Shown: in pieces, positions 1-64,000 of the stretch
Numbering within the stretch: the stretch's first letter is position 1
Layout of the letters: each line of letters starts with the position of its first letter
Source of the DNA: Macrocybe gigantea
Lineage: Eukaryota > Basidiomycota > Agaricomycetes > Agaricales > Callistosporiaceae
Assembly (NCBI GenBank): GCA_011319805.1
Contig: SJRY01000326.1
Coordinates: 44,367 to 108,366, forward strand
Reading direction: 5' to 3'
DNA: 64,000 nt
Made by a program: the position numbers and the translations under genes
Notes under the pieces: generated by a model
Told to the model about the DNA's origin: nothing
The model's input: only the letters and a program-made list of their open reading frames with translations
Database searches by the model: none

Positions 1-134
1 GCCTGTCAGGAGAGATAGTCGAGTTGACTTCTGCGGACTTATGCCAGGGTTACGAGACGCCAGAGCAAAAAAAGATTAACGATGGACTTATGCAGGCAAT
101 GCGCACCGAAGCTCGAAAGTTACGTGCCAAATAA
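1..134 (+). CDS. SPT5-like protein, C-terminal 43 codons (partial)
   Basis: The frame begins at base 3, ends at TAA 132-134, and is cut by the window edge. The peptide matches the C-terminus of the SPT5-like protein of copy A (end of the gene at 47353-49858, minus strand), including the final RTEARKLRAK. It is the end of the cargo gene of hAT copy B. It lies after the last KOW domain and carries no domain of its own. No disruption is visible in this short piece, so whether the full gene in copy B is intact cannot be told. Confidence 0.85.
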   Translation, partial: LSGEIVELTSADLCQGYETPEQKKINDGLMQAMRTEARKLRAK

Positions 135-432
135 TAGCTGTCAATACTACATCTAATTTCTAGGACTACGATACCACGACATTTAGTATTACCATAATTC
201 TTGGAAGTATACACGTAATCTAATGTGCATTTTTACTTTTTCTTCTCTGGAATGCCCAGCTCCATCAGTTCAGCGGCTGTAGTCGACTCCAACCGACTTG
301 GCAAACGAGCCGCGGCTGTTCGGTTCCCCTGAGCCGACGTTAGCGGTTATTGCCGATCCGGCTCGGCTTCGGCTTGGCCCCAACTCGGCTCCGGTTCTTA
401 GTCGGTTCCGAGTTGGAGCCGCGGCAACACTA
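1..432 (-). mobile_element. hAT element copy B, SPT5-side terminal fragment
   Basis: This is the inverted counterpart of the left end of copy A (47055-47486), nearly base for base. It holds the last 43 codons of the SPT5-like gene, its 3' flank, and the GC-rich subterminal region ending in the TIR at 416-432. The rest of the element lies left of the window. It is inserted in the zinc-knuckle region of a family I gag. The matching empty site is visible in the left-arm family I copy near 30520, where the 8-bp target GCCATGGA is uninterrupted on the minus strand. Confidence 0.9.
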
Positions 433-440
433 GCCATGGA
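416..440. repeat. hAT copy B TIR (416-432) and 8-bp TSD (433-440)
   Basis: The TIR, read from the outside, is TAGTGTTGCCGCGGCTC, identical to both ends of copy A and the visible end of copy C. The next 8 bases, GCCATGGA, are the presumed target duplication. Its partner lies outside the window, but the uninterrupted target is seen in another family I gag (about 30515-30525, minus strand). Confidence 0.85.
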
Positions 441-702
441 AGTCGACAAAGTACGAAGCAACAACTGCTTCAACTGCAATAAACCAGGACACATTTCACG
501 AAACTGCCCGGAACCACGAAAAGGAGCAGCAAATGTCACATGTTTCAACTGTGGCTTAAAGGGACACTATGCACGAAACTGCAAGAAGAAGAAGAAAGGA
601 AAATCCCGGGTCAGAGAAGTGAAAGAAGAAGAAGGAGAGGACGAAGAAGACAAGGATGAAGAAAGCTCTGACAAAGAGGGTTTTGCCGAAGGGTCCGACT
701 AG
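433..702 (+). CDS. Gag C-terminal part with two CCHC zinc knuckles
   Basis: Nucleocapsid part of gag. Two knuckles are visible: [14 protein letters not shown] and [16 protein letters not shown]-rich stretch and a strongly acidic tail (E/D-rich, nt 620-700) follow, ending at TAG 700-702. Such knuckles bind the element RNA during packaging in this class. The N-terminal gag is absent because hAT copy B is inserted at 433. The frame stays open upstream into the hAT end (ATG at 298), but that is a chance fusion. The homologous complete gag is at 30254-31840 (minus). Pol follows in the -1 frame, overlapping the end of gag. Confidence 0.88.
678..684 (+). other. -1 ribosomal frameshift heptamer G GGT TTT
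   Basis: The heptamer GGGTTTT sits in the gag phase required for simultaneous slippage (G GGT TTT), 15 nt before the gag stop at 700-702. Reading on in the -1 frame from 684 is open all the way to 4328. The same heptamer in the same phase is at 40235-40241 (another family I copy) and at 36710-36716 (family II). The class of site is established knowledge. Its use here is inferred. I did not find or exclude a downstream pseudoknot. Confidence 0.7.
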
Positions 703-3700
703 GAGGTGCTAAACCGCGACCCATACAACTGAAACAGACTCGCTTCGATACCGGATGTAGATCATCCCATACTCTGAAATACACCATTCCTGCCAAGCGA
801 TCTGAAGCACCAAGAAAAACCATCCAAGGGGACAAACCACCAAAGAGGAAAGAGCTCGCAGTACCAGCGAGAATACGAACCCGAAAAGGAATCACAACGA
901 TAACACCAGAAGTTGATAGCGGAGCGGATAGGACCTGCATCAACACCGCGATAGTAGCAAAAACGGGACTGAAGACACGACGAATCAAGAAAATTCCCAT
1001 CATAAACGCAGACGGATCACCCAATCGTCAGAAAACAGCAGACCGAGTAGCGGAGGTCCACATCGACATTAAAGGACACAAGGAGCATATGGAAGCCATC
1101 GTACTCGATATCGGAAAAACCGACATGCTACTAGGACATGACTGGCTTGTCTACCACAACCCAACAATCAAATGGAGGACAGGAGAAATTGTCTTCGACA
1201 GATGCCCCAAAACGTGCAAAATAAACCACCAGACGATCAAGATACAGAAGGTGGCTGAACCAGTGAAAACCACAGCCAGCGACAAGACAGGAACCCAGAT
1301 ACCCCCATATCTGATCAGATTCAAACACCTCTTCAAGGAGAAGAACTTTGATCGCTTACCAGACCACAAAGAATGGGACCATGAAATAAACTTAACAAAG
1401 GATGCACCCAAAACGATACCGAGCAAGGTCTACCCGATGACACAGAAAGAGCTAGAGGAACTAGATGCCTTCGTCGAAGAAGGATTACGAACAGGAAAAA
1501 TACGCCCATCGAAATCACCTTACGCAGCACCCTGCTTCTTTCGCAATAAGAAGGATGGAAGCAAGCGACTCATCCAAGACTACCGGGAAATAAACAAATA
1601 TACGGTCAAGGACAAGTTTCCACTACCACGCATCAGCGAGCTCCTCGACGTACTACAAGGAGCAAAGTACTTTAGCAAGATCGATATTATCTGGGGGTAC
1701 AATAACGTGCGCATTCGGAAAGGGGACGAATGGAAGGCAGCCTTCCTAACAGCAAGAGGACTCTTCGAACCGACAGTCATGTATTTTGGGCAGTGCAACG
1801 CACCAGGCACTTTTAGCCGAATGATGGCGAGCCTCTTCCAAGACCAAATACGAAGAAGAGCATGCATAATCTATATGGACGACATCATAATCATTGGACG
1901 AACACGAGAGGAACTCCAAAAGAACACCATAGAAGTCATGGAAATACTGAACAAGAACGACCTATTCATCAAAGGACCGAAATGCGTCTGGGAATCATCG
2001 AAAGTCCCAGTACTAGGATACATTGTAGGAGAAGGGAAGGTAGAAATGGAACCAGAAAAGATCACAGCCGTACAATCCTGGCCAACCCCAAAGACGAAGA
2101 AAGAACTACAAAAGTTCTTGGGATTCACGAACTTTTACCGACGATTCATCAAGGGATATGCAAAGGTCGCTAAACCCCTGACGGAGTTGACTGGAAACAA
2201 AACATTCCAGTGGACAGACAAGCAACAAGGCGCTTTCAAAGAACTGATCCGACATATAACCTCAGCACCCATTCTAGCACTACCACAGACAGAAGGAAAA
2301 TTCCGAGTCGAAACGGACGCCTCAGGATATGCCATTGGAGCGGTACTATCACAACAGCAGAAAGGACTATGGCATCCGATCGCATTCATTTCGAGATGCA
2401 TGACCCCAGCGGAACAAAACTACGAAATCTACGACAAGGAACTTCTTGCGATAATGGTCGCACTAAAGACATGGAGACAATACCTCCTCGAAGCTCGAGA
2501 GAAGTTCGAAATATTGACGGATCACAAGAACCTATCATACTTCCGGAAGCCGCAGCGACTCAATTCGAGACAGATTGGCTGGTACCTGAAATTACAGGAA
2601 TACGACTACGAACTACGACACGTACCAGGAAAGGCGAATGGGAAAGCGGATGTCCTGTCACGAATGGCAGGATATGAAGAAAACCTAGCAGAGAAGGACG
2701 ACATACAAATGATCAAAGAAGCAGCATTCATTCGACATCTGGAAGAGAATAATGAACGAGACTTCGATTTTATGATGTTCGAGGACGAACACCCACAGAA
2801 AGAAGAAGCAGAAAATAATGAAGCAATACAAACAAGAGGAATCACGATGATCGAATCCTCAAGGATAGAACAAATTCAACAATGCACACGAAGGGAGACA
2901 ATCGTAACAACAGGGCTGAAGGAAAAACCACACTGGTTCACAGAAGATGACCACATCGTATACGTAGGAGGAAAAATCTATGTTCCTCCAGACAACAAAC
3001 TAAAGGAAAACATCATGTTTGAACACCACGACACACCCATCGGAGGACACCCAGGGCAATACCGCATGCACGAGCTCATAAGCCGCACCTATTGGTGGCC
3101 ATCAATGCTGACAGACATCAAGAAGTATGTCAATGGATGCGAAACATGTCAGCGAAACAAAATCATCCGACAAAAGAAACACGCACCCCTGCACCCGCAC
3201 GAAGTCCCACAACAACCATGGGAAGATATCGGAGTAGATCTCATAGGACCGCTACCCAGCTCGAACGGCTTTAACGCCATCGCCGCAGTCACAGACCGCC
3301 TGACCAAGATGATCCACCTAGTTCCCACAAAGACCGAACTCACAGCAGAAGGTCTCGCACGACTATACCGAGACAACGTGTGGCGGCTTCATGGAATTCC
3401 ACGAAAGATCATCAGTGATCGAGGACCCCAGTTCGCAGCACGATTCATGACAGCACTTCTAAAATTACTCGGAACAAAGCAAAACCTATCAACGGCCTAT
3501 CACCCACAGACAGATGGACAGGCGGAACGATCCCACCAAGAAACGGAAGCCTTCCTCAGAAGCTTCACAAACAACCTACAGGACGATTGGGCAGAATGGA
3601 TAGCAATTGCAGAGTACCAATACAATGACAAAGCACACCAGGGAACGAAGGAAACACCATTCTACCTCAACTATGGGATGCACCCCTGGAAGGGAGAGCC

Positions 3701-4328
3701 GCAGACGACAGAAGGGAATAACCCCGCAGCAAAAGACTTCGTCAAAAGAATGAGCCAAATACGAAAGGAAGCAAATGCCGCGCTGCAATATGCACAAACA
3801 CGAGCCAAAGACAATTACGATGCGAGACGAAAACCTGCCCGTGAATACAAGAAAGGAGATAGAGTATGGCTAGAAGCCACCAATATCACAGTCAATCGAC
3901 CATCAAAGAAGTTATCGGCACTCCGATACGGACCGTTCAAGGTGGTTGAAAAGAAAGGAGCCTCGGCATATCGCCTGGAACTCCCAGCATCATGGCAGCT
4001 GATACACCCCGTGTTCAATGAAACACTGCTCACGCCTTACAAAGGACCCCGTTTCAAGATACAAGAGCGACCATCACCACCACCCCCTGAAATCATAAAT
4101 GATGAAGAAGAGTACGAGATAGAAGAGATCCTAAAAAGGAAGAAACAAGGGAGAGGGACACTATTCCTGGTCAAATGGAAAGGATACGGACACGAAGAGA
4201 ACACATGGATCAAAGAGAAGGAGCTAGGGAATGCGCAGCAAGCTCTAGACCACTTCCTAAAGAAGACTGCGAACCAGGATAAAAGGATCACGACAAGAGG
4301 GAAGAAGACCAAAAATCGCACTTCATGA
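684..4328 (+). CDS. pol: Gypsy family I Pol: PR-RT-RNaseH-IN-chromodomain, open frame
   Basis: Open from the frameshift site, 1,214 aa. The protease motif VDSGAD is at nt 912-929. With residues counted from the internal ATG at 1089: RT about 135-350 with first catalytic Asp at 199 and YMDD at 262-265; RNase H from FRVETDASG (about 405); integrase zinc-binding H-H-C-C (about 646-687, CETC); integrase DDE triad D717, D777 (SDRG) and E813; chromodomain about 1009-1060 ([15 protein letters not shown]). Length and order fit a chromodomain gypsy element. All named catalytic residues are present, so activity is possible. Expression depends on the -1 shift. The final ATGA overlaps ORF3. Confidence 0.92.
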
Positions 4329-4723
4329 CCACCAACGCCCCCATCAGCATCGACAGCAGCGAGGGCAGCCGCGCACCTACCCCCAACCGCCCAAGCGACC
4401 TCGAGAATCTGGCAAGGATTCTCAATGCTAGCGACTACATGGACCCCCTCGCCATCACACTCGGCGCATATATGCGCTATGTTATGACCGTCCGCACGCA
4501 CCTCTGGACCGGGAGAACCCCTGATGGGACCGGCCCCACTGCAGCTGAACGTATCGCGCTTCGCGAAGCAATGGAAATGCTTCGCACAGAAAACCGGCGA
4601 CTTAAACTCCTCGCCACCACACTCCACCACATTCGCGCCTATAATGAAGAGCTCATTCATACATGGGCCCCGCGTGCCGCGACCGCCTGGGAGACCAATA
4701 CTGGGTGGGGACAGCTGGACTAA
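4325..4723 (+). CDS. ORF3 of gypsy family I, 132 aa, unknown function
   Basis: The start codon overlaps the pol stop (ATGA, 4325-4328), an arrangement compatible with termination-reinitiation. The protein has a Ser/Pro-rich N-terminus (1-25), a middle part DYMDPLAITLGAYMRYVMT, and a probable coiled coil about 72-105 (AAERIALREAMEMLRTENR). It ends WGQLD. I recognise no domain. It occurs at the same place, open and the same length, in the other two family I copies (25390-25788 minus; 43381-43779 plus), whose two products are identical to each other and differ from this one by about a dozen residues. It could be an accessory protein or an out-of-place gag-like coiled coil. Function is not inferred. 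Confidence 0.75.
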   Translation: MTTNAPISIDSSEGSRAPTPNRPSDLENLARILNASDYMDPLAITLGAYMRYVMTVRTHLWTGRTPDGTGPTAAERIALREAMEMLRTENRRLKLLATTLHHIRAYNEELIHTWAPRAATAWETNTGWGQLD

Positions 4724-4747
4724 GGTTTTTCGCGAGGACGCGAATCT

Positions 4748-4760
4748 AAAGAGAGGGTGA
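4748..4760 (+). other. Polypurine tract of family I
   Basis: The purine-rich run AAAGAGAGGG followed by TGA directly abuts the LTR start at 4761. This is the expected position of the plus-strand primer. The same tract precedes the LTR at 43817. Confidence 0.7.
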
Positions 4761-5080
4761 TGTTACAGACGCCGCCCAAAGGACTATTCATTTTCTTATC
4801 TTATCTTTCCCACATCCCTTATCTCCCCCATCATGCTGCGCAGCGCGCAGCCATCGAGTCATCCCACTTCCCTAGTCATCCTGAGTCATCTCTTTCCAGT
4901 CTTACTCATCCGCAGTCCACAGCATTGCGCAGCCCATGGTCCGTGCTCGAGTACTGTAATGTATATAAGGACTCCCAGATGTACCAGTAGCGCTAGGCTT
5001 AATATTCCTCTTGCCATCATCTCAAGACCACTCTCGCACTTAGTCTGCCCGAGTCCTTCTGAGATTCGTCTAGCCTAACA
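4761..5080 (+). repeat. 3' LTR of family I, 320 bp
   Basis: Starts TGTTACAG and ends CTAACA (5-bp terminal inversion TGTTA/TAACA). The boundaries are supported by solo copies with exact 5-bp TSDs at 8538-8857 and 11276-11595. It is the same length as those and as the copies at 25033, 31890 and 43817. It contains a TATA box and the conserved 11-mer AGGCTTAATAT (see next entry). Confidence 0.93.
4962..5005 (+). promoter_or_regulatory. LTR promoter: TATA box and predicted transcript start
   Basis: TATATAAGG at 4962-4970. AGGCTTAATAT begins 33 nt downstream (4995-5005). That 11-mer is complementary to the primer-binding site seen after the only family I 5' LTR in the window (31877-31887). This is the geometry of the self-primed Tf1 class, in which the first 11 nt of the RNA prime reverse transcription. 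The start site is inferred. Confidence 0.6.
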
Positions 5081-5101
5081 GTAGTAATCCAATTCAATAT
5101 A

Positions 5102-7138
5102 ATGGCTTACTGGTGCAACCATTGTAGATTTGTGGTTGTGGCCAATTGCACATTTTCTATAGTCAAAAACTTCTTTTTTTGTGATTTCATCCATTCTATC
5201 TGCCCCATCTATGAGCCACCTACCTGCTATGTTCTGTCACATAATATCATAGATGCAGAAGCTACATGCATACAAGTCCATACAGTGGAATATTTGAAGC
5301 AGCGCAAGTGGCTCACAATGCTGTTTGACAGATGGGATGATCAGCTTGGTCAGAGTCTATATGGTGCAGTCACTGCAGAACCAAATGAACACCCAACAGT
5401 TCTTAATCTTGAGAATCTCACTGGTCATCAAGGCTCTGCAGATAAATACCTTGAGACTGCGAAGCAAGTGCTGTGACAGATGGAGATTAGTAATGCCCAA
5501 AATGTCATAGCATTGACAATGGACAATCCAACAGTCATGCAAGCCTTTTAATAAAAATTTCAAGAAGAGTTTTACTGGGTCCTAGTGAGCTGTTAATGCT
5601 ATTTGGCTGGTACTCTGTCTTATGGATAACCTAGATATTCATCTGTTTCTTGCATAGTCTCAATACAATTATTGGCAAAATTGTATCATATCCAGCAATA
5701 AAAGCTGTTGCAACAAAGAGTGCTTATATTGTGGCATTCTTCACCAACTCCCATTACTGGAGTGGGCAGCTTGAGGTTGAGGCCAAAAAGCTCAATATCA
5801 AACAATCTCTCAAGACACATACTGAGACACACTAGTACTCTTTAATTCTGCAAGCTATGAGTGTTCAATCTCATCAGTATGTATGCCATCCCTCTGTGAG
5901 AGTAATGTGTTAATTAAATATCTCTTAGGCAAGCTCTATTTAATCTCTGTAGCTAATCAGATGCTCAGAAAGCAGCACATGGATTAACACCAGTAGCAAA
6001 AGATGTTGTAATGATAATTCTAAAGGACAACAAGTATTAGAACTTGCTCAAGCAGCTCATTCAAACTTGCAAACCACTTGTTGATGCTATTGGGAATATT
6101 GAATTGTATGAGGCTACTCTTGTGGACTGCATGCTAGAATTAATTCACTGCACACAGCATATCATCAACCTGGAAGCAACATTGGCCAATGATATCAATT
6201 TCTTATATCATGCTCGATACATATTCACATCTTGTTTTCATCAACTCAATACAGATATCCATGCCCTCACTCTCCTTCTCTATTCTATGTGCTGAAAACT
6301 TGCAGTGTCTCAAGTTGCAAAAAGCCAGGCAATTTGTTAGCACTTGGTATAGCAAAATAGTGGAGGTGGCCCAAGGAGAAGGGCAAGAAACTCATTGATG
6401 ACATTCTGTTGTATGGAAGTAGCAAAGCTCCATTCACTAGTGGCCAAAAAGATGGACAAGCTTGGTGGGAGATCTTGCCGATTTCTGGGAATGACCATCT
6501 GCTCAAAACCCTTGCTATTACCCTTCTTTCCATTGTCCCACATGCCACTGACATCGAATGTCTGTTTTCTGACTTAGGTGGTATTCAAGGTATTCACTGG
6601 TGCCACTTGACAATGCCAACATTCGAAGTTCTGGGAAAACTATGTGCTCATTATCATTGCCTGCTTTTTGACCTGGCCAAGGCAGAGGGAAAACCTACAT
6701 GGTGACATCATGCACATATGCACACATGCAGAAGCTGGAATCAATGCAGAATTAGCTTGAGATCTTGATGAAAATTTCTCCTGGAGACTGCCACTCACCA
6801 CTGTCATTGAGAATGAGGATGACGACCTTCTTTTGGGCCCTGAGGATATGACAGTTGAGGATGTAGAAGCAGCATTTCACAAGTTTGAAGGGCAGTGCAA
6901 TAAGGATTAGATGGGTATTGATATTGATCCTCAACTGCTTGCAGAGTATGCTCTCGAAGAGCTAAGAGAAGCATACCCTTACAAGGAACTGACCAATATA
7001 GAAAAGGGACTTGTACCAGCAACTCTAGATAATGACATTGATATCCACCACTTATCTGAGGGTTTGCGACCAATAGGATGGGACGTAAATCAGATTCTTG
7101 CACAGAAGGGGCTTGATCTTACCTCAAGCAGGGCCTAG
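5102..7138 (+). pseudogene. Decayed hAT-family transposase (different family from copy A)
   Basis: Pieces in changing frames read as a hAT transposase. They are a DUF659-like part (about 5230-5560, with YEPPTCYVLS, WLTMLFDRWDD and ALTMDNPTVMQ), a middle part (5650-6180), the C-terminal dimerisation region (about 6410-6700, with GQAWWEILPI, IVPHATDIECLFSDLGG and TFEVLGKL), and an acidic tail (6900-7138). Frameshifts and stops are frequent and CpG is almost absent, so it is dead and old. Family assignment rests on remembered hAT C-terminal patterns. I could not fix its TIRs or TSD. Confidence 0.65.
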
Positions 7139-8532
7139 AGTACCTATTGCCTTGAGGAAATGACCTTAGGATGCATAAATAGGACAGAAAAGTTTTGCCA
7201 AATTTTGCCGCCCTTGGCAATTGCCAATTCTGCCTGGCATTTGGCAAACTCTGCCTTGCTGAATTCTGCCCACAGCACTAAGCACAATGCTCTCCCACTT
7301 TCTTATACTTTCACTGCTGATATAGTATTGTCAATTAAACTTGATCTCTGATTTCAAATGAGGGGTTCAGTCTGCATGATATATATGCCTAATAGGCCTG
7401 ATTGATTTTTGCTGCCTTTAGAAAATATTGCCAGCATGATATTTCTACAAACTCACAGCAGCAGCAGCAGCAACAATAACAGCAACAACAATGATGATGG
7501 CATTGCTGTGGTTGATATGTAGATAGTGTGTAAATCCTCTTTAAATTTATGAACTGCATTTTTATTGCCTCTTTTCGGTATAAAAACTATTAGTTATTTT
7601 AGTATAAATACTCCTGCAAGAAGATGACCTTTATGGCAACCAAATCAGATTTAAAAAATCTATTAATGCAGATATTATGTAGATATAAGTTACTTTCTAA
7701 CCTAAATATACTTCTAAAATAAACATTAGATATTTGTACAAAATATATAAATATAATGTTTTTACACTGTATATATTTTCCAAAATATACATTATGTTTT
7801 TACATAAAATATCAGTTTGTATATACTCATTGTGCTGCTCATTGTGTCAATTATTGCATGCTCATTATTCCCTGAGCAAGTTGATCAGCACCAGTCTTAG
7901 CAACACTCTCAGGTTCTCTTAAACATATGTAGCATTTGGAAATGTTCAGAGTATTTTTGGCTTGCACACCAATTTGATATACTCTGGATAAAGATTTCCC
8001 TTAGCATAGATTATAATAAAGTAGTAGAATAAATTCTGGATGCCTAATGAATAATACATCAAGTAAATTATCCATTAGCTCAAGAAATGTTCCTGTCATC
8101 TAAGATATGCAACAGAAATACCCAACTTATTCACATTCCAAGGGAATCCCTGTCACTAAGATAAATGCACATGGTTCTTCACTTCTGCACACCAGATACC
8201 AATATATTTTGTCTAATGCTTAGCAGAAGATAGTAAACATCTGGCATTATAAAATGAATTTGAGAGACTATATGTCAATTAATATAGAACTGACCTTGGG
8301 ATACCAGGAAAAACCTTGCACATATTATCCTTATCTCCATAATGGCACTTGATTGCCTTACAAGATGATGTTGGTATCCATGCAGTCATAAGCTGTATTC
8401 TGAAATATAGCAGAATGAGAAATGCAGTATAATATAAAGAAAATCTCACCTTAATCAATAAAAACACAATGTCCATGTTCATCTAATCATTTACAATTGT
8501 GTTTTGCAATAGAGCAAATTCTGTTAAATATC
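7139..8532. other. Decayed AT-rich non-coding stretch
   Basis: No supportable gene. 7195-7290 is rich in TTGCC/TTGGCAA motifs that might be the worn terminus of the preceding hAT relic. 7458-7500 is a CAG/CAA-type microsatellite. The rest is AT-rich with very few CpG. Confidence 0.5.
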
Positions 8533-8537
8533 TGAGC

Positions 8538-8857
8538 TGTTAGGCTAGACGAATCTCAAAAGGACTCAGACAGACTAAGTGCGAGAGTGGTCTTGAGATG
8601 ATGGCAAAAGGAATATTAAGCCTAGCACTACTGGTACATCTGGGAGTCCTTATATACACTACAGTACTCGAGCACAGACCATGGGCTGCACAATGCTGTG
8701 GACTGCAGATGAGTAAGACTGGAAGGAGATGACTCAGAATGACTAGGGAAGTGAGATGACTTGATGGCTGCATGCTGCACAGCATGATGGGGAAGATAAG
8801 GGATATGGGAAAGATAAGATAAGAAATTGAATGGTCCTTTGAGCGACGTCCATAACA
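8538..8857 (-). repeat. Solo LTR of family I with 5-bp TSD
   Basis: 320 bp in reverse orientation, flanked by TGAGC at 8533-8537 and 8858-8862, so both boundaries are exact. It keeps AGGCTTAATAT and the TATA box. Many CpG sites are changed to TpG/CpA relative to the 4761 copy, so it is older. Confidence 0.93.
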
Positions 8858-8862
8858 TGAGC

Positions 8863-10440
8863 ACTAGAAAAGACTCACCTTCATTGTGGAGACTAACAAC
8901 AAGCCACTGTACAGTTTTTCATTACCATTCTATTGAATATGTAGATACCTGATAACATATAATATGAAGCAGGCATACTGCACATTTCCTTTTTTCTGAC
9001 ATCATGGAATGGTCCTGAGTGTAGGGATTATAGCACAGGCCACAGCAGTAACAGTAAGTGGGCTCTTCTATTTTACTAAAAGTATGTTGCAACAATGAGC
9101 AGTGACAATGAGCAGTGGAGACAAAAAGAGATAGGTAATCATAGTCTTGAAAATGCAGATATGAATGGTTGTTGTTTACCAAATGCAATTAAACCAAATC
9201 ATTTCCATAGGCAAATATAGAATAATAATGACTATCAGGTAGCACTAACCAACAAACCAACAAGGTGGAATGAAGGAAGCAGCAGTCCCTATTCAAGGCT
9301 GTAAAAATATGAGCTGTCCAAGTCACAGAGTAATCCAAGAAGATAAGGAATAAGACAGGGAAAAGGAATAAAGTGATTTTGGAATAGTTTTGGGAAAGGT
9401 TTTGGTGATTTTGGAAATATGTAGGGGACTTAACTATGATCCCAAGCAATGTTGGAAATAATGATGATGGGTTTCAAAGGGGCTTGGAATGACGGTGACT
9501 TCCACATGAAGTTAGGAACACTGGATTTCTGGACTTGACACTGCAGCTCTACACAAGTGCGATACTGCAAGGTTGATAACACAAGGACTCCACATGAGCT
9601 ATAGACTGCGAGGACTGCTGAGAACTGAGACAGTAACTTTTTTCTATTATTATTACAAACACCAAGTACATGGGTTTTATAGGTAAAAGATTTCAAACAT
9701 TTGGAGAATTGGCAAAGTCAAAACCAAGAAAAAGAAAGTGTTGTATGATTTCAAAACTGATAAGAAAAGGACATTGTCTGATTTTGAGAGGTTTCAAAGT
9801 GAAAGAAAGAGAAAGTCATAAGATTTCAAAAGAACATATCATGGCCAAAATATTGGAGGATGTAGGTCTGGTTGGAATCAGAAGATAAATGGTAAAAGTA
9901 TAGGTAAAATGCATTCCAATACCAGTGATATGCATGGTAAGGTGAAGTGCAAACATACTCTAAGAAATGTAAAGTGAATCAGCAAAACAAAAGTTGTAAT
10001 ATTTTGAAAGAAAGGCAACAGAAATATGGTCACTTGCTCAAAATCATCTGTTTCAAGCATGCAGTGGCAAAGGGTCTTCAGAAGCACCAGAACACATGAG
10101 GTGATGCAATACTAAGAATGGCAATAGCTTTGCCATAGCAAGATCAGTAGATTGGGAGTGACATATGGTAGAGGGATTACCAGATTAGCCATTGGCAATA
10201 CAGGATTGGCAGAAGGTCTGAAATGTAAGAATGTGACACATTTGGTGAAGTCTGGGATCTGGAATGGAAGCTTCACAGAGTTCTTTGGAATTTCGAGTGC
10301 TGGGCAAGCAATCATGACTAAGGCTATGGAATTGTGCTAAGGGAGCTAAGCAATCAGTGGTGATTTCGAAAGCAGGAGCAGGATTGCCAATTTAGGACTT
10401 ATTGGCAGTCAGCAGTACAGAGCACTCATTACTGTCACTT
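8863..10440. other. Decayed non-coding stretch
   Basis: Only short ORFs, with AT-rich, CpG-poor sequence. It may be worn 5' sequence of the gypsy relic that begins near 10441, but I recognise no gag or RT motif and support no gene. Confidence 0.4.
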
Positions 10441-13090
10441 CGTTTGGAAGCATTTTTGCAATCTAAACTACATTGTCCAGCACATAAAGTATTCCAGAGG
10501 CACCTTTTCTGGCATGAAACTCACTCTTTCCAGTCCTGAAATTATAGTCCTAGGGCATTGTTGCACACTGAAAGGTCATCTTCCTAATGAATTCCAAGTC
10601 ATCATGATCAAGACTTGGAAGCCATGTCAGGACCTCTCAGACATTTATGCTTTCTTAGGGACTATTGGTGTCATGCATATTTTCATTCAAAATTTCGCTC
10701 ATTGTGCTGATGCCATAGTTCATCTTACATGAAAGAACATTGATTTCATCTTTGGTCAGGAACAACTTGACATGCAGGAGGACTTGAAACAAGCTCTTAT
10801 CACTTCTCCTGCACTTTGACCCCTCAACTACAAATCTGACGCCCCCTATTATCCTTGTCATTGACATGTCTTATATTGCCGTTGGTTATTTCCTTTGCCA
10901 ATGTGACATTGACAACCCTCAAGTCCGGTATTACAATTGATTCAGGTCTATCACCTTAAATAATTGCAAGCACCATTTCTCTTAGCTGAAACTTGAAATC
11001 TATGGCCTATTCCGATCCATTCATGCTGTTCATATGTACATCATTGGCATCCAAAATCTCGTAGTTGAAGTTGACGCCCATTACATCAAAGGGATGTTAA
11101 ACAATCCCAATATAGTTCCCTCTGCTAGCATCAATCATTGGATCTTAATGATCCTTACCTTCCACTTCACGCTTGTTCATGTTTCAGGTTCTAGTCATGG
11201 TCCCAATGGTCTTTTCCAAAGGCCAGGGGATCCTAAGCCAGATCAAGATAAAGATTTCGATGATTGGATCGACCATGTTACAGACGCTGCCCAAAGGACT
11301 ATTCATTTTCTTATCTTATCTTTCCCACATCCCTTATCTCCCCCATCATGCTGCGCAGCGCGCAGCCATCGAGTCATCCCACTTCCCTAGTCATCCTGAG
11401 TCATCTCTTTCCAGTCTTACTCATCCGCAGTCCACAGCATTGCGCAGCCCATGGTCCGTGCTCGAGTACTGTAATGTATATAAGGACTCCCAGATGTACC
11501 AGTAGCGCTAGGCTTAATATTCCTTTTGCCATCATCTCAAGACCACTCTCGCACTTAGTCTGCCCGAGTCCTTCTGAGATTCGTCTAGCCTAACAGACCA
11601 AGTCTATGGTTTCATCCATTTTGTCAATACTCCACGATATCATCCCGAAACTCATTGAAATCATCTTATTTCAGTATACTTAGGACAAGATGTTTCAAGT
11701 GGGAAGAACAGTCAAGCTGCCCTCTGTCAAAATTCCTTCTCTCCTTCTCCCAAGCCAGAAGACCTCTCGAAACCAATCCCAACCTCCAACAGCTTAGTTC
11801 TATTCATGACTATACCCTTGTTCCTCATTCGAAATCAGCTGTGATCAACAATCAGTGCCTTGACTTGATATAAAATTACCTGACCACTCTGCATCGTCTG
11901 CCTAGTTTGACAGACTCTGCCTTCAAAGCTTTCATTTGGTATTATTTCTATTTCTCTATTGCCACTGACAAGTTATGGTGCAAGGACAATCAGGACAGTC
12001 ACAAACTCATAATTCCTTGAAATTGACACTTGAACATTCTTGCTCAGGCCTATAATGACCTTGGTCACAAGGGCATCTATCCAACTTGCACTTTAGTTTG
12101 CAAACACTTTTGGTGGCCTCATATGCTAGCCAATATTTCTTAGTTTTGTAGAACTTGTCACATCTGTCAACAGCATCAGACCCAACAGATTCTCATCCCA
12201 CCAGTTGTCACTGTTCTCATACTTCTTTTTGGAAAGTTCTATGCTGATATGATAAAGATGCTGAAATCTAATGGCTATTAGTACATTGTCCAAGGCCATT
12301 GCTCCCTAATGCATTATCCTGAATTTCAAGCACTTCAAAGAGAGAACATAATGGGGTAGTGTTCGCAAAATCATTACTAATAATAGTGGTCCCTTTGTGG
12401 CAGGTCTTGATTATCTTGGGAAACACTACAGCATCTACCATATTTAGATTTCGACTTACAACTCCCAAGCAAATGGAATAGCTGAGTAGCCACACTATGA
12501 TATTTGTCAATCACTGATAAAGGCAGCAGATGGTGTTGAAACCAAGTGGTCACAATATGTTCATTCCATTTTCTCTACCAAGAGAGTCACCGCCCAATAT
12601 TGAATGGGTTGTTTACCCTATTTTGCAATCACCAGCACTCATCCAATCCTTCCATTCGATATCATAGAAGTGACATACCTACAGCCACCTCCTAAGTCAA
12701 TCCTTTCTTCCACCAATCTTATTTCTCATTGCATTATCACTTTACAGAAACAAACAGAACAGTTACAGGCCCTTTATACTGACATTTACAATACCCATAG
12801 AAAGGCTGCTGAGCAATTCAAGAAGAAACACTATTATGTGATCTGCGATTTCGACTTCAAACAAGGTGCTTTAGTCCTTATTCAAAACACCTATGTGGAG
12901 AAGAGTCTTGATTGGAAGATGTGACTTTGATACCTTGGACCTCTTATTGTAGTCTCTTGAAATTTCAGAGAAGCTTACATTATTGCCAAACTTGATGGCA
13001 TGGTTCTGGACCATTCTGTTGCAGCATTTTGAGTCATTCCATACTTCACATGCTGTGAAATCACTATTCCTAAAACACTTCTTGATATCA
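10441..13090 (+). pseudogene. Decayed gypsy pol (end of RT, RNase H, integrase)
   Basis: Broken frames read as the second half of a basidiomycete gypsy Pol. RT/RNase H connection: AFLGTIGVMHIFIQNFAH and MQEDLKQALITSPAL (10600-10820). RNase H end: LVVEVDAHYIKGMLNNPN to DWIDHV (11040-11275). Integrase zinc region: GHKGIYPTC, KHFWWPHMLA, CRTCHICQQH (12060-12180). Catalytic core remnants and a C-terminal part follow (12604-12924). The RT catalytic part is missing upstream. A solo LTR interrupts it at 11276-11595. Removing the LTR restores DWIDQVYGF across the junction. Stops are frequent and CpG is depleted. Confidence 0.75.
11276..11595 (+). repeat. Solo LTR of family I with 5-bp TSD
   Basis: 320 bp, nearly identical to the LTR at 4761. 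Flanked by GACCA at 11271-11275 and 11596-11600. It is CpG-rich inside a CpG-poor relic, so it is a recent insertion into old DNA. Confidence 0.95.
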
Positions 13091-13734
13091 ACACTAACTG
13101 ACTCTGTGAAATGCAGGTTTCAAAAGATCAAGGCAACAAAGTCTCCAATGATTCTGACATACCTGTTGATCAAGATCCTGAATTCAATATTGATCTTGAA
13201 ACTTCTTCTGAGCTTGACCCTGATTCCAATGCAGTTTCCAATGCTCCCAACAACTTGATCTTGATGTGGCTATTTGGCAGCATAGAAGCTGCAAGCTCCC
13301 AAACTGTTGGCATAATGTCTGAGATATCAACCCCCCTTGAAATCATCAATGCATAGCGTTGTGTGATCCAGTGGCAGGCCTCAGTTTCGACAACATGAGG
13401 AATGTTCATGGACATGAAGGGTGTTCTTGTAGGCCTCTGTGCAACAACCAAGATACTGCAAAGTCATGTCCACCTGGGACAAATATTCCTCTCTATGTTT
13501 AGCTCAGGATCACATTGCATTCAAGGCTATCTCAAGAGTGTGGGCAAGCTTAAAGAGGTGGCAGAACTCATTGTTGGTGCTCCTGATGGTATGATGAAGG
13601 AAATCATAGGCTGACATCATTCCCAGAACCTCGAAATCATAGAACTCATAATATGTCCATGGCTCAAATGACAAGAGATTGACTTTGTCACTGAAAGGTG
13701 ACTTGTAGCAGCAGATCTTGTGTTATGTTGTCTA
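13091..13734. other. Decayed stretch between two gypsy relics
   Basis: Short broken ORFs only. It probably includes the worn C-terminal extension of the upstream pol and its junction with the next relic. I see no recognisable domain. Confidence 0.4.
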
Positions 13735-14560
13735 CTAAACATCGCTGCAGAGAATACTACCAGAAGGGTGACAGAAGAGTAGCCAAATTTATGCCAAGGT
13801 TCGATGGCCCATACAAGATCACTGAAGCCTAGCTGGAATGCTCAGTTTACACTCTCGATCTCCCTAATTCATCAAATATCTTTCTGACATTTCATGCCTC
13901 TGAACTATGACCCTACCAAGACAATGATGATGATGCATATCCTTCAAGAAAATGTGAGTGACCAGGTCCCATGGTGACTAATGAGGGGCAGGAAGAATGG
14001 CAAGTCAAGGAAATAATCAATGAATGCAAATGAGGACAAGGCATACAGTACCTAGTGTGATGGAAAGGTTACAGGCCAGAGGACGACTGTTATGAATGCC
14101 TGAAGGACTGTCCATTTTCTTATCTTATCTCACCCTATTCCATCACTTCTCCTTATTGCCCTATTCCATTATACTACCCAAATGTCTTATCGCCTTATCA
14201 TAGCTATGCAGTATGCAGCCATTTGAGTCACTTCTTCTGAGTCATCTGGACTCATTCCTTGTCATCTCACTCTTGCATAGTCTGCAGTCCATGGTCCATG
14301 CCCCAGTAGACTACATATATAAGATCTCAGAATATATCCATAACTCTAGGCTTAATATTACCTTTGCAATCATCTCAAACCGCTCTTGTACTTAGTCTGC
14401 CCAAGTCCTTTGAGATTTGTCTAGCCTAACAATGACCTTTGGTTGCCAGAGAGGGAGATGAAAGATTGCGAGGTGTTGGACAACTGGGTAGCAAAGAAGA
14501 CAAAGAAGATGCCAACAAAGATGCCTAGAATGATGGATAACACATAACCTCCCTGCCAGT
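13735..14560 (+). pseudogene. Decayed gypsy pol 3' end with chromodomain, split by a solo LTR
   Basis: 13735-14087 resembles the 3' end of family IV pol (VAKFMPRFDGPYKI, TLDLPNSSNIF), then a chromodomain (EIINECK, YLVWKGYRPEDD with stops). A 344-bp LTR sits at 14088-14431, and the chromodomain resumes exactly after it: DDLWLPEREMKDCEVLDNW (14432-14500). So the break is a clean insertion into a codon run. Stop codons in the rest are mostly TGA/TAG where R, Q or W is expected. A purine run (about 14615-14629) and the start of a family IV-type LTR follow at 14630. Confidence 0.75.
14088..14431 (+). repeat. Solo LTR, diverged relative of family I LTR
   Basis: 344 bp, TGTTA to TAACA, and alignable with the 320-bp LTR only in parts. 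AGGCTTAATATT and a TATA box (ATATATAAG) are kept. Flanks are ACGAC (14083-14087) and ATGAC (14432-14436), a TSD with one CpG-to-TpG change. It splits a chromodomain. Its inverted counterpart in the right arm (61924-62055) is cut by hAT copy C. Confidence 0.8.
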
Positions 14561-14629
14561 AGCTTTTCTCCAACACCTCATTGGGGTTTTTGATGCACCT
14601 GTGTGTTTCATCTTTAGAGGAGGGAAGGG

Positions 14630-14790
14630 TGTAAGCCTGGCCTACAGCAGTTGACATAATGAGAACTGACATCATTAGACTGACACATAATTGCATTGCT
14701 GACTAATGACAATATGTTCTACATATATATCTGTAGCTACTATCAAGGAATCCAATCCCCATTTTGTGACTATTCTCTCTTCATCCCTGT
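14630..14790 (+). repeat. Partial family IV-type LTR
   Basis: Begins TGTAAGCCTGGCCTACAG directly after a purine run and aligns with the family IV LTR at 16646 to about 14790, where it is replaced by reversed gag sequence. It would be the 3' LTR of the chromodomain relic just upstream. Mirrored at about 61565-61725. Confidence 0.6.
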
Positions 14791-14799
14791 TCCACCCCC

Positions 14800-15567
14800 C
14801 TCTTGCCAGTGTGGCATGCCCCAATGTGTGCTTTGGATAGTTTCATATAAGGTGTTCTAGTTTGTTGCAATTGAAGCAGTTGTTGCTTCTTACTTTGTTA
14901 ACCTCCATCACTTGTTCTCCTTCCTAACTTGAACTTCTTGATTTGTGATGGGTGCTTGCGAAATCTCCCCTCATGATGTTTCTGTGCTTATTGATGTTTT
15001 ATCCTACTGCTTGAATGGTCTTGATGTATTCATCTCTATCTGCTGGGAGTTCCAAGATCAAATGTACTGCTTCTGCAGTTCACTAGTTAAGGCTCCTTTC
15101 GAGTAGAAAGTATGGCACTATTTCTGTTACTCTGGCTTTTCCTACAAGGTCTACAAATTTGTTCAAGGACTCATTGATCAGTCAGTTCCCTTGTCTGATA
15201 TTGGAAGTTTGCTTCCTGCCTGTAAGGGTGATATAATGTTACTAAATTGTGCTTTGATTTTAGTTATGAAGGCAGCCCATGTGTCTGTGGTTGTAGTGGT
15301 ATTGATCTTCCTTAATGCCCAGTGGGCTCCTGGTCTGTTAGTCATTCTTGATAGGACTGCTCTAATCTTCTGCTCATTGGTGAGTTTCTGGTATATGCCT
15401 ATGAATAGTTTCATCTTCTTCTACCAAATATCAAAGGCAGTTCAATCTCCTATAAAGGATTTCAGGTCAGCAATGACTCCTTTGAGTTCTGTTGCTATTC
15501 TTAGTCCAAGTTTGAGCTCTATCTCTGGCTATTTAGAAACTTCTTCTAGAGTCTCTCTAGAATGGTA
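14800..15567 (-). pseudogene. Decayed family I-like gag
   Basis: On the minus strand it reads as the family I gag middle part (MKLFIGIYQKLTNEQKI, VLSRMTNRPGAHWAL, about 15300-15414), then a frame change, then a worn knuckle ([11 protein letters not shown], near 14870). It corresponds to 30440-31110 (minus) of the better-preserved gag. Frameshifts, stops and the loss of the second knuckle show that it is dead. Mirrored in the right arm at 60788-61555. Confidence 0.7.
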
Positions 15568-15569
15568 AA

Positions 15570-16640
15570 AAATTAGTAAAGAAGTGTAAAAAGCTCTCAA
15601 AAGCTTCTAAAACATTAAATTACAGCTTTTAAATATAAATAGATGCTAGTAAGCATAGGAATGGATGGAAATAGAATCTGTAATATTGAGGCATTGTTCT
15701 GACTAGCCTTAATCATACTTAACATGTTGACAAGTATTTATTTTGAAAGCTAGAACTAAACAAGGGCAACCTTATAGAAATAAAGTTACAGTTCTTTTAT
15801 AGCAGTTTTTATAAATAATAAAATTCCCAAAAACAAAAAAAGTTTCAATTCAGCAGTCACATGACCCATGTGATGTGATTCTTCATATCCCTGATGTATT
15901 GAAGCACTATGTCTTTATGTATGCCTTAAAGAATGAGGTCTCAATTCTATTCCAGAGATTATCCACATCACTGGCATTTCATAGGCAACACTCTGTCAGA
16001 CTGCATGTTACAAAGACTTAACAGAAAGCATTATAAAAGTCATATCTTGTTGTGCTGAGGCTTTGTGAAGGGTGGTAGGCATTCAGAGCATGCCAAATGC
16101 AGAGTTCTGCACAGAAATAAGATAGGTAACATGACATTTAATTTGCAATTTTTTTTTCAGAAATCTCATTATTTATGAAAACAGCTGTAAAACAAAACAT
16201 TCCAAGAAATTGCCATCTGTTATACTTCATGTAAAAACAAGCTTGCAAAAGTGATAGCATTGGGTTTTTTAAATTGAGGCATTCTTCTGATGTGCCAATG
16301 CTAGGATATGTACAAACATATATGTGATAATATGAAAAAGTGCCTCTGATGAATTTCTGTAGTATAAATTGAGGCATTGTTCTGAATTGCTTTTAAAAGT
16401 AGTAGCATTGGTTTTTTTAAATTGAGGCATTATTCTAAATTGCTTTAATATTACTTTATAGCTTGATAGTTGTTTATTTTGAGGGCTAGAGCTGAACAGA
16501 GACAAAGTCAAGCTCTTGACTATGACCAAGGCAATTAACTGAAATGTAACATTTTATTTTGGCAAAAGTGCATTGGTTCTTTTAAGTTAAGGCAAACTAA
16601 ACAATTATTTATAATTAAATAATCTATATATCTCATCTTA
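15570..16640. repeat. AT-rich dispersed repeat with recurrent TAAATTGAGGCATT core
   Basis: No gene. The core AAATTGAGGCATT (reverse: AATGCCTCAATTT) recurs near 15685, 16265, 16375 and 16425. A second block, TATTTATTTTGAAAGCTAGA, lies near 15735 and 16465. The same pair recurs at 22.9-23.4, 33.9-34.3, 45.8-46.1 and 59.8-60.7 kb. Origin unknown. Confidence 0.6.
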
Positions 16641-16645
16641 AGCTA

Positions 16646-16879
16646 TGTAAGCCTGGCTTACAGCCCTTGCACAATGAGGCTGACTGACCACCAGACTGAC
16701 ATACTCACATGATTGCATTGCTTACTCATATAATACACCCTATATATACCACTAGCTATGATTGAGGAATCCAATTCCTTCTTTGTGACTGTTTTCTCTT
16801 ATTTCTTGTTAGTGTTACATGTAACACATGCTTCCACTTTTTTTGAACAGCTTCTACTCATGCTCCGGTGTGGAACTCA
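16646..16879 (+). repeat. 5' LTR of family IV (end uncertain)
   Basis: Starts TGTAAGCCTGGCTTACAG. The end could be TTACA at 16819 (174 bp, matching the TGTAA start) or CTCA at 16879 (234 bp). The second is favoured because GGATTCCTC follows 2 nt later and is complementary to GAGGAATCC (16774-16782), 33 nt after the TATA sequence at 16741. That repeats the self-priming layout of families I and II, though with only 9 paired bases. Confidence 0.5.
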
Positions 16880-17428
16880 GTGGATTCCTCTCTTCTTGTT
16901 CTCTTGTTCTCCCCCAATCTCTTCGAACATCGTCTCTGTGCCTTTTTCAAACACCCATGCCCATGCACTCATCCCTGAATATTGTCCAAACTGCCACTAA
17001 AGGTAGAACCTGTCGCTAAAGTGAACATCAATGCATGAGGACATCCCACCACCCAAACATAGGCAGCTAAGTTGTCACTACCTCTGTCTTGTTCTCATTC
17101 CTGGCTGGTCACTAGATCAATCACTGCCAAATCCCCCACGACCCGCCAAAGCCAGTTGGTGGATCCCATCACTTCTACATCTCGAAACCACACAGAGGAA
17201 TGCTGACGTGCGAACTCTGCAGAGAAGCATGCAGATAGCCCAAGAGCAGGCACATATAGTCAGTCACAGACTATTGAAACACCCCTGGAGGATAGTCAAA
17301 GATCTTCCTCACCTCTGACACCTGTCCGCGAGCTGAATCTCAAAATACGTCAATCAGGTATGAGTTCTCCATTTCCTCTTGCCCCTCATGTCCCATGTTT
17401 GCAGTGACTGAGTCATTGACATCCTCCG
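16880..17428. other. Leader between family IV LTR and gag
   Basis: Pro/Ser-coding, CpG-poor sequence without a clear ORF. It includes the candidate PBS at 16882-16890 and tandem GTTCCCCCA-like repeats near 17440-17475. Gag may begin further upstream in this leader, but frames are broken. Confidence 0.45.
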
Positions 17429-18898
17429 TTGCCCCAGTTGCCAGTTCCCCCATGCCAGTTCCCCCATAAAAGTTCCCCCAGTAAAAGCCCCTTGCTCGAA
17501 CAACTCCTCTCAAACACCTTGCCTGTACCTGGTCCCCTGGCTCTGTCCTTGTCTACGCTCAAAGAAGTTCTCCCCAAGACCCCCCTTGTTCCCCATCAGA
17601 GCATTCCCCTCTATCCCAGTCATTCGACTCATTCTGACTCTGACTCGGATTCCAATATTGAATTGGCCGCCTCCTTGATTGCCCATTACACCTGTATCGC
17701 CATGTCATCCAACCCCAGTTTTGCTGCTATAGTTTTCCCTCTCAAGAAACAGCCCCCCAAGTTGACCAAAGGCGAAATTTCAGCCAAAGTCATGCAGGAG
17801 TTCGAGGACGCATGTCTTACGTTCTTTGAAAATAAGGATGTGGATGAAGAGGACAAGGTCAAAAAGATCCTCAATGCCTTCAGGGACACCCATATCAAGG
17901 ACTGGATCTATAACCAATGCACGCATCTCACCACTCTCTCTTGGGACTCTTTTGTTGCCGAGTTCCAGAGGAAGTTCCTCATTAAACACTGGGACCACCA
18001 ACTTCGCAGGGAGGTCCTGACTATGAAACCGAGTACAGACCAGACTTTCCATGACTATGCCAACAATGTTATCTCACTGGACTCATTGCTCGGCTCAAAG
18101 GCCTTGAATGAGGACATGATGTGTATGGTATTAAATGTGCATCTCCCCCCTGATCTCACCAAGAAGTGCAACTACAACAAGGTGTTCAACGTCAAAGGTT
18201 TTGACAATTGGACGGATACTGTAGAGACCCTGGATGATGACTACCATTCTGAGCTCAAGAGAGCTCAGGATTTTGCCAGCGATGCTGCACACATCTTGAA
18301 GAAAGCCAAAGTCAGCGAAGATTCCCATGCTGTGGCTACTGCCTCTAGTTCCTCCTCAAACACCATGTTGACCAGTACCAGTTCTAGCACATTGGATGAG
18401 AAGATCCCTTCTCTAACAGACAATGAGTGTCTTCTGCTGAACCTTCACCAAGGCTGCTACAAGTGTCGAAAGTTTTATGCCAGCCATTTCCACAGGGAGT
18501 GCACCTCGCACATCATGAGGCCGTATATTCCTCTGAGCTTGGCAATGGTGCTCGAGGCCAAGACCAAATGGGAAGCCACGAACGGCAAGGCTATTGGTAA
18601 ATCCACCACAGTTGCTGCAGTGAAGGAGGAACCTGAAGACATCGAGACATCCATTGCCAGCCATGTCGGAGTGGTCCTGCTATCTGTGGTTCTCGAGGCA
18701 GAGTACAGTTTTGCAACCACTGAGTCAGAGGAGGTGAGTGCTCCTCTATCTATTTCGCACCTCCTGTGGACTGCAAAGGTCCACAGGAGGGAGGAGTTCC
18801 CCAGTTCTGTTTCCACAATGATTGACACCGGTACACACGTAGTCCTGATTCACCCAGAGGCTATTGAACGCTTGGGCCTTGCCTGTCAAAGGTTATAA
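17429..18898 (+). CDS. gag: Family IV gag-protease ORF, 489 aa
   Basis: The N-terminal Pro/Ser region is followed by a gag core (about 100-300; WDSFVAEFQRKFLIKHW and MKPSTDQTFHDYANNV are typical of retrotransposon gag) and a degenerate CCHC knuckle, CYKCRKFYASHFHREC (about 350). A retropepsin motif, IDTGTHVVLIHPEA (DTG, about 468-481), lies near the end. The TAA at 18896 reads TGA in the mirrored copy and lies where CGA would continue into pol in the same frame. So gag and pol were probably one polyprotein and this stop is a C-to-T lesion. The start codon is a guess. The right-arm homolog is at 57457-58863. Confidence 0.75.
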   Translation: MPQLPVPPCQFPHKSSPSKSPLLEQLLSNTLPVPGPLALSLSTLKEVLPKTPLVPHQSIPLYPSHSTHSDSDSDSNIELAASLIAHYTCIAMSSNPSFAAIVFPLKKQPPKLTKGEISAKVMQEFEDACLTFFENKDVDEEDKVKKILNAFRDTHIKDWIYNQCTHLTTLSWDSFVAEFQRKFLIKHWDHQLRREVLTMKPSTDQTFHDYANNVISLDSLLGSKALNEDMMCMVLNVHLPPDLTKKCNYNKVFNVKGFDNWTDTVETLDDDYHSELKRAQDFASDAAHILKKAKVSEDSHAVATASSSSSNTMLTSTSSSTLDEKIPSLTDNECLLLNLHQGCYKCRKFYASHFHRECTSHIMRPYIPLSLAMVLEAKTKWEATNGKAIGKSTTVAAVKEEPEDIETSIASHVGVVLLSVVLEAEYSFATTESEEVSAPLSISHLLWTAKVHRREEFPSSVSTMIDTGTHVVLIHPEAIERLGLACQRL

Positions 18899-21800
18899 AA
18901 AACACTGTCTATTTCTGTTGCGATTAATGTCAAGTCTGATAAAAAGGTCATTTCCCATTTGTCCAAATATGTTTTACTTTCCATCATGACAGAGGATCTC
19001 AGTTGGGTGGTGAAGCCCATGAAGGCAATCATTACCTCCAGTTTGTGTGTTGATGTACTTTTAGGTCTCCCTTTTATTTCACACAACGGTATCATTCTCA
19101 ACGTGAAGAATCACACTGCTATTGTAGAGGCCACTGGCCATGACTTGTTGAATCTGTCCCTGTATAATAAACATCGTCCATTCCATTCCCTGTCCCCACA
19201 CCAGATCCACATCGAGAAGAAAAAGAATTTTTTGTATCAATGGAAACACATAATACCTCAGCTTCGCACGGTAGTGGAGCAACAATGACAACACTTGATA
19301 TTGACTGGTGCAATTGACGATGAGCTTCCACCGGACCCTGTCACTGCAGTACATGATCGCATTGCAGCTCTGGCAGTTTTGGCTGAATACAAGGAACGTG
19401 AAAAGCGTCTGTGAACCGAGTTCAAGGACATCTTTGATGTGCTGCCACACATAAGGGAACTACCCACAGACACCGTCACGTGAATCACACTGAAGGACGC
19501 ATCAAAGACAATTGCGACGTGCTCCTATGCTTGTCCCTGTAAATATTGTAAGGCTTGGAAGACTTTGATTTCACAACATCTGGAAGCTGGCTGGATTAGG
19601 CCCTCAGATTTGCCCCATGCATCTCCCTCATTTATCATCTCCAAGGTGGACCTGACAGTTCTGCCTTGATAGGTCAACAACTATCACCAACTAAATGAAA
19701 ACTCAGTGGTAGACAGCCATCCATTGCCAAGGATCAATAGTATCCTAAATGATTGTGCTAAGGGGAAGATTTGGTCGACATTAGACATGACAAACTCATT
19801 TTTCCAGATGCACATGCACCTGGACAACATTCCCTTGACAGTGGTTATGACTCCATTTGGACTGTACGAGTGGGTGGTCATGCCGATGGGCTTTAAGAAT
19901 GCTCTGTCGATACACCAGAGGCACGTCACTGCTGCGCTGCACAAATTTATTGGCAAGATTTGCCACATATACTTGGACGACATTATTATATGGTCAAACT
20001 CACCAGAGGAACACGAGCGCTATGTCTGTTTGGTGTTGGAGGCTCTTCGGAGGGTGCGTCTGTATTGCAACCTGAAGAAGTCAAATTTCTTCCAAACTCA
20101 TATCAAGTTCCTGGGGCACTTTGTCTCCCAAGATAGCATCGAAGCAGACCCAGGAAAGGTGGAGTGTGTTCTGAACTGGCCTGTGCCATGGTGTGCTTGG
20201 GAAGTCCATGGGTTTCTGGGCCTCGTTTGCTATCTTGCAGTCTTTTTGCCTAAGTTGTCTCTGCACCTCACTCAGTTGAATCATTTAACAATGAAAGAAG
20301 CACAAAGGTCTTTCCCCGGTTGGACAGCTAAGGACCAGATTGCCTTTGACAGCATCAAGCATATGGTGACAGGTTGTGAGTGCTTGACAACAATCGATTA
20401 TGATGCCCTGGATTCGAATAACATCTACATTACTACGGACGCAAGCGATTTTGCTTCGGGTGGTGTCCTCTCATTTGGACCATCATGGGAGACAGCACGG
20501 CTGGTGGCATTCGACTCGACTATGTTCAAGAGTGCAGAGCTTAATTACCCGATGCATGAAAAGGAGCTACTCACCATCATCTGTGTTTTGAAGAAGTGGC
20601 GCCCGGAACTGCTAGGAGTGTCATTCCTGGTGTACACTGACCATAAGACCCTGTTGAACTTCCAGAACCAATGCGAACTCTCCAGGCGACAGGCGAGGTG
20701 GATGGAGTTCTTGTCACAGTACAATCTCCAGTTTGTCTACATCAAAGATGAAGACAACACAGTAGCAGATGCACTGTCCCATATCTCAACCATTGCGGCA
20801 TTGGACTCGGTGTCTACAGATGAACTTGCACATACGCCATAGGCAATGGAGAGTGATGTGGAGGGCATCAGTGTTGCACCTATAGTGTGCATATTTAAAG
20901 GTCCTGAGGTATCAATATGACTCTCATCGAAGGCGTTGGCTGGGTTGGCCAGTGCAGATCCTGCCCCGGCTGCTGAGGCATTTACAGGAAACATAGTCGG
21001 TGCTTTACATGAGCTCAAGATGGAGGATGATCTCCTCAAGGAAATCCAAGCCAGTTATACATCAGACCCATGGTGCGCCAAGTTGCCAAATGCACAAAAG
21101 AGCCTTGAATCTGTTGCCTTGTGGGACAATCTCTGGTTCATTGGTAATCAGTTAGTTATACTGAGAATCTCCAGGCTACGTGAGCGCATCTTTCAGCTCA
21201 GACATGACTCATTGGGATACTTTGGCTTTAACAAGACATATGGATCACTGTGCAAATCATTCTACTAGCCGAACATGCAGAAGGATCTGGAAAGTGGCTA
21301 CATCTCCAGTTGTGATGAATGTCAACATAACAAGGACAGGATGAAGGCTGTCAACTCCCCTTTATATCCATTGTCTGTGCCTGAAGATCGTGGGTCATCC
21401 GTGGCAATTGACTTCATAGGTCCCTTACCAGAGGAGGATAGTTTCAATGGCATTTTGATGATGATGGATCAGCTTGAAGCTGACATATGGCTAGTCCCAT
21501 GCCAGATGGATATGAACGCACCCAAGTTTGTGACCTTGTTTTTTGATCACTGGTACTGTAACAATGGGCTGCCGGGCAACATCATCTCCGATTGGGATAA
21601 ACTCTTCACATCTGGTTTCTGGTGCTCTCTTACATGACTTGCAGGTATATCCTTGAAGATGAGCTCCTCAAATCATTCCCAGACTGACAGTGCTAGTAAA
21701 TGCACAAACAAAATGATCAACCAGCTGCTGCGGTACTACATGGATCATTTGCAGAAAGGGTGGGTGGCTGTGCTGCCCCGCGTATAATTCCAGATGATGA

Positions 21801-22291
21801 ACACAATCAATCAGTCTACCGGGCTATCACCATTTCAACTGTATATTGGATGGTCACCTTGCATAATTCCCCCATTGCAACCACGAGATGAGGCAACCAT
21901 GGAGGAACAGACCACAGATGGAAAAGATGCTGAGGTTTTTCTCCAGCGAATGCAATTACTCATGATGGAGGCACAGGATCAATTACCAGCAGCCAAGATC
22001 AACCAAGCCTCGAGCTGTATGCTGAAGGGTGCAGAACAGAAATATGAAGTAGGCACCCCTGTAATGCTGACCATGAAATATCACTGCAGAGAATATCGAA
22101 AGAAGGGTGAAGGGTGCATAGCCAAGTTCATGCCCAGGTTCGACAGTCCCTACAAGATCATAGAGGCATGGCCAGAAAGATCGATCTATATACTTGATTT
22201 ACCAAATTCGACTAATATCTTCCCAACCTTCCATGCTTTGGAGCTTCGACCCTATCACAAGAACGACAATAATGAATTCCCTTCAAGATGA
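18899..22291 (+). pseudogene. pol: Family IV pol remnant (RT-RNase H-IN)
   Basis: One frame with in-frame stops, often where R/Q/W is expected. The longest open part, 19706-20842 (378 aa), holds RT from motif LDMTNSFF (first Asp at residue 27) through YLDD (89-92), then RNase H (ITTDASDFASGGVLSF, YTDHKTLLNF, DNTVADALS). The integrase zinc region and core follow in fragments (20936-21637: CDECQHNK, VAIDFIGPLP, IISDWDKLF), then a C-terminal part 21794-22291. In SDWDK the usual RG/KG after the Asp is altered. There is no chromodomain. It is dead as a unit. Confidence 0.85.
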
Positions 22292-22320
22292 CATGAATGG
22301 CCAGGATCTAAGAGAAAATG

Positions 22321-24224
22321 ATGATTGTCAACCTATTTCTCAAACACATACTGCATCTATAATTTGCTGTCATCTATTTCTATAATACAATGACTAACGC
22401 TGTTACCTTCCAACTAGGCCATGACACTGGCAAGGTGCTTAGTTTTGAACAATGACTTACCAATATTATTAAAGTCATCAGTATTTACCATTATTTTATT
22501 TGATCATATACATATATACTATTTATTTAATGAATATTTCTGGTTTTGCTAGTCCTACAAAAATTAAATAATATATCTATAAGGAAATAGTAAAGTATTT
22601 TATTGTAGAAAATTGTTATCACAAATTCCTTATTTCTACTTTAGATAAGTACATGCAATCTAATGCCAAGCTGCTAAAGATATAAAATAAAGATAATATA
22701 AGAATAATAGCTAGAAACTATCAAAATAAAAATGCAAATCTAAAAAAAAGAACATGTTATAGACACCATAAACTCTATAAACTAGCATATTTTTTTTATC
22801 CTTTTTTTATCTATTCCTATACTTGCCAGCATCTATTTATTGTAGATTCATCACAATTTATCTAACTCAGTATAGATCTTTCTATTTTATATAGTATTCT
22901 TAGCATTTAGCAGCTTATTTGGATAGTTTGCTTTGGATAGATTACTCATTGCTAAAAAAGAATAGTAGTATAAGTAAACAGTCCTTATACAATTATATAA
23001 CCTTAGAATTAACAATCCATTTGCTATATCATCTTACTTTCTCTCATAGTCTTATCTTTTGCCTAAGTTGCTCCTTGCAATATTTTATTTTAAAAAAATA
23101 TATTATTCTATTTTTGCAAGATTGCCTTTGTTCAATTCTAGCTTTTAAAATAAATACTTGTTAAGCAATTAAATATGATTAAATTTAGCTATAAACAATG
23201 CCTTAACTTATATTAAAGAAATTCATTAGAAACACTTCTTCAGTTATTACATACATGTCAATGCATATCCTTTTGTTTTTTTACATCCAGGTGATTAAAG
23301 TAATTAAGAGCAATGCCTCAATTTAAAAGAACTAACCTAACCACTTTTAAAAGCAATTCAGAATAATGCCTCAATTTAGACACTCTTTCATATTATCACA
23401 TATATTCTAGCACTCTTTAAGTAGCAAAGTTCTATCTAACTATTGACATGCAATTCAATGGCTTGTAAGTGCAAAATAAAAAAAGATTGAACATGTATTT
23501 TATAAGACCAAATAATATTCTGTCTTGATCACCACTTGTAAAAGAAAACTTTCTATAGCTGTAAACTTGGACTTTACAAAAGACTTATACAATTTACATG
23601 AAACTATTTCACTTTGATTCTGGCATATAAGTTGATAAATATTAAATAAGGCCTTCTTACTCTAATTGTAAACCTTGTGCTTACACTACATTAGTACATT
23701 TTAACTGCTTACTTAAGCTGAACAGCTGAATAATAATAGTACATGCACTTCAATAGCTTTGCTATTACTAATCAAATCCAAGAGCTGGTTTGCTCACCAG
23801 TTTGATCAGCCCAAATAGGATTCACTAAACAAATTAGCTTGGCTTAAGCCTTGAACCAAGTCATATTTAAATTTATAGCTCTAATGAACTGACTTACAAA
23901 TAAGCTAAAGATGCAGGATTAATAAAGACACTAAGCCTTTAGACAAGTATGTTTCAAATTTTACCATATTCTATATAAATCTGATGAAGTGGAATAACTC
24001 TTACTGATGTCAGAACTTGAGAATTTAGTTTTTGTAATGCATTCTTCTGGTGTATGATTTATAGAAATGTTTTTTATTTATTAATATCCATTGCTTCAAT
24101 AAAGTAGTATACTAAGAATAATATCCTGCTACTCATTCTACTTTATCACTATTATCTTCTGAGAACTTGGCAGAGTCAAAGCCTAACACTTCTGTCTCTT
24201 GTATTTTATGCATATCTTAGTAGC
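22321..24224. repeat. AT-rich stretch with dispersed repeat and a worn hAT end
   Basis: No gene. The AATGCCTCAATTT core occurs near 23313 and 23368, and the TTCTAGCTTTTAAAATAAATA block near 23135. A decayed hAT end occupies about 23560-23918 (separate entry). 44945-46848 is the inverted copy, about 99% alike by eye. Confidence 0.6.
23560..23918 (+). pseudogene. Decayed hAT copy E: transposase end and subterminal region
   Basis: Aligns by eye with the right end of copy A. ACTTTGATTCTGGCATATAA then GTTGATAAATATTAAATAAG matches the end of exon 9 and intron 9 (about 53530-53575). After a deletion of most of exon 10, 23670-23918 follows 53985-54233, including the subterminal run (AAGAGCTGGTTTGCTCACCA against GAGAGCCGGCTTGGTGACCA). 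The TIR is barely readable. Almost every CpG is lost. Mirrored at about 45251-45609. Confidence 0.6.
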
Positions 24225-24638
24225 TGCTACGCAAAACCAATTCTGCACGCAGGTCACTCTAACTAACCCTTAGAGATAAGAGGCGGGGAAAGGAATGCTA
24301 TTTCTAGCCAGCTCGAAGCTGGGTTCTACTATGTACAATTTAGGTATTTATGCGTTATGACTACCGAGCACAGACCATGAGTATGCTAACCTCATGCTAC
24401 GTGAAACCCTAAGCCCTTGTCTATGTGAGTCAGAATCCGACTGCACTCCATGTGTTGTCCTGCAGGTGCTGCGTAATAACTCTTTGCCCTAGTCAGCGCT
24501 GACGTGTCGTTGTCGTAGGGTTTCCTCGAGTCGCTGCATTGCATCTTGTTTGTCACGTCACATCTATCATGTCTTCATCATGTGACTTTTGAGTCACATG
24601 CCCGTCATCAAGATAACGATTGGTCCTAAATCGTAACA
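24225..24638 (-). repeat. 3' LTR of family II (left arm), 414 bp
   Basis: On the minus strand it reads TGTTACGATTTAGG to TTGCGTAGCA, the same length as the copies at 34458-34871 and 44531-44944. The outer flank is GTAGC at 24220-24224, the reverse of the TSD GCTAC of the right-arm element. A polypurine tract (minus strand AAGAGGGGGGTAA) abuts it at 24639-24652. Confidence 0.9.
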
Positions 24639-24696
24639 TTACCCCCCTCTTAAGGATTGCGTCCTCACAATCATGTTTTTCTTCTTCATCATCCTC

Positions 24697-25032
24697 CTAG
24701 TCCTTTTGGCGCTCGTCCTCACCTATGACTTCCTGGTTCTGACATTGCTGCCATGCCTGCCAAGCCGCGTCCAGGCGATCCTCGACTTCGCTCGGGTCTG
24801 ACATCCAGCCAGTAAGGGTCTCCTTCTTCGGCAGCGTCTTCATTTGTTGACCTTGTGGGCAGACCCAGACTTCATCAGCCATGTGGTCGAACAAGACCTT
24901 CAGCGATTGGGTCTGATGGAAGTGGGTGTGTACTACCTTTTTCGGTGCGGGTCGGGGTGGGGGCTGACATTGTCCTCTTTCTAGGAATGGCACCTCAGGA
25001 TTCTCGTGATGAAATTTCGCGACCGCATCCAG
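24697..25032 (-). pseudogene. Family II pol C-terminal tail
   Basis: The 98-aa ORF and its in-frame upstream part read as the end of a chromodomain (LDAVAKFHHENPEV) followed by a Pro- and Trp-rich extension ending EDERQKD. Stop TAG is at 24697-24699. Family I is inserted directly upstream in the chromodomain end (junction at 25032/25033, flank TCCAG). An almost identical tail is at 44137-44472. The extension past the chromodomain has no recognised fold. Confidence 0.65.
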
Positions 25033-25352
25033 TGTTAGGCTAGACGAATCTCAGAGGGACTTGGGCAGACTAAGTGCGAGAGTGATCTTGAGATGATGGC
25101 AAAAGGAATATTAAGCCTAGCGCTACTGGTACATCTGGGAGTCCTTATATACATTACAGTACTTGAGCACGGACCATGGGCTGCGCAATGCTGTAGACTG
25201 CGGATGAGTAAGACTGGAAGGAGATGACTCAGGATGACTAGGGAAATGGGATGACTTGATGGCTGCGTGCTGCGCAGCATGATGGGGAAGATAAGGGATA
25301 TGGGAAAGATAAGATAAGAAAATGAATGGTCCTTTGGGCGATGTCTGTAACA
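25033..25352 (-). repeat. 3' LTR of copy I-2
   Basis: 320 bp, TGTTA to TAACA, aligned base for base with the right-arm LTR 43817-44136. The purine tract follows at 25353-25366 (minus strand). The predicted transcript start 11-mer is kept. Confidence 0.92.
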
Positions 25353-25389
25353 TCACCCTCTCTGTAGATTCGCATCCTTGCGAAAAACC

Positions 25390-25788
25390 TTAGTCCAGCT
25401 GTCCCCACCCAGTATTGGTCTCCCAGGCGGTCGCAGCACGTGGGGCCCATGTATGAATGAGCTCTTCATTATAGGCACGGATGTGATGGAGTGTGGTGGC
25501 AAGGAGTTTAAGTTGCCGGTTTTCTGTGCAAAGCATTTCCATCACTTCGCGAAGCGCGATACGTTCAGCTGCAGTGGGGCCGGTCCCATCAGGGGTTCGT
25601 CCAGTCCAGAGGTGCATGCGGACGGTCATAACATAGCGCATATATGCTCCAAGTGTGATGGTGAGGGGGTCCATGTAGTCGCTAGTGTTGAGAATCCTTG
25701 CTAGATTCTCGAGGTCGCTTGGGCGGTTGGGGGTAGGTGCATGGCTGTCCTCACTGCTGTCGATGCTGATGGGGGCGTTGGTGGTCAT
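25390..25788 (-). CDS. ORF3 of family I, copy I-2, 132 aa
   Basis: Same length as the ORF at 4325-4723 and identical in protein sequence to 43381-43779. It has a Ser/Pro-rich N-terminus and a probable coiled coil about 72-105, with no recognised domain. In this copy pol just upstream has lost 1.8 kb, but the ATGA junction with the last pol codons survives. It stays open although pol in the same copy carries several stops. For an ORF this short that is only weak evidence of selection. Confidence 0.7.
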   Translation of the reverse strand: MTTNAPISIDSSEDSHAPTPNRPSDLENLARILNTSDYMDPLTITLGAYMRYVMTVRMHLWTGRTPDGTGPTAAERIALREVMEMLCTENRQLKLLATTLHHIRAYNEELIHTWAPRAATAWETNTGWGQLD

Positions 25789-27716
25789 GAAGTGCGATTT
25801 TTGGTCTTTTGTGATCCGTCAATATTTCGAACTTCTCTTGAGCTTCAAGGAGGTATTGTCTCCATGTCTTTAGTACAACCATTATCACAAGAAGTTCCTT
25901 GTCGTAGATTTCGTAGTTTTGTTCCACTGGAGTCATGCATCTCAAAATGAATGTGATCGGATGCCATAGTCCTTTCTGCTGTTGTGATAGTACCGCTCCA
26001 ATGGCATATCCTGAGGCGTCCATTTCAACTCAGAATTTTCCTTCTGTTTGTGGTAGTGCTAGAATGGGTGCTGAGGTTATATGTTGGATCAGCTCTTTGA
26101 AAGCATCCTGTTGCTTGTCTGTCCACTGGAATGCTTTGTTTCCAGTCAACTCTGTCAGGGGTTTAGCGACCTTTGCATATCCCTTGATGAATCATCGGTA
26201 AAAGTTTGTGAATCCCAAGAACTTTTGTAGTTCTTTCTTCGTCTTTGGGGTTGGCCAGGATTGTATGGCTGTGATCTTTTCTGGTTCCATTTCTACCTTC
26301 CCTTCTCCTATGATGTATCCTAGTACTGGGACTTTTGATAATTCCCAGACGCATTTCGGTCCTTTGATGAACAGGTCGTTCTTGTTCAGTATTTCCATGA
26401 CTTCTATGGTGTTCTTTTGGAGTTCCTCTCGTGTTCGTCCAATGATTATGATGTCATCCATATAGATTATGCACACTCTTCTTTGTATTTGGTCTTGGAA
26501 GAGGCTCGCCATCATTTGACTAAAAGTGCCTGGTGCGTTGCACTGCCCAAAATACATGACTGTCAGTTCGAAGAGTCCTCTTGCTGTTAGGAAGGCTGCC
26601 TTCCATTCGTCCCCTTTCCGGATGTGCACGTTATTGTATCCCCAGATAATATCGATCTTGCTAAAGTACTTTGCTCCTTGTAATACATCAAGGAGCTCAC
26701 TGATGCATGGTAATGGGAACTTGTCTTTGACCATATATTTGTTTATCTCCCGGTAGTCTTGGATGAGTCGTTTGCTTCCATCCTTCTTATTGTGAAAGAA
26801 GCAGGGTGCTGCGTAAGGCGATTTCGATGGGCATATTTTTCCTGTTCATAATCCTTCCTCGATGAAGGCATCTAGTTCCTCTAGTTCTTTCTGTGTCATC
26901 GGATAGACCTTGCTCGGTATCGTTTTGGGTGCATCCTTTGTTAAGTTTATTTCATGGTCCCATTCTTTGTGGTCTGGTAAGCGATCAAAGTTCTTCTCCT
27001 TGAAGAGGTGTTTGAATCTGATCAGATATGGGGGTATCTGGGTTCCTGTCTTGTCGCTGGCTGTGGTTTTCGCTGATTCAGCCACCTTCTGTATCTTAAT
27101 TGTCTGGTGGTTTATTTTGCACGTTTTAGGGCATCTGTCAAAGACAACTTCTCCTGTCCTCCATTTGATTATTGGGTTGTGGTAGACAAGCCAGTCATGT
27201 CCTAGTAGGAGCCCATCACACTCCCCCCCCTGTTCTCCTAAACTCCAGGAGGAATTTAGCAGGAATTTACAAGGATGCCAGGAGGAGTCTGTAAGTACTG
27301 AAGAAGGACTTTTCAGCCAATTCTTTGATTTTGAGAGAGCCTGCCAAGTCCTTACACAGTCCTGGGAAAGTCCTTCTAAAGTTCAGGTTTAGAAGGAATT
27401 CTACAGGAAGTTTGGAGGGATTGTCACTGACAATCCTCCTGGAGTCCTTATAGAGTTTAGAAGCCAAGCCCAGTTCTCCTGGAGTTTAGAAGGATTCCAG
27501 TAGGATTCCTAATAATTATATTAAGAGAAGATAAGAAGTGATAGAGTTTAGAAGGACTCCAGCAGAATTGCTAATAATCATATTGACAGAAGGTAACAAA
27601 GGATAATAGTAAAGGTGAATCAAAGTCCAGAAGGAGTCTAGAATGACGAAGTTCCACCTGGAGTTTAGAAGGAATGCAGACAAACAGCAGAAAATCAAGT
27701 TTAAAAAATGGACATG

Positions 27717-27787
27717 AAAGGGGATTGAACTCGGGACTAGGGGAATTGAACGGCAGAGTGAGGGCTTAACCACTGGACCAGGAGGGC
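27717..27787 (-). other. tRNA-like sequence with Pol III A and B boxes
   Basis: The minus strand reads GCCCTCC then TGGTCCAGTGG (A-box-like) and, about 40 nt later, GAGTTCAATCC (B-box-like). The T stem and the 3' acceptor strand do not pair, so it is not a functional tRNA. It is probably a tRNA-derived (SINE-like) piece or a tRNA pseudogene carried by element III. Confidence 0.5.
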
Positions 27788-27829
27788 TTGCATGGAAACA
27801 AATGGTTTCAATTGACATACCGGTGGGGT

Positions 27830-28745
27830 CATGTGCGGTCACATGACCTTGTTGATCAGTCTCACGCTCGCATTCCGCTTTCTCATCATCACTCCCACCC
27901 CTTCCTCCACCTCCTTCCCCATCACCACATCAAGCACCCAGACGACGAGGAACCACCACGACGCAGCGCCGCCCAACGGCAAGCCGGACACGGGGGAAGG
28001 AGGAGAATGGGCAACAGAGGCGCGTTGACGCCTCTGTCGCAGAGGTAAGCTTTTTTTTTCTTTTTTTTCTCGTTCCTGTGCGTTTGACCGCCCACCAGGT
28101 GCACGGCGCAACGCCACCGCCGAACGGCAGCCGTACAGCGCCGCCCAGGGCCCGCCTCCCTCACCGGCGCCCAACGCCGTCTAACGCGCCCACGCCCACG
28201 CCCTCCTCCCGCCCTCAGGCGCAAACGCCAAACGGCAGCCAACCGCAGGCGTGAGCGCCGCCCACGGCCCACGGCCCGCCCCCGGATCGACACCGCCATC
28301 TGCGCCCAACGGCAACAGCCGTCAATGCCGCCCACCGCCCACCGCTCCCTCCCACCACTCCCGCCCACCCTCCACCGCCCAACGGCAATGGCCGTCAATG
28401 CCGCCCACCGCCCACCGCTCCCGCCCACCCTCCACCGCCCAACGGCAACCGTCAGCGGCGCCCACGGCCCCCCGCTTGGCCCCAAACACCCGCGCCCGCC
28501 CTCCTCCGACCAACGGCAGCCCACGGCCCCCCGCCCGCCCTCTGCGCCCAACCACAGCCGTCACCGCCGCCCAATGGCCGCAAACAGCGCGCCCTCAGTG
28601 CCACCCACCGCCTCCCGCCCGCCCTCTCCCCTCCGCCACTCCACGGCAGCCGTCGGCACCCAGCAGGACCCCACCCCACCCTCCACGCCGACTCCCCCGC
28701 CCTCGTCGCCCTTCAGTGCCCGTCTACGGCTCATCTTGCCCGTAA
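27830..28745. other. Very GC-rich, Pro/Ala/Gly-coding low-complexity block
   Basis: Composition changes abruptly from AT-rich to strongly C-rich on the plus strand, with recurring units such as CGCCCACCGCCCACCGC and CCGCCCAACGGCAA. Long ORFs exist in several frames on both strands only because stops are rare in such sequence. No domain is recognised. The block lies inside a transposon and may be captured host DNA. I annotate no gene. Confidence 0.5.
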
Positions 28746-28959
28746 GTCCATAATTTCAACTGGACATTACATGTTTTATTACTTCTTCATACTTTGAAAG
28801 TACTCGAAAAACAAAGTAAAAAGGCGGCTAAAAATATTATATCAATGGATAGTGAAGAATTGGAAGAAGAATTAGGAATTGAAATGGATATAGTACATTA
28901 GTCTTTTAGATAATGATTTTTGTTGTTTTTTAAATCTACAACAGTTCAACTTTGGCCTA

Positions 28960-29690
28960 TAAAATTATCAATTCCCACTGGAGTTCACAAAGAGTCCTGG
29001 TAAAGTTCCTGTATAGTTCTGGTAAAATCTTACAGGAATCTCATGAGAATTTATAAATATATATTGCTACACTACTGCTATATTTGCTTTGTATTGTAGA
29101 GTCCTTGTAAAGTCCTTGTGGAGTTCTTGTAAAGTTCTTGTCAAGTCCTTATGAAATCCTTGTGCAGTTCTTGTAGAATCCTTGTGGAGTTCTTGTAATG
29201 TTCTTGTAAAGTTCTTGTGGACTCCTCTTAATGTTTTTCCTTGTAGAGTTCTGCTGGAATCCTGCTGGAGTCCTGCTGGAGTCCTGTGATAATAATGTTC
29301 TGTTGAAATTCTTGTGGTCCTGAAAAAGTTCTTGTAGAGTTCTGTTAAAGTCCTTGTGGAATCCTATGAGAATCCTTGTAGAGTCCTTGTAGAGTCTTGT
29401 AGAAATCCTGACAGAGTTTTCTTAAGGTCCTTGTGGAGTCCTTGTGGAGTCCTGATTCAGTTCTTCTGAAATATGCCAAATGTCTGTGAATATGTGAATA
29501 TATATCAGAGTTCTGGTATAGTTCAGTATAGATTCTTGTAAACTCCTTCTAGAGTCCTTCTGATTCCTTCTAAAGTCCTCCTGGGGTTCTGGTTGAGTTC
29601 TTCTGGAGTCCTGATAGAATGAGTTCTGCTAAAATCCTTGTAAAATCCTCTTTCAGTCCTCCTTCAGTCCTTCTTCAGTCCAGGTAATAT
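28960..29690. repeat. Short-period degenerate repeats (GTCCTTGTRGA type)
   Basis: Dozens of variants of GTCCTTGTGGA / GTTCTTGTAAA at about 12-nt spacing. The left part of element III (27240-27500) carries related motifs (GGAGTCC, AAGGACT). They could be transposase-binding subterminal repeats or a degraded minisatellite. Confidence 0.65.
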
Positions 29691-30253
29691 ATATATTGGA
29701 CCTAACTAGGACTCAACCAGGACTCAACCAGGACTTTACAGAAACTCCAGAAACTCAACAAGGACCCAACAGGGACTCAACAGGGATGCCAGGAGAACAG
29801 GGGGGGAGTGTCATGTACTCCCTAGTAGCATGTCAGTTTTTCTGATGTCGAGTATGATAGCTTCCATGTGCTCCTTGTATCCTTTAATGTCGATGTGGAC
29901 CTCCGCTACTCAGTCTGCTGTTTTCTGGTGGTTGGGTGATCCGTCTGCATTTATGATGGGAATCTTTTTGATCCATCGTGTCTTCAGTCCTGTTTTCGCT
30001 ACTATTGTGGTATTGATGCAGATCCTATCTGCTCTGCTATCAACTTCCAGTGCTATTACTGTGATTCCTTTTTGCATTCGTATTCTTGCTGGTACTGCGA
30101 GTTCTTTCCTCTTTGGTGGTTTGTCCCCTTGGATGGTTTTCCTTGGTGCTTCAGATCGCTTGGCGGGAATGGTGTATTTCAGAGTATGGGATGATCTACA
30201 TCTGGTATCGAAGCGAGTCTGTTTCAGTTGTATGGGTCGTGATTTAGCACCTC

Positions 30254-31840
30254 CTAGTCAGACCCTTCAACAAAACCTTCTTTGTCAGAGCTTTCTTCAT
30301 CCTTATCTTCTTCGTCCTCTCCTTCTTCTTCTTTCACTTCTCTAACTCAGGATTTCCCCTTCTTCTTCTTCTTGCAGTTTCATGCATAGTGTCCCTTTAA
30401 GCCACAATTGAAACATGTGACATTTGCTGCTCCTTTTTGTGGTTCCGGGCAGTTTCGTGAGAGGTGTCCTAGTTTATTGCAGTTGAAGCAGTTATTGCTT
30501 CATACTTTGTCGACTTCCATGGCCTGTCCTGCTCCTCAGCTTGGGTTTCCAGGTTTGCGCTGATTGCTTGTGAATTCTCCTCTCATTACATTTCTATGTT
30601 CATCGATGTTTCGTCCAATTACTCAAACTGTCTTGATATATTCATCTCCATCTGTTGGAAGTGTGGAGATCGAGTGTACAGCTTCTGCTGTCCTTCAGTT
30701 TAAGCTCTTCTCAAGTAGGAAATGAGGGGCTGTTCCTGTCATTCCTGCTTTCCCTGTGAGGTCTATGAATTCATCCAGAAATTCATCGATGGGTTGGTTT
30801 CCCTGTCTGATATTGAATAGTTTGCTTCCTGCTTGTGATGGTGACATGATGTTGCTGAATCATGTCTCTATCTTGGTTATGAAGTCAGCCCATGTGCTTT
30901 GGTTGGTAGTGGTGTCAATCTTCTTTGATGCCCAGTGGGCTCCAGGTCCGTCGGTCATTCTAGACAGGACCGCTCCAATCTTCTGTGTATCCGTGAGGTC
31001 TCCATGTGTGGTTATGTAAAGTTTCATCTTCCTCCACCAAATATCGAAGGACGTTCGATCTCCTGTAAAGGATTTCGGATCGGCGATGATTCCCTTGTAT
31101 TCTGTCGTCATCCTTTGGGGGGTTTCTTGGTCGTTCTCTTGGTCTTGGTTTTTCTGTTCCTGGATCTGTTGTTCTTGGGTCTGCTGTACTTGTACTTAGG
31201 CTTGCTGTTCTTGGAGCTGTTTCTGTCTTCGCTCCTCTCTCTGTTCTTTCCAGTAGTCTAGGTCGACTCCTGTGATTCTACAAGCTTGTTCGAAATCAGC
31301 CCACTCTGTAGTAGTCAGTCTGTTTGTCTTTGGTAATCCTTTTCACTCCCTCCACTGATAGTATTCATCCCAGTCGCTGTTGCTTACTTTCACCATGGTG
31401 GTGCGATTCTCTCCTTATGCAGTGCTTTGGTGGATTGGTCCTCTGAAGGGGTTTGGCGGTTTCGTTCCTATGTGTCCTTGACTCTGGTGTCATTCTCGTT
31501 GGTTCTGTCGTACGCTCTGTGCGTCGTGCCCTCTCTGTATCAGTATGTCTTCCTCCTGTGTTCGGCGATTATAGTTCTTGATCTGTTGTCACCTAAAGTC
31601 TCAGGCTTGTGTTCGTTCTTCTCTCATTTTCTTGCGGATGGGTTCTAGGCATGCGCTCTCTCTTTCGTTTGTTTGGATTGCTAGTGTCTCTGCGGGTGGC
31701 ATGGACTGTCTCTGCGAATGGCGTGGACTGCAATGTCTGGTCTACTTCTCTGAGCCAAGTGCTCTCGTCGCTCGTGCTAGTGCTCGCTGGGTCGGCGACC
31801 GCTTGTCGTCGAATGTTGATCAAGTCTTTGATAAAGCATG
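30254..31840 (-). pseudogene. gag: Family I gag, nearly full length but with stops
   Basis: It reads from about 31840 (NIRRQAVADPAS) through a Gln-rich middle (31150-31250), then the gag core (TGDRTSFDIWWRKMKLYI, VLSRMTDGPGAHWASKK, 30860-31080), two CCHC knuckles ([14 protein letters not shown], and one with a stop) and the acidic tail, with TAG at 30254-30256. Internal TGA/TAA/TAG codons fit CGA/CAA/CAG by single C-to-T changes. It shows what gag of copy I-1 should contain. The slip site is altered here (A GGT TTT). An uninterrupted target for hAT copy B lies near 30520. Confidence 0.8.
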
Positions 31841-31876
31841 ACGTAGTGTGTGTGTGAGTCTGAGCGAGTCTCGACG

Positions 31877-31889
31877 AGGCTTAATATCT
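31877..31889 (-). other. Primer-binding site of family I, self-complementary to LTR
   Basis: After the LTR end (31890) come 2 nt and then ATATTAAGCCT on the minus strand. It is the exact reverse complement of AGGCTTAATAT in the LTR, about 33 nt after the TATA box. There is no TGG start, so a tRNA primer is unlikely. Self-priming as in Tf1 is inferred. Confidence 0.65.
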
Positions 31890-32209
31890 TGTTAGGCTAG
31901 ACGAATCTCAGAAGGACTCGGGCAGACTAAGTGCGAGAGTGGTCTTGAGATGATGGCAAAAGGAATATTAAGCCTAGCACTACTGGTACATCTGGGAGTC
32001 CTTATATACATTACAGTACTCGAGCACGGACCATGGGCTGCGCACTGCTGTGGACTGCGGATGAGTAAGACTGGAAGGAGATGACTCAGAATGACTAGGG
32101 AAGTGGGATGACTCGATGGCTGTGCACTGTGCAGCATGACGGGGGAGATAAGGGATGTGGGAAAGATAAGATAAGAAAATGAATGGTCCTTTGGGCGACG
32201 TCTGTAACA
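31890..32209 (-). repeat. 5' LTR of copy I-2
   Basis: 320 bp, TGTTA to TAACA. It contains the TATA box and AGGCTTAATAT. Its outer flank (GCATATGG) lies inside a pogo-like coding fragment, not in family II as the other end would predict. Confidence 0.92.
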
Positions 32210-32314
32210 GCATATGGAGGTCTCTTTTGTATGAACTGCTGTGAGCACAAGCTGAATACGTTCTTCACATGTGAGTTCCTCAAGGTTGATTGCACTCGAG
32301 ATACTAGAAGGCAT
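32210..32314 (-). pseudogene. N-terminal fragment of a pogo-like transposase
   Basis: 35 codons beginning MPSSISSAINLEELTCEERI. The pattern EERIQLVLTAVHTKETSI resembles the start of a Psq-type helix-turn-helix in fungal pogo/Fot1 transposases. It is cut by the LTR at 32209/32210 and no continuation is visible in the window. CpG is retained, unlike the flanking DNA. It could instead be the start of an unrelated host gene. Confidence 0.4.
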
Positions 32315-33361
32315 GACAGAGAGTAGTTTAGTGCATTTCAGCTGCAGAGAGCATCTTTTTACTTTACCTCATGAAAACCTTGTGCCATTAATATAAAATA
32401 TAGTTTACATTGATAAGGCCCTATGACTGAAAGTGGCAGGATATCAGAAGAAGCATGGTCAGATCTGTAGGTGGTATCAGCAGAATGTCAAGTAATGCTA
32501 TCAGATTACAAGGTGCTAATTGATATACCAGCTCTAAAAATACCATATATTCTATTTCTCTAGCCTTGTTAGATCATATAAACTCTGTACGGATAGTTGT
32601 TTTTGTGATCCCTCATCGTTATTTAGAAATTTGCCATTTGATGATCTTGTAGCACAAAAAGTGCTTGGTTTGCTGTCAACTGCTTGTAGAATCAACAAAA
32701 AAATTCTAAAAAAATATGTGGAGTATAGGAAAAGTGACATTAGGATGGCATGTAACTCTATAAGAGGACAGGGGACTATATCTTGTCTACTGATGCATCC
32801 AAAAGCTTGTCAAGTTAAGGCCTACTAAGACTGCATTTATGATGAGATCTAGACATTCAGAGGTAAATCAGAGTTAGATATGCAAGTATTCTTAAAGAAA
32901 ACATTGAAAAGACATTTCTAGGGGTGCAGCAGATAGTCAGATAAGTCCTTGTCATTGAGTGCTCAACAAGCAGCCAGGTATTGGATGGATTTTGTGGTGA
33001 TAGATATACAAATATAGCCAAATGCTGGAATCTTTAGTGCTCTGACAATTGAAGCCTCATTATTCAACAGAGCATTCCATGATTGCTACAAAAATTGTTT
33101 CTAGTATGCTCACTATTAGACAAACAATTCTGGCTATAAAATTTTGTGCAGAATACAGCTGATCTCTTGTAAATTACAACTAACTGAGTTCTTAGAATGG
33201 CTGGGTTTCTGAAGTTCCACGGTATGCTTGCTCAATGTAGAGGCCTTTCTTGTTGTTTTTTCTGTATGTCTCTTTTAGTTTTTCTTTAAGAAAGGTTTCC
33301 ACAATCATCTACTGTGCTGTTATAAACTGAGCCAAGTGTAGTGGAGATAGCTTGTTAAAAA
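32315..33361. other. AT-rich stretch without recognisable gene
   Basis: Only ORFs of about 60 codons with no recognised motif, and few CpG. Nothing else seen. Confidence 0.4.
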
Positions 33362-33666
33362 AGATCATTGAGTTGACTTCTGCAGACTTATACTAGTGTT
33401 ACAAGACTTTAGAATAAAAAACAATAGACTTATGCTAGCAATGCACACCAAAGCTTGAAGAATATATGCTAAATAATATTTGTAAATACATCTAATTTCT
33501 TTTACTTTTTTCTTTCTAGAACTCTATTAGTTCAGCAGCTGTAGCTGACTCCAACTGACTTGGCAAATAAGTGTTGCTAGTTATTGCTGATCTGGCTCAG
33601 CTTTAGCTTGGCTCCAATTTAGCTCCAATTCTTAGTCAGTTTCAAGTTGGAGCCACAGCAATACTA
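33362..33666 (-). pseudogene. Decayed hAT copy D: SPT5-like 3' end, subterminal region and TIR
   Basis: Aligns along its length with 1-432 and 47055-47486. GAGTTGACTTCTGCAGACTT is the SPT5-like coding end, followed by its flank, the subterminal run (CAGCTGTAGCTGACTCCAAC) and a worn TIR GAGCCACAGCAATACTA ending at 33666. Nearly all CpG have become TpG/CpA and small deletions are present. So the SPT5-like sequence was already next to this TIR in an old copy. Confidence 0.75.
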
Positions 33667-34452
33667 TATATGTGCTTAGTAGTCCTTACAAGTTGTCACT
33701 TGCTATCTTGTCCTTTGCCTTTTGTCCTTTCAGTATAGGTGCACTATTGTTTAACTCTTATTTGCTTGTTTTTGACACTTTCAGGTTATTTAGCAGTTGT
33801 ATTACTGGATTTCTTATAATAACAAGCAATGTGTTTTCCATGTGTATACTATTTTTACTTGACTATAACACTCTCACAGCCTTATCTTTTGTCTAAGTTG
33901 CTTCTTACAATGTTTCATTTTAAAAGAAATATATTATTCTATTTCTGTAAGATTGCCTTTATTTAATTCTAGCTTTTAAAATAAATACTTGTTAAGCTAT
34001 TAAATATGATTAAAGCTAGCTATAAGCAATGCCTCAATTTATATTGAAGAAATTTATTAGAAATACTTCTTCAGTTATCATATACATGTCAATGCATATC
34101 CTTTTGTTTTTTTACATTCAGGTGATTAAAGCAATTAAGAGCAATGCCTCAATTTAAAAGAACTAATGCTACTACTTTTAAAAGCAATTCAAAACAATGC
34201 CTCAACTTATTATTACATATATTCTAGTACTAGCATATCAGAAAAATGCCTTACTTTAATAACATAGACACTTCTTTATATTATTATACACATGTTAATA
34301 TATACTTAACTCAAATACTAATTGTATATGTATATATAGCTTGTAGATATAGAAAATACCCTAATCATTGAATTTCTTTGGCTAAGATATATATATAGAT
34401 AACTTTGTATAGGATCTGAAAGTGGTGCTATTTAAAAAGTGTTAGTTTAGTT
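33667..34452. repeat. AT-rich dispersed repeat (third locus)
   Basis: Matches 23030-23400 closely (CTTATCTTTTGTCTAAGTTG, TTTAAAATAAATACTTGTTA, and the AATGCCTCAATTT core near 34030, 34147 and 34198). No gene. Confidence 0.6.
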
Positions 34453-34457
34453 GCTAC

Positions 34458-34871
34458 TGTTACGATTTAGGACCAATCGTTATCTTGACGATGGGCATGT
34501 GACTCAAAAGTCACATGATGAACACGTGATAGATACGATGCGACAAACAAGATGCAATGCAGCGACTCGAGGAAACCCTATGACAATGACATGTCAGCAC
34601 TGACTAGGGCAAAGGGTTATTACGCAGCACCTGCAGGACAACACATGGAGTGCAGTCGGATTCTGACTCACATAGACAAGGGCTTAGGGTTTCACGTAGC
34701 ATGAGGTTAGCATACTCATGGTCCGTGCTCGGTAGTCATAATGCATAAATACCTAAATTGTACATAGTAGAACCCAGCTTCGAGCTGGCTAGAAATAGCA
34801 TTCCTTTCCCCGCCTCTTATCTCTAAGGGTTAGTTAGAGTGACCTGTGCACAGAATTGGTTTTGCGTAGCA
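34458..34871 (+). repeat. 5' LTR of family II with TATA and predicted RNA start
   Basis: Starts TGTTACGA and ends GTAGCA. A TATA-like CATAAATACC is at 34743-34752, and AGCTTCGAGCT (34776-34786) begins about 31 nt after it. That 11-mer pairs with the PBS after the LTR apart from one C-to-T change. The CAAGATGCAATGCAGCGACT region and other parts are unlike the family I LTR. Confidence 0.9.
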
Positions 34872-34873
34872 AA

Positions 34874-34884
34874 AGCTTGAAGCT
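34874..34884 (+). other. Primer-binding site of family II, self-complementary
   Basis: AGCTTGAAGCT starts 2 nt after the LTR, the same 2-nt spacing as family I. It complements AGCTTCGAGCT at 34776-34786 with one mismatch, where a CpG in the PBS appears to have become TpG. Self-priming is inferred. Confidence 0.6.
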
Positions 34885-35564
34885 AGCACCAACGCACCTC
34901 ACTCTACCTTTCTTCCTCTATACCCTTTCTTCATTGCCAGATGGCCTCGAGCGCCGTGCAACCAAAGGAACCCGCTACGTCGTTACAACTCTCCTCCCTA
35001 TCCAAACTAACATTTTTACCTTTTACCACTACTCCCCACCCCGCACCAACTTTTGTTCTGGTCTCTGTCATTGGTCTTTGTTCATTGCATTTGGAAGTGC
35101 AAGAGGACTAGGGGTAACATTGAGTCCAACCCCATCCGAATCGAACATCTTAAGGCTGTGCTGGGATAATCCTCAGAGAGTCCCACCACGTGTCTGACCG
35201 GGTAGTTTGCTGACCCGGGGCGTACCAAAGCAAGAGAGACCGGAGGACTCGGACATGTGGACAGTCCCCACCCTTTGACCACCCCTCAAGCACGCCCCTG
35301 AAGTTCGTTGTCGGGAACGTGTATTGACCCGAAATGAGAAAGGGATTGCTAGACCGCTAGAATCTCTGACGATGAAACCTTCCTTGACTGCCATTTGGGG
35401 CATCCCCATTGCGACGAGGATTCGAGCCGACCCATCCGCAGTTTAACAGGCACCACCCTTTTTCTCTGGAACCAACCGAAGTGGGAGTCGATGGTCGCGT
35501 GCCGCCCATACAGTACTATTCGACAAATCACACTACACGCCCAACCCCTTTCACGACACACATC
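34885..35564. other. Family II leader
   Basis: About 680 nt between the PBS and gag. ORFs in it (for example 34856-35197) start in the LTR and show no known motif. GC content is higher than in the surroundings, as in the rest of family II. Confidence 0.5.
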
Positions 35565-36719
35565 ATGGAATTCATCGCCACCCTCTTCGCATTCATCACC
35601 ATCATCCTCACCACCCTATTTGCTGCCAACCCTCTTGCCCTGGCCTGGGGCACTCTTTGAAACAACCCACAGCAGGCCGAACAGGTCCAGAACACAACAC
35701 GGACTTTGGTTGACGCAGTCAAAGAAGAATTAGACTTGGGCAAGAAACCCAAGAGAATGAAATCGGAACTGCCGGATCCATATAAAGGGGATCCCGGTTT
35801 AATCAGAAGTTGGCTTCGATGAATGGAAGTCTATTTCGACAAGGAAGAGATCACGAATAAATGGGACATGATCACTTATGCCTTACAACGGATCATGGGA
35901 GGCAAGGCTGAATGTGTGCAGAACTGGGCAGACTCAAAGCTACAAGAGTGGCTAGAGTTTAAAACAGAATTGAATGGACGCAGGCAGGAGTTCGGAAACC
36001 ACTCCACCTACGACGACTGGGAACATGGCTGCATCATTACGCCGGCAATGGCTAACACTCCGGAAGTCAGGACAGATCCCCTTGGACACCTCCCACCGTT
36101 CAAGGACTGGGAGAACTTCAAGGCAGAGGCCCGCAAATTCTTCATGACTACGGAGACTAGGAATGATGTGATAATCCGGATTAAGGAACTGTCACAACGC
36201 CGACGACCGGTCGAGGACTACATTGTCAAATTCTGGAGCTGGGCTCCCTTGACAGAATATAACGACATCGCCCTCATCAACATCTTTAAACACAGACTCG
36301 ACCAGGCGCTCGGACGACACATCATTGAACTAGGAGGTGTCCGCAAGGAGGACATCGACTGGTGGTATAAACGTGCGATGGAACTGGACTGGCAATATCG
36401 CCAGGCCCAAAAGGAATTCGGTGCGAAGGAGTGATTCGCTCCCAAGCAAACACAGAAACCGGCACAAGGGACTACGGCTCCTAAGGAGCAAACTCCGGCA
36501 CTAGCAACTGGTAATGCTCAAGGAACGCCCAACCCGAACGCCATGGATGTCGACCGGATGAGGCGCGAAGGACGCTGCTTCCGATGCGGACAGAAAGGAC
36601 ATATTGGACGTAACTGCCCGATGAACCCCTGGCCAAAATATGTTACAAGGAATGTAGAAATGCAGGATGAGACTACTGCCGCTACCGCTAAGATCGAAGA
36701 GCTTAAACAGGGTTTTTGA
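35565..36719 (+). pseudogene. gag: Family II gag with hydrophobic N-terminus and CCHC knuckle
   Basis: One frame from ATG 35565 to TGA 36717-36719, broken by three internal TGA (35658, 35820, 36432) of which two fit CGA. The N-terminus, MEFIATLFAFITIILTTLFA, is a strongly hydrophobic segment of about 20 residues, unusual for gag. A gag core follows (about 35823-36434: FKDWENFKAEARKFFM, RRPVEDYIVKFW), then a basic Gln/Pro linker and one knuckle, CFRCGQKGHIGRNC (about 36577-36618). The -1 frameshift heptamer overlaps its last codons. Not functional in this copy. Confidence 0.82.
36710..36716 (+). other. -1 frameshift heptamer G GGT TTT of family II
   Basis: In gag phase it reads G GGT TTT, directly followed by the gag stop TGA 36717-36719. 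The -1 frame continues with coding character (DYVSSNMNIRDISNLKEYF) toward the protease. It is the same heptamer in the same phase as family I. Confidence 0.65.
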
Positions 36720-39700
36720 TAGAGCTGGGAAGAAGCACCGCTTCGCCAGCTGATTATGTATCGTCGAATATGAATATAAGGGACATTTCCAACCTTAAAG
36801 AATATTTTGAATGAGAAGGTGCACGAGAGTTCAGTCTCGTAAAAGGATACACCCTACCCTGGGTAGCTCAACAGATTTACCGGCAGGACGAGTCTAAAGC
36901 GTACTCGATCCTTAAGGCATGGACGGATCAATCGTGACAGGAGGATATCTCGCTGGAGAAGCTTCATGAGATCAATCAGATGAACGATCACGATGCACTC
37001 CATGTTGCTCGACCTCAGACAAAAACCATGATTTGTCAGAGGCAGCAATGGAAATCAGATGGATGTGCCCTTGACGATCATGACTTTGGACACTGGACGG
37101 ACATACAGCATAAAGGCCTTGCTTGATACGGGATGCACCAGATCTTGCATAGATCGGAAGTTCATTAAGGAAAAGGAGATCAACACAAAAAGATATCTGA
37201 TTCCTATTCTGGTCCACAATGCAGACAGAACCCGTAACATGGCGGGCGACATACACGAATATGTTGAACTAAGGGTCCGGGTCCAAGACCACGTCGAGCG
37301 AATGATCTTTTCGGTTACTGAACTCGGAAAGGGCCAGATCTTTATCGGTTACGAGTGGGTAAAGCATCATAACCCTCAGATCGATTGGAAGACAGAAAAG
37401 ATCACTTTTGATCGATGCCCCGAAGAGTGTCAGTGGATTGTCCGAAAAGGAAACCCCGAAGATGACGACACCTCTATCGAGACAAATGAGGTGGACTTCG
37501 AACAAGGAGAAAAACTCTTGATGATTGACATGAACCAAGAGTTTCATCTGAGGGCTTTCCAAATGACGGCTTCCAAACTGGCCGAAGTGACGGCAAAAGC
37601 AACAAAGGTTAAAACCTTTGAAGAGATTGTACCGGAAGAATACCACTGTTTTAAGGACTCAATGTTCGGAAAGGAGTCGTTCGATGAATTACCACCGTGA
37701 CGACCTTGGGACCATGTGATCGAACTTGTTCCAGGAGCTAAACTCCAGGATTGCAAGGTCTACCCCTTGATGCTGGATGAACAGAAACAGCTGGACGCTT
37801 TTCTAGATGAAAATCTGAACACCGGATGAATCAGACCGTCGAAGTCGCCAATGGCCTCGCCTTTCTTCTTCGTTAAAAAGAAGGACGGATCCCTATGACC
37901 TGTACAAGATTATCGGAAATTGAATGACATGACGATAAAGAACAAGTACCTGCTCCCCTTAATCCAAGAGTTGATCGACAAACTCAAAGGAGCGAAGTTC
38001 CTTGACATCTGATGGGGATATAACAACGTCTGCATGAAAGAAGGCAACGAATGGAAAGCTGCATTTCGGACAAACCAGGGAATGTTCGAACCCCTGGTTA
38101 TGTTCTTCAGACTGACGAATTCACCAGCTACCTTCCAAACAATGATGAACATGATCTTTAAAGACGAAATCGATCAGGGACATGTAGTCATTTACATGGA
38201 TGACATTCTTATCTTTAATAAAGATCTGAATGAAAACAGACGAAAGAACAATAAGCTTTACCTAAAACCTGAAAAATGTTCGTTTCATCAGCTAGAGGTA
38301 GAATACCTTGGAATGATCATCTCGGAAAATGGCATTAGGATGGATCCCGTAAAGGTCGAAGGCGTCAAAGGATGGCCGAAACCCACCTGTAAAAGGGACG
38401 TCCAGCAATTTTTAGGCTTTTGCAACTTCTACTGACATTTCATCGAAGGATTCGCAAAGATCATGAAACCTTTGATGGAACTAACCGGAAAAGCCAATTG
38501 GACATGGGGAAAGGCCCAAGATGACACTTTCAACAGATTAAAGAATCGGATCAGCTCAGCACTGATCATTTCAATGCCCTGAGATGATGGAAAGTTCTGA
38601 ATGGAAGTCGATGCCTCGAACTATGCAATCGGAGGCGTCCTTTCACAGGAACAGTCCAACGGTACTTGGAGACCAGTGGCTTTCATGTCAAAGTCATTGA
38701 ACCCGATGGAATGGAACTACGAGATCTACGACAAAGAGATGCTCACGATTATGACCAGACTTGAGGAATGGTGCCAATATCTCTGCGGTGCTAAACAGAA
38801 ATTCGAGATATGGACAGACCATAAGAATCTTGAATATTTCTGGAAGCCTCAGAAACTGAATCGCTGGCAAGCTTGCTGGATCTCGGAACTTCAGAACTAT
38901 GATTTTGTTCTAGAACACAAACCTGGGAAATTGATGACGAAGGCAGACAGTCTGTCGAGACGACCAGACCATGAGAAGGGGGAGAACGATAATGAAAACG
39001 TTGTACTCCTAAAGCCAGAGAATTTTTGCTGGGTTTTCATGGCGAAAATCACGCCGACACCAGAATTTCAGGACATTCTGGACCAAATCAAAAGGGCTTG
39101 GAAACAAAGAGAGCCTGAGGTTCAGAAATGTCTTGACGAAGGTGAACATGGCTGGGAGGAAAACGACTGAATCGTTACCTGGTTAAAATGGTACTACGTT
39201 CCCAAGAGCCAAAAGATAAGGGAACGGATCATCGAAACCTATCATTCGGATCAGATCTCGGGACACCCAGGACAGACCAAGATGCATGAGTTAATCACGT
39301 GCAACTTCTGGTGGCCCAAAATGATGAATGATGTCAAGGCGTATGTCAAAGGATGTGACAAATACTAACAAATGAAGATCATCAGAGATTGGAAGCATAC
39401 CCCGCTTCACCCGAATGAAGTACCGAAGGAACCATGGGAGATCATATCTGTCGATCTCATCGGACCACTTCCTGAATCTCATGGATACAATGGCGTAATG
39501 GTAATGGTAGACCGGTTTATGAAAGGAGCCAAGTTCATACCAGTCAACATGGAAATCACGGCAGAAGGAGTCGCTCGCAATCTGCGTGACACTATATTCT
39601 CAAGTTACGGACTCCTAAAGAAAGTCATTAGTAACAGAGGAGGACAATTCGTCTCCGCGTTCATGACGGACCTCTACACGCTTTTGGGAATCAAAGGAAC

Positions 39701-40030
39701 TCCCTCGATGCCGTATCATCCACAGACCGATGGACAAACGGAACGAGTCAATCAGGAACTTGAACAGTACCTGAAACTCTTTGTAAACTATCAGCAAACA
39801 GACTGGGCAAACTGGCTACCCATGGCCGAATTCTCTTACAACAATCGAATTCACTTGGCAACTGGATACTCCCCGTTTTATCTGAACCACGGGCGACATC
39901 CATATACTGGAAAAGAACCCCTGAGGCATAATGCTAAATCACAAATGGCTGAGGAGTTCGCCGAGATGATGAAGGAAATTCGGACCAAGGCCGAAACCTC
40001 CTTGTTGAAAGCCACAGAGACAATGAAACG
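36717..40030 (+). pseudogene. pol: Family II pol remnant: PR, RT, RNase H, integrase
   Basis: Protease motif ALLDTGCTRSCID (about 37115-37155). RT with CGA-to-TGA stops, YMDD in VVIYMDDILIF (about 38185-38220), and a small deletion after it (ENRRKNNKLYL). RNase H from MEVDASNYAIGG (38601). Integrase zinc region HPGQTKMHELI and CDKY, where a stop replaces the last Cys region. Integrase core [26 protein letters not shown]. The second catalytic Asp is Asn here (SNRG instead of SDRG). The frame shifts once more near 37010-37040. It ends at the deletion junction 40030. Confidence 0.87.
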
Positions 40031-40259
40031 CTGCAATAAACCAGGACACCTCTCACGAAACTGCCTGGAACCACGAAAAGGAGCAGCAAATGTCACATGT
40101 TTCAATTGTGGCTTAAAGGGACACTATGCACGGAACTGCAAGAAGAAGAAGAAAGGAAAATCCCAGGTCAGAGAAGTGAAAGAAGAAGAAGGAGAGGACG
40201 AAGAAGACAAGGATGAAGAAAGCTCTGATAAAGAGGGTTTTGCTGAAGGGTCTGACTAA
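40031..40259 (+). pseudogene. Family I gag zinc-knuckle fragment fused to family II integrase
   Basis: A 295-codon ORF (39372-40259) runs from the family II integrase core without a stop into family I CCHC knuckles ([25 protein letters not shown]) and the acidic gag tail. The join is at ETMKR/CNKPGH. It arose from the deletion that removed the family II pol end and the family I 5' part. The slip heptamer is kept at 40235-40241. A fused protein is possible on paper, but upstream stops make expression unlikely. Confidence 0.8.
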
Positions 40260-43200
40260 GAGGTGCTAAATCGTGACCCATACAACTGAAACAGACTCGC
40301 TTCGATACCGGATGTAGATCATCACATACTCTGAAATACACCATTCCTGCCAAGCGATCTGAAGCACCAAGGAAAACCATCCAAGGGGACAAACCACCAA
40401 AGAGGAAAGAACTCGCAGTACCAGCAAGAATACGAATGCAAAAAGGAATCACAGTAATAGCACTGGAAGTTGATAGCAGAGCAGATAGGATCTGCATCAA
40501 TACCACAATAGTAGCGAAAACAGGACTGAAGACACGATGGATCAAAAAGATTCCCATCATAAATGCAGACGGATCACCCAACCACCAGAAAACAGCAGAC
40601 TGAGTAGCGGAGGTCCACATCGACATTAAAGGATACAAGGAGCACATGGAAGCTATCATACTCGACATCGGAAAAACTGACATGCTACTAGGACATGACT
40701 GGCTTGTCTACCACAACCCAATAATCAAATGGAGGACAGGAGAAGTTGTCTTTGACAGATGCCCTAAAACGTGCAAAATAAACCACCAGACAATTAAGAT
40801 ACAGAAGGTGGCTGAATCAGCGAAAACCACAGTCATGTATTTTGGGCAGTGCAACGCACCAGGCACTTTTAGCCAAATGATGGCGAGCCTCTTCCAAGAC
40901 CAAATACGAAGAAGAGTGTGCATAATCTATATGGATGACATCATAATCATTGGACGAACACAAGAGGAACTCCAAAAGAACACCATAGAAGTTATGGAAA
41001 TACTGAACAAGAACGACCTGTTCATCAAAGGACCGAAATGCATCTGGGAATTATCAAAAGTCCCAGTACTAGGATACATCATAGGAGAAGGGAAGGTAGA
41101 AATGGAACCAGAAAAGATCACAGCTGTACAATCCTGGCCAACCCCAAAGACGAAGAAAGAACTACAAAAGTTCTTGGGATTCATGAACTTTTACTGACGA
41201 TTCATCAAGGGATATGCAAAGGTCGCTAAACCCCTGATAGAGTTGACTGGAAACAAAGCATTCCAGTGGACAGACAAGCAACAGGATGCTTTCAAAGAGC
41301 TGATCCAACATATAACCTCAGCACCCATTCTAGCACTACCACAAACAGAAGGAAAATTCTGAGTCGAAACGGACGCCTCAGGATATGCCATTGGAGCGGT
41401 ACTATCACAACAGCAGAAAGGACTATGGCATCTGATCGCATTCATTTCGAGATGCATGACCCCAGCAGAACAAAACTACGAAATCTATGACAAGGAACTT
41501 CTTGCAATAATCGTCGCACTAAAGACATAGAGACAATACCTCCTTGAAGCTCAAGAGAAGTTCGAAATATTGACGGATCACAAAAACCTATCATACTTCC
41601 GGAAGCCACAGTGACTCAATTTGAGACAGATTGGCTTGTACCTGAAATTACAGGAATATGACTATGAACTATGACATGTACCAGGAAAGGCAAATGGAAA
41701 AGCGGATGTCCTGTCACGAATGGTAGGATATGAAGAAAACCTAGCAGAGAAGGACGACATACAAATGATCAAAGAAGCAGCATTCATTTGACATCTGGAA
41801 GAGAATAATGAATGAGACTTTGAATTTATGATGTTTAAGGATGAATACCCACAAAAAGAAGAAGCAGAAAATAATGAGGCAATACAAACAAGAGGAATCA
41901 TGATGATCAAATCCTCAAGGATAGAACAAATTTGACAATGCATACAAAGGGAGATGATTGTAACAACAGGACTGAAGGAAAAACCACACTGGTTCACAGA
42001 AGACGACCACATTGTATATGTAGGAGGAAAAATCTATGTTCCTCCAGACAACAAACTGAAGGAAAACATCATGTTTGAACACCACGACACACCCATTGGA
42101 GGACACCCAGGGCAATACCGCATGCACGAGCTCATAAGCCACACCTATTGGTGGCCATCAATGCTAACGGATATCAAGAAGTATGTCAATGGATGCGAAA
42201 CATGTCAGCAAAACAAAATCATCCGACAAAAGAAACACACACCCCTGCATCCACACGAAATCCCACAGCAACCATGGGAAGATATCGGAGTAGATCTCAT
42301 AGGACCACTACCCAGCTCGAATGGCTTTAATGCCATCGCCGCAATCACAGACTGCCTGACCAAGATGATCCACCTAGTTCCCACAAAGACCGAACTCACA
42401 GCAGAAGGTCTCGCATGACTATACCGAGACAACGTGTGGTGGCTTCATGGAATCCCACGAAAGATCATCAGTGATCGAGGACCCCAGTTCGCAGCACGAT
42501 TCATGACAGCACTTCTAAAATTACTCGGAACAAAGCAAAATTTATCAACGGCCTATCACCCACAGACAGATAGACAGGCAGAATGATCCCACCAAGAAAC
42601 GGAAGCCTTCCTCAGAAGCTTCACAAACAACTTACAGGACGATTGGGCAGAATGGATAGCAATTGCAGAGTACCAATACAATGACAAAGCACACCAGGGA
42701 ACGAAGGAGACACCATTCTACCTCAACTATGGAATGCACCCCTGGAAGGGAGAGCCACAGACGACAGAAGGGAATAACCCCACAGCAAAAGACTTCGTCA
42801 AAAGAATGAACCAAATACGAAAGGAAGCAAATGCCGCGCTGCAATATGCACAAACACGAGCCAAAGACAATTACGATGCAAGACAAAAACCCGCCCATGA
42901 ATACAAGAAAGGGGATAGAGTATGGCTAGAAGCTATCAATATCACAGTCAATCGACCATCAAAGAAGTTATCAGCACTCCGGTACGGACCATTCAAGGTG
43001 GTTGAAAAGAAAGGAGCCTCGGCATATCGCCTGGAACTCCCAGCATCATGGCAGCTGATACACCCCGTGTTCAATGAAACACTGCTCACACCTTACAAAG
43101 GACCCCATTTCAAGATACAAGAGCAACCATCACCACCACCCCCTGAAATCATAAATGATGAAGAAGAGTACGAGATAGAAGAGATCCTAAAAAGGAAGAA

Positions 43201-43384
43201 ACAAGGGAGGGGGACACTATTCCTGGTCAAATGGAAAGGATACGGACACGAAGAGAACACATGGATCAAAGAGAAGGAACTGGAGAATGCACAGCAAGCT
43301 CTAGACCACTTTCTAAAGAAGACTGCGAAGCAGGATAAAAGGATCATGACAAGAGGGAAGAAGACCAAAAATCGCACTTCATGA
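40242..43384 (+). pseudogene. pol: Family I pol remnant of copy I-3
   Basis: Protease to chromodomain in one frame with about a dozen stops. Compared with 684-4328, these are almost all TGA from CGA, or TAG from TGG. RT is shortened by an in-frame 501-bp deletion between two ACAG motifs (AKTT joined to VMYFGQ, near 40833), but [11 protein letters not shown] remains. Integrase ([24 protein letters not shown]) and the chromodomain ([15 protein letters not shown]) are present. The last 216 codons are open. Not functional. Confidence 0.88.
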
Positions 43385-43779
43385 CCACCAACGCCCCCAT
43401 CAGCATCGACAGCAGTGAGGACAGCCATGCACCTACCCCCAACCGCCCAAGCGACCTCGAGAATCTAGCAAGGATTCTCAACACTAGCGACTACATGGAC
43501 CCCCTCACCATCACACTTGGAGCATATATGCGCTATGTTATGACCGTCCGCATGCACCTCTGGACTGGACGAACCCCTGATGGGACCGGCCCCACTGCAG
43601 CTGAACGTATCGCGCTTCGCGAAGTGATGGAAATGCTTTGCACAGAAAACCGGCAACTTAAACTCCTTGCCACCACACTCCATCACATCCGTGCCTATAA
43701 TGAAGAGCTCATTCATACATGGGCCCCGCGTGCTGCGACCGCCTGGGAGACCAATACTGGGTGGGGACAGCTGGACTAA
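43381..43779 (+). CDS. ORF3 of family I, copy I-3, 132 aa
   Basis: Overlaps the pol stop by ATGA, exactly as at 4325. The product is identical to 25390-25788 and differs from 4325-4723 by about a dozen substitutions. It has a Ser/Pro-rich start, a hydrophobic middle and a probable coiled coil (AAERIALREVMEMLCTENR). The function is unknown. It is intact although pol upstream carries many stops. Confidence 0.72.
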   Translation: MTTNAPISIDSSEDSHAPTPNRPSDLENLARILNTSDYMDPLTITLGAYMRYVMTVRMHLWTGRTPDGTGPTAAERIALREVMEMLCTENRQLKLLATTLHHIRAYNEELIHTWAPRAATAWETNTGWGQLD

Positions 43780-43816
43780 GGTTTTTCGCAAGGATGCGAA
43801 TCTACAGAGAGGGTGA

Positions 43817-44136
43817 TGTTACAGACATCGCCCAAAGGACCATTCATTTTCTTATCTTATCTTTCCCATATCCCTTATCTTCCCCATCATGCTGCGCAGC
43901 ACGCAGCCATCAAGTCATCCCATTTCCCTAGTCATCCTGAGTCATCTCCTTCCAGTCTTACTCATCCGCAGTCTACAGCATTGCGCAGCCCATGGTCCGT
44001 GCTCGAGTACTGTAATGTATATAAGGACTCCCAGATGTACCAGTAGCGCTAGGCTTAATATTCCTTTTGCCATCATCTCAAGATCACTCTCGCACTTAGT
44101 CTGCCCAAGTCCCTCTGAGATTCGTCTAGCCTAACA
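43817..44136 (+). repeat. 3' LTR of copy I-3
   Basis: 320 bp, preceded by the purine tract CAGAGAGGGTGA and followed by CTGGA and the family II pol tail. TATA and AGGCTTAATAT are kept. Confidence 0.93.
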
Positions 44137-44472
44137 CTGGATGCGGTCGCGAAATTTCATCACGAGAATCCTGAGGTGCCATTCCTAGAAAGAGGACAAT
44201 GTCAGCCCCCACCCCGACCCGCACCGAAAAAGGTAGTACACACCCACTTCCATCAGACCCAATCGCTGAAGGTCTTGTTCGACCACATGGCTGATGAAGT
44301 CTGGGTCTGCCCACAAGGTCAACAAATGAAGACGCTGCCGAAGAAGGAGACCCTTACTGGCTGGATGTCAGACCCGAGCGAAGTCGAGGATCGCCTGGAC
44401 GCGGCTTGGCAGGCATGGCAGCAATGTCAGAACCAGGAAGTCGTAGGTGAGGACGAGCGCCAAAAGGACTAG
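44137..44472 (+). pseudogene. Family II pol C-terminal tail
   Basis: Frame LDAVAKFHHENPEVPF to EDERQKD, TAG at 44470-44472. It starts inside the end of the family II chromodomain because family I is inserted there. A basic/Pro segment (PPPRPAPKKVVHTHFH) and a Trp/Gln segment (DAAWQAWQQCQNQ) follow. A purine tract (AAGAGGGGGGTAA, 44518-44530) then leads into the 3' LTR. The rest of the chromodomain is missing. Confidence 0.7.
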
Positions 44473-44530
44473 GAGGATGATGAAGAAGAAAAACATGATT
44501 GCGAGAACGCAATCCTTAAGAGGGGGGTAA

Positions 44531-44944
44531 TGTTACGATTTAGGACCAATCGTTATCTTGATGACGGGCATGTGACTCAAAAGTCACATGATGAAGACGT
44601 GATAGATGTGACGTGACAAACAAGATGCAATGCAGCGACTCGAGGAAACCCTACGACAACGACACGTCAGCGCTGACTAGGGCAAAGGGTTATTACGCAG
44701 CACCTGCAGGACAACACATGGAGTGCAGTCGGATTCTGACTCACATAGACAAGGGCTTAGGGTTTCACGTAGCATGAGGTTAGCATACTCATGGTCCGTG
44801 CTCGGTAGTCATAACGCATAAATACCTAAATTGTACATAGTAGAACCCAGCTTCGAGCTGGCTAGAAATAGCATTCCTTTCCCTGCCTCTTATCTCTAAG
44901 GGTTAGTTAGAGTGACCTGCGTGCAGAATTGGTTTTGCGTAGCA
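44531..44944 (+). repeat. 3' LTR of family II, 414 bp
   Basis: Matches 34458-34871 with scattered C/T and G/A differences. Followed by the TSD GCTAC (44945-44949), identical to the one before the 5' LTR. Confidence 0.94.
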
Positions 44945-46848
44945 GCTACTAAGATATGCATAAAATACAAGAGACAGAAGTGTTAGGCTTTGACTCTGCC
45001 AAGTTCTCAGAAGATAATAGTGATAAAGTAGAATGAGTAGCAGGATATTATTCTTAGTATACTACTTTATTGAAGCAATGGATATTAATAAATAAAAAAC
45101 ATTTCTATAAATCATACACCAGAAGAATGCATTACAAAAACTAAATTCTCAAGTTCTGACATCAGTAAGAGTTATTCCACTTCATCAGATTTATATAGAA
45201 TATGGTAAAATTTGAAACATACTTGTCTAAAGGCTTAGTGTCTTTATTAATCCTGCATCTTTAGCTTATTTGTAAGTCAGCTCATTAGAGCTATAAATTT
45301 AAATATGACTTGGTTCAAGGCTTAAGCCAAGCTAATTTGTTTAGTGAATCCTATTTGGGCTGATCAAACTGGTGAGCAAACCAGCTCTTGGATTTGATTA
45401 GTAATAGCAAAGCTATTGAAGTGCATGTACTATTATTATTCAGCTGTTCAGCTTAAGTAAGCAGTTAAAATGTACTAATGTAGTGTAAGCACAAGGTTTA
45501 CAATTAGAGTAAGAAGGCCTTATTTAATATTTATCAACTTATATGCCAGAATCAAAGTGAAATAGTTTCATGTAAATTGTATAAGTCTTTTGTAAAGTCC
45601 AAGTTTACAGCTATAGAAAGTTTTCTTTTACAAGTGGTGATCAAGACAGAATATTATTTGGTCTTATAAAATACATGTTCAATCTTTTTTTATTTTGCAC
45701 TTACAAGCCATTGAATTGCATGTCAATAGTTAGATAGAACTTTGCTACTTAAAGAGTGCTAGAATATATGTGATAATATGAAAGAGTGTCTAAATTGAGG
45801 CATTATTCTGAATTGCTTTTAAAAGTGGTAGCATTAGTTCTTTTAAATTGAGGCATTGCTCTTAATTACTTTAATCACCTGGATGTAAAAAAACAAAAGG
45901 ATATGCATTGACATGTATGTAATAACTGAAGAAGTGTTTCTAATGAATTTCTTTAATATAAGTTAAGGCATTGTTTATAGCTAAATTTAATCACATTTAA
46001 TTGCTTAACAAGTATTTATTTTAAAAGCTAGAATTGAACAAAGGCAATCTTGCAAAAATAGAATAATATATTTTTTTAAAATAAAATATTGCAAGGGGCA
46101 ACTTAGGCAAAAGATAAGACTATGAGAGAAAGTAAGATGATATAGCAAATGGATTGTTAATTCTAAGGTTATATAATTGTGTAAGGACTGTTTACTTATA
46201 CTACTATTCTTTTTTAGCAATGAGTAATCTATCCAAAGCAAACTATCCAAATAAGCTGCTAAATGCTAAGAATACTATATAAAATAGAAAGATCTATACT
46301 GAGTTAGATAAATTGTGATGAATCTACAATAAATAGATGCTGGCAAGTATAGGAATAGATAAAAAAAGGATAAAAAAAATATGCTAGTTTATAGAGTTTA
46401 TGGTGTCTATAACATGTTCTTTTTTTTAGATTTGCATTTTTATTTTGATAGTTTCTAGCTATTATTCTTATATTATCTTTATTTTATATCTTTAGCAGCT
46501 TGGCATTAGATTGCATATACTTATCTAAAGTAGAAATAAGGAATTTGTGATAACAATTTTCTACAATAAAATACTTTACTATTTCCTTATAGATATATTA
46601 TTTAATTTTTGTAGGACTAGCAAAACCAGAAATATTCATTAAATAAATAGTATATATGTATATGATCAAATAAAATAATGGTAAATACTGATGACTTTAA
46701 TAATATTGGTAAGTCATTGTTCAAAACTAAGCACCTTGCCAGTGTCATGGCCTAGTTGGAAGGTAACAGCGTTAGTCATTGTATTATAGAAATAGATGAC
46801 AGCAAATTATAGATGCAGTATGTGTTTGAGAAATAGGTTGACAATCAT
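44945..46848. repeat. Inverted copy of the AT-rich 22321-24224 stretch
   Basis: Position pairs add up to 69169 throughout. It includes the mirrored decayed hAT end E (about 45251-45609) and repeat cores AAATTGAGGCATT near 45792 and 45848. No gene. Confidence 0.75.
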
Positions 46849-47046
46849 CATTTTCTCTTAGATCCTGGCCATTCATGTCATCTTGAAGGGAATTCATTAT
46901 TGTCGTTCTTGTGATAGGGTCGAAGCTCCAAAGCATGGAAGGTTGGGAAGATATTAGTCGAATTTGGTAAATCAAGTATATAGATCGATCTTTCTGGCCA
47001 TGCCTCTATGATCTTGTAGGGACTGTCGAACCTGGGCATGAACTTG

Positions 47047-47071
47047 GCTATGCATAGTGTTGCCGCGGCTC
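47047..47071. repeat. hAT copy A left TSD and TIR
   Basis: TSD GCTATGCA 47047-47054; TIR TAGTGTTGCCGCGGCTC 47055-47071. The TAG start and 8-bp TSD fit hAT elements. Confidence 0.95.
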
Positions 47072-47352
47072 CAACTCGGAACCGACTAAGAACCGGAGCC
47101 GAGTTGGGGCCAAGCCGAAGCCGAGCCGGATCGGCAATAACCGCTAACGTCGGCTCAGGGGAACCGAACAGCCGCGGCTCGTTTGCCAAGTCGGTTGGAG
47201 TCGACTACAGCCGCTGAACTGATGGAGCTGGGCATTCCAGAGAAGAAAAAGTAAAAATGCACATTAGATTACGTGTATACTTCCAAGAATTATGGTAATA
47301 CTAAATGTCGTGGTATCGTAGTCCTAGAAATTAGATGTAGTATTGACAGCTA
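47072..47352. other. Left subterminal region of hAT copy A
   Basis: 47072-47235 is dense in GAGCC/GGCTC, GCCGA and GAACCG motifs in both orientations, as expected for transposase-binding sites. 47236-47352 is the 3' flank of the SPT5-like gene. The same sequence is in copies B and D. Confidence 0.6.
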
Positions 47353-49858
47353 TTATTTGGCACGTAACTTTCGAGCTTCGGTGCGCATTGCCTGCATAAG
47401 TCCATCGTTAATCTTTTTTTGCTCTGGCGTCTCGTAACCCTGGCATAAGTCCGCAGAAGTCAACTCGACTATCTCTCCTGACAGGCTGTCCTCGCCGCTC
47501 TCGTCTCGGTTCATGACGGCGCACCGGATGATTGCCGTGTCATCATCATACCGGTGATGGATGCGACGCACGTATTTACCTCGGTGCTCGCCTCTCACGA
47601 CCACTAAAAGACCGTTGTCGCGAGTTGGATGAGCCGGTTCAACCGTAACCCATTGCGTTGGGATATTTTCCGACGTTTTGTAGTGCTGGTGTCGCAGAGA
47701 GACATTGCCGTTTTCATCGGATACAATCGAGATTGCCAGCTTCTTGTTGTATCCGCCGCCGTTCACCTTGACCCGTACCATACGACCGACAAGACGTGGA
47801 TCGAGCAAAAAATGCTGCGCCTCGGATTGTTGGCTTGTGGAACTGGGATGCAGGCTGGGAGCAGGTTGTCGCGGAGTCAGTGCAGGGAGAGGTGAATAGG
47901 GCATCCACGCGCTGGGATTCCAGGCTGGGCTCGACAAGCCAAAGTTTGGCATCGGTGTTTGACCACCTGTCATCCCAAGTGTGGGTGGGGCCAGTGAATG
48001 AGAAGAGCTTGATGCCTCGGGGTGATTGCGAGGCTTAAATCGAGGATTGCCATGTGGAAGGCAGGTGAAAAGTTTTTGACCGGACCTGTTAGATTCGAAT
48101 CAGCAAGGACTTATGCCAATGCAACCAGAACTTACGGTGGATCAACCACGTCGTCATAATCGAACATGTAGTTTTGAAATGGGGTGGCGGGATTGAAGCG
48201 CAGAAGTTGGACAACTAATTTGATGCCGCTTGCAGTAGATTCATCGCATATGACGTCCTGGACCATAGCGCGAGCGCCCTTCATGGAGTGGTGCTGCTTC
48301 GTTATCAACACCTCACGTCCCCTCCATGGAATGTACTCTCGGTCCTGCGTCGTTTCGCGCGGCGGTGGCGGGTTTAGCAGATTTTCTGGCTCAATAATCC
48401 TTAGGCAATTGATGTGCATGGAATACGACTGGGAAAGATATCAGAAATAGTGATAGAAATATCGCAGGCGTCCTTACAACTAAGTTGCTCCCCATGGATT
48501 GTGCCAGGCCATCCGGCTGCTCAAGAAGGTGCACAGTTGTATCAACCACGCCCACGACCCACGCCTTTTGGCCTATACGTGGTCCGCCCGTCATTTCAAC
48601 GAAATTTCCTGCCACAATCGCTTTGCGAAGATCACGCCAGGGAACGTTGACCAAGCCCTCCCCATTTTCCAAATCTACTTCAACGCCATTCTCAGAAAGA
48701 GAGCGAATAGTTCCTCGCTTGCCTGAGGATGTGACGTCGACAATTTCCTGCTCTGCAAATTTCCACTCTGCGGGACATATGAACTTGGCAGTCTGGACCG
48801 CCGGATGACCGCTGACATGGTATGTCAGAAACGCCTCACTGGACAAGTGAACGTCAGCACGAGTCACGGAATGAGAGTCGAAGTCCTTCAACAGGAGTCC
48901 GTGTTCCAAATTCACACCACAAAGCTGGAATACTTGATCCTCCTCCATGTGCCTGAGCCGAAGGTGTAAGCGTTCGGGGAGAGCGGAGGGATCGAATAGC
49001 TTGGGGACGGGAGGAATAGTTGATCGTTTCCTCTTCTTCGGGTGGGGCGGATCGTTGAAAGTCAGGCGAGGTATCAGCAAGACACCTACGAAGGGGCCGG
49101 CACAGTTGCGGATTAAGCCTACGTCGCCCTTGTACCGGCCCCGGAGAACCCTCACCCATGACCCGACTGTAGGAGTATCCACAGGCTCCAATACCGTCAA
49201 GGTCCGCTGCCAATCCTTTACGTCGATCTGCTTTGCGTTGATTTCCAGGGTACGATGAGAAACACCTGGGATTATTTTGAGGAGCTGGCGGAGGGCTTGA
49301 TTCATCGTTGCTTCTACATAGATGGAGCCGCGAGGTAGACCCCTATGGAAAGCAGCACGGAGTTGATGCTCAGGTTTGGCTGCCAGGAATAACGACATCA
49401 ACGCCTGATCCTCCACGCCAATCTACACAGAGAACGTTAGTAGCCATCGAAATGCTTAAGGTCCACTTACGCGGCAAGGAATACGCCATAATGGATAGTC
49501 ATCGTCTTTCAATATGCCCTCCAACGGAACGCCCACACTGATTTCTTCGTCCAGCGGACACAGAGACGTATTTCGAGGTTGATGCGCGTACTGTGCGATG
49601 CGCGACAGCAGGCTTTCAAAGCCGTCCTCGTTTTCATTGTCCTCCGGTAACCGGCGTGCGGAGGGACCAGTTTGCACATCAGGGATCGTATCGTCTATGA
49701 AGTCGTCTGGAGATAGAATAGTTATCTTGTGTCATTTCATAGAGTCAGTCCAGCTCACCAAGATCGTCCTCCTCCTCATCATCACTGTCATTTTGGTCGT
49801 CCACCTCCGCCTCAACGTCGAAGAATCGTAAAGCTGCGTCTGAAACGTATCGGGGCAT
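47353..49858 (-). CDS. SPT5-like transcription elongation factor, transposon cargo, 768 aa
   Basis: Five exons: 49858-49759, 49706-49471, 49422-48478, 48428-48136, 48085-47353. The four GT-AG introns are 48-52 nt and the joined frame has no stop. The ATG at 49858 is preceded in frame by TAG. Domains: acidic N-terminus (about 16-35), NGN-like domain about 105-192 (WRIPCRIGVEDQALMSLFL, GSIYVEA), KOW units near 197-220, 338-360, 385-413 and 461-487, a Ser/Pro linker with a CTR-like SPAWNPSAW (about 577-585), and a last KOW near 682-705. SPT5 clamps RNA polymerase II with SPT4 in the nucleus and is usually 1,000 aa or more, so this is a shortened paralog. It is divergent from the transposase gene, inside the TIRs. 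A role in transcribing the element is inferred. Confidence 0.88.
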
Positions 49859-50422
49859 TGCGGCAACTTTGAGTGCGCGTAGAGGCTAAGAATCATTATC
49901 AGCATCCTGCCGCACGAAACCGATGGGTAAAACGACGGCAATGATCATTGCGAACGACGCGTACGTCGTGCAATGACTGATTTCACGCGTTCTTCTTTGC
50001 CTTTCATTTTTTTTCTCACTCATTTTCATTGCAATAACTATTTACTGACTACTAGAACGAACGTTGACTTACCGGGAGTGGACGACCACACCACGAAGGG
50101 GGATGGTAGTAGTAGCGGACGAGGAGTGGAAGCGTGCGAAAGCGGAGTTGGGCGGCATCATAGGGTAGTGGGAAGTTGAAACGTCGGGTATTGCCCGGGA
50201 CCGAGTTCCCGACTCGGGCAATACCCGACGTTTCAACTTCCCACTACCCTATGATGCCGCCCAACTCCGCTTTCGCACGCTTCCACTCCTCGTCCGCTAC
50301 CACCACCATCCCTCCTCATAGTGTACCAAGTTGCCATCCCATTGTAGTTAGGCGTCGATTTACATTAGATAGTACCTGAGTAACTTGAATGTCATGAAAT
50401 GAAGTGACTGTCTGAGAAGTTA
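49859..50422. promoter_or_regulatory. Divergent intergenic region with 86-bp perfect hairpin
   Basis: The perfect inverted repeat 50112-50197 / 50215-50300 (86 bp per arm, 17-nt loop) lies between the starts of the two element genes. A smaller imperfect palindrome (CATTGC to GCAATG) is at 49946-49975. No clear TATA was fixed. It could act as a shared promoter or regulator, a transposase-binding site, or a hairpin RNA. Confidence 0.75.
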
Positions 50423-53400
50423 ATGGACAATGAGGAGGATAAATGGGTCAATGACGCCCAAGTAGGTCAGATAACCCGAACGCATGATGATAAAGCACCA
50501 CCATACATGCAGCTTAGGGAGGACCTCGAGGAGGGGAACATTCAAGTACGTCCCTTGCCAGCATACTCTCTAAACGTAATCGAGCCTCTTATCTTTGCCA
50601 TGCAGGATGTAGCATGCATACCGCATTCAATCCCTCCCGTCCGCGTCATCAGGTGGCATGTTCCACCTTATATGACCAGGCGAGCGTTTCGGACTTGTGC
50701 CATCTCCACCCAGTCAGTAATGCCTCGCAAACCACGACGCCAAGCGACTACAGAGCCATCGACGGATGCTCCACCAACAGTTCCCATCGATTCTACACCC
50801 GAACCTTACACTCCGGAAACTGAAGGTGGCGCTGGAATAAAGACAAGGAGACAGCGGGCTATCCCTTCATGGCCAACTCACCCCACCACTCGTCTGGCAG
50901 CCCAGCAGTCTGCTCCACATTCTCTCCAGCCTTCTACGATTTCCTCAGCGGATCCCACTCCGCGTCCTATTCCGCCTGAGATCTTTCCGCCTCAGACCCT
51001 TCTGCTGCCTCGTCCCACTAGACGCCAAGCTGCATCTCCCCCCGACCTTTCCTCTGGTGAGGAGTTCGACTATGGAGGCGTTGATGGCCAGCGGTACAGC
51101 GACGATGAAGGTTCTACTAATGCGCCACCACCGTCAGAGAGTCTGGCAACCGAAGCCGGCTCTTCACCCCTTCCAGTCGTCAATTTCACGGGCCCTGCGA
51201 AGTCCAAAGGACGAAATATCGCCTACGATATACAACACTTCTTCGATAAATCGGACAAGACCGTAGGCACCGTGTGCCTTTTGTGCAAGTAAGTCGATCT
51301 CAATAGCCCTGAATTCATCTCCCTAATGCTTGCCATATTGTAGGAAGAACGGAATCAACAAGGTCTTTAGTTCCACGACTTCGAACTCTCCCCTTCGCGA
51401 CCACTTGTTCAGCAAGCACCGGGACGAGTACCTCAATGTTTGCGCAAGTAAGGGATGGAAAGTTCAGAGTGCCGATACAAGGAACGCTCCAGCCTTATCA
51501 GCACTAGACGCCAACAGACTACCTTTCACGCTCGAGAGGTTTCATGAGTATCTCGTCAGATTCATCGTCGTCGATGATCAGGTAGGCCCATAGTTTGTAC
51601 ATGACAGCCTGACACTGACTGTTATTCCCGTTTAGTCCATCAGCGTCGTTGAATGCCCAGAGTTCCGGACGCTGCTCCTCCTTCTGCGGGAAGCACTGCG
51701 CGATGCGGACATTCCTCATCGGACAAAGATAAGGGAATCGATTATGCAGCGAGTACACCGTCTTCTACCTGAATTAAGGCAGAACTTTGCGGTTTGTTTT
51801 TGATTTACATATTTCCGTCTTGTTATTCATCAGATTTTTCAGAACGCTCCCGGAAAAGTGAACTTCACGATGGATATTTGGTCCTCGTCATCTTTACGCC
51901 CGTTCTTGGCTATCACAGCGCATTGGATAAGCCGCGACAGTGACAGTCGTGCTCTCAGTCTCGAGTGTTCCCTGATTGCTTTTCATCACCTGCGTGGCAC
52001 ACACTCCGGAGAACGTCTTGCTAGAGTCGTCCTCCCTCTTTTGGACCGCGTCGGAGTAACCGTCAAGGTAATGCCATTTTACATACAAGAAGTGCTAGCT
52101 CTAACATTTAAGTAGGTTGGACTTTTCACTCTTGACAACGCGTCCAACAACGTGACTACTCTTCAACATCTCGAGTCCCTCCTCCGACAACGCGATATCC
52201 CATTTCACCACCGAGAGAATCGTATACGATGCTTTCCTCATGTTGTGCACATTTGTGTGACACATGTCATTAAGATGTTCTCGAGCAAACCAGAAGAACG
52301 CGCCAACATTTGTATTGAACCGTCAACATCCGATGCTTTTACCATTCCCCTTGACGCATCCGCGATCCCGAACGTTTTCTTGGATACCTCAGATCCAAGT
52401 AACGACCAAGATTTCGATGAGAGTATTCTGCACTCCATTCCACCCCCTCCTAGCTGGGATAACGAAGCTCGTCAAACGTATGAGGAAGCCGTGGCTCGTA
52501 ATCCGCTCGCCTTGGTCCGGAATGTTTGCTGTGCTGTGCGTTCATCTGGTCAACGAAAAGAAGCGTTCTTTCAAGTCATTCAAGATGGCATCGCACGCGG
52601 AAGATTCAAGGACGACGAAGGCCTATTATTAACCGTCTACGAGCTTCTCCTCGATGTCAGGACACGATGGGATTCAACGTTCCTAATGGTTGAGCGATTC
52701 CTTTATCTCCGTCAGGTATGTATTACCAATCCAACTTGGTCACGGATTCACAGTCTTACAATGAATCCCAAATAGCCGATCGAAGTCTTTTTGTCGTTGC
52801 CGGAACAGAAAGCTCTTCACAAACTACGTTTAACGTCATGTGAATGGCAGGTTTTGGTCGATATTAAGAGCATCCTCGAGGTATTGTAGCTGGAGCATTC
52901 TATTAACAGACTTTTTTCATTTATTCCTCCTTAGGTGCCACATAACGTGTACAATGTCTTATCGTTTGAGCGGGTACCTACACTATGTGATACAATCCCT
53001 GCCATAGAGACATTCATGACTCTCTGGGAAGAGCTCCGCGAGAAGAAACCGCATCTTGGTCCTTTCATTGATGTCGGTTTGGACTACGCTATCAAGTACT
53101 ACCGAAAAATCGACGATACCCGAGCCTATGCAATCGCATTATGTGAGTAGCCCATTGTGACGTGGACATTTACTGACAGCATTGTCTAGTTCTAAATCCG
53201 ACTGTGCGGATGTCGTGGTTTCGAGTCCACTGGGAACGGGAATACGCTGACGAGGCTGAGAAAGCGATCAAGGAAACAGTACGTTCGGTTGTGTTTCTAT
53301 TTGATCGACTGCTGATATTCAAGTAGATGATGGAATATCGGCATAATCAACCAGTCACGCGGATCGCGAGCAATGCCCCTGCTGAGCCACGTCGCGTCGC

Positions 53401-53956
53401 TCCACGACAACTCGCCTGGCAGAAACTGACGTTGAAGGTGACAGAAGGACGTGGCATCTCGACCGGAACCCAGAGCGTCGAGGAAGAATTTCAACGGTAC
53501 GTCATGGGCCCATTGCATAATATAGGTGAAATTGTTCCACTTCGATTTTGGCAGGTAAGTTGATAAATATTGAATATTCGAATGACCTCTCATGAATTTA
53601 TCCAGGCGAACGAAACGGTCTTTCCTACCCTTTACGCTATGGCACTCGACTATCTCTCTGTACCCGCCTCAGCTGTTCCGTCAGAGCGAATATTCTCATC
53701 GGCCAGCGAAACGGACACAAAAAAACGCAATCGCATTCATCCAGCGCTTATGGAAGCCCTTCAGTTACTCAAATTCGCATACAAGAAGGATCGCATCAAT
53801 TTCACGCAAGGCCTCCTTACTCCGATTTCGGACTTGATGCCTAGTGACGGCGATTTGCTTGCCAGACTGGCTGGTGATGCTGATTCATCGATCATGGATG
53901 ACATTTTACGAATGACGGGGCAGTATTATGACGAGGAGATGAACGAAACAAACTAA
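50423..53956 (+). CDS. hAT transposase with BED zinc finger, ten exons, about 1,021 aa
   Basis: Exons: 50423-51288, 51344-51581, 51636-51791, 51843-52067, 52116-52715, 52776-52880, 52935-53142, 53190-53278, 53327-53554, 53606-53956. The nine GT-AG introns are 47-60 nt, all phases fit and no stop occurs. The Pro/Ser-rich N-terminus is poorly conserved in style, and a start at 50720 (MPRKPR, 922 aa) is equally possible. BED finger C285-x2-C288-x20-H309-x4-H314. RNase H-like catalytic region with Asp in FTMDIWSS (about 431) and LDNASNN (about 502). C-terminal hAT dimerisation region in exon 10 (DYLSVPASAVPSERIFSSAS). It would cut and join the TIRs in the nucleus. It may also mobilise copies B and C. 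Confidence 0.93.
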
Positions 53957-54241
53957 TATTGTCTATTTAACACGAACGAAATACAGGTTACTTTTTCTAC
54001 ACTACACCAGCACATTTCGACTCCCCACATAAGCCGAACGATGACGACGCATGTGCCTCAACAGCATTTTGCTGTCGCTGAACAGGTCCGAGAGCCGGCT
54101 TGGTGACCAGTTTAGTCGGCCCAAACAGGCTTAGCTGAATAAATCGGCTCGGCTTTACCCGCTGAGCCGAGTCAGACCCGAAGTCGCGGCTCACCAGAGC
54201 CGACTTGCGGTTAGCCGAGCCGCGGCAACACTAGCTATGCA
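53957..54241. other. Right subterminal region, TIR (54217-54233) and TSD (54234-54241)
   Basis: The 3' flank of the transposase, then a GC-rich run with many GCCGA, GGCTC and GAGCC motifs (54060-54216), the TIR and the TSD GCTATGCA. The same end opens copy C (62056) and, in worn form, copy E (23670-23918). Confidence 0.85.
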
Positions 54242-57200
54242 CCCTTCACCCTTCTTTCGATATTCTCTGCAGTGATATTTCATGGTCAGCATTACAGGGG
54301 TGCCTACTTCATATTTCTGTTCTGCACCCTTCAGCATACAGCTCGAGGCTTGGTTGATCTTGGCTGCTGGTAATTGATCCTGTGCCTCCATCATGAGTAA
54401 TTGCATTCGCTGGAGAAAAACCTCAGCATCTTTTCCATCTGTGGTCTGTTCCTCCATGGTTGCCTCATCTCATGGTTGCAATGGGGGAATTATGCAAGGT
54501 GACCATCCAATATACAGTTGAAATGGTGATAGCCCAGTAGACTGATTGATTGTGTTCATCATCTGGAATTACACGCGGGGCAGCACAGCCACCCACCCTT
54601 TCTGCAAATGATCCATGTAGTACCGCAGCAGCTGGTTGATCATTTTGTTTGTGCATTTACTAGCACTGTCAGTCTGGGAATGATTTGAGGAGCTCATCTT
54701 CAAGGATATACCTGCAAGTCATGTAAGAGAGCACCAGAAACCAGATGTGAAGAGTTTATCCCAATCGGAGATGATGTTGCCCGGCAGCCCATTGTTACAG
54801 TACCAGTGATCAAAAAACAAGGTCACAAACTTGGGTGCGTTCATATCCATCTGGCATGGGACTAGCCATATGTCAGCTTCAAGCTGATCCATCATTGTCA
54901 AAATGCCATTGAAACTATCCTCCTCTGGTAAGGGACCTATGAAGTCAATTGCCACGGATGACCCGCGATCTTCGGGCACAGACAATGGATATAAAGGGGA
55001 GTTGACAGCCTTCGTCCTGTCCTTGTTATATTGACATTCATCACAACTGGAGATGTAGCCACTTTCCAGATCCTTCTGCATGTTCGGCTAGTAGAATGAT
55101 TCGCACAGTGATCCGTATGTCTTGTTAAAGCCAAAGTATTCCAATGAGTCATGTCTGAGCTGAAAGATGCGCTCGCGTAGCCTGGAGATTCTCAGTATAA
55201 CTAACTGATTACCAATGAACCAGAGATTGTCCCACAAGGCAACAGATTCAAGGCTCTTTTGTGCATTTGGCAACTTGGCGCACCATGGGTCTGATGTATA
55301 ACTGGCTTGGATTTCCTTGAGGAGATCATCCTCCATCTTGAGCTCATGTAAAGCACCGACTATGTTTCCTGTAAATGCCTCAGCAGCCGGGGCAGGATCT
55401 GCGCTGGCCAACCCAGCCAATGCCTTCGATGAGAGTCATATTGATACCTCAGGACCTTTAAATATGCACACTATAGGTGCAACACTGATGCCCTCCACAT
55501 CACTCTCCATTGCCTATGGCATATGTGCAAGTTCATCCATAGACACCGAGTCCAATGCCACAATGGTTGAGATATGGGACAGTGCATCTGCTACTGTGTT
55601 GTCTTCATCTTTGATGTAGACAAACTGGAGATCGTACTGTGACAAGAACTCCATCCACCTCGCCTGTCGCCTGGAGAGTTTGCATTGGTTCTGGAAGTTC
55701 AACAGGGTCTTATGGTCAGTGTACACCAGGAATGACACTCCTAGCAGTTCCGGGCACCACTTCTTCAAAACACGGATGATGGTGAGTAGCTCCTTTTCAT
55801 GCATCAGGTAATTAAGCTCTGCACTCTTGAACATAGTCGAGTCGAATGCCACCAGCCATGCTGTCTCCCATGATGGTCCAAATGAGAGGACACCACCCGA
55901 AGCAAAATCGCTTGCGTCCGTAGTAATGTAGATGTTATTCGAATCCAGGGCATCATAATCGATTGTTGTCAAGCACTCACAACCTGTCACCATACGCTTG
56001 ATGCTGTCAAAGGCAATCTGGTCCTTAGCTGTCCAACCGGGGAAAGACCTTTGTGCTTCTTTCATTGTTAAATGATTCAACTGAGTGAGGTGCGGAGACA
56101 ACTTAGGCAAAAAGACTGCAAGATAGCAAACAAGGCCCAGAAACCCATGGACTTCCCAAGCACACCATGGCACAGGCCAGTTCAGAACACACTCCACCTT
56201 TCCTGGGTCTGCTTTGATGCCATCTTGGAAGACAAAGTGCCCCAGGAACTTGACACGAGTTTGGAAGAAATTTGACTTCTTCGGGTTGCAATACAGACGC
56301 ACCCTCCGAAGAGCCTCCAACACCAAACAGACATAGTGCTCGTGTTCCTCTGGTGAGTTTGACCATATAATAATGTTGTCCAAGTATACGTGGCAAATCT
56401 TGCCAATAAATTTGTGCAGCGCAGCAGTGACGTGCCTCTGGTGTATCAACAGAGCATTCTTAAAGCCCATTGGCATGACCACCCACTCGTACAGTCCAAA
56501 TGGAGTCATAACCACTGTCAAGGGAATGTTGTCCAGGTGCATGTGCATCTGGAAAAATGAGTTTGTCATGTCCAATGTCGACCAAATCTTCCCCTTAGCA
56601 CAATTATTTAGGATACTATTGATCCTTGGCAATGGATGGCTGTCTACCACTGAGTTTTCATTTAGTTGGTGATAGTTGTTAACCTATCAAGGCAGAACTG
56701 TCGGTCCACCTTGGGGATGATAAATGAGGGAGATGCATGGGGCAAATCTGAGGGCCTAATCCAGCCAGCTTCCAGATGTTGTGAAATCAAAGTCTTCCAA
56801 GCCTTACAATATTTACAGGGACAAGCATAGGAGCACATCGCAATTGTCTTTGATGCGTCCTTCAGTGTGATTCATGTGACGGTGTCTGTGGGTAGTTCTC
56901 TTATGTGTGGCAGCACATCAAAGATGTCCTTGAACTCGGTTCACAGACGCTTTTCACGTTCCTTGTATTCAGCCAAAACCGCCAGAGCTGCAATGCGATC
57001 ATGTACTGCAGTGACAGGGTCCGGTGGAAGCTCATCGTCAATTGCACCAGTCAATATCAAGTGTTGTCATTGTTGCTCCACTACCGTGCGAAGCTGAGGT
57101 ATTATGTGTTTCCATTGATACAAAAAATTCTTTTTCTTCTCGATGTGGATCTGGTATGGGGACAGGGAACGGAATGGACGATGTTTATTATACAGGGACA

Positions 57201-57456
57201 GATTCAACAAGTCATGGCCAGTGGCCTCTACAATAGCAGTGCGATTCTTCACGTTGAGAATGATACCGTTGTGTGAAATAAAAGGGAGACCTAAAAGTAT
57301 ATCAACACACAAACTGGAGGTGATGATTGCCTTCATGGGCTTCACCACCCAACTGAGATCCTCTGTCATGATGGAAAGTGAAACATATTTGGACAAATGG
57401 GAAACGACCTTTTTATCAGACTTGACATTAATCGCAACAGAAATAGACAGCGTTTT
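54242..57456 (-). pseudogene. pol: Family IV pol remnant, right arm
   Basis: Mirror of 18899-22120. The RT-RNase H ORF 55514-56650 (378 aa) carries YLDN instead of YLDD (residues 89-92), a G-to-A change that would kill RT. The left copy keeps YLDD. Integrase fragments are at 54719-55081 and 55088-55420. The stops mostly coincide with those of the left arm, so decay began before duplication, with further separate changes afterwards. The pol end continues at 46878-47046 beyond hAT copy A. Confidence 0.85.
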
Positions 57457-58863
57457 TCATAACCTTTGACAGGCAAGGCCCAAGCGTTCAACAGCCTCTG
57501 GGTGAATCAGGACTACATGTGTACTGGTGTCAATTATTGTGGAAACAGAACTGGGGAACTCCTCCCTTTTGTGGACCTTTGCAGTCCACAGGAGGTGCGA
57601 AATAGATAGAGGAGCACTCACCTCCTCTGACTCGGTGGTTGCAAAACTGTACTCTGCCTCGAGAACCGCAGATGGCAGGACCACTCCGACATGGCTGGCA
57701 ATGGATGTCTCGACATCTTCGGATTCCTCCTTCACTGCAGCAACTGTGGTGGATTTACCAATAGCCTTGCCGTTCATGGCTTCCCATTTGGTCTTGGCCT
57801 TGAGCACCATTGCCAAGCTCAGAGGAACATACGGCCTCATGATGTGCGAGGTGCACTCCCTGTGGAAATGGCTGGCATAAAACTTTCGACACTTGTAGCA
57901 GCCTTGGTGAAGGTTCAGCAGAAGACACTCATTGTCTGTTAGAGAAGGGATCTTCTCATCCAATGTGCTAGAACTGGTACTGGTCAACATGGTGTTTGAG
58001 GAGGAACTAGAGGCAGTAGCCACAGCATGGGAATCTTCGCTGACTTTGGCTTTCTTCGAGATGTGTGCAGCATCGCTGGCAAAATCCTGAGCTCTCTTGA
58101 GCTCAGAACAGTAGTCATCATCCAGGGTCTCTATAGTATCCATCCAATCGTCAAAACCTTTGACGTTGAACACCTTGTTGTAGTTGCACTTCTTGGTGAG
58201 ATCAGGGGGGAGATGCACATTTAATACCATACACATCATGTCCTCATTCAAGGCCTTTGAGCCGAGCAATGAGTCCAGTGAGATAACATTGTTGGCATAG
58301 TCATGGAAAGTCTGGTCTGTACTCGGTTTCATAGTCAGGACCTCCCTGCGAAGTTGGTGGTCCCAGTGTTTAATGAGGAACTTCCTCTGGAACTCGGCAA
58401 CAAAAGAGTCCCAAGAGAGAGTGGTGAGATGCGTGCATTGGTTATAGATCCAGTCCTTGATATGGGTGTCCCTGAAGGCATTGAGGATCTTTTTGACCTT
58501 GTCCTCTTCATCCACATCCTTATTTTCAAAGAACGTAAGACATGCGTCCTCGAACTCCTGCATGACTTTGGCTGAAATTTCGCCTTTGGTCAACTTGGGG
58601 GGCTGTTTCTTGAGAGGGAAAACTATAGCAGCAAAACTGGGGTTGGATGACATGGCGATACAGGTGTAATGGGCAATCAAGGAGGCGGCCAATTCAATAT
58701 TGGAATCCGAGTCAGAGTCAGAATGAGTCGAATGACTGGGATAGAGGGGAATGCTCTGATGGGGAACAAGGGGGGTCTTGGGGAGAACTTCTTTGAGCGT
58801 AGACAAGGACAGAGCCAGGGGACCAGGTACAGGCAAGGTATTTGAGAGGAGTTGTTCGAGCAA
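57457..58863 (-). CDS. gag: Family IV gag-protease ORF, right arm, 468 aa
   Basis: Mirror of 17429-18898. The gag core (WDSFVAEFQRKFLIKHW), degenerate knuckle CYKCRKFYASHFHREC and retropepsin region are kept, but the protease DTG reads DTS (IIDTSTHVVLIHPEA), which should inactivate it. The first ATG differs from the left arm because of a frame difference in the Pro/Ser-rich start, so the true start is unknown. It ends at TGA 57457-57459 where the left arm has TAA, in the same frame as pol, consistent with a former CGA. Confidence 0.75.
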   Translation of the reverse strand: MLEQLLSNTLPVPGPLALSLSTLKEVLPKTPLVPHQSIPLYPSHSTHSDSDSDSNIELAASLIAHYTCIAMSSNPSFAAIVFPLKKQPPKLTKGEISAKVMQEFEDACLTFFENKDVDEEDKVKKILNAFRDTHIKDWIYNQCTHLTTLSWDSFVAEFQRKFLIKHWDHQLRREVLTMKPSTDQTFHDYANNVISLDSLLGSKALNEDMMCMVLNVHLPPDLTKKCNYNKVFNVKGFDDWMDTIETLDDDYCSELKRAQDFASDAAHISKKAKVSEDSHAVATASSSSSNTMLTSTSSSTLDEKIPSLTDNECLLLNLHQGCYKCRKFYASHFHRECTSHIMRPYVPLSLAMVLKAKTKWEAMNGKAIGKSTTVAAVKEESEDVETSIASHVGVVLPSAVLEAEYSFATTESEEVSAPLSISHLLWTAKVHKREEFPSSVSTIIDTSTHVVLIHPEAVERLGLACQRL

Positions 58864-59475
58864 GGGGCTTTTACTGGGGGAACTGGCATGGGGGAACTGG
58901 CATGGGGGGAACTGGCAACTGGGGCAACGGAGGATGTCAATGACTCAGTCACTGCGAACATGGGACATGAGGGCAAGAGGAAATGGAGAACTCATACCTG
59001 ATTGACGTGTTTCGAGATTCAGCTCGCGGACAGGTGTCAGAGGTGAGGAAGATCTTTGACTATCCTCCAGGGGTATTTCAATAGTCTGTGACTGACTATA
59101 TGTGCCTGCTCTTGGGCTATCTGCACACTTCTCTGCAGAGTTCGCACATCAGCATTCCTCTGTGTGGTTTCGAGATGTAGAAGTGATGGGATCCACCAAC
59201 TGGCTTTGGCGGGTCATGGGGGATTTGGCAGTGATTGATCTAGTGACCAGCCAGGAATGAGAACAAGACAGAGGTAGTGACAACTTAGCTGCCTATGTTT
59301 GGGTGGTGGGATGTCCTCATGCATTGATGTTCACTTTAGCGACAGGTTCTACCTTTAGTGGCAGTTTGAACAATATTCAGGGATGAGTGCATGGGCATGG
59401 GTGTTTGAAAAAGGCACAGAGACGATGTTCGAAGAGATTGGGGGAGAACAAGAGAACAAGAAGAGAGGAATCCAC
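58864..59475. other. Family IV leader, right arm
   Basis: Mirror of 16880-17491. It contains no ORF with a recognised motif. It includes the mirrored candidate PBS near 59465-59473. Confidence 0.5.
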
Positions 59476-59709
59476 TGAGTTCCACACCGGAGCATGAGTA
59501 GAAGCTGTTCAAAAAAAGTGGAAGCATGTGTCACATGTAACACTAACAAGAAATAAGAGAAAACAGTCACAAAGAAGGAATTGGATTCCTCAATCATAGC
59601 TAGTAGTATATATAGGGTGTATTATATGAGTAAGCAATGCAATTATGTGAGTATGTCAGTCTGGTGGTCAGTCAGCCTCATTGTGCAAGGGCTGTAAGCC
59701 AGGCTTACA
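59476..59709 (-). repeat. 5' LTR of family IV, right arm (inner end uncertain)
   Basis: Mirror of 16646-16879. The minus strand starts TGTAAGCCTGGCTTACAG at 59709. The inner end is either 59536 (174 bp) or 59476 (234 bp). Confidence 0.55.
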
Positions 59710-59714
59710 TAGCT

Positions 59715-60785
59715 TAAGATGAGATATATAGATTATTTAATTATAAATAATTGTTTAGTTTGCCTTAACTTAAAAGAACCAATGCACTTTTGCCAAAATA
59801 AAATGTTACATTTCAGTTAATTGCCTTGGTCATAGTCAAGAGCTTGACTTTGTCTCTGTTCAGCTCTAGCCCTCAAAATAAACAACTATCAAGCTATAAA
59901 GTAATATTAAAGCAATTTAGAATAATGCCTCAATTTAAAAAAACCAATGCTACTACTTTTAAAAGCAATTCAGAACAATGCCTCAATTTATACTGCAGAA
60001 ATTCATCAGAGGCACTTTTTCATATTATCACATATATGTTTGTACATATCCTAGCATTGGCACATCAGAAGAATGCCTCAATTTAAAAAACCCAATGCTA
60101 TCACTTTTGCAAGCTTGTTTTTACATGAAGTATAACAGATGGCAATTTCTTGGAATGTTTTGTTTTACAGCTGTTTTCATAAATAATGAGATTTCTGAAA
60201 AAAAAATTGCAAATTAAATGTCATGTTACCTATCTTATTTCTGTGCAGAACTCTGCATTTGGCATGCTCTGAATGCCTACCACCCTTCACAAAGCCTCAG
60301 CACAACAAGATATGACTTTTATAATGCTTTCTGTTAAGTCTTTGTAACATGCAGTCTGACAGAGTGTTGCCTATGAAATGCCAGTGATGTGGATAATCTC
60401 TGGAATAGAATTGAGACCTCATTCTTTAAGGCATACATAAAGACATAGTGCTTCAATACATCAGGGATATGAAGAATCACATCACATGGGTCATGTGACT
60501 GCTGAATTGAAATTTTTTTTGTTTTGGGAATTTTATTATTTATAAAAACTGCTATAAAAGAACTGTAACTTTATTTCTATAAGGTTGCCCTTGTTTAGTT
60601 CTAGCTTTCAAAATAAATACTTGTCAACATGTTAAGTATGATTAAGGCTAGTCAGAACAATGCCTCAATATTACAGATTCTATTTCCATCCATTCCTATG
60701 CTTACTAGCATCTATTTATATTTAAAAGCTGTAATTTAATGTTTTAGAAGCTTTTGAGAGCTTTTTACACTTCTTTACTAATTTT
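59715..60785. repeat. Inverted copy of AT-rich 15570-16640
   Basis: Cores AATGCCTCAATTT near 59925, 59980, 60075 and 60660, and AAAATAAATA blocks near 59875 and 60610. No gene. Confidence 0.65.
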
Positions 60786-60787
60786 TT

Positions 60788-61555
60788 ACCATTCTAGAGA
60801 GACTCTAGAAGAAGTTTCTAAATAGCCAGAGATAGAGCTCAAACTTGGACTAAGAATAGCAACAGAACTCAAAGGAGTCATTGCTGACCTGAAATCCTTT
60901 ATAGGAGATTGAACTGCCTTTGATATTTGGTAGAAGAAGATGAAACTATTCATAGGCATATACCAGAAACTCACCAATGAGCAGAAGATTAGAGCAGTCC
61001 TATCAAGAATGACTAACAGACCAGGAGCCCACTGGGCATTAAGGAAGATCAATACCACTACAACCACAGACACATGGGCTGCCTTCATAACTAAAATCAA
61101 AGCACAATTTAGTAACATTATGTCACCCTTACAGGCAGGAAGCAAACTTCCAATATCAGACAAGGGAACTGACTGATCAATGAGTCCTTGAACAAATTTG
61201 TAGACCTTGTAGGAAAAGCCAGAGTAACAGAAATAGTGCCATACTTTCTACTCGAAAGGAGCCTTAACTAGTGAACTGCAGAAGCAGTACATTTGATCTT
61301 GGAACTCCCAGCAGATAGAGATGAATACATCAAGACCATTCAAGCAGTAGGATAAAACATCAATAAGCACAGAAACATCATGAGGGGAGATTTCGCAAGC
61401 ACCCATCACAAATCAAGAAGTTCAAGTTAGGAAGGAGAACAAGTGATGGAGGTTAACAAAGTAAGAAGCAACAACTGCTTCAATTGCAACAAACTAGGAC
61501 ACCTTATATGAAACTATCCAAAGCACACATTGGGGCATGCCACACTGGCAAGAGG
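60788..61555 (+). pseudogene. Decayed family I-like gag, right arm
   Basis: Mirror of 14800-15567. It reads MKLFIGIYQKLTNEQKI and LSRMTNRPGAHWALRK at 60940-61060 and a worn knuckle near 61470-61510 ([11 protein letters not shown]), with frameshifts and stops between. Dead. Confidence 0.7.
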
Positions 61556-61564
61556 GGGGGTGGA

Positions 61565-61923
61565 ACAGGGATGAAGAGAGAATAGTCACAAAATGGGGAT
61601 TGGATTCCTTGATAGTAGCTACAGATATATATGTAGAACATATTGTCATTAGTCAGCAATGCAATTATGTGTCAGTCTAATGATGTCAGTTCTCATTATG
61701 TCAACTGCTGTAGGCCAGGCTTACACCCTTCCCTCCTCTAAAGATGAAACACACAGGTGCATCAAAAACCCCAATGAGGTGTTGGAGAAAAGCTACTGGC
61801 AGGGAGGTTACGTGTTATCCATTATTCTAGGCATCTTTGTTGGCATCTTCTTTGTCTTCTTTGCTACCCAGTTGTCCAACACCTCACAATCTTTCATCTC
61901 CCTCTCTGGCAACCAAAGGTCAT
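61565..61923 (-). pseudogene. Family IV-type LTR fragment and chromodomain tail, right arm
   Basis: Mirror of 14432-14790. A partial LTR (61565-61725), then the purine run, then the chromodomain tail reading DLWLPEREMKDCEVLDNW on the minus strand up to 61923, where the solo LTR begins. The apparent 91-aa plus-strand ORF here is an antisense shadow. Confidence 0.65.
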
Positions 61924-62055
61924 TGTTAGGCTAGACAAATCTCAAAGGACTTGGGCAGACTAAGTACAAGAGCGGTTTGAGATGATTGCAAAGGTAATAT
62001 TAAGCCTAGAGTTATGGATATATTCTGAGGTCTTATATATGTAGTCTACTGGGGC
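61924..62055 (-). repeat. Diverged family I-type LTR, cut by hAT copy C
   Basis: Mirror of 14300-14431. Similarity to the left arm stops at 62055, where copy C begins. The last 8 bases, ACTGGGGC (62048-62055), are the presumed TSD. The empty site is 14300-14307 in the left arm. Confidence 0.85.
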
Positions 62056-64000
62056 TAGTGTTGCCGCGGCTCGGCTAACCGCAAGTCGGCTCTGGTGAGC
62101 CGCGACTTCGGGTCTGACTCGGCTCAGCGGGTAAAGCCGAGCCGATTTATTCAGCTAAGCCTGTTTGGGCCGACTAAACTGGTCACCAAGCCGGCTCTCG
62201 GACCTGTTCAGCGACAGCAAAATGCTGTTGAGGCACATGCGTCGTCATCGTTCGGCTTATGTGGGGAGTCGAAATGTGCTGGTGTAGTGTAGAAAAAGTA
62301 ACCTGTATTTCGTTCGTGTTAAATAGACAATATTAGTTTGTTTCGTTCATCTCCTCGTCATAATACTGCCCCGTCATTCGTAAAATGTCATCCATGATCG
62401 ATGAATCAGCATCACCAGCCAGTCTGGCAAGCAAATCGCCGTCACTAGGCATCAAGTCCGAAATCGGAGTAAGGAGGCCTTGCGTGAAATTGATGCGATC
62501 CTTCTTGTATGCGAATTTGAGTAACTGAAGGGCTTCCATAAGCGCTGGATGAATGCGATTGCGTTTTTTTGTGTCCGTTTCGCTGGCCGATGAGAATATT
62601 CGCTCTGACGGAACAGCTGAGGCGGGTACAGAGAGATAGTCGAGTGCCATAGCGTAAAGGGTAGGAAAGACCGTTTCGTTCGCCTGGATAAATTCATGAG
62701 AGGTCATTCGAATATTCAATATTTATCAACTTACCTGCCAAAATCGAAGTGGAACAATTTCACCTATATTATGCAATGGGCCCATGACGTACCGTTGAAA
62801 TTCTTCCTCGACGCTCTGGGTTCCGGTCGAGATGCCACGTCCTTCTGTCACCTTCAACGTCAGTTTCTGCCAGGCGAGTTGTCGTGGAGCGACGCGACGT
62901 GGCTCAGCAGGGGCATTGCTCGCGATCCGCGTGACTGGTTGATTATGCCGATATTCCATCATCTACTTGAATATCAGCAGTCGATCAAATAGAAACACAA
63001 CCGAACGTACTGTTTCCTTGATCGCTTTCTCAGCCTCGTCAGCGTATTCCCGTTCCCAGTGGACTCGAAACCACGACATCCGCACAGTCGGATTTAGAAC
63101 TAGACAATGCTGTCAGTAAATGTCCACGTCACAATGGGCTACTCACATAATGCGATTGCATAGGCTCGGGTATCGTCGATTTTTCGGTAGTACTTGATAG
63201 CGTAGTCCAAACCGACATCAATGAAAGGACCAAGATGCGGTTTCTTCTCGCGGAGCTCTTCCCAGAGAGTCATGAATGTCTCTATGGCAGGGATTGTATC
63301 ACATAGTGTAGGTACCCGCTCAAACGATAAGACATTGTACACGTTATGTGGCACCTAAGGAGGAATAAATGAAAAAAGTCTGTTAATAGAATGCTCCAGC
63401 TACAATACCTCGAGGATGCTCTTAATATCGACCAAAACCTGCCATTCACATGACGTTAAACGTAGTTTGTGAAGAGCTTTCTGTTCCGGCAACGACAAAA
63501 AGACTTCGATCGGCTATTTGGGATTCATTGTAAGACTGTGAATCCGTGACCAAGTTGGATTGGTAATACATACCTGACGGAGATAAAGGAATCGCTCAAC
63601 CATTAGGAACGTTGAATCCCATCGTGTCCTGACATCGAGGAGAAGCTCGTAGACGGTTAATAATAGGCCTTCGTCGTCCTTGAATCTTCCGCGTGCGATG
63701 CCATCTTGAATGACTTGAAAGAACGCTTCTTTTCGTTGACCAGATGAACGCACAGCACAGCAAACATTCCGGACCAAGGCGAGCGGATTACGAGCCACGG
63801 CTTCCTCATACGTTTGACGAGCTTCGTTATCCCAGCTAGGAGGGGTGGAATGGAGTGCAGAATACTCTCATCGAAATCTTGGTCGTTACTTGGATCTGAG
63901 GTATCCAAGAAAACGTTCGGGATCGCGGATGCGTCAAGGGGAATGGTAAAAGCATCGGATGTTGACGGTTCAATACAAATGTTGGCGCGTTCTTCTGGTT
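62056..64000 (-). mobile_element. hAT copy C, transposase-side part
   Basis: TIR TAGTGTTGCCGCGGCTC at 62056-62072, then the subterminal region and the transposase 3' half, almost identical to 52288-54233 in reverse. It is cut by the window end. Orientation is opposite to copy A. Confidence 0.93.
62333..64000 (-). pseudogene. hAT transposase of copy C (3' part, one frameshift)
   Basis: Exons 10 to 5 are recognisable with the same splice sites as copy A (exon 10: 62683-62333, including the dimerisation motif VPSERIFSSAS). In exon 5 a run of five C after CCA in copy A (about 52443-52447) has only four C here (about 63842-63845), which shifts the frame inside the sequence before SWDNEARQTYEE. 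No other difference was noticed by eye. If the base call is right, this copy makes a truncated transposase and would depend on another copy. Confidence 0.8.

Follow-up and report, generated by a model that had tools for sequence, protein, structure and literature searches.

Fungal transposons of several superfamilies, including hAT and PlavakaB, carry a TET/JBP dioxygenase; according to sections of the article that describes them (Kojima 2025, PMC12730594), these genes are mostly open, have passed between superfamilies and are proposed to have an anti-silencing role. In bacteria, RfaH is a paralog of the NusG/SPT5 family that is dedicated to silenced genes, and its small cis signal, ops, lies in the 5' leader and forms a hairpin (excerpts of PMC9765446, PMC5995543 and PMC7593976). 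In plants, the SPT5 paralog KTF1/SPT5L/RDM3 is specialised for transposon-linked transcription; it is host-encoded and immobile, and takes part in silencing together with Pol V (excerpt of PMC3111484).

Here we describe a transposon of Macrocybe gigantea that carries its own SPT5 paralog, which we label tSPT5. Like RfaH, tSPT5 belongs to the NusG/SPT5 family, and like KTF1 it is an SPT5 paralog associated with transposons, but it is mobile. The likeness to the TET/JBP transposons, as far as the sections cited above go, is an epigenetics-related cargo found across superfamilies including hAT and PlavakaB, although the cargo is an elongation factor instead of a dioxygenase. While TET/JBP targets DNA methylation directly, a Pol II elongation factor encoded by the element would represent a different tactic, namely transcription despite silencing. 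The terms 'Spt5' and 'KOW' are absent from the main text of PMC12730594, as are 'transpos', 'basidiomycota', 'agaricomycetes' and 'hat' from a 2026 elongation-factor survey (PMC13289920) that was probed for these terms, and no transposon-borne SPT5 is described in the titles or abstract beginnings among the literature matches listed. We propose with moderate confidence that tSPT5 is a selfish Pol II elongation counter-silencer, with a palindrome serving as the promoter/leader shared by the two genes of the element.

A multicopy hAT element with two divergent genes

The window, the 64,000-nucleotide stretch of contig SJRY01000326.1 that was analysed, contains a hAT element of 7179 bp (47055-54233; Table 1). 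A preliminary description had reported perfect 17-bp terminal inverted repeats (TIRs) and an 8-bp target site duplication (TSD) enclosing two genes that are open once spliced. This was confirmed, with products of 768 and 925 aa under predicted splicing, and empty sites were found in addition. The TIR has 25 exact matches genome-wide, against none for a reversed-pattern control, and the copy at C50 has a mismatch in one TIR. Nine of the ten distinct sites at which both ends were recovered carry an exact 8-bp TSD, the exception being C324:37619. We then queried the genome with both window flanks joined through a single TSD copy (201 bp) and obtained 11 matches, two of them the window's own flanks. 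The target is a repeat: six places matched at 100% (rounded) over bases 1-201, including one inside the window (22011-22211), while one further match reached 90% over bases 3-201, another reached 78% over 1-192, and a third was partial. Because of the TIRs, the TSD and these uninterrupted copies of the target repeat, we conclude that this is a genuine and precise insertion. The TSDs and empty sites also rule out a chance enclosure of the gene by two unrelated hAT ends.

The 8-bp TSD, the short TIRs and the hAT C-terminal dimerisation domain of the transposase (PF05699, 54.7 bits, cut-off 21.4) are features of the hAT superfamily; the hAT7 families in the sections of PMC12730594 consulted differ in having 7-bp TSDs. 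The transposase start codon at 50720 is our choice, and its nine predicted introns are all GT-AG and leave an open frame. Of the BED-finger hAT transposase described earlier, the hAT assignment stood, while Pfam gave no BED domain at E<=0.1 and the CxxC...HxxxxH motif was seen by eye only. BED-type zinc fingers are common, though not universal, in this superfamily. An Rfam scan of the element returned no match at gathering scores.

The tSPT5 gene, divergent from the transposase gene, adjoins 16 of the 17 matching transposase (PF05699) loci, and the 17th runs off its contig. Together with the TIR matches, this bears out the expectation of many copies within this genome, and tSPT5 multiplies together with the hAT element.

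Table 1. Features of the hAT element (window positions).
Feature	Position	Strand	Remark
Left target site duplication	47047..47054	.	GCTATGCA; supported by empty sites
Left terminal inverted repeat	47055..47071	+	TAGTGTTGCCGCGGCTC; 17 bp, perfect
tSPT5 exon 5	47353..48085	-	Degenerate CTR-like units, C-terminal KOW-like block; ends at stop
tSPT5 exon 4	48136..48428	-	Intron positions and phases match family B
tSPT5 exon 3	48478..49422	-	Most of NGN, KOW1-linker, KOW2/3-like region
tSPT5 exon 2	49471..49706	-	NGN begins at exon end
tSPT5 exon 1	49759..49858	-	Start codon; acidic region resembling Spt5_N (17.3 bits, under the cut-off of 24.2)
tSPT5 5'UTR intron, predicted	49886..50072	-	187 bp, against 186 in family B
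Palindrome left arm	50100..50197	.	Longest perfect run 86 bp
Palindrome spacer	50198..50214	.	17 bp
Palindrome right arm	50215..50312	.	Intergenic
hAT transposase gene	50720..53956	+	10 predicted exons, 925 aa
hAT transposase exons, first five	50720-51288, 51344-51581, 51636-51791, 51834-52067, 52116-52715	+	Predicted
hAT transposase exons, last five	52776-52880, 52935-53142, 53190-53278, 53327-53554, 53606-53956	+	Predicted
Right terminal inverted repeat	54217..54233	-	TAGTGTTGCCGCGGCTC; pairs with left end, perfect over 17 bp
Right target site duplication	54234..54241	.	GCTATGCA; supported by empty sites

A shortened SPT5 paralog

By its sequence, tSPT5 is a shortened paralog compared with canonical eukaryotic SPT5. 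The copy in the hAT element (family A) has an open product with four predicted GT-AG introns of 48-52 bp, and its alignment to SPT5 is collinear, running from the acidic N-terminal region across NGN to the first KOWs (residues 7-404 against 8qsz_Y, E 6e-17), in agreement with the paralogy claimed earlier. In the full protein NGN scored 23.0 bits, and 31.2 in the second family (B, described below; cut-off 22.4). KOW (cut-off 22.3) reached 33.1 bits in B, and in A it scored 30.8 bits when the stop-to-stop exon piece was scanned and 19.6, under the cut-off, for the full protein. KOW5 remained at 13.7 (A) and 15.5 bits (B) and KOW4 at 13.0 bits in B, being unlisted in A (cut-offs 27), and Pfam matches to KOWx and CTR were listed in neither; all four exceed their cut-offs in the reference, Mycena SPT5 P0011. 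The preliminary reading of an NGN, several KOWs and a CTR-like stretch therefore holds for NGN and for the first KOW, which alone is clear in A; the C-terminal KOW-like block is weak, and in the CTR-like stretch visual inspection shows a single TPAWN-like unit or perhaps two.

The AlphaFold2 model of exon 3 (mean pLDDT 77) has chains from Pol II-SPT4/5 complexes as its best Foldseek matches and matches the KOW1-linker structure 4ytk (TMt 0.78), whereas AlphaFold2 gave no confident fold for the C-terminal exon (mean pLDDT 39). Six NGN core residues of exon 3 (A24, F25, G32, Y35, E37 and A38) are invariant across 16 aligned sequences, and we take them to have a role in SPT4 contact. In the genome, SPT4 was found at one locus, C318, and none was found in the hAT element, which makes host SPT4 the probable partner.

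This layout, which keeps NGN and the first KOWs but has no recognisable KOWx, KOW4 or KOW5 and little recognisable CTR, also resembles that of a competitor. tSPT5 might then act as a decoy or dominant negative: by competing with host SPT5 for SPT4 or Pol II, it would disturb host co-transcriptional silencing in trans, instead of promoting elongation in cis. The CTD of S. pombe Spt5 keeps heterochromatin in check (excerpt of PMC10659198). We find this unlikely, as rivalry with an essential factor should cost the host, and the conserved palindrome, matched at tSPT5 loci only (see below), suggests an element-linked action or regulation.

The host's own SPT5 gene stands apart from the element, at C50:437708-438685 (NGN 69.9 bits), which rules out that tSPT5 is the host's only SPT5; this and the multiple copies of tSPT5 exclude both outcomes that would have spoken against a transposon-borne paralog. 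In our tree, all 21 SPT5 rows including the host's fall on one side and tSPT5 on the other (100/100), placing it, as anticipated, in a separate clade.

A second carrier and a shared palindrome

A second, open tSPT5 (B), 56% identical to A and with the same predicted intron positions and phases, lies in another transposon of this genome, a Plavaka (CACTA-like) element. Two open frames match the Plavaka transposase PF18759 (56.9 and 27.8 bits, cut-off 26.3), and four other frames of the region gave no PF18759 match. The left end, CATCAGCAAAATG, has 23 exact matches in the genome (control 0), while the right end, ..TTTTTGCTGATG, was obtained from one copy, C206. These CATCA..TGATG ends, the right one from C206 alone, match the PlavakaB termini 5'-CATCA..TGATG-3' given in the cited sections of PMC12730594. 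A PlavakaB TSD is expected to be 2-3 bp; in C206, where it was examined, the flanks are unmatched (left gtc, right acc). Family-B tSPT5 was found on the same contig within ~13 kb at 8 of the 15 loci matching the Plavaka 3' part and was not found within this distance at five (C268, C123, C267, C243 and C259); at C120 and C50 the contig start is too close to judge. The linkage between tSPT5 and transposase is looser in family B than in the hAT element. Several family-B copies lie near contig ends, which we read as contigs breaking in a long repeat, and we rejected a subtelomeric setting.

Linkage to a transposase in both families, together with a C-terminal block that departs from SPT5 and looks like the one in two aligned Dendrothele proteins, could also reflect an accessory role in transposition, in which the KOW and C-terminal regions bind DNA or chromatin and aid synapsis, targeting or timing, the SPT5 ancestry being incidental. 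That NGN is retained, and that related genes sit beside transposases of two superfamilies with different termini, argues against such a transposase-specific partner and makes this role decidedly improbable.

The Plavaka copies that gave no tSPT5 match would suit a passive passenger, a host gene captured without benefit. Transposons are well known to capture host genes. We give this reading next to no credence: the frames are open in both lineages and occur in two superfamilies, the palindrome and leader are conserved, and the A/B comparison (pN 0.272, pS 0.758; identity of 68, 76 and 40% at codon positions 1, 2 and 3) marks tSPT5 as a selected gene, under purifying selection since the A/B split, as the preliminary description had anticipated.

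A long near-perfect palindrome stands upstream of tSPT5 in both the hAT and Plavaka carriers, while TET/JBP transferred segments, in the sections of PMC12730594 consulted, have no palindrome at their ends. Neither this palindrome nor the Plavaka-borne copy figured in the preliminary description. A single arm used as genome query gave 49 matches, all within 26 tSPT5-bearing elements. Between A and B, 69 of 96 ungapped arm columns are identical, above the 40% of third codon positions, and 25 arm columns differ alike on both arms, a coordinated change. The perfect symmetry could result from gene conversion instead of selection. The donor, branch-site-like motif and acceptor of the predicted 5'UTR intron are likewise conserved between A and B. 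We also considered whether the upstream region of the hAT element holds a relic of the small ORF of family B, and rejected this because tblastn gave no match in 50300-50800. That related tSPT5 copies occur with this palindrome in two superfamilies indicates that they have been put to use more than once.

Possible action on silenced copies

We further investigated the decay of the copies. In one C218 copy, C-to-T changes affect 120 of 538 CpG sites, compared with 23 of 1471 cytosines outside CpG (Fisher p 3e-50), and in the young copy C98, 24 of 29 substitutions are of the CpG-to-TpG decay type. This mutation pattern in diverged copies suggests methylation by the host. As the young C98 copy decays too, tSPT5 does not prevent CpG decay. 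The earlier suggestion that the element keeps its own genes transcribed under silencing, or diverts SPT4 or the polymerase, fits the retained NGN-KOW region and this decay.

In the counter-silencer model that we prefer, the palindrome would serve as a symmetric promoter/leader for both outward genes; tSPT5 would bind elongating Pol II via its NGN, probably paired with host SPT4, and would keep Pol II moving across copies of the element even after their methylation and packing by the host. The logic would match that by which RfaH opposes H-NS in bacteria, and in evolution tSPT5 would play the part proposed for transposon-borne TET/JBP dioxygenases. This makes it a testable question whether elongation, and not initiation, can be the step at which selfish DNA beats eukaryotic silencing.

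An opposite role is conceivable, since KTF1 is among the solved relatives of tSPT5 (8hyj_W, Protein RNA-directed DNA methylation 3, E 2.9e-10) and acts in silencing (excerpt of PMC3111484), and the long inverted repeat could supply small-RNA production. tSPT5 would then be a self-limiting or silencing-linked factor, coupling the element's transcription to pathways of small RNA or methylation and holding copy number down. Nevertheless, purifying selection would be hard to keep on a gene that silences its own carrier, and by eye the 768-aa protein has no GW-rich tail; we judge this role very unlikely.

A bolder version of the counter-silencer model, which we regard as doubtful, is a eukaryotic RfaH/ops-like unit, in which the palindrome would lie in both leaders and recruit the mobile tSPT5 to Pol II in cis, and the resulting private complex would read through chromatin that is methylated and silenced. 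This unit would have been taken up by different superfamilies, and the expansions in Dendrothele and Stygiomarasmius would belong to the same mobile family. The features observed are the co-occurrence of the palindrome with tSPT5 and its conservation; the palindrome is long, in contrast to the small ops site of the bacterial system (excerpt of PMC9765446).

These expansions comprise at least 20 SPT5-like KOW proteins in total, 11 in Dendrothele bispora and 9 in Stygiomarasmius scandens. Twenty of them (831-1250 aa) fall on tSPT5's side of the tree (100/100), and tSPT5 A shares 22-28% identity with the two that were set against it. In viral contigs, a search for relatives gave 52 pattern stretches, none of them confirmed. 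A protein that bears the label SPT5 in a mushroom genome may in some cases come from a transposon gene. Of the 18 proteins of Dendrothele and Stygiomarasmius that were scanned besides the aligned pair, 8 contain VRGEH and 14 RL.GK.

The hAT element, its insertion site and its two genes

The hAT element was inserted into repeated sequence, which is directly demonstrated because uninterrupted copies of the target were found. In the genome (41.2 Mb, 333 contigs, the window being G000:C324:44367-108366), a 201-bp query joining both flanks around a single target copy gave 11 matches: six were continuous at 100% (rounded), one matched at 90% (3-201) and one at 78% (1-192), one was partial, and two were the element's own flanks. 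One empty site lies in the window itself. The perfect 17-bp terminal inverted repeats (TIRs) and exact 8-bp target site duplication (TSD) of the preliminary description are both present, and the two enclosed genes are, as it held, spliced and open by prediction.

Coordinates of the hAT element, its surroundings and associated features (C, contigs of this genome, C324 holding the window; L, single loci)
Feature	Location	Size or score	Remarks
hAT element	window 47055-54233	7179 bp	perfect 17-bp inverted ends TAGTGTTGCCGCGGCTC
TSD	both flanks of the 47055-54233 element		GCTATGCA
Palindrome arms	window 50100-50197 and 50215-50312	perfect run 86 bp	between the divergent genes
Uninterrupted target-repeat copy	window 22011-22211, minus strand		empty site
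Gypsy polyprotein-like piece	window 54719-55435		in the flank; resemblance by eye
tSPT5 end of another copy of the same hAT	window 1-432		copy at C324:37619-44798, without matching TSD
Transposase end of a further copy of the same hAT	window 62056-64000		truncated by contig end
DUF6698 gene (PF20414)	Plavaka-type element, L055/L077 (C38:494376-498000), L078	65.6 bits	

The plus-strand gene on the right encodes a predicted 925-aa transposase with a hAT dimerisation domain (54.7 bits). The domain scan reported no BED domain in it at E ≤ 0.1; a CxxC...HxxxxH motif can be seen by eye.

On the left, the minus-strand gene encodes the transposon-borne SPT5 paralog (tSPT5; family A when hAT-borne), of 768 aa by predicted splicing. 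Over its full length, NGN scored 23.0 bits (cut-off 22.4), Spt5_N 17.3 (cut-off 24.2) and KOW 19.6 (cut-off 22.3), against 30.8 for the exon piece by itself, with a weak GPKOW_C-like match (26 bits versus 65). KOWx, KOW4 and KOW5 were unlisted or far under cut-off, whereas all were strong in a Mycena SPT5 in the same scan, and one or two CTR-like TPAWN units are left by eye. The earlier assignment of NGN stands, of the several KOW units only the first is clear, and the CTR-like stretch is reduced to these units. In a comparison with solved structures, residues 7-404 align collinearly with SPT5 (8qsz_Y, E 6e-17). An exon-3 model (mean pLDDT 77, from 16 sequences) best matched chains of Pol II-SPT4/5 complexes, with E down to 1.5e-15, several of them named SPT5 (e.g., 5oik_Z, 5xon_W), and reached a TMt of 0.78 against the KOW1-linker structure 4ytk; whole-model TM-scores were low (best TMq 0.41 among the 50 matches listed), and the modeled domain arrangement is uncertain.

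Copies, decay and selection

The many copies anticipated for the element exist: its TIR has 25 exact genome matches (reversed control, 0), and tSPT5 adjoins 16 of the 17 PF05699 loci that we judged, from 33 rows, to be of the window transposase type, the 17th (C324:106882) running off its contig. Loci are not sites, one flank being common to C322, C323 and the C324 end and another to C242 and C243. Counted once, ten sites have both ends (window, C322/C323, C217, C48, C324:37619, C146, C50, C243, C98 and C215), and all except C324:37619 carry an exact 8-bp TSD (9/10), a count that leaves out two C218 copies, C134, C220, C242 and C40, where both ends are not assessable. The central exon of tSPT5 matches the genome at 30 places. 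Identity is ∼100% for 12 of them and 97% for three; a partial match reaches 98%, the C40 match, with six stops, 77%, and the remaining 13, at 64-68%, constitute a second family. Older stop-containing relatives (C40:479613-480641, C146:50649-51649, C211:10718-11047 and C205:61339-62262; 38-67% protein identity) suggest a longer history of tSPT5 in this genome.

The differences between diverged copies and the window copy are mostly C-to-T changes at CpG. In one of the C218 copies, C-to-T affects 120/538 CpG sites versus 23/1471 remaining C sites (Fisher p 3e-50), and in C134 74/356 versus 7/1021 (p 5e-38); C-to-T at CpG accounts for 24 of 29 counted substitutions in the young C98 copy (p 2e-13). 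The excess is weaker in the old C40 copy, where 199 of 392 C-to-T changes fall at CpG sites. This pattern would be the expected effect of CpG methylation, which a study on the mushroom Marasmius oreades reports at copies of its active hAT elements (PMC9674265).

In exon 3, the C218 copies show dN 0.034 and dS 0.023 relative to the window copy, with one or two stops each, C134 shows 0.031 and 0.047 with one or two stops, and the old C40 copy 0.18 and 0.72 with six stops. Between families, pN (0.272) lies below pS (0.758, saturated), in line with the purifying selection envisaged earlier, and identity at codon positions 1, 2 and 3 is 68, 76 and 40%. Our reading is that tSPT5 would be maintained while mobile and decay at its landing sites.

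At least 90 proteins came from a first protein search. Most are SPT5s by annotation or domain content, at 21-29% identity, and two of the 90, from Dendrothele bispora, have no precomputed NGN; a profile search returned at least 83 of the same kind, and a search with the C-terminal region of a Dendrothele protein retrieved at least 20 (11 D. bispora, 9 Stygiomarasmius scandens). In a midpoint-rooted tree (43 rows, 825 columns; host SPT5 row 39% filled, tSPT5 branches long), a 100/100 branch separates 21 SPT5s, including that of the host, from tSPT5 and 20 Dendrothele/Stygiomarasmius proteins, recovering the predicted clade apart from host SPT5. Those 20 proteins group at 100/100, as do the two tSPT5s, and the host SPT5 falls with Agaricomycete SPT5s.

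A Plavaka-type carrier and the shared palindrome

Family B tSPT5 (C38) is an open 770-aa frame 56% identical to A (424/754 aligned residues). Its four introns share position and phase with those of A, a match partly by construction, as splice sites were picked with A as guide, although the GT-AG sites exist and the frame is open. Two open Plavaka transposase frames adjoin it (PF18759, 56.9 and 27.8 bits). Counting DUF6698, the element has at least two non-transposase genes, and its right part has a high GC content and contains internal repeats.

The outer 3.7 kb of the B carrier gave 44 DNA matches, 13 beginning at query base 376 or 377, which marks a sharp end. This end, CATCAGCAAAATG, has 23 exact genome matches (control, 0), with seven different flanks in the seven copies read. 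A matching right end, ..TTTTTGCTGATG, was seen in C206; the TSD is unproven because the bases adjoining the two ends there differ. These termini agree with the 5'-CATCA..TGATG-3' of PlavakaB, as given in PMC12730594.

Linkage of tSPT5 to its carrier is looser in family B than in A. Among 15 loci of the Plavaka 3' part, tSPT5 lies within ∼13 kb on the same contig at eight (C276, C235, C164, C38, C206, C317, C3 and C269), none was found at five (C268, C123, C267, C243 and C259), and C120 and C50 are too close to the contig start for a call. Compared with C38, the left and 3' parts are nearer to each other by ∼4.8 kb at C259 and ∼2.7 kb at C268, and neither gave a tSPT5 or palindrome match; these copies either have undergone a deletion or never carried tSPT5.

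Between the tSPT5 and transposase genes lies a palindrome, whose B counterpart (C38) has 97-bp perfect arms in the same place. Other copies are less perfect: the longest perfect run ranges from 17 to 70 bp across six A copies (L014, L019-L023) and from 52 to 102 bp across ten additional B copies; L037 (C317) has just a 10-bp run, and L025 yielded no motif. A genome search with one A arm returned 49 matches, all within 26 tSPT5-bearing elements (16 A, 10 B); it was non-exhaustive, as C206 and C241 carry the palindrome yet went unmatched. The four arms align over 99 columns, of which 69 are invariant, 2 vary within a family and 3 have gaps. Because the other 25 differ between A and B on both arms alike, the arms kept their symmetry while diverging, through selection or gene conversion, between which the data do not discriminate. 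Arm identity between families (69/96) clearly exceeds the identity at third codon positions (40%). In L014 (C217:52851-56882), arm-match strand makes the palindrome seem flipped relative to other hAT copies, as if the centre were inverted.

Just outside the arm, conserved splice signals lie in the tSPT5 leader: a CGGTAAGT donor, a motif resembling a branch site and, 27 bp (A) or 26 bp (B) before the ATG, an acceptor (predicted intron, 187 or 186 bp). These conserved signals suggest that the near arm lies within the transcribed leader; the transposase side showed no comparable donor.

Possible roles of tSPT5

tSPT5 has multiplied with its element, is under selection, is homologous to SPT5, and is linked to two transposases and a palindrome. 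It would work with Pol II and host SPT4, which was found at one locus (C318), and would act against silencing. Such a role, keeping Pol II moving through silenced copies, is plausible given two reported precedents: RfaH, recruited at a leader site, then rescues elongation through H-NS-silenced operons (PMC9765446), and the Spt5 CTD of S. pombe restricts heterochromatin (PMC10659198). The main rival reading is a decoy, with tSPT5 competing with host SPT5.

Among the literature matches listed, from a collection with few subscription papers, none reports a transposon that carries an SPT5 gene. The nearest described case is the transposon-borne TET/JBP of fungi, likewise one gene across several superfamilies.
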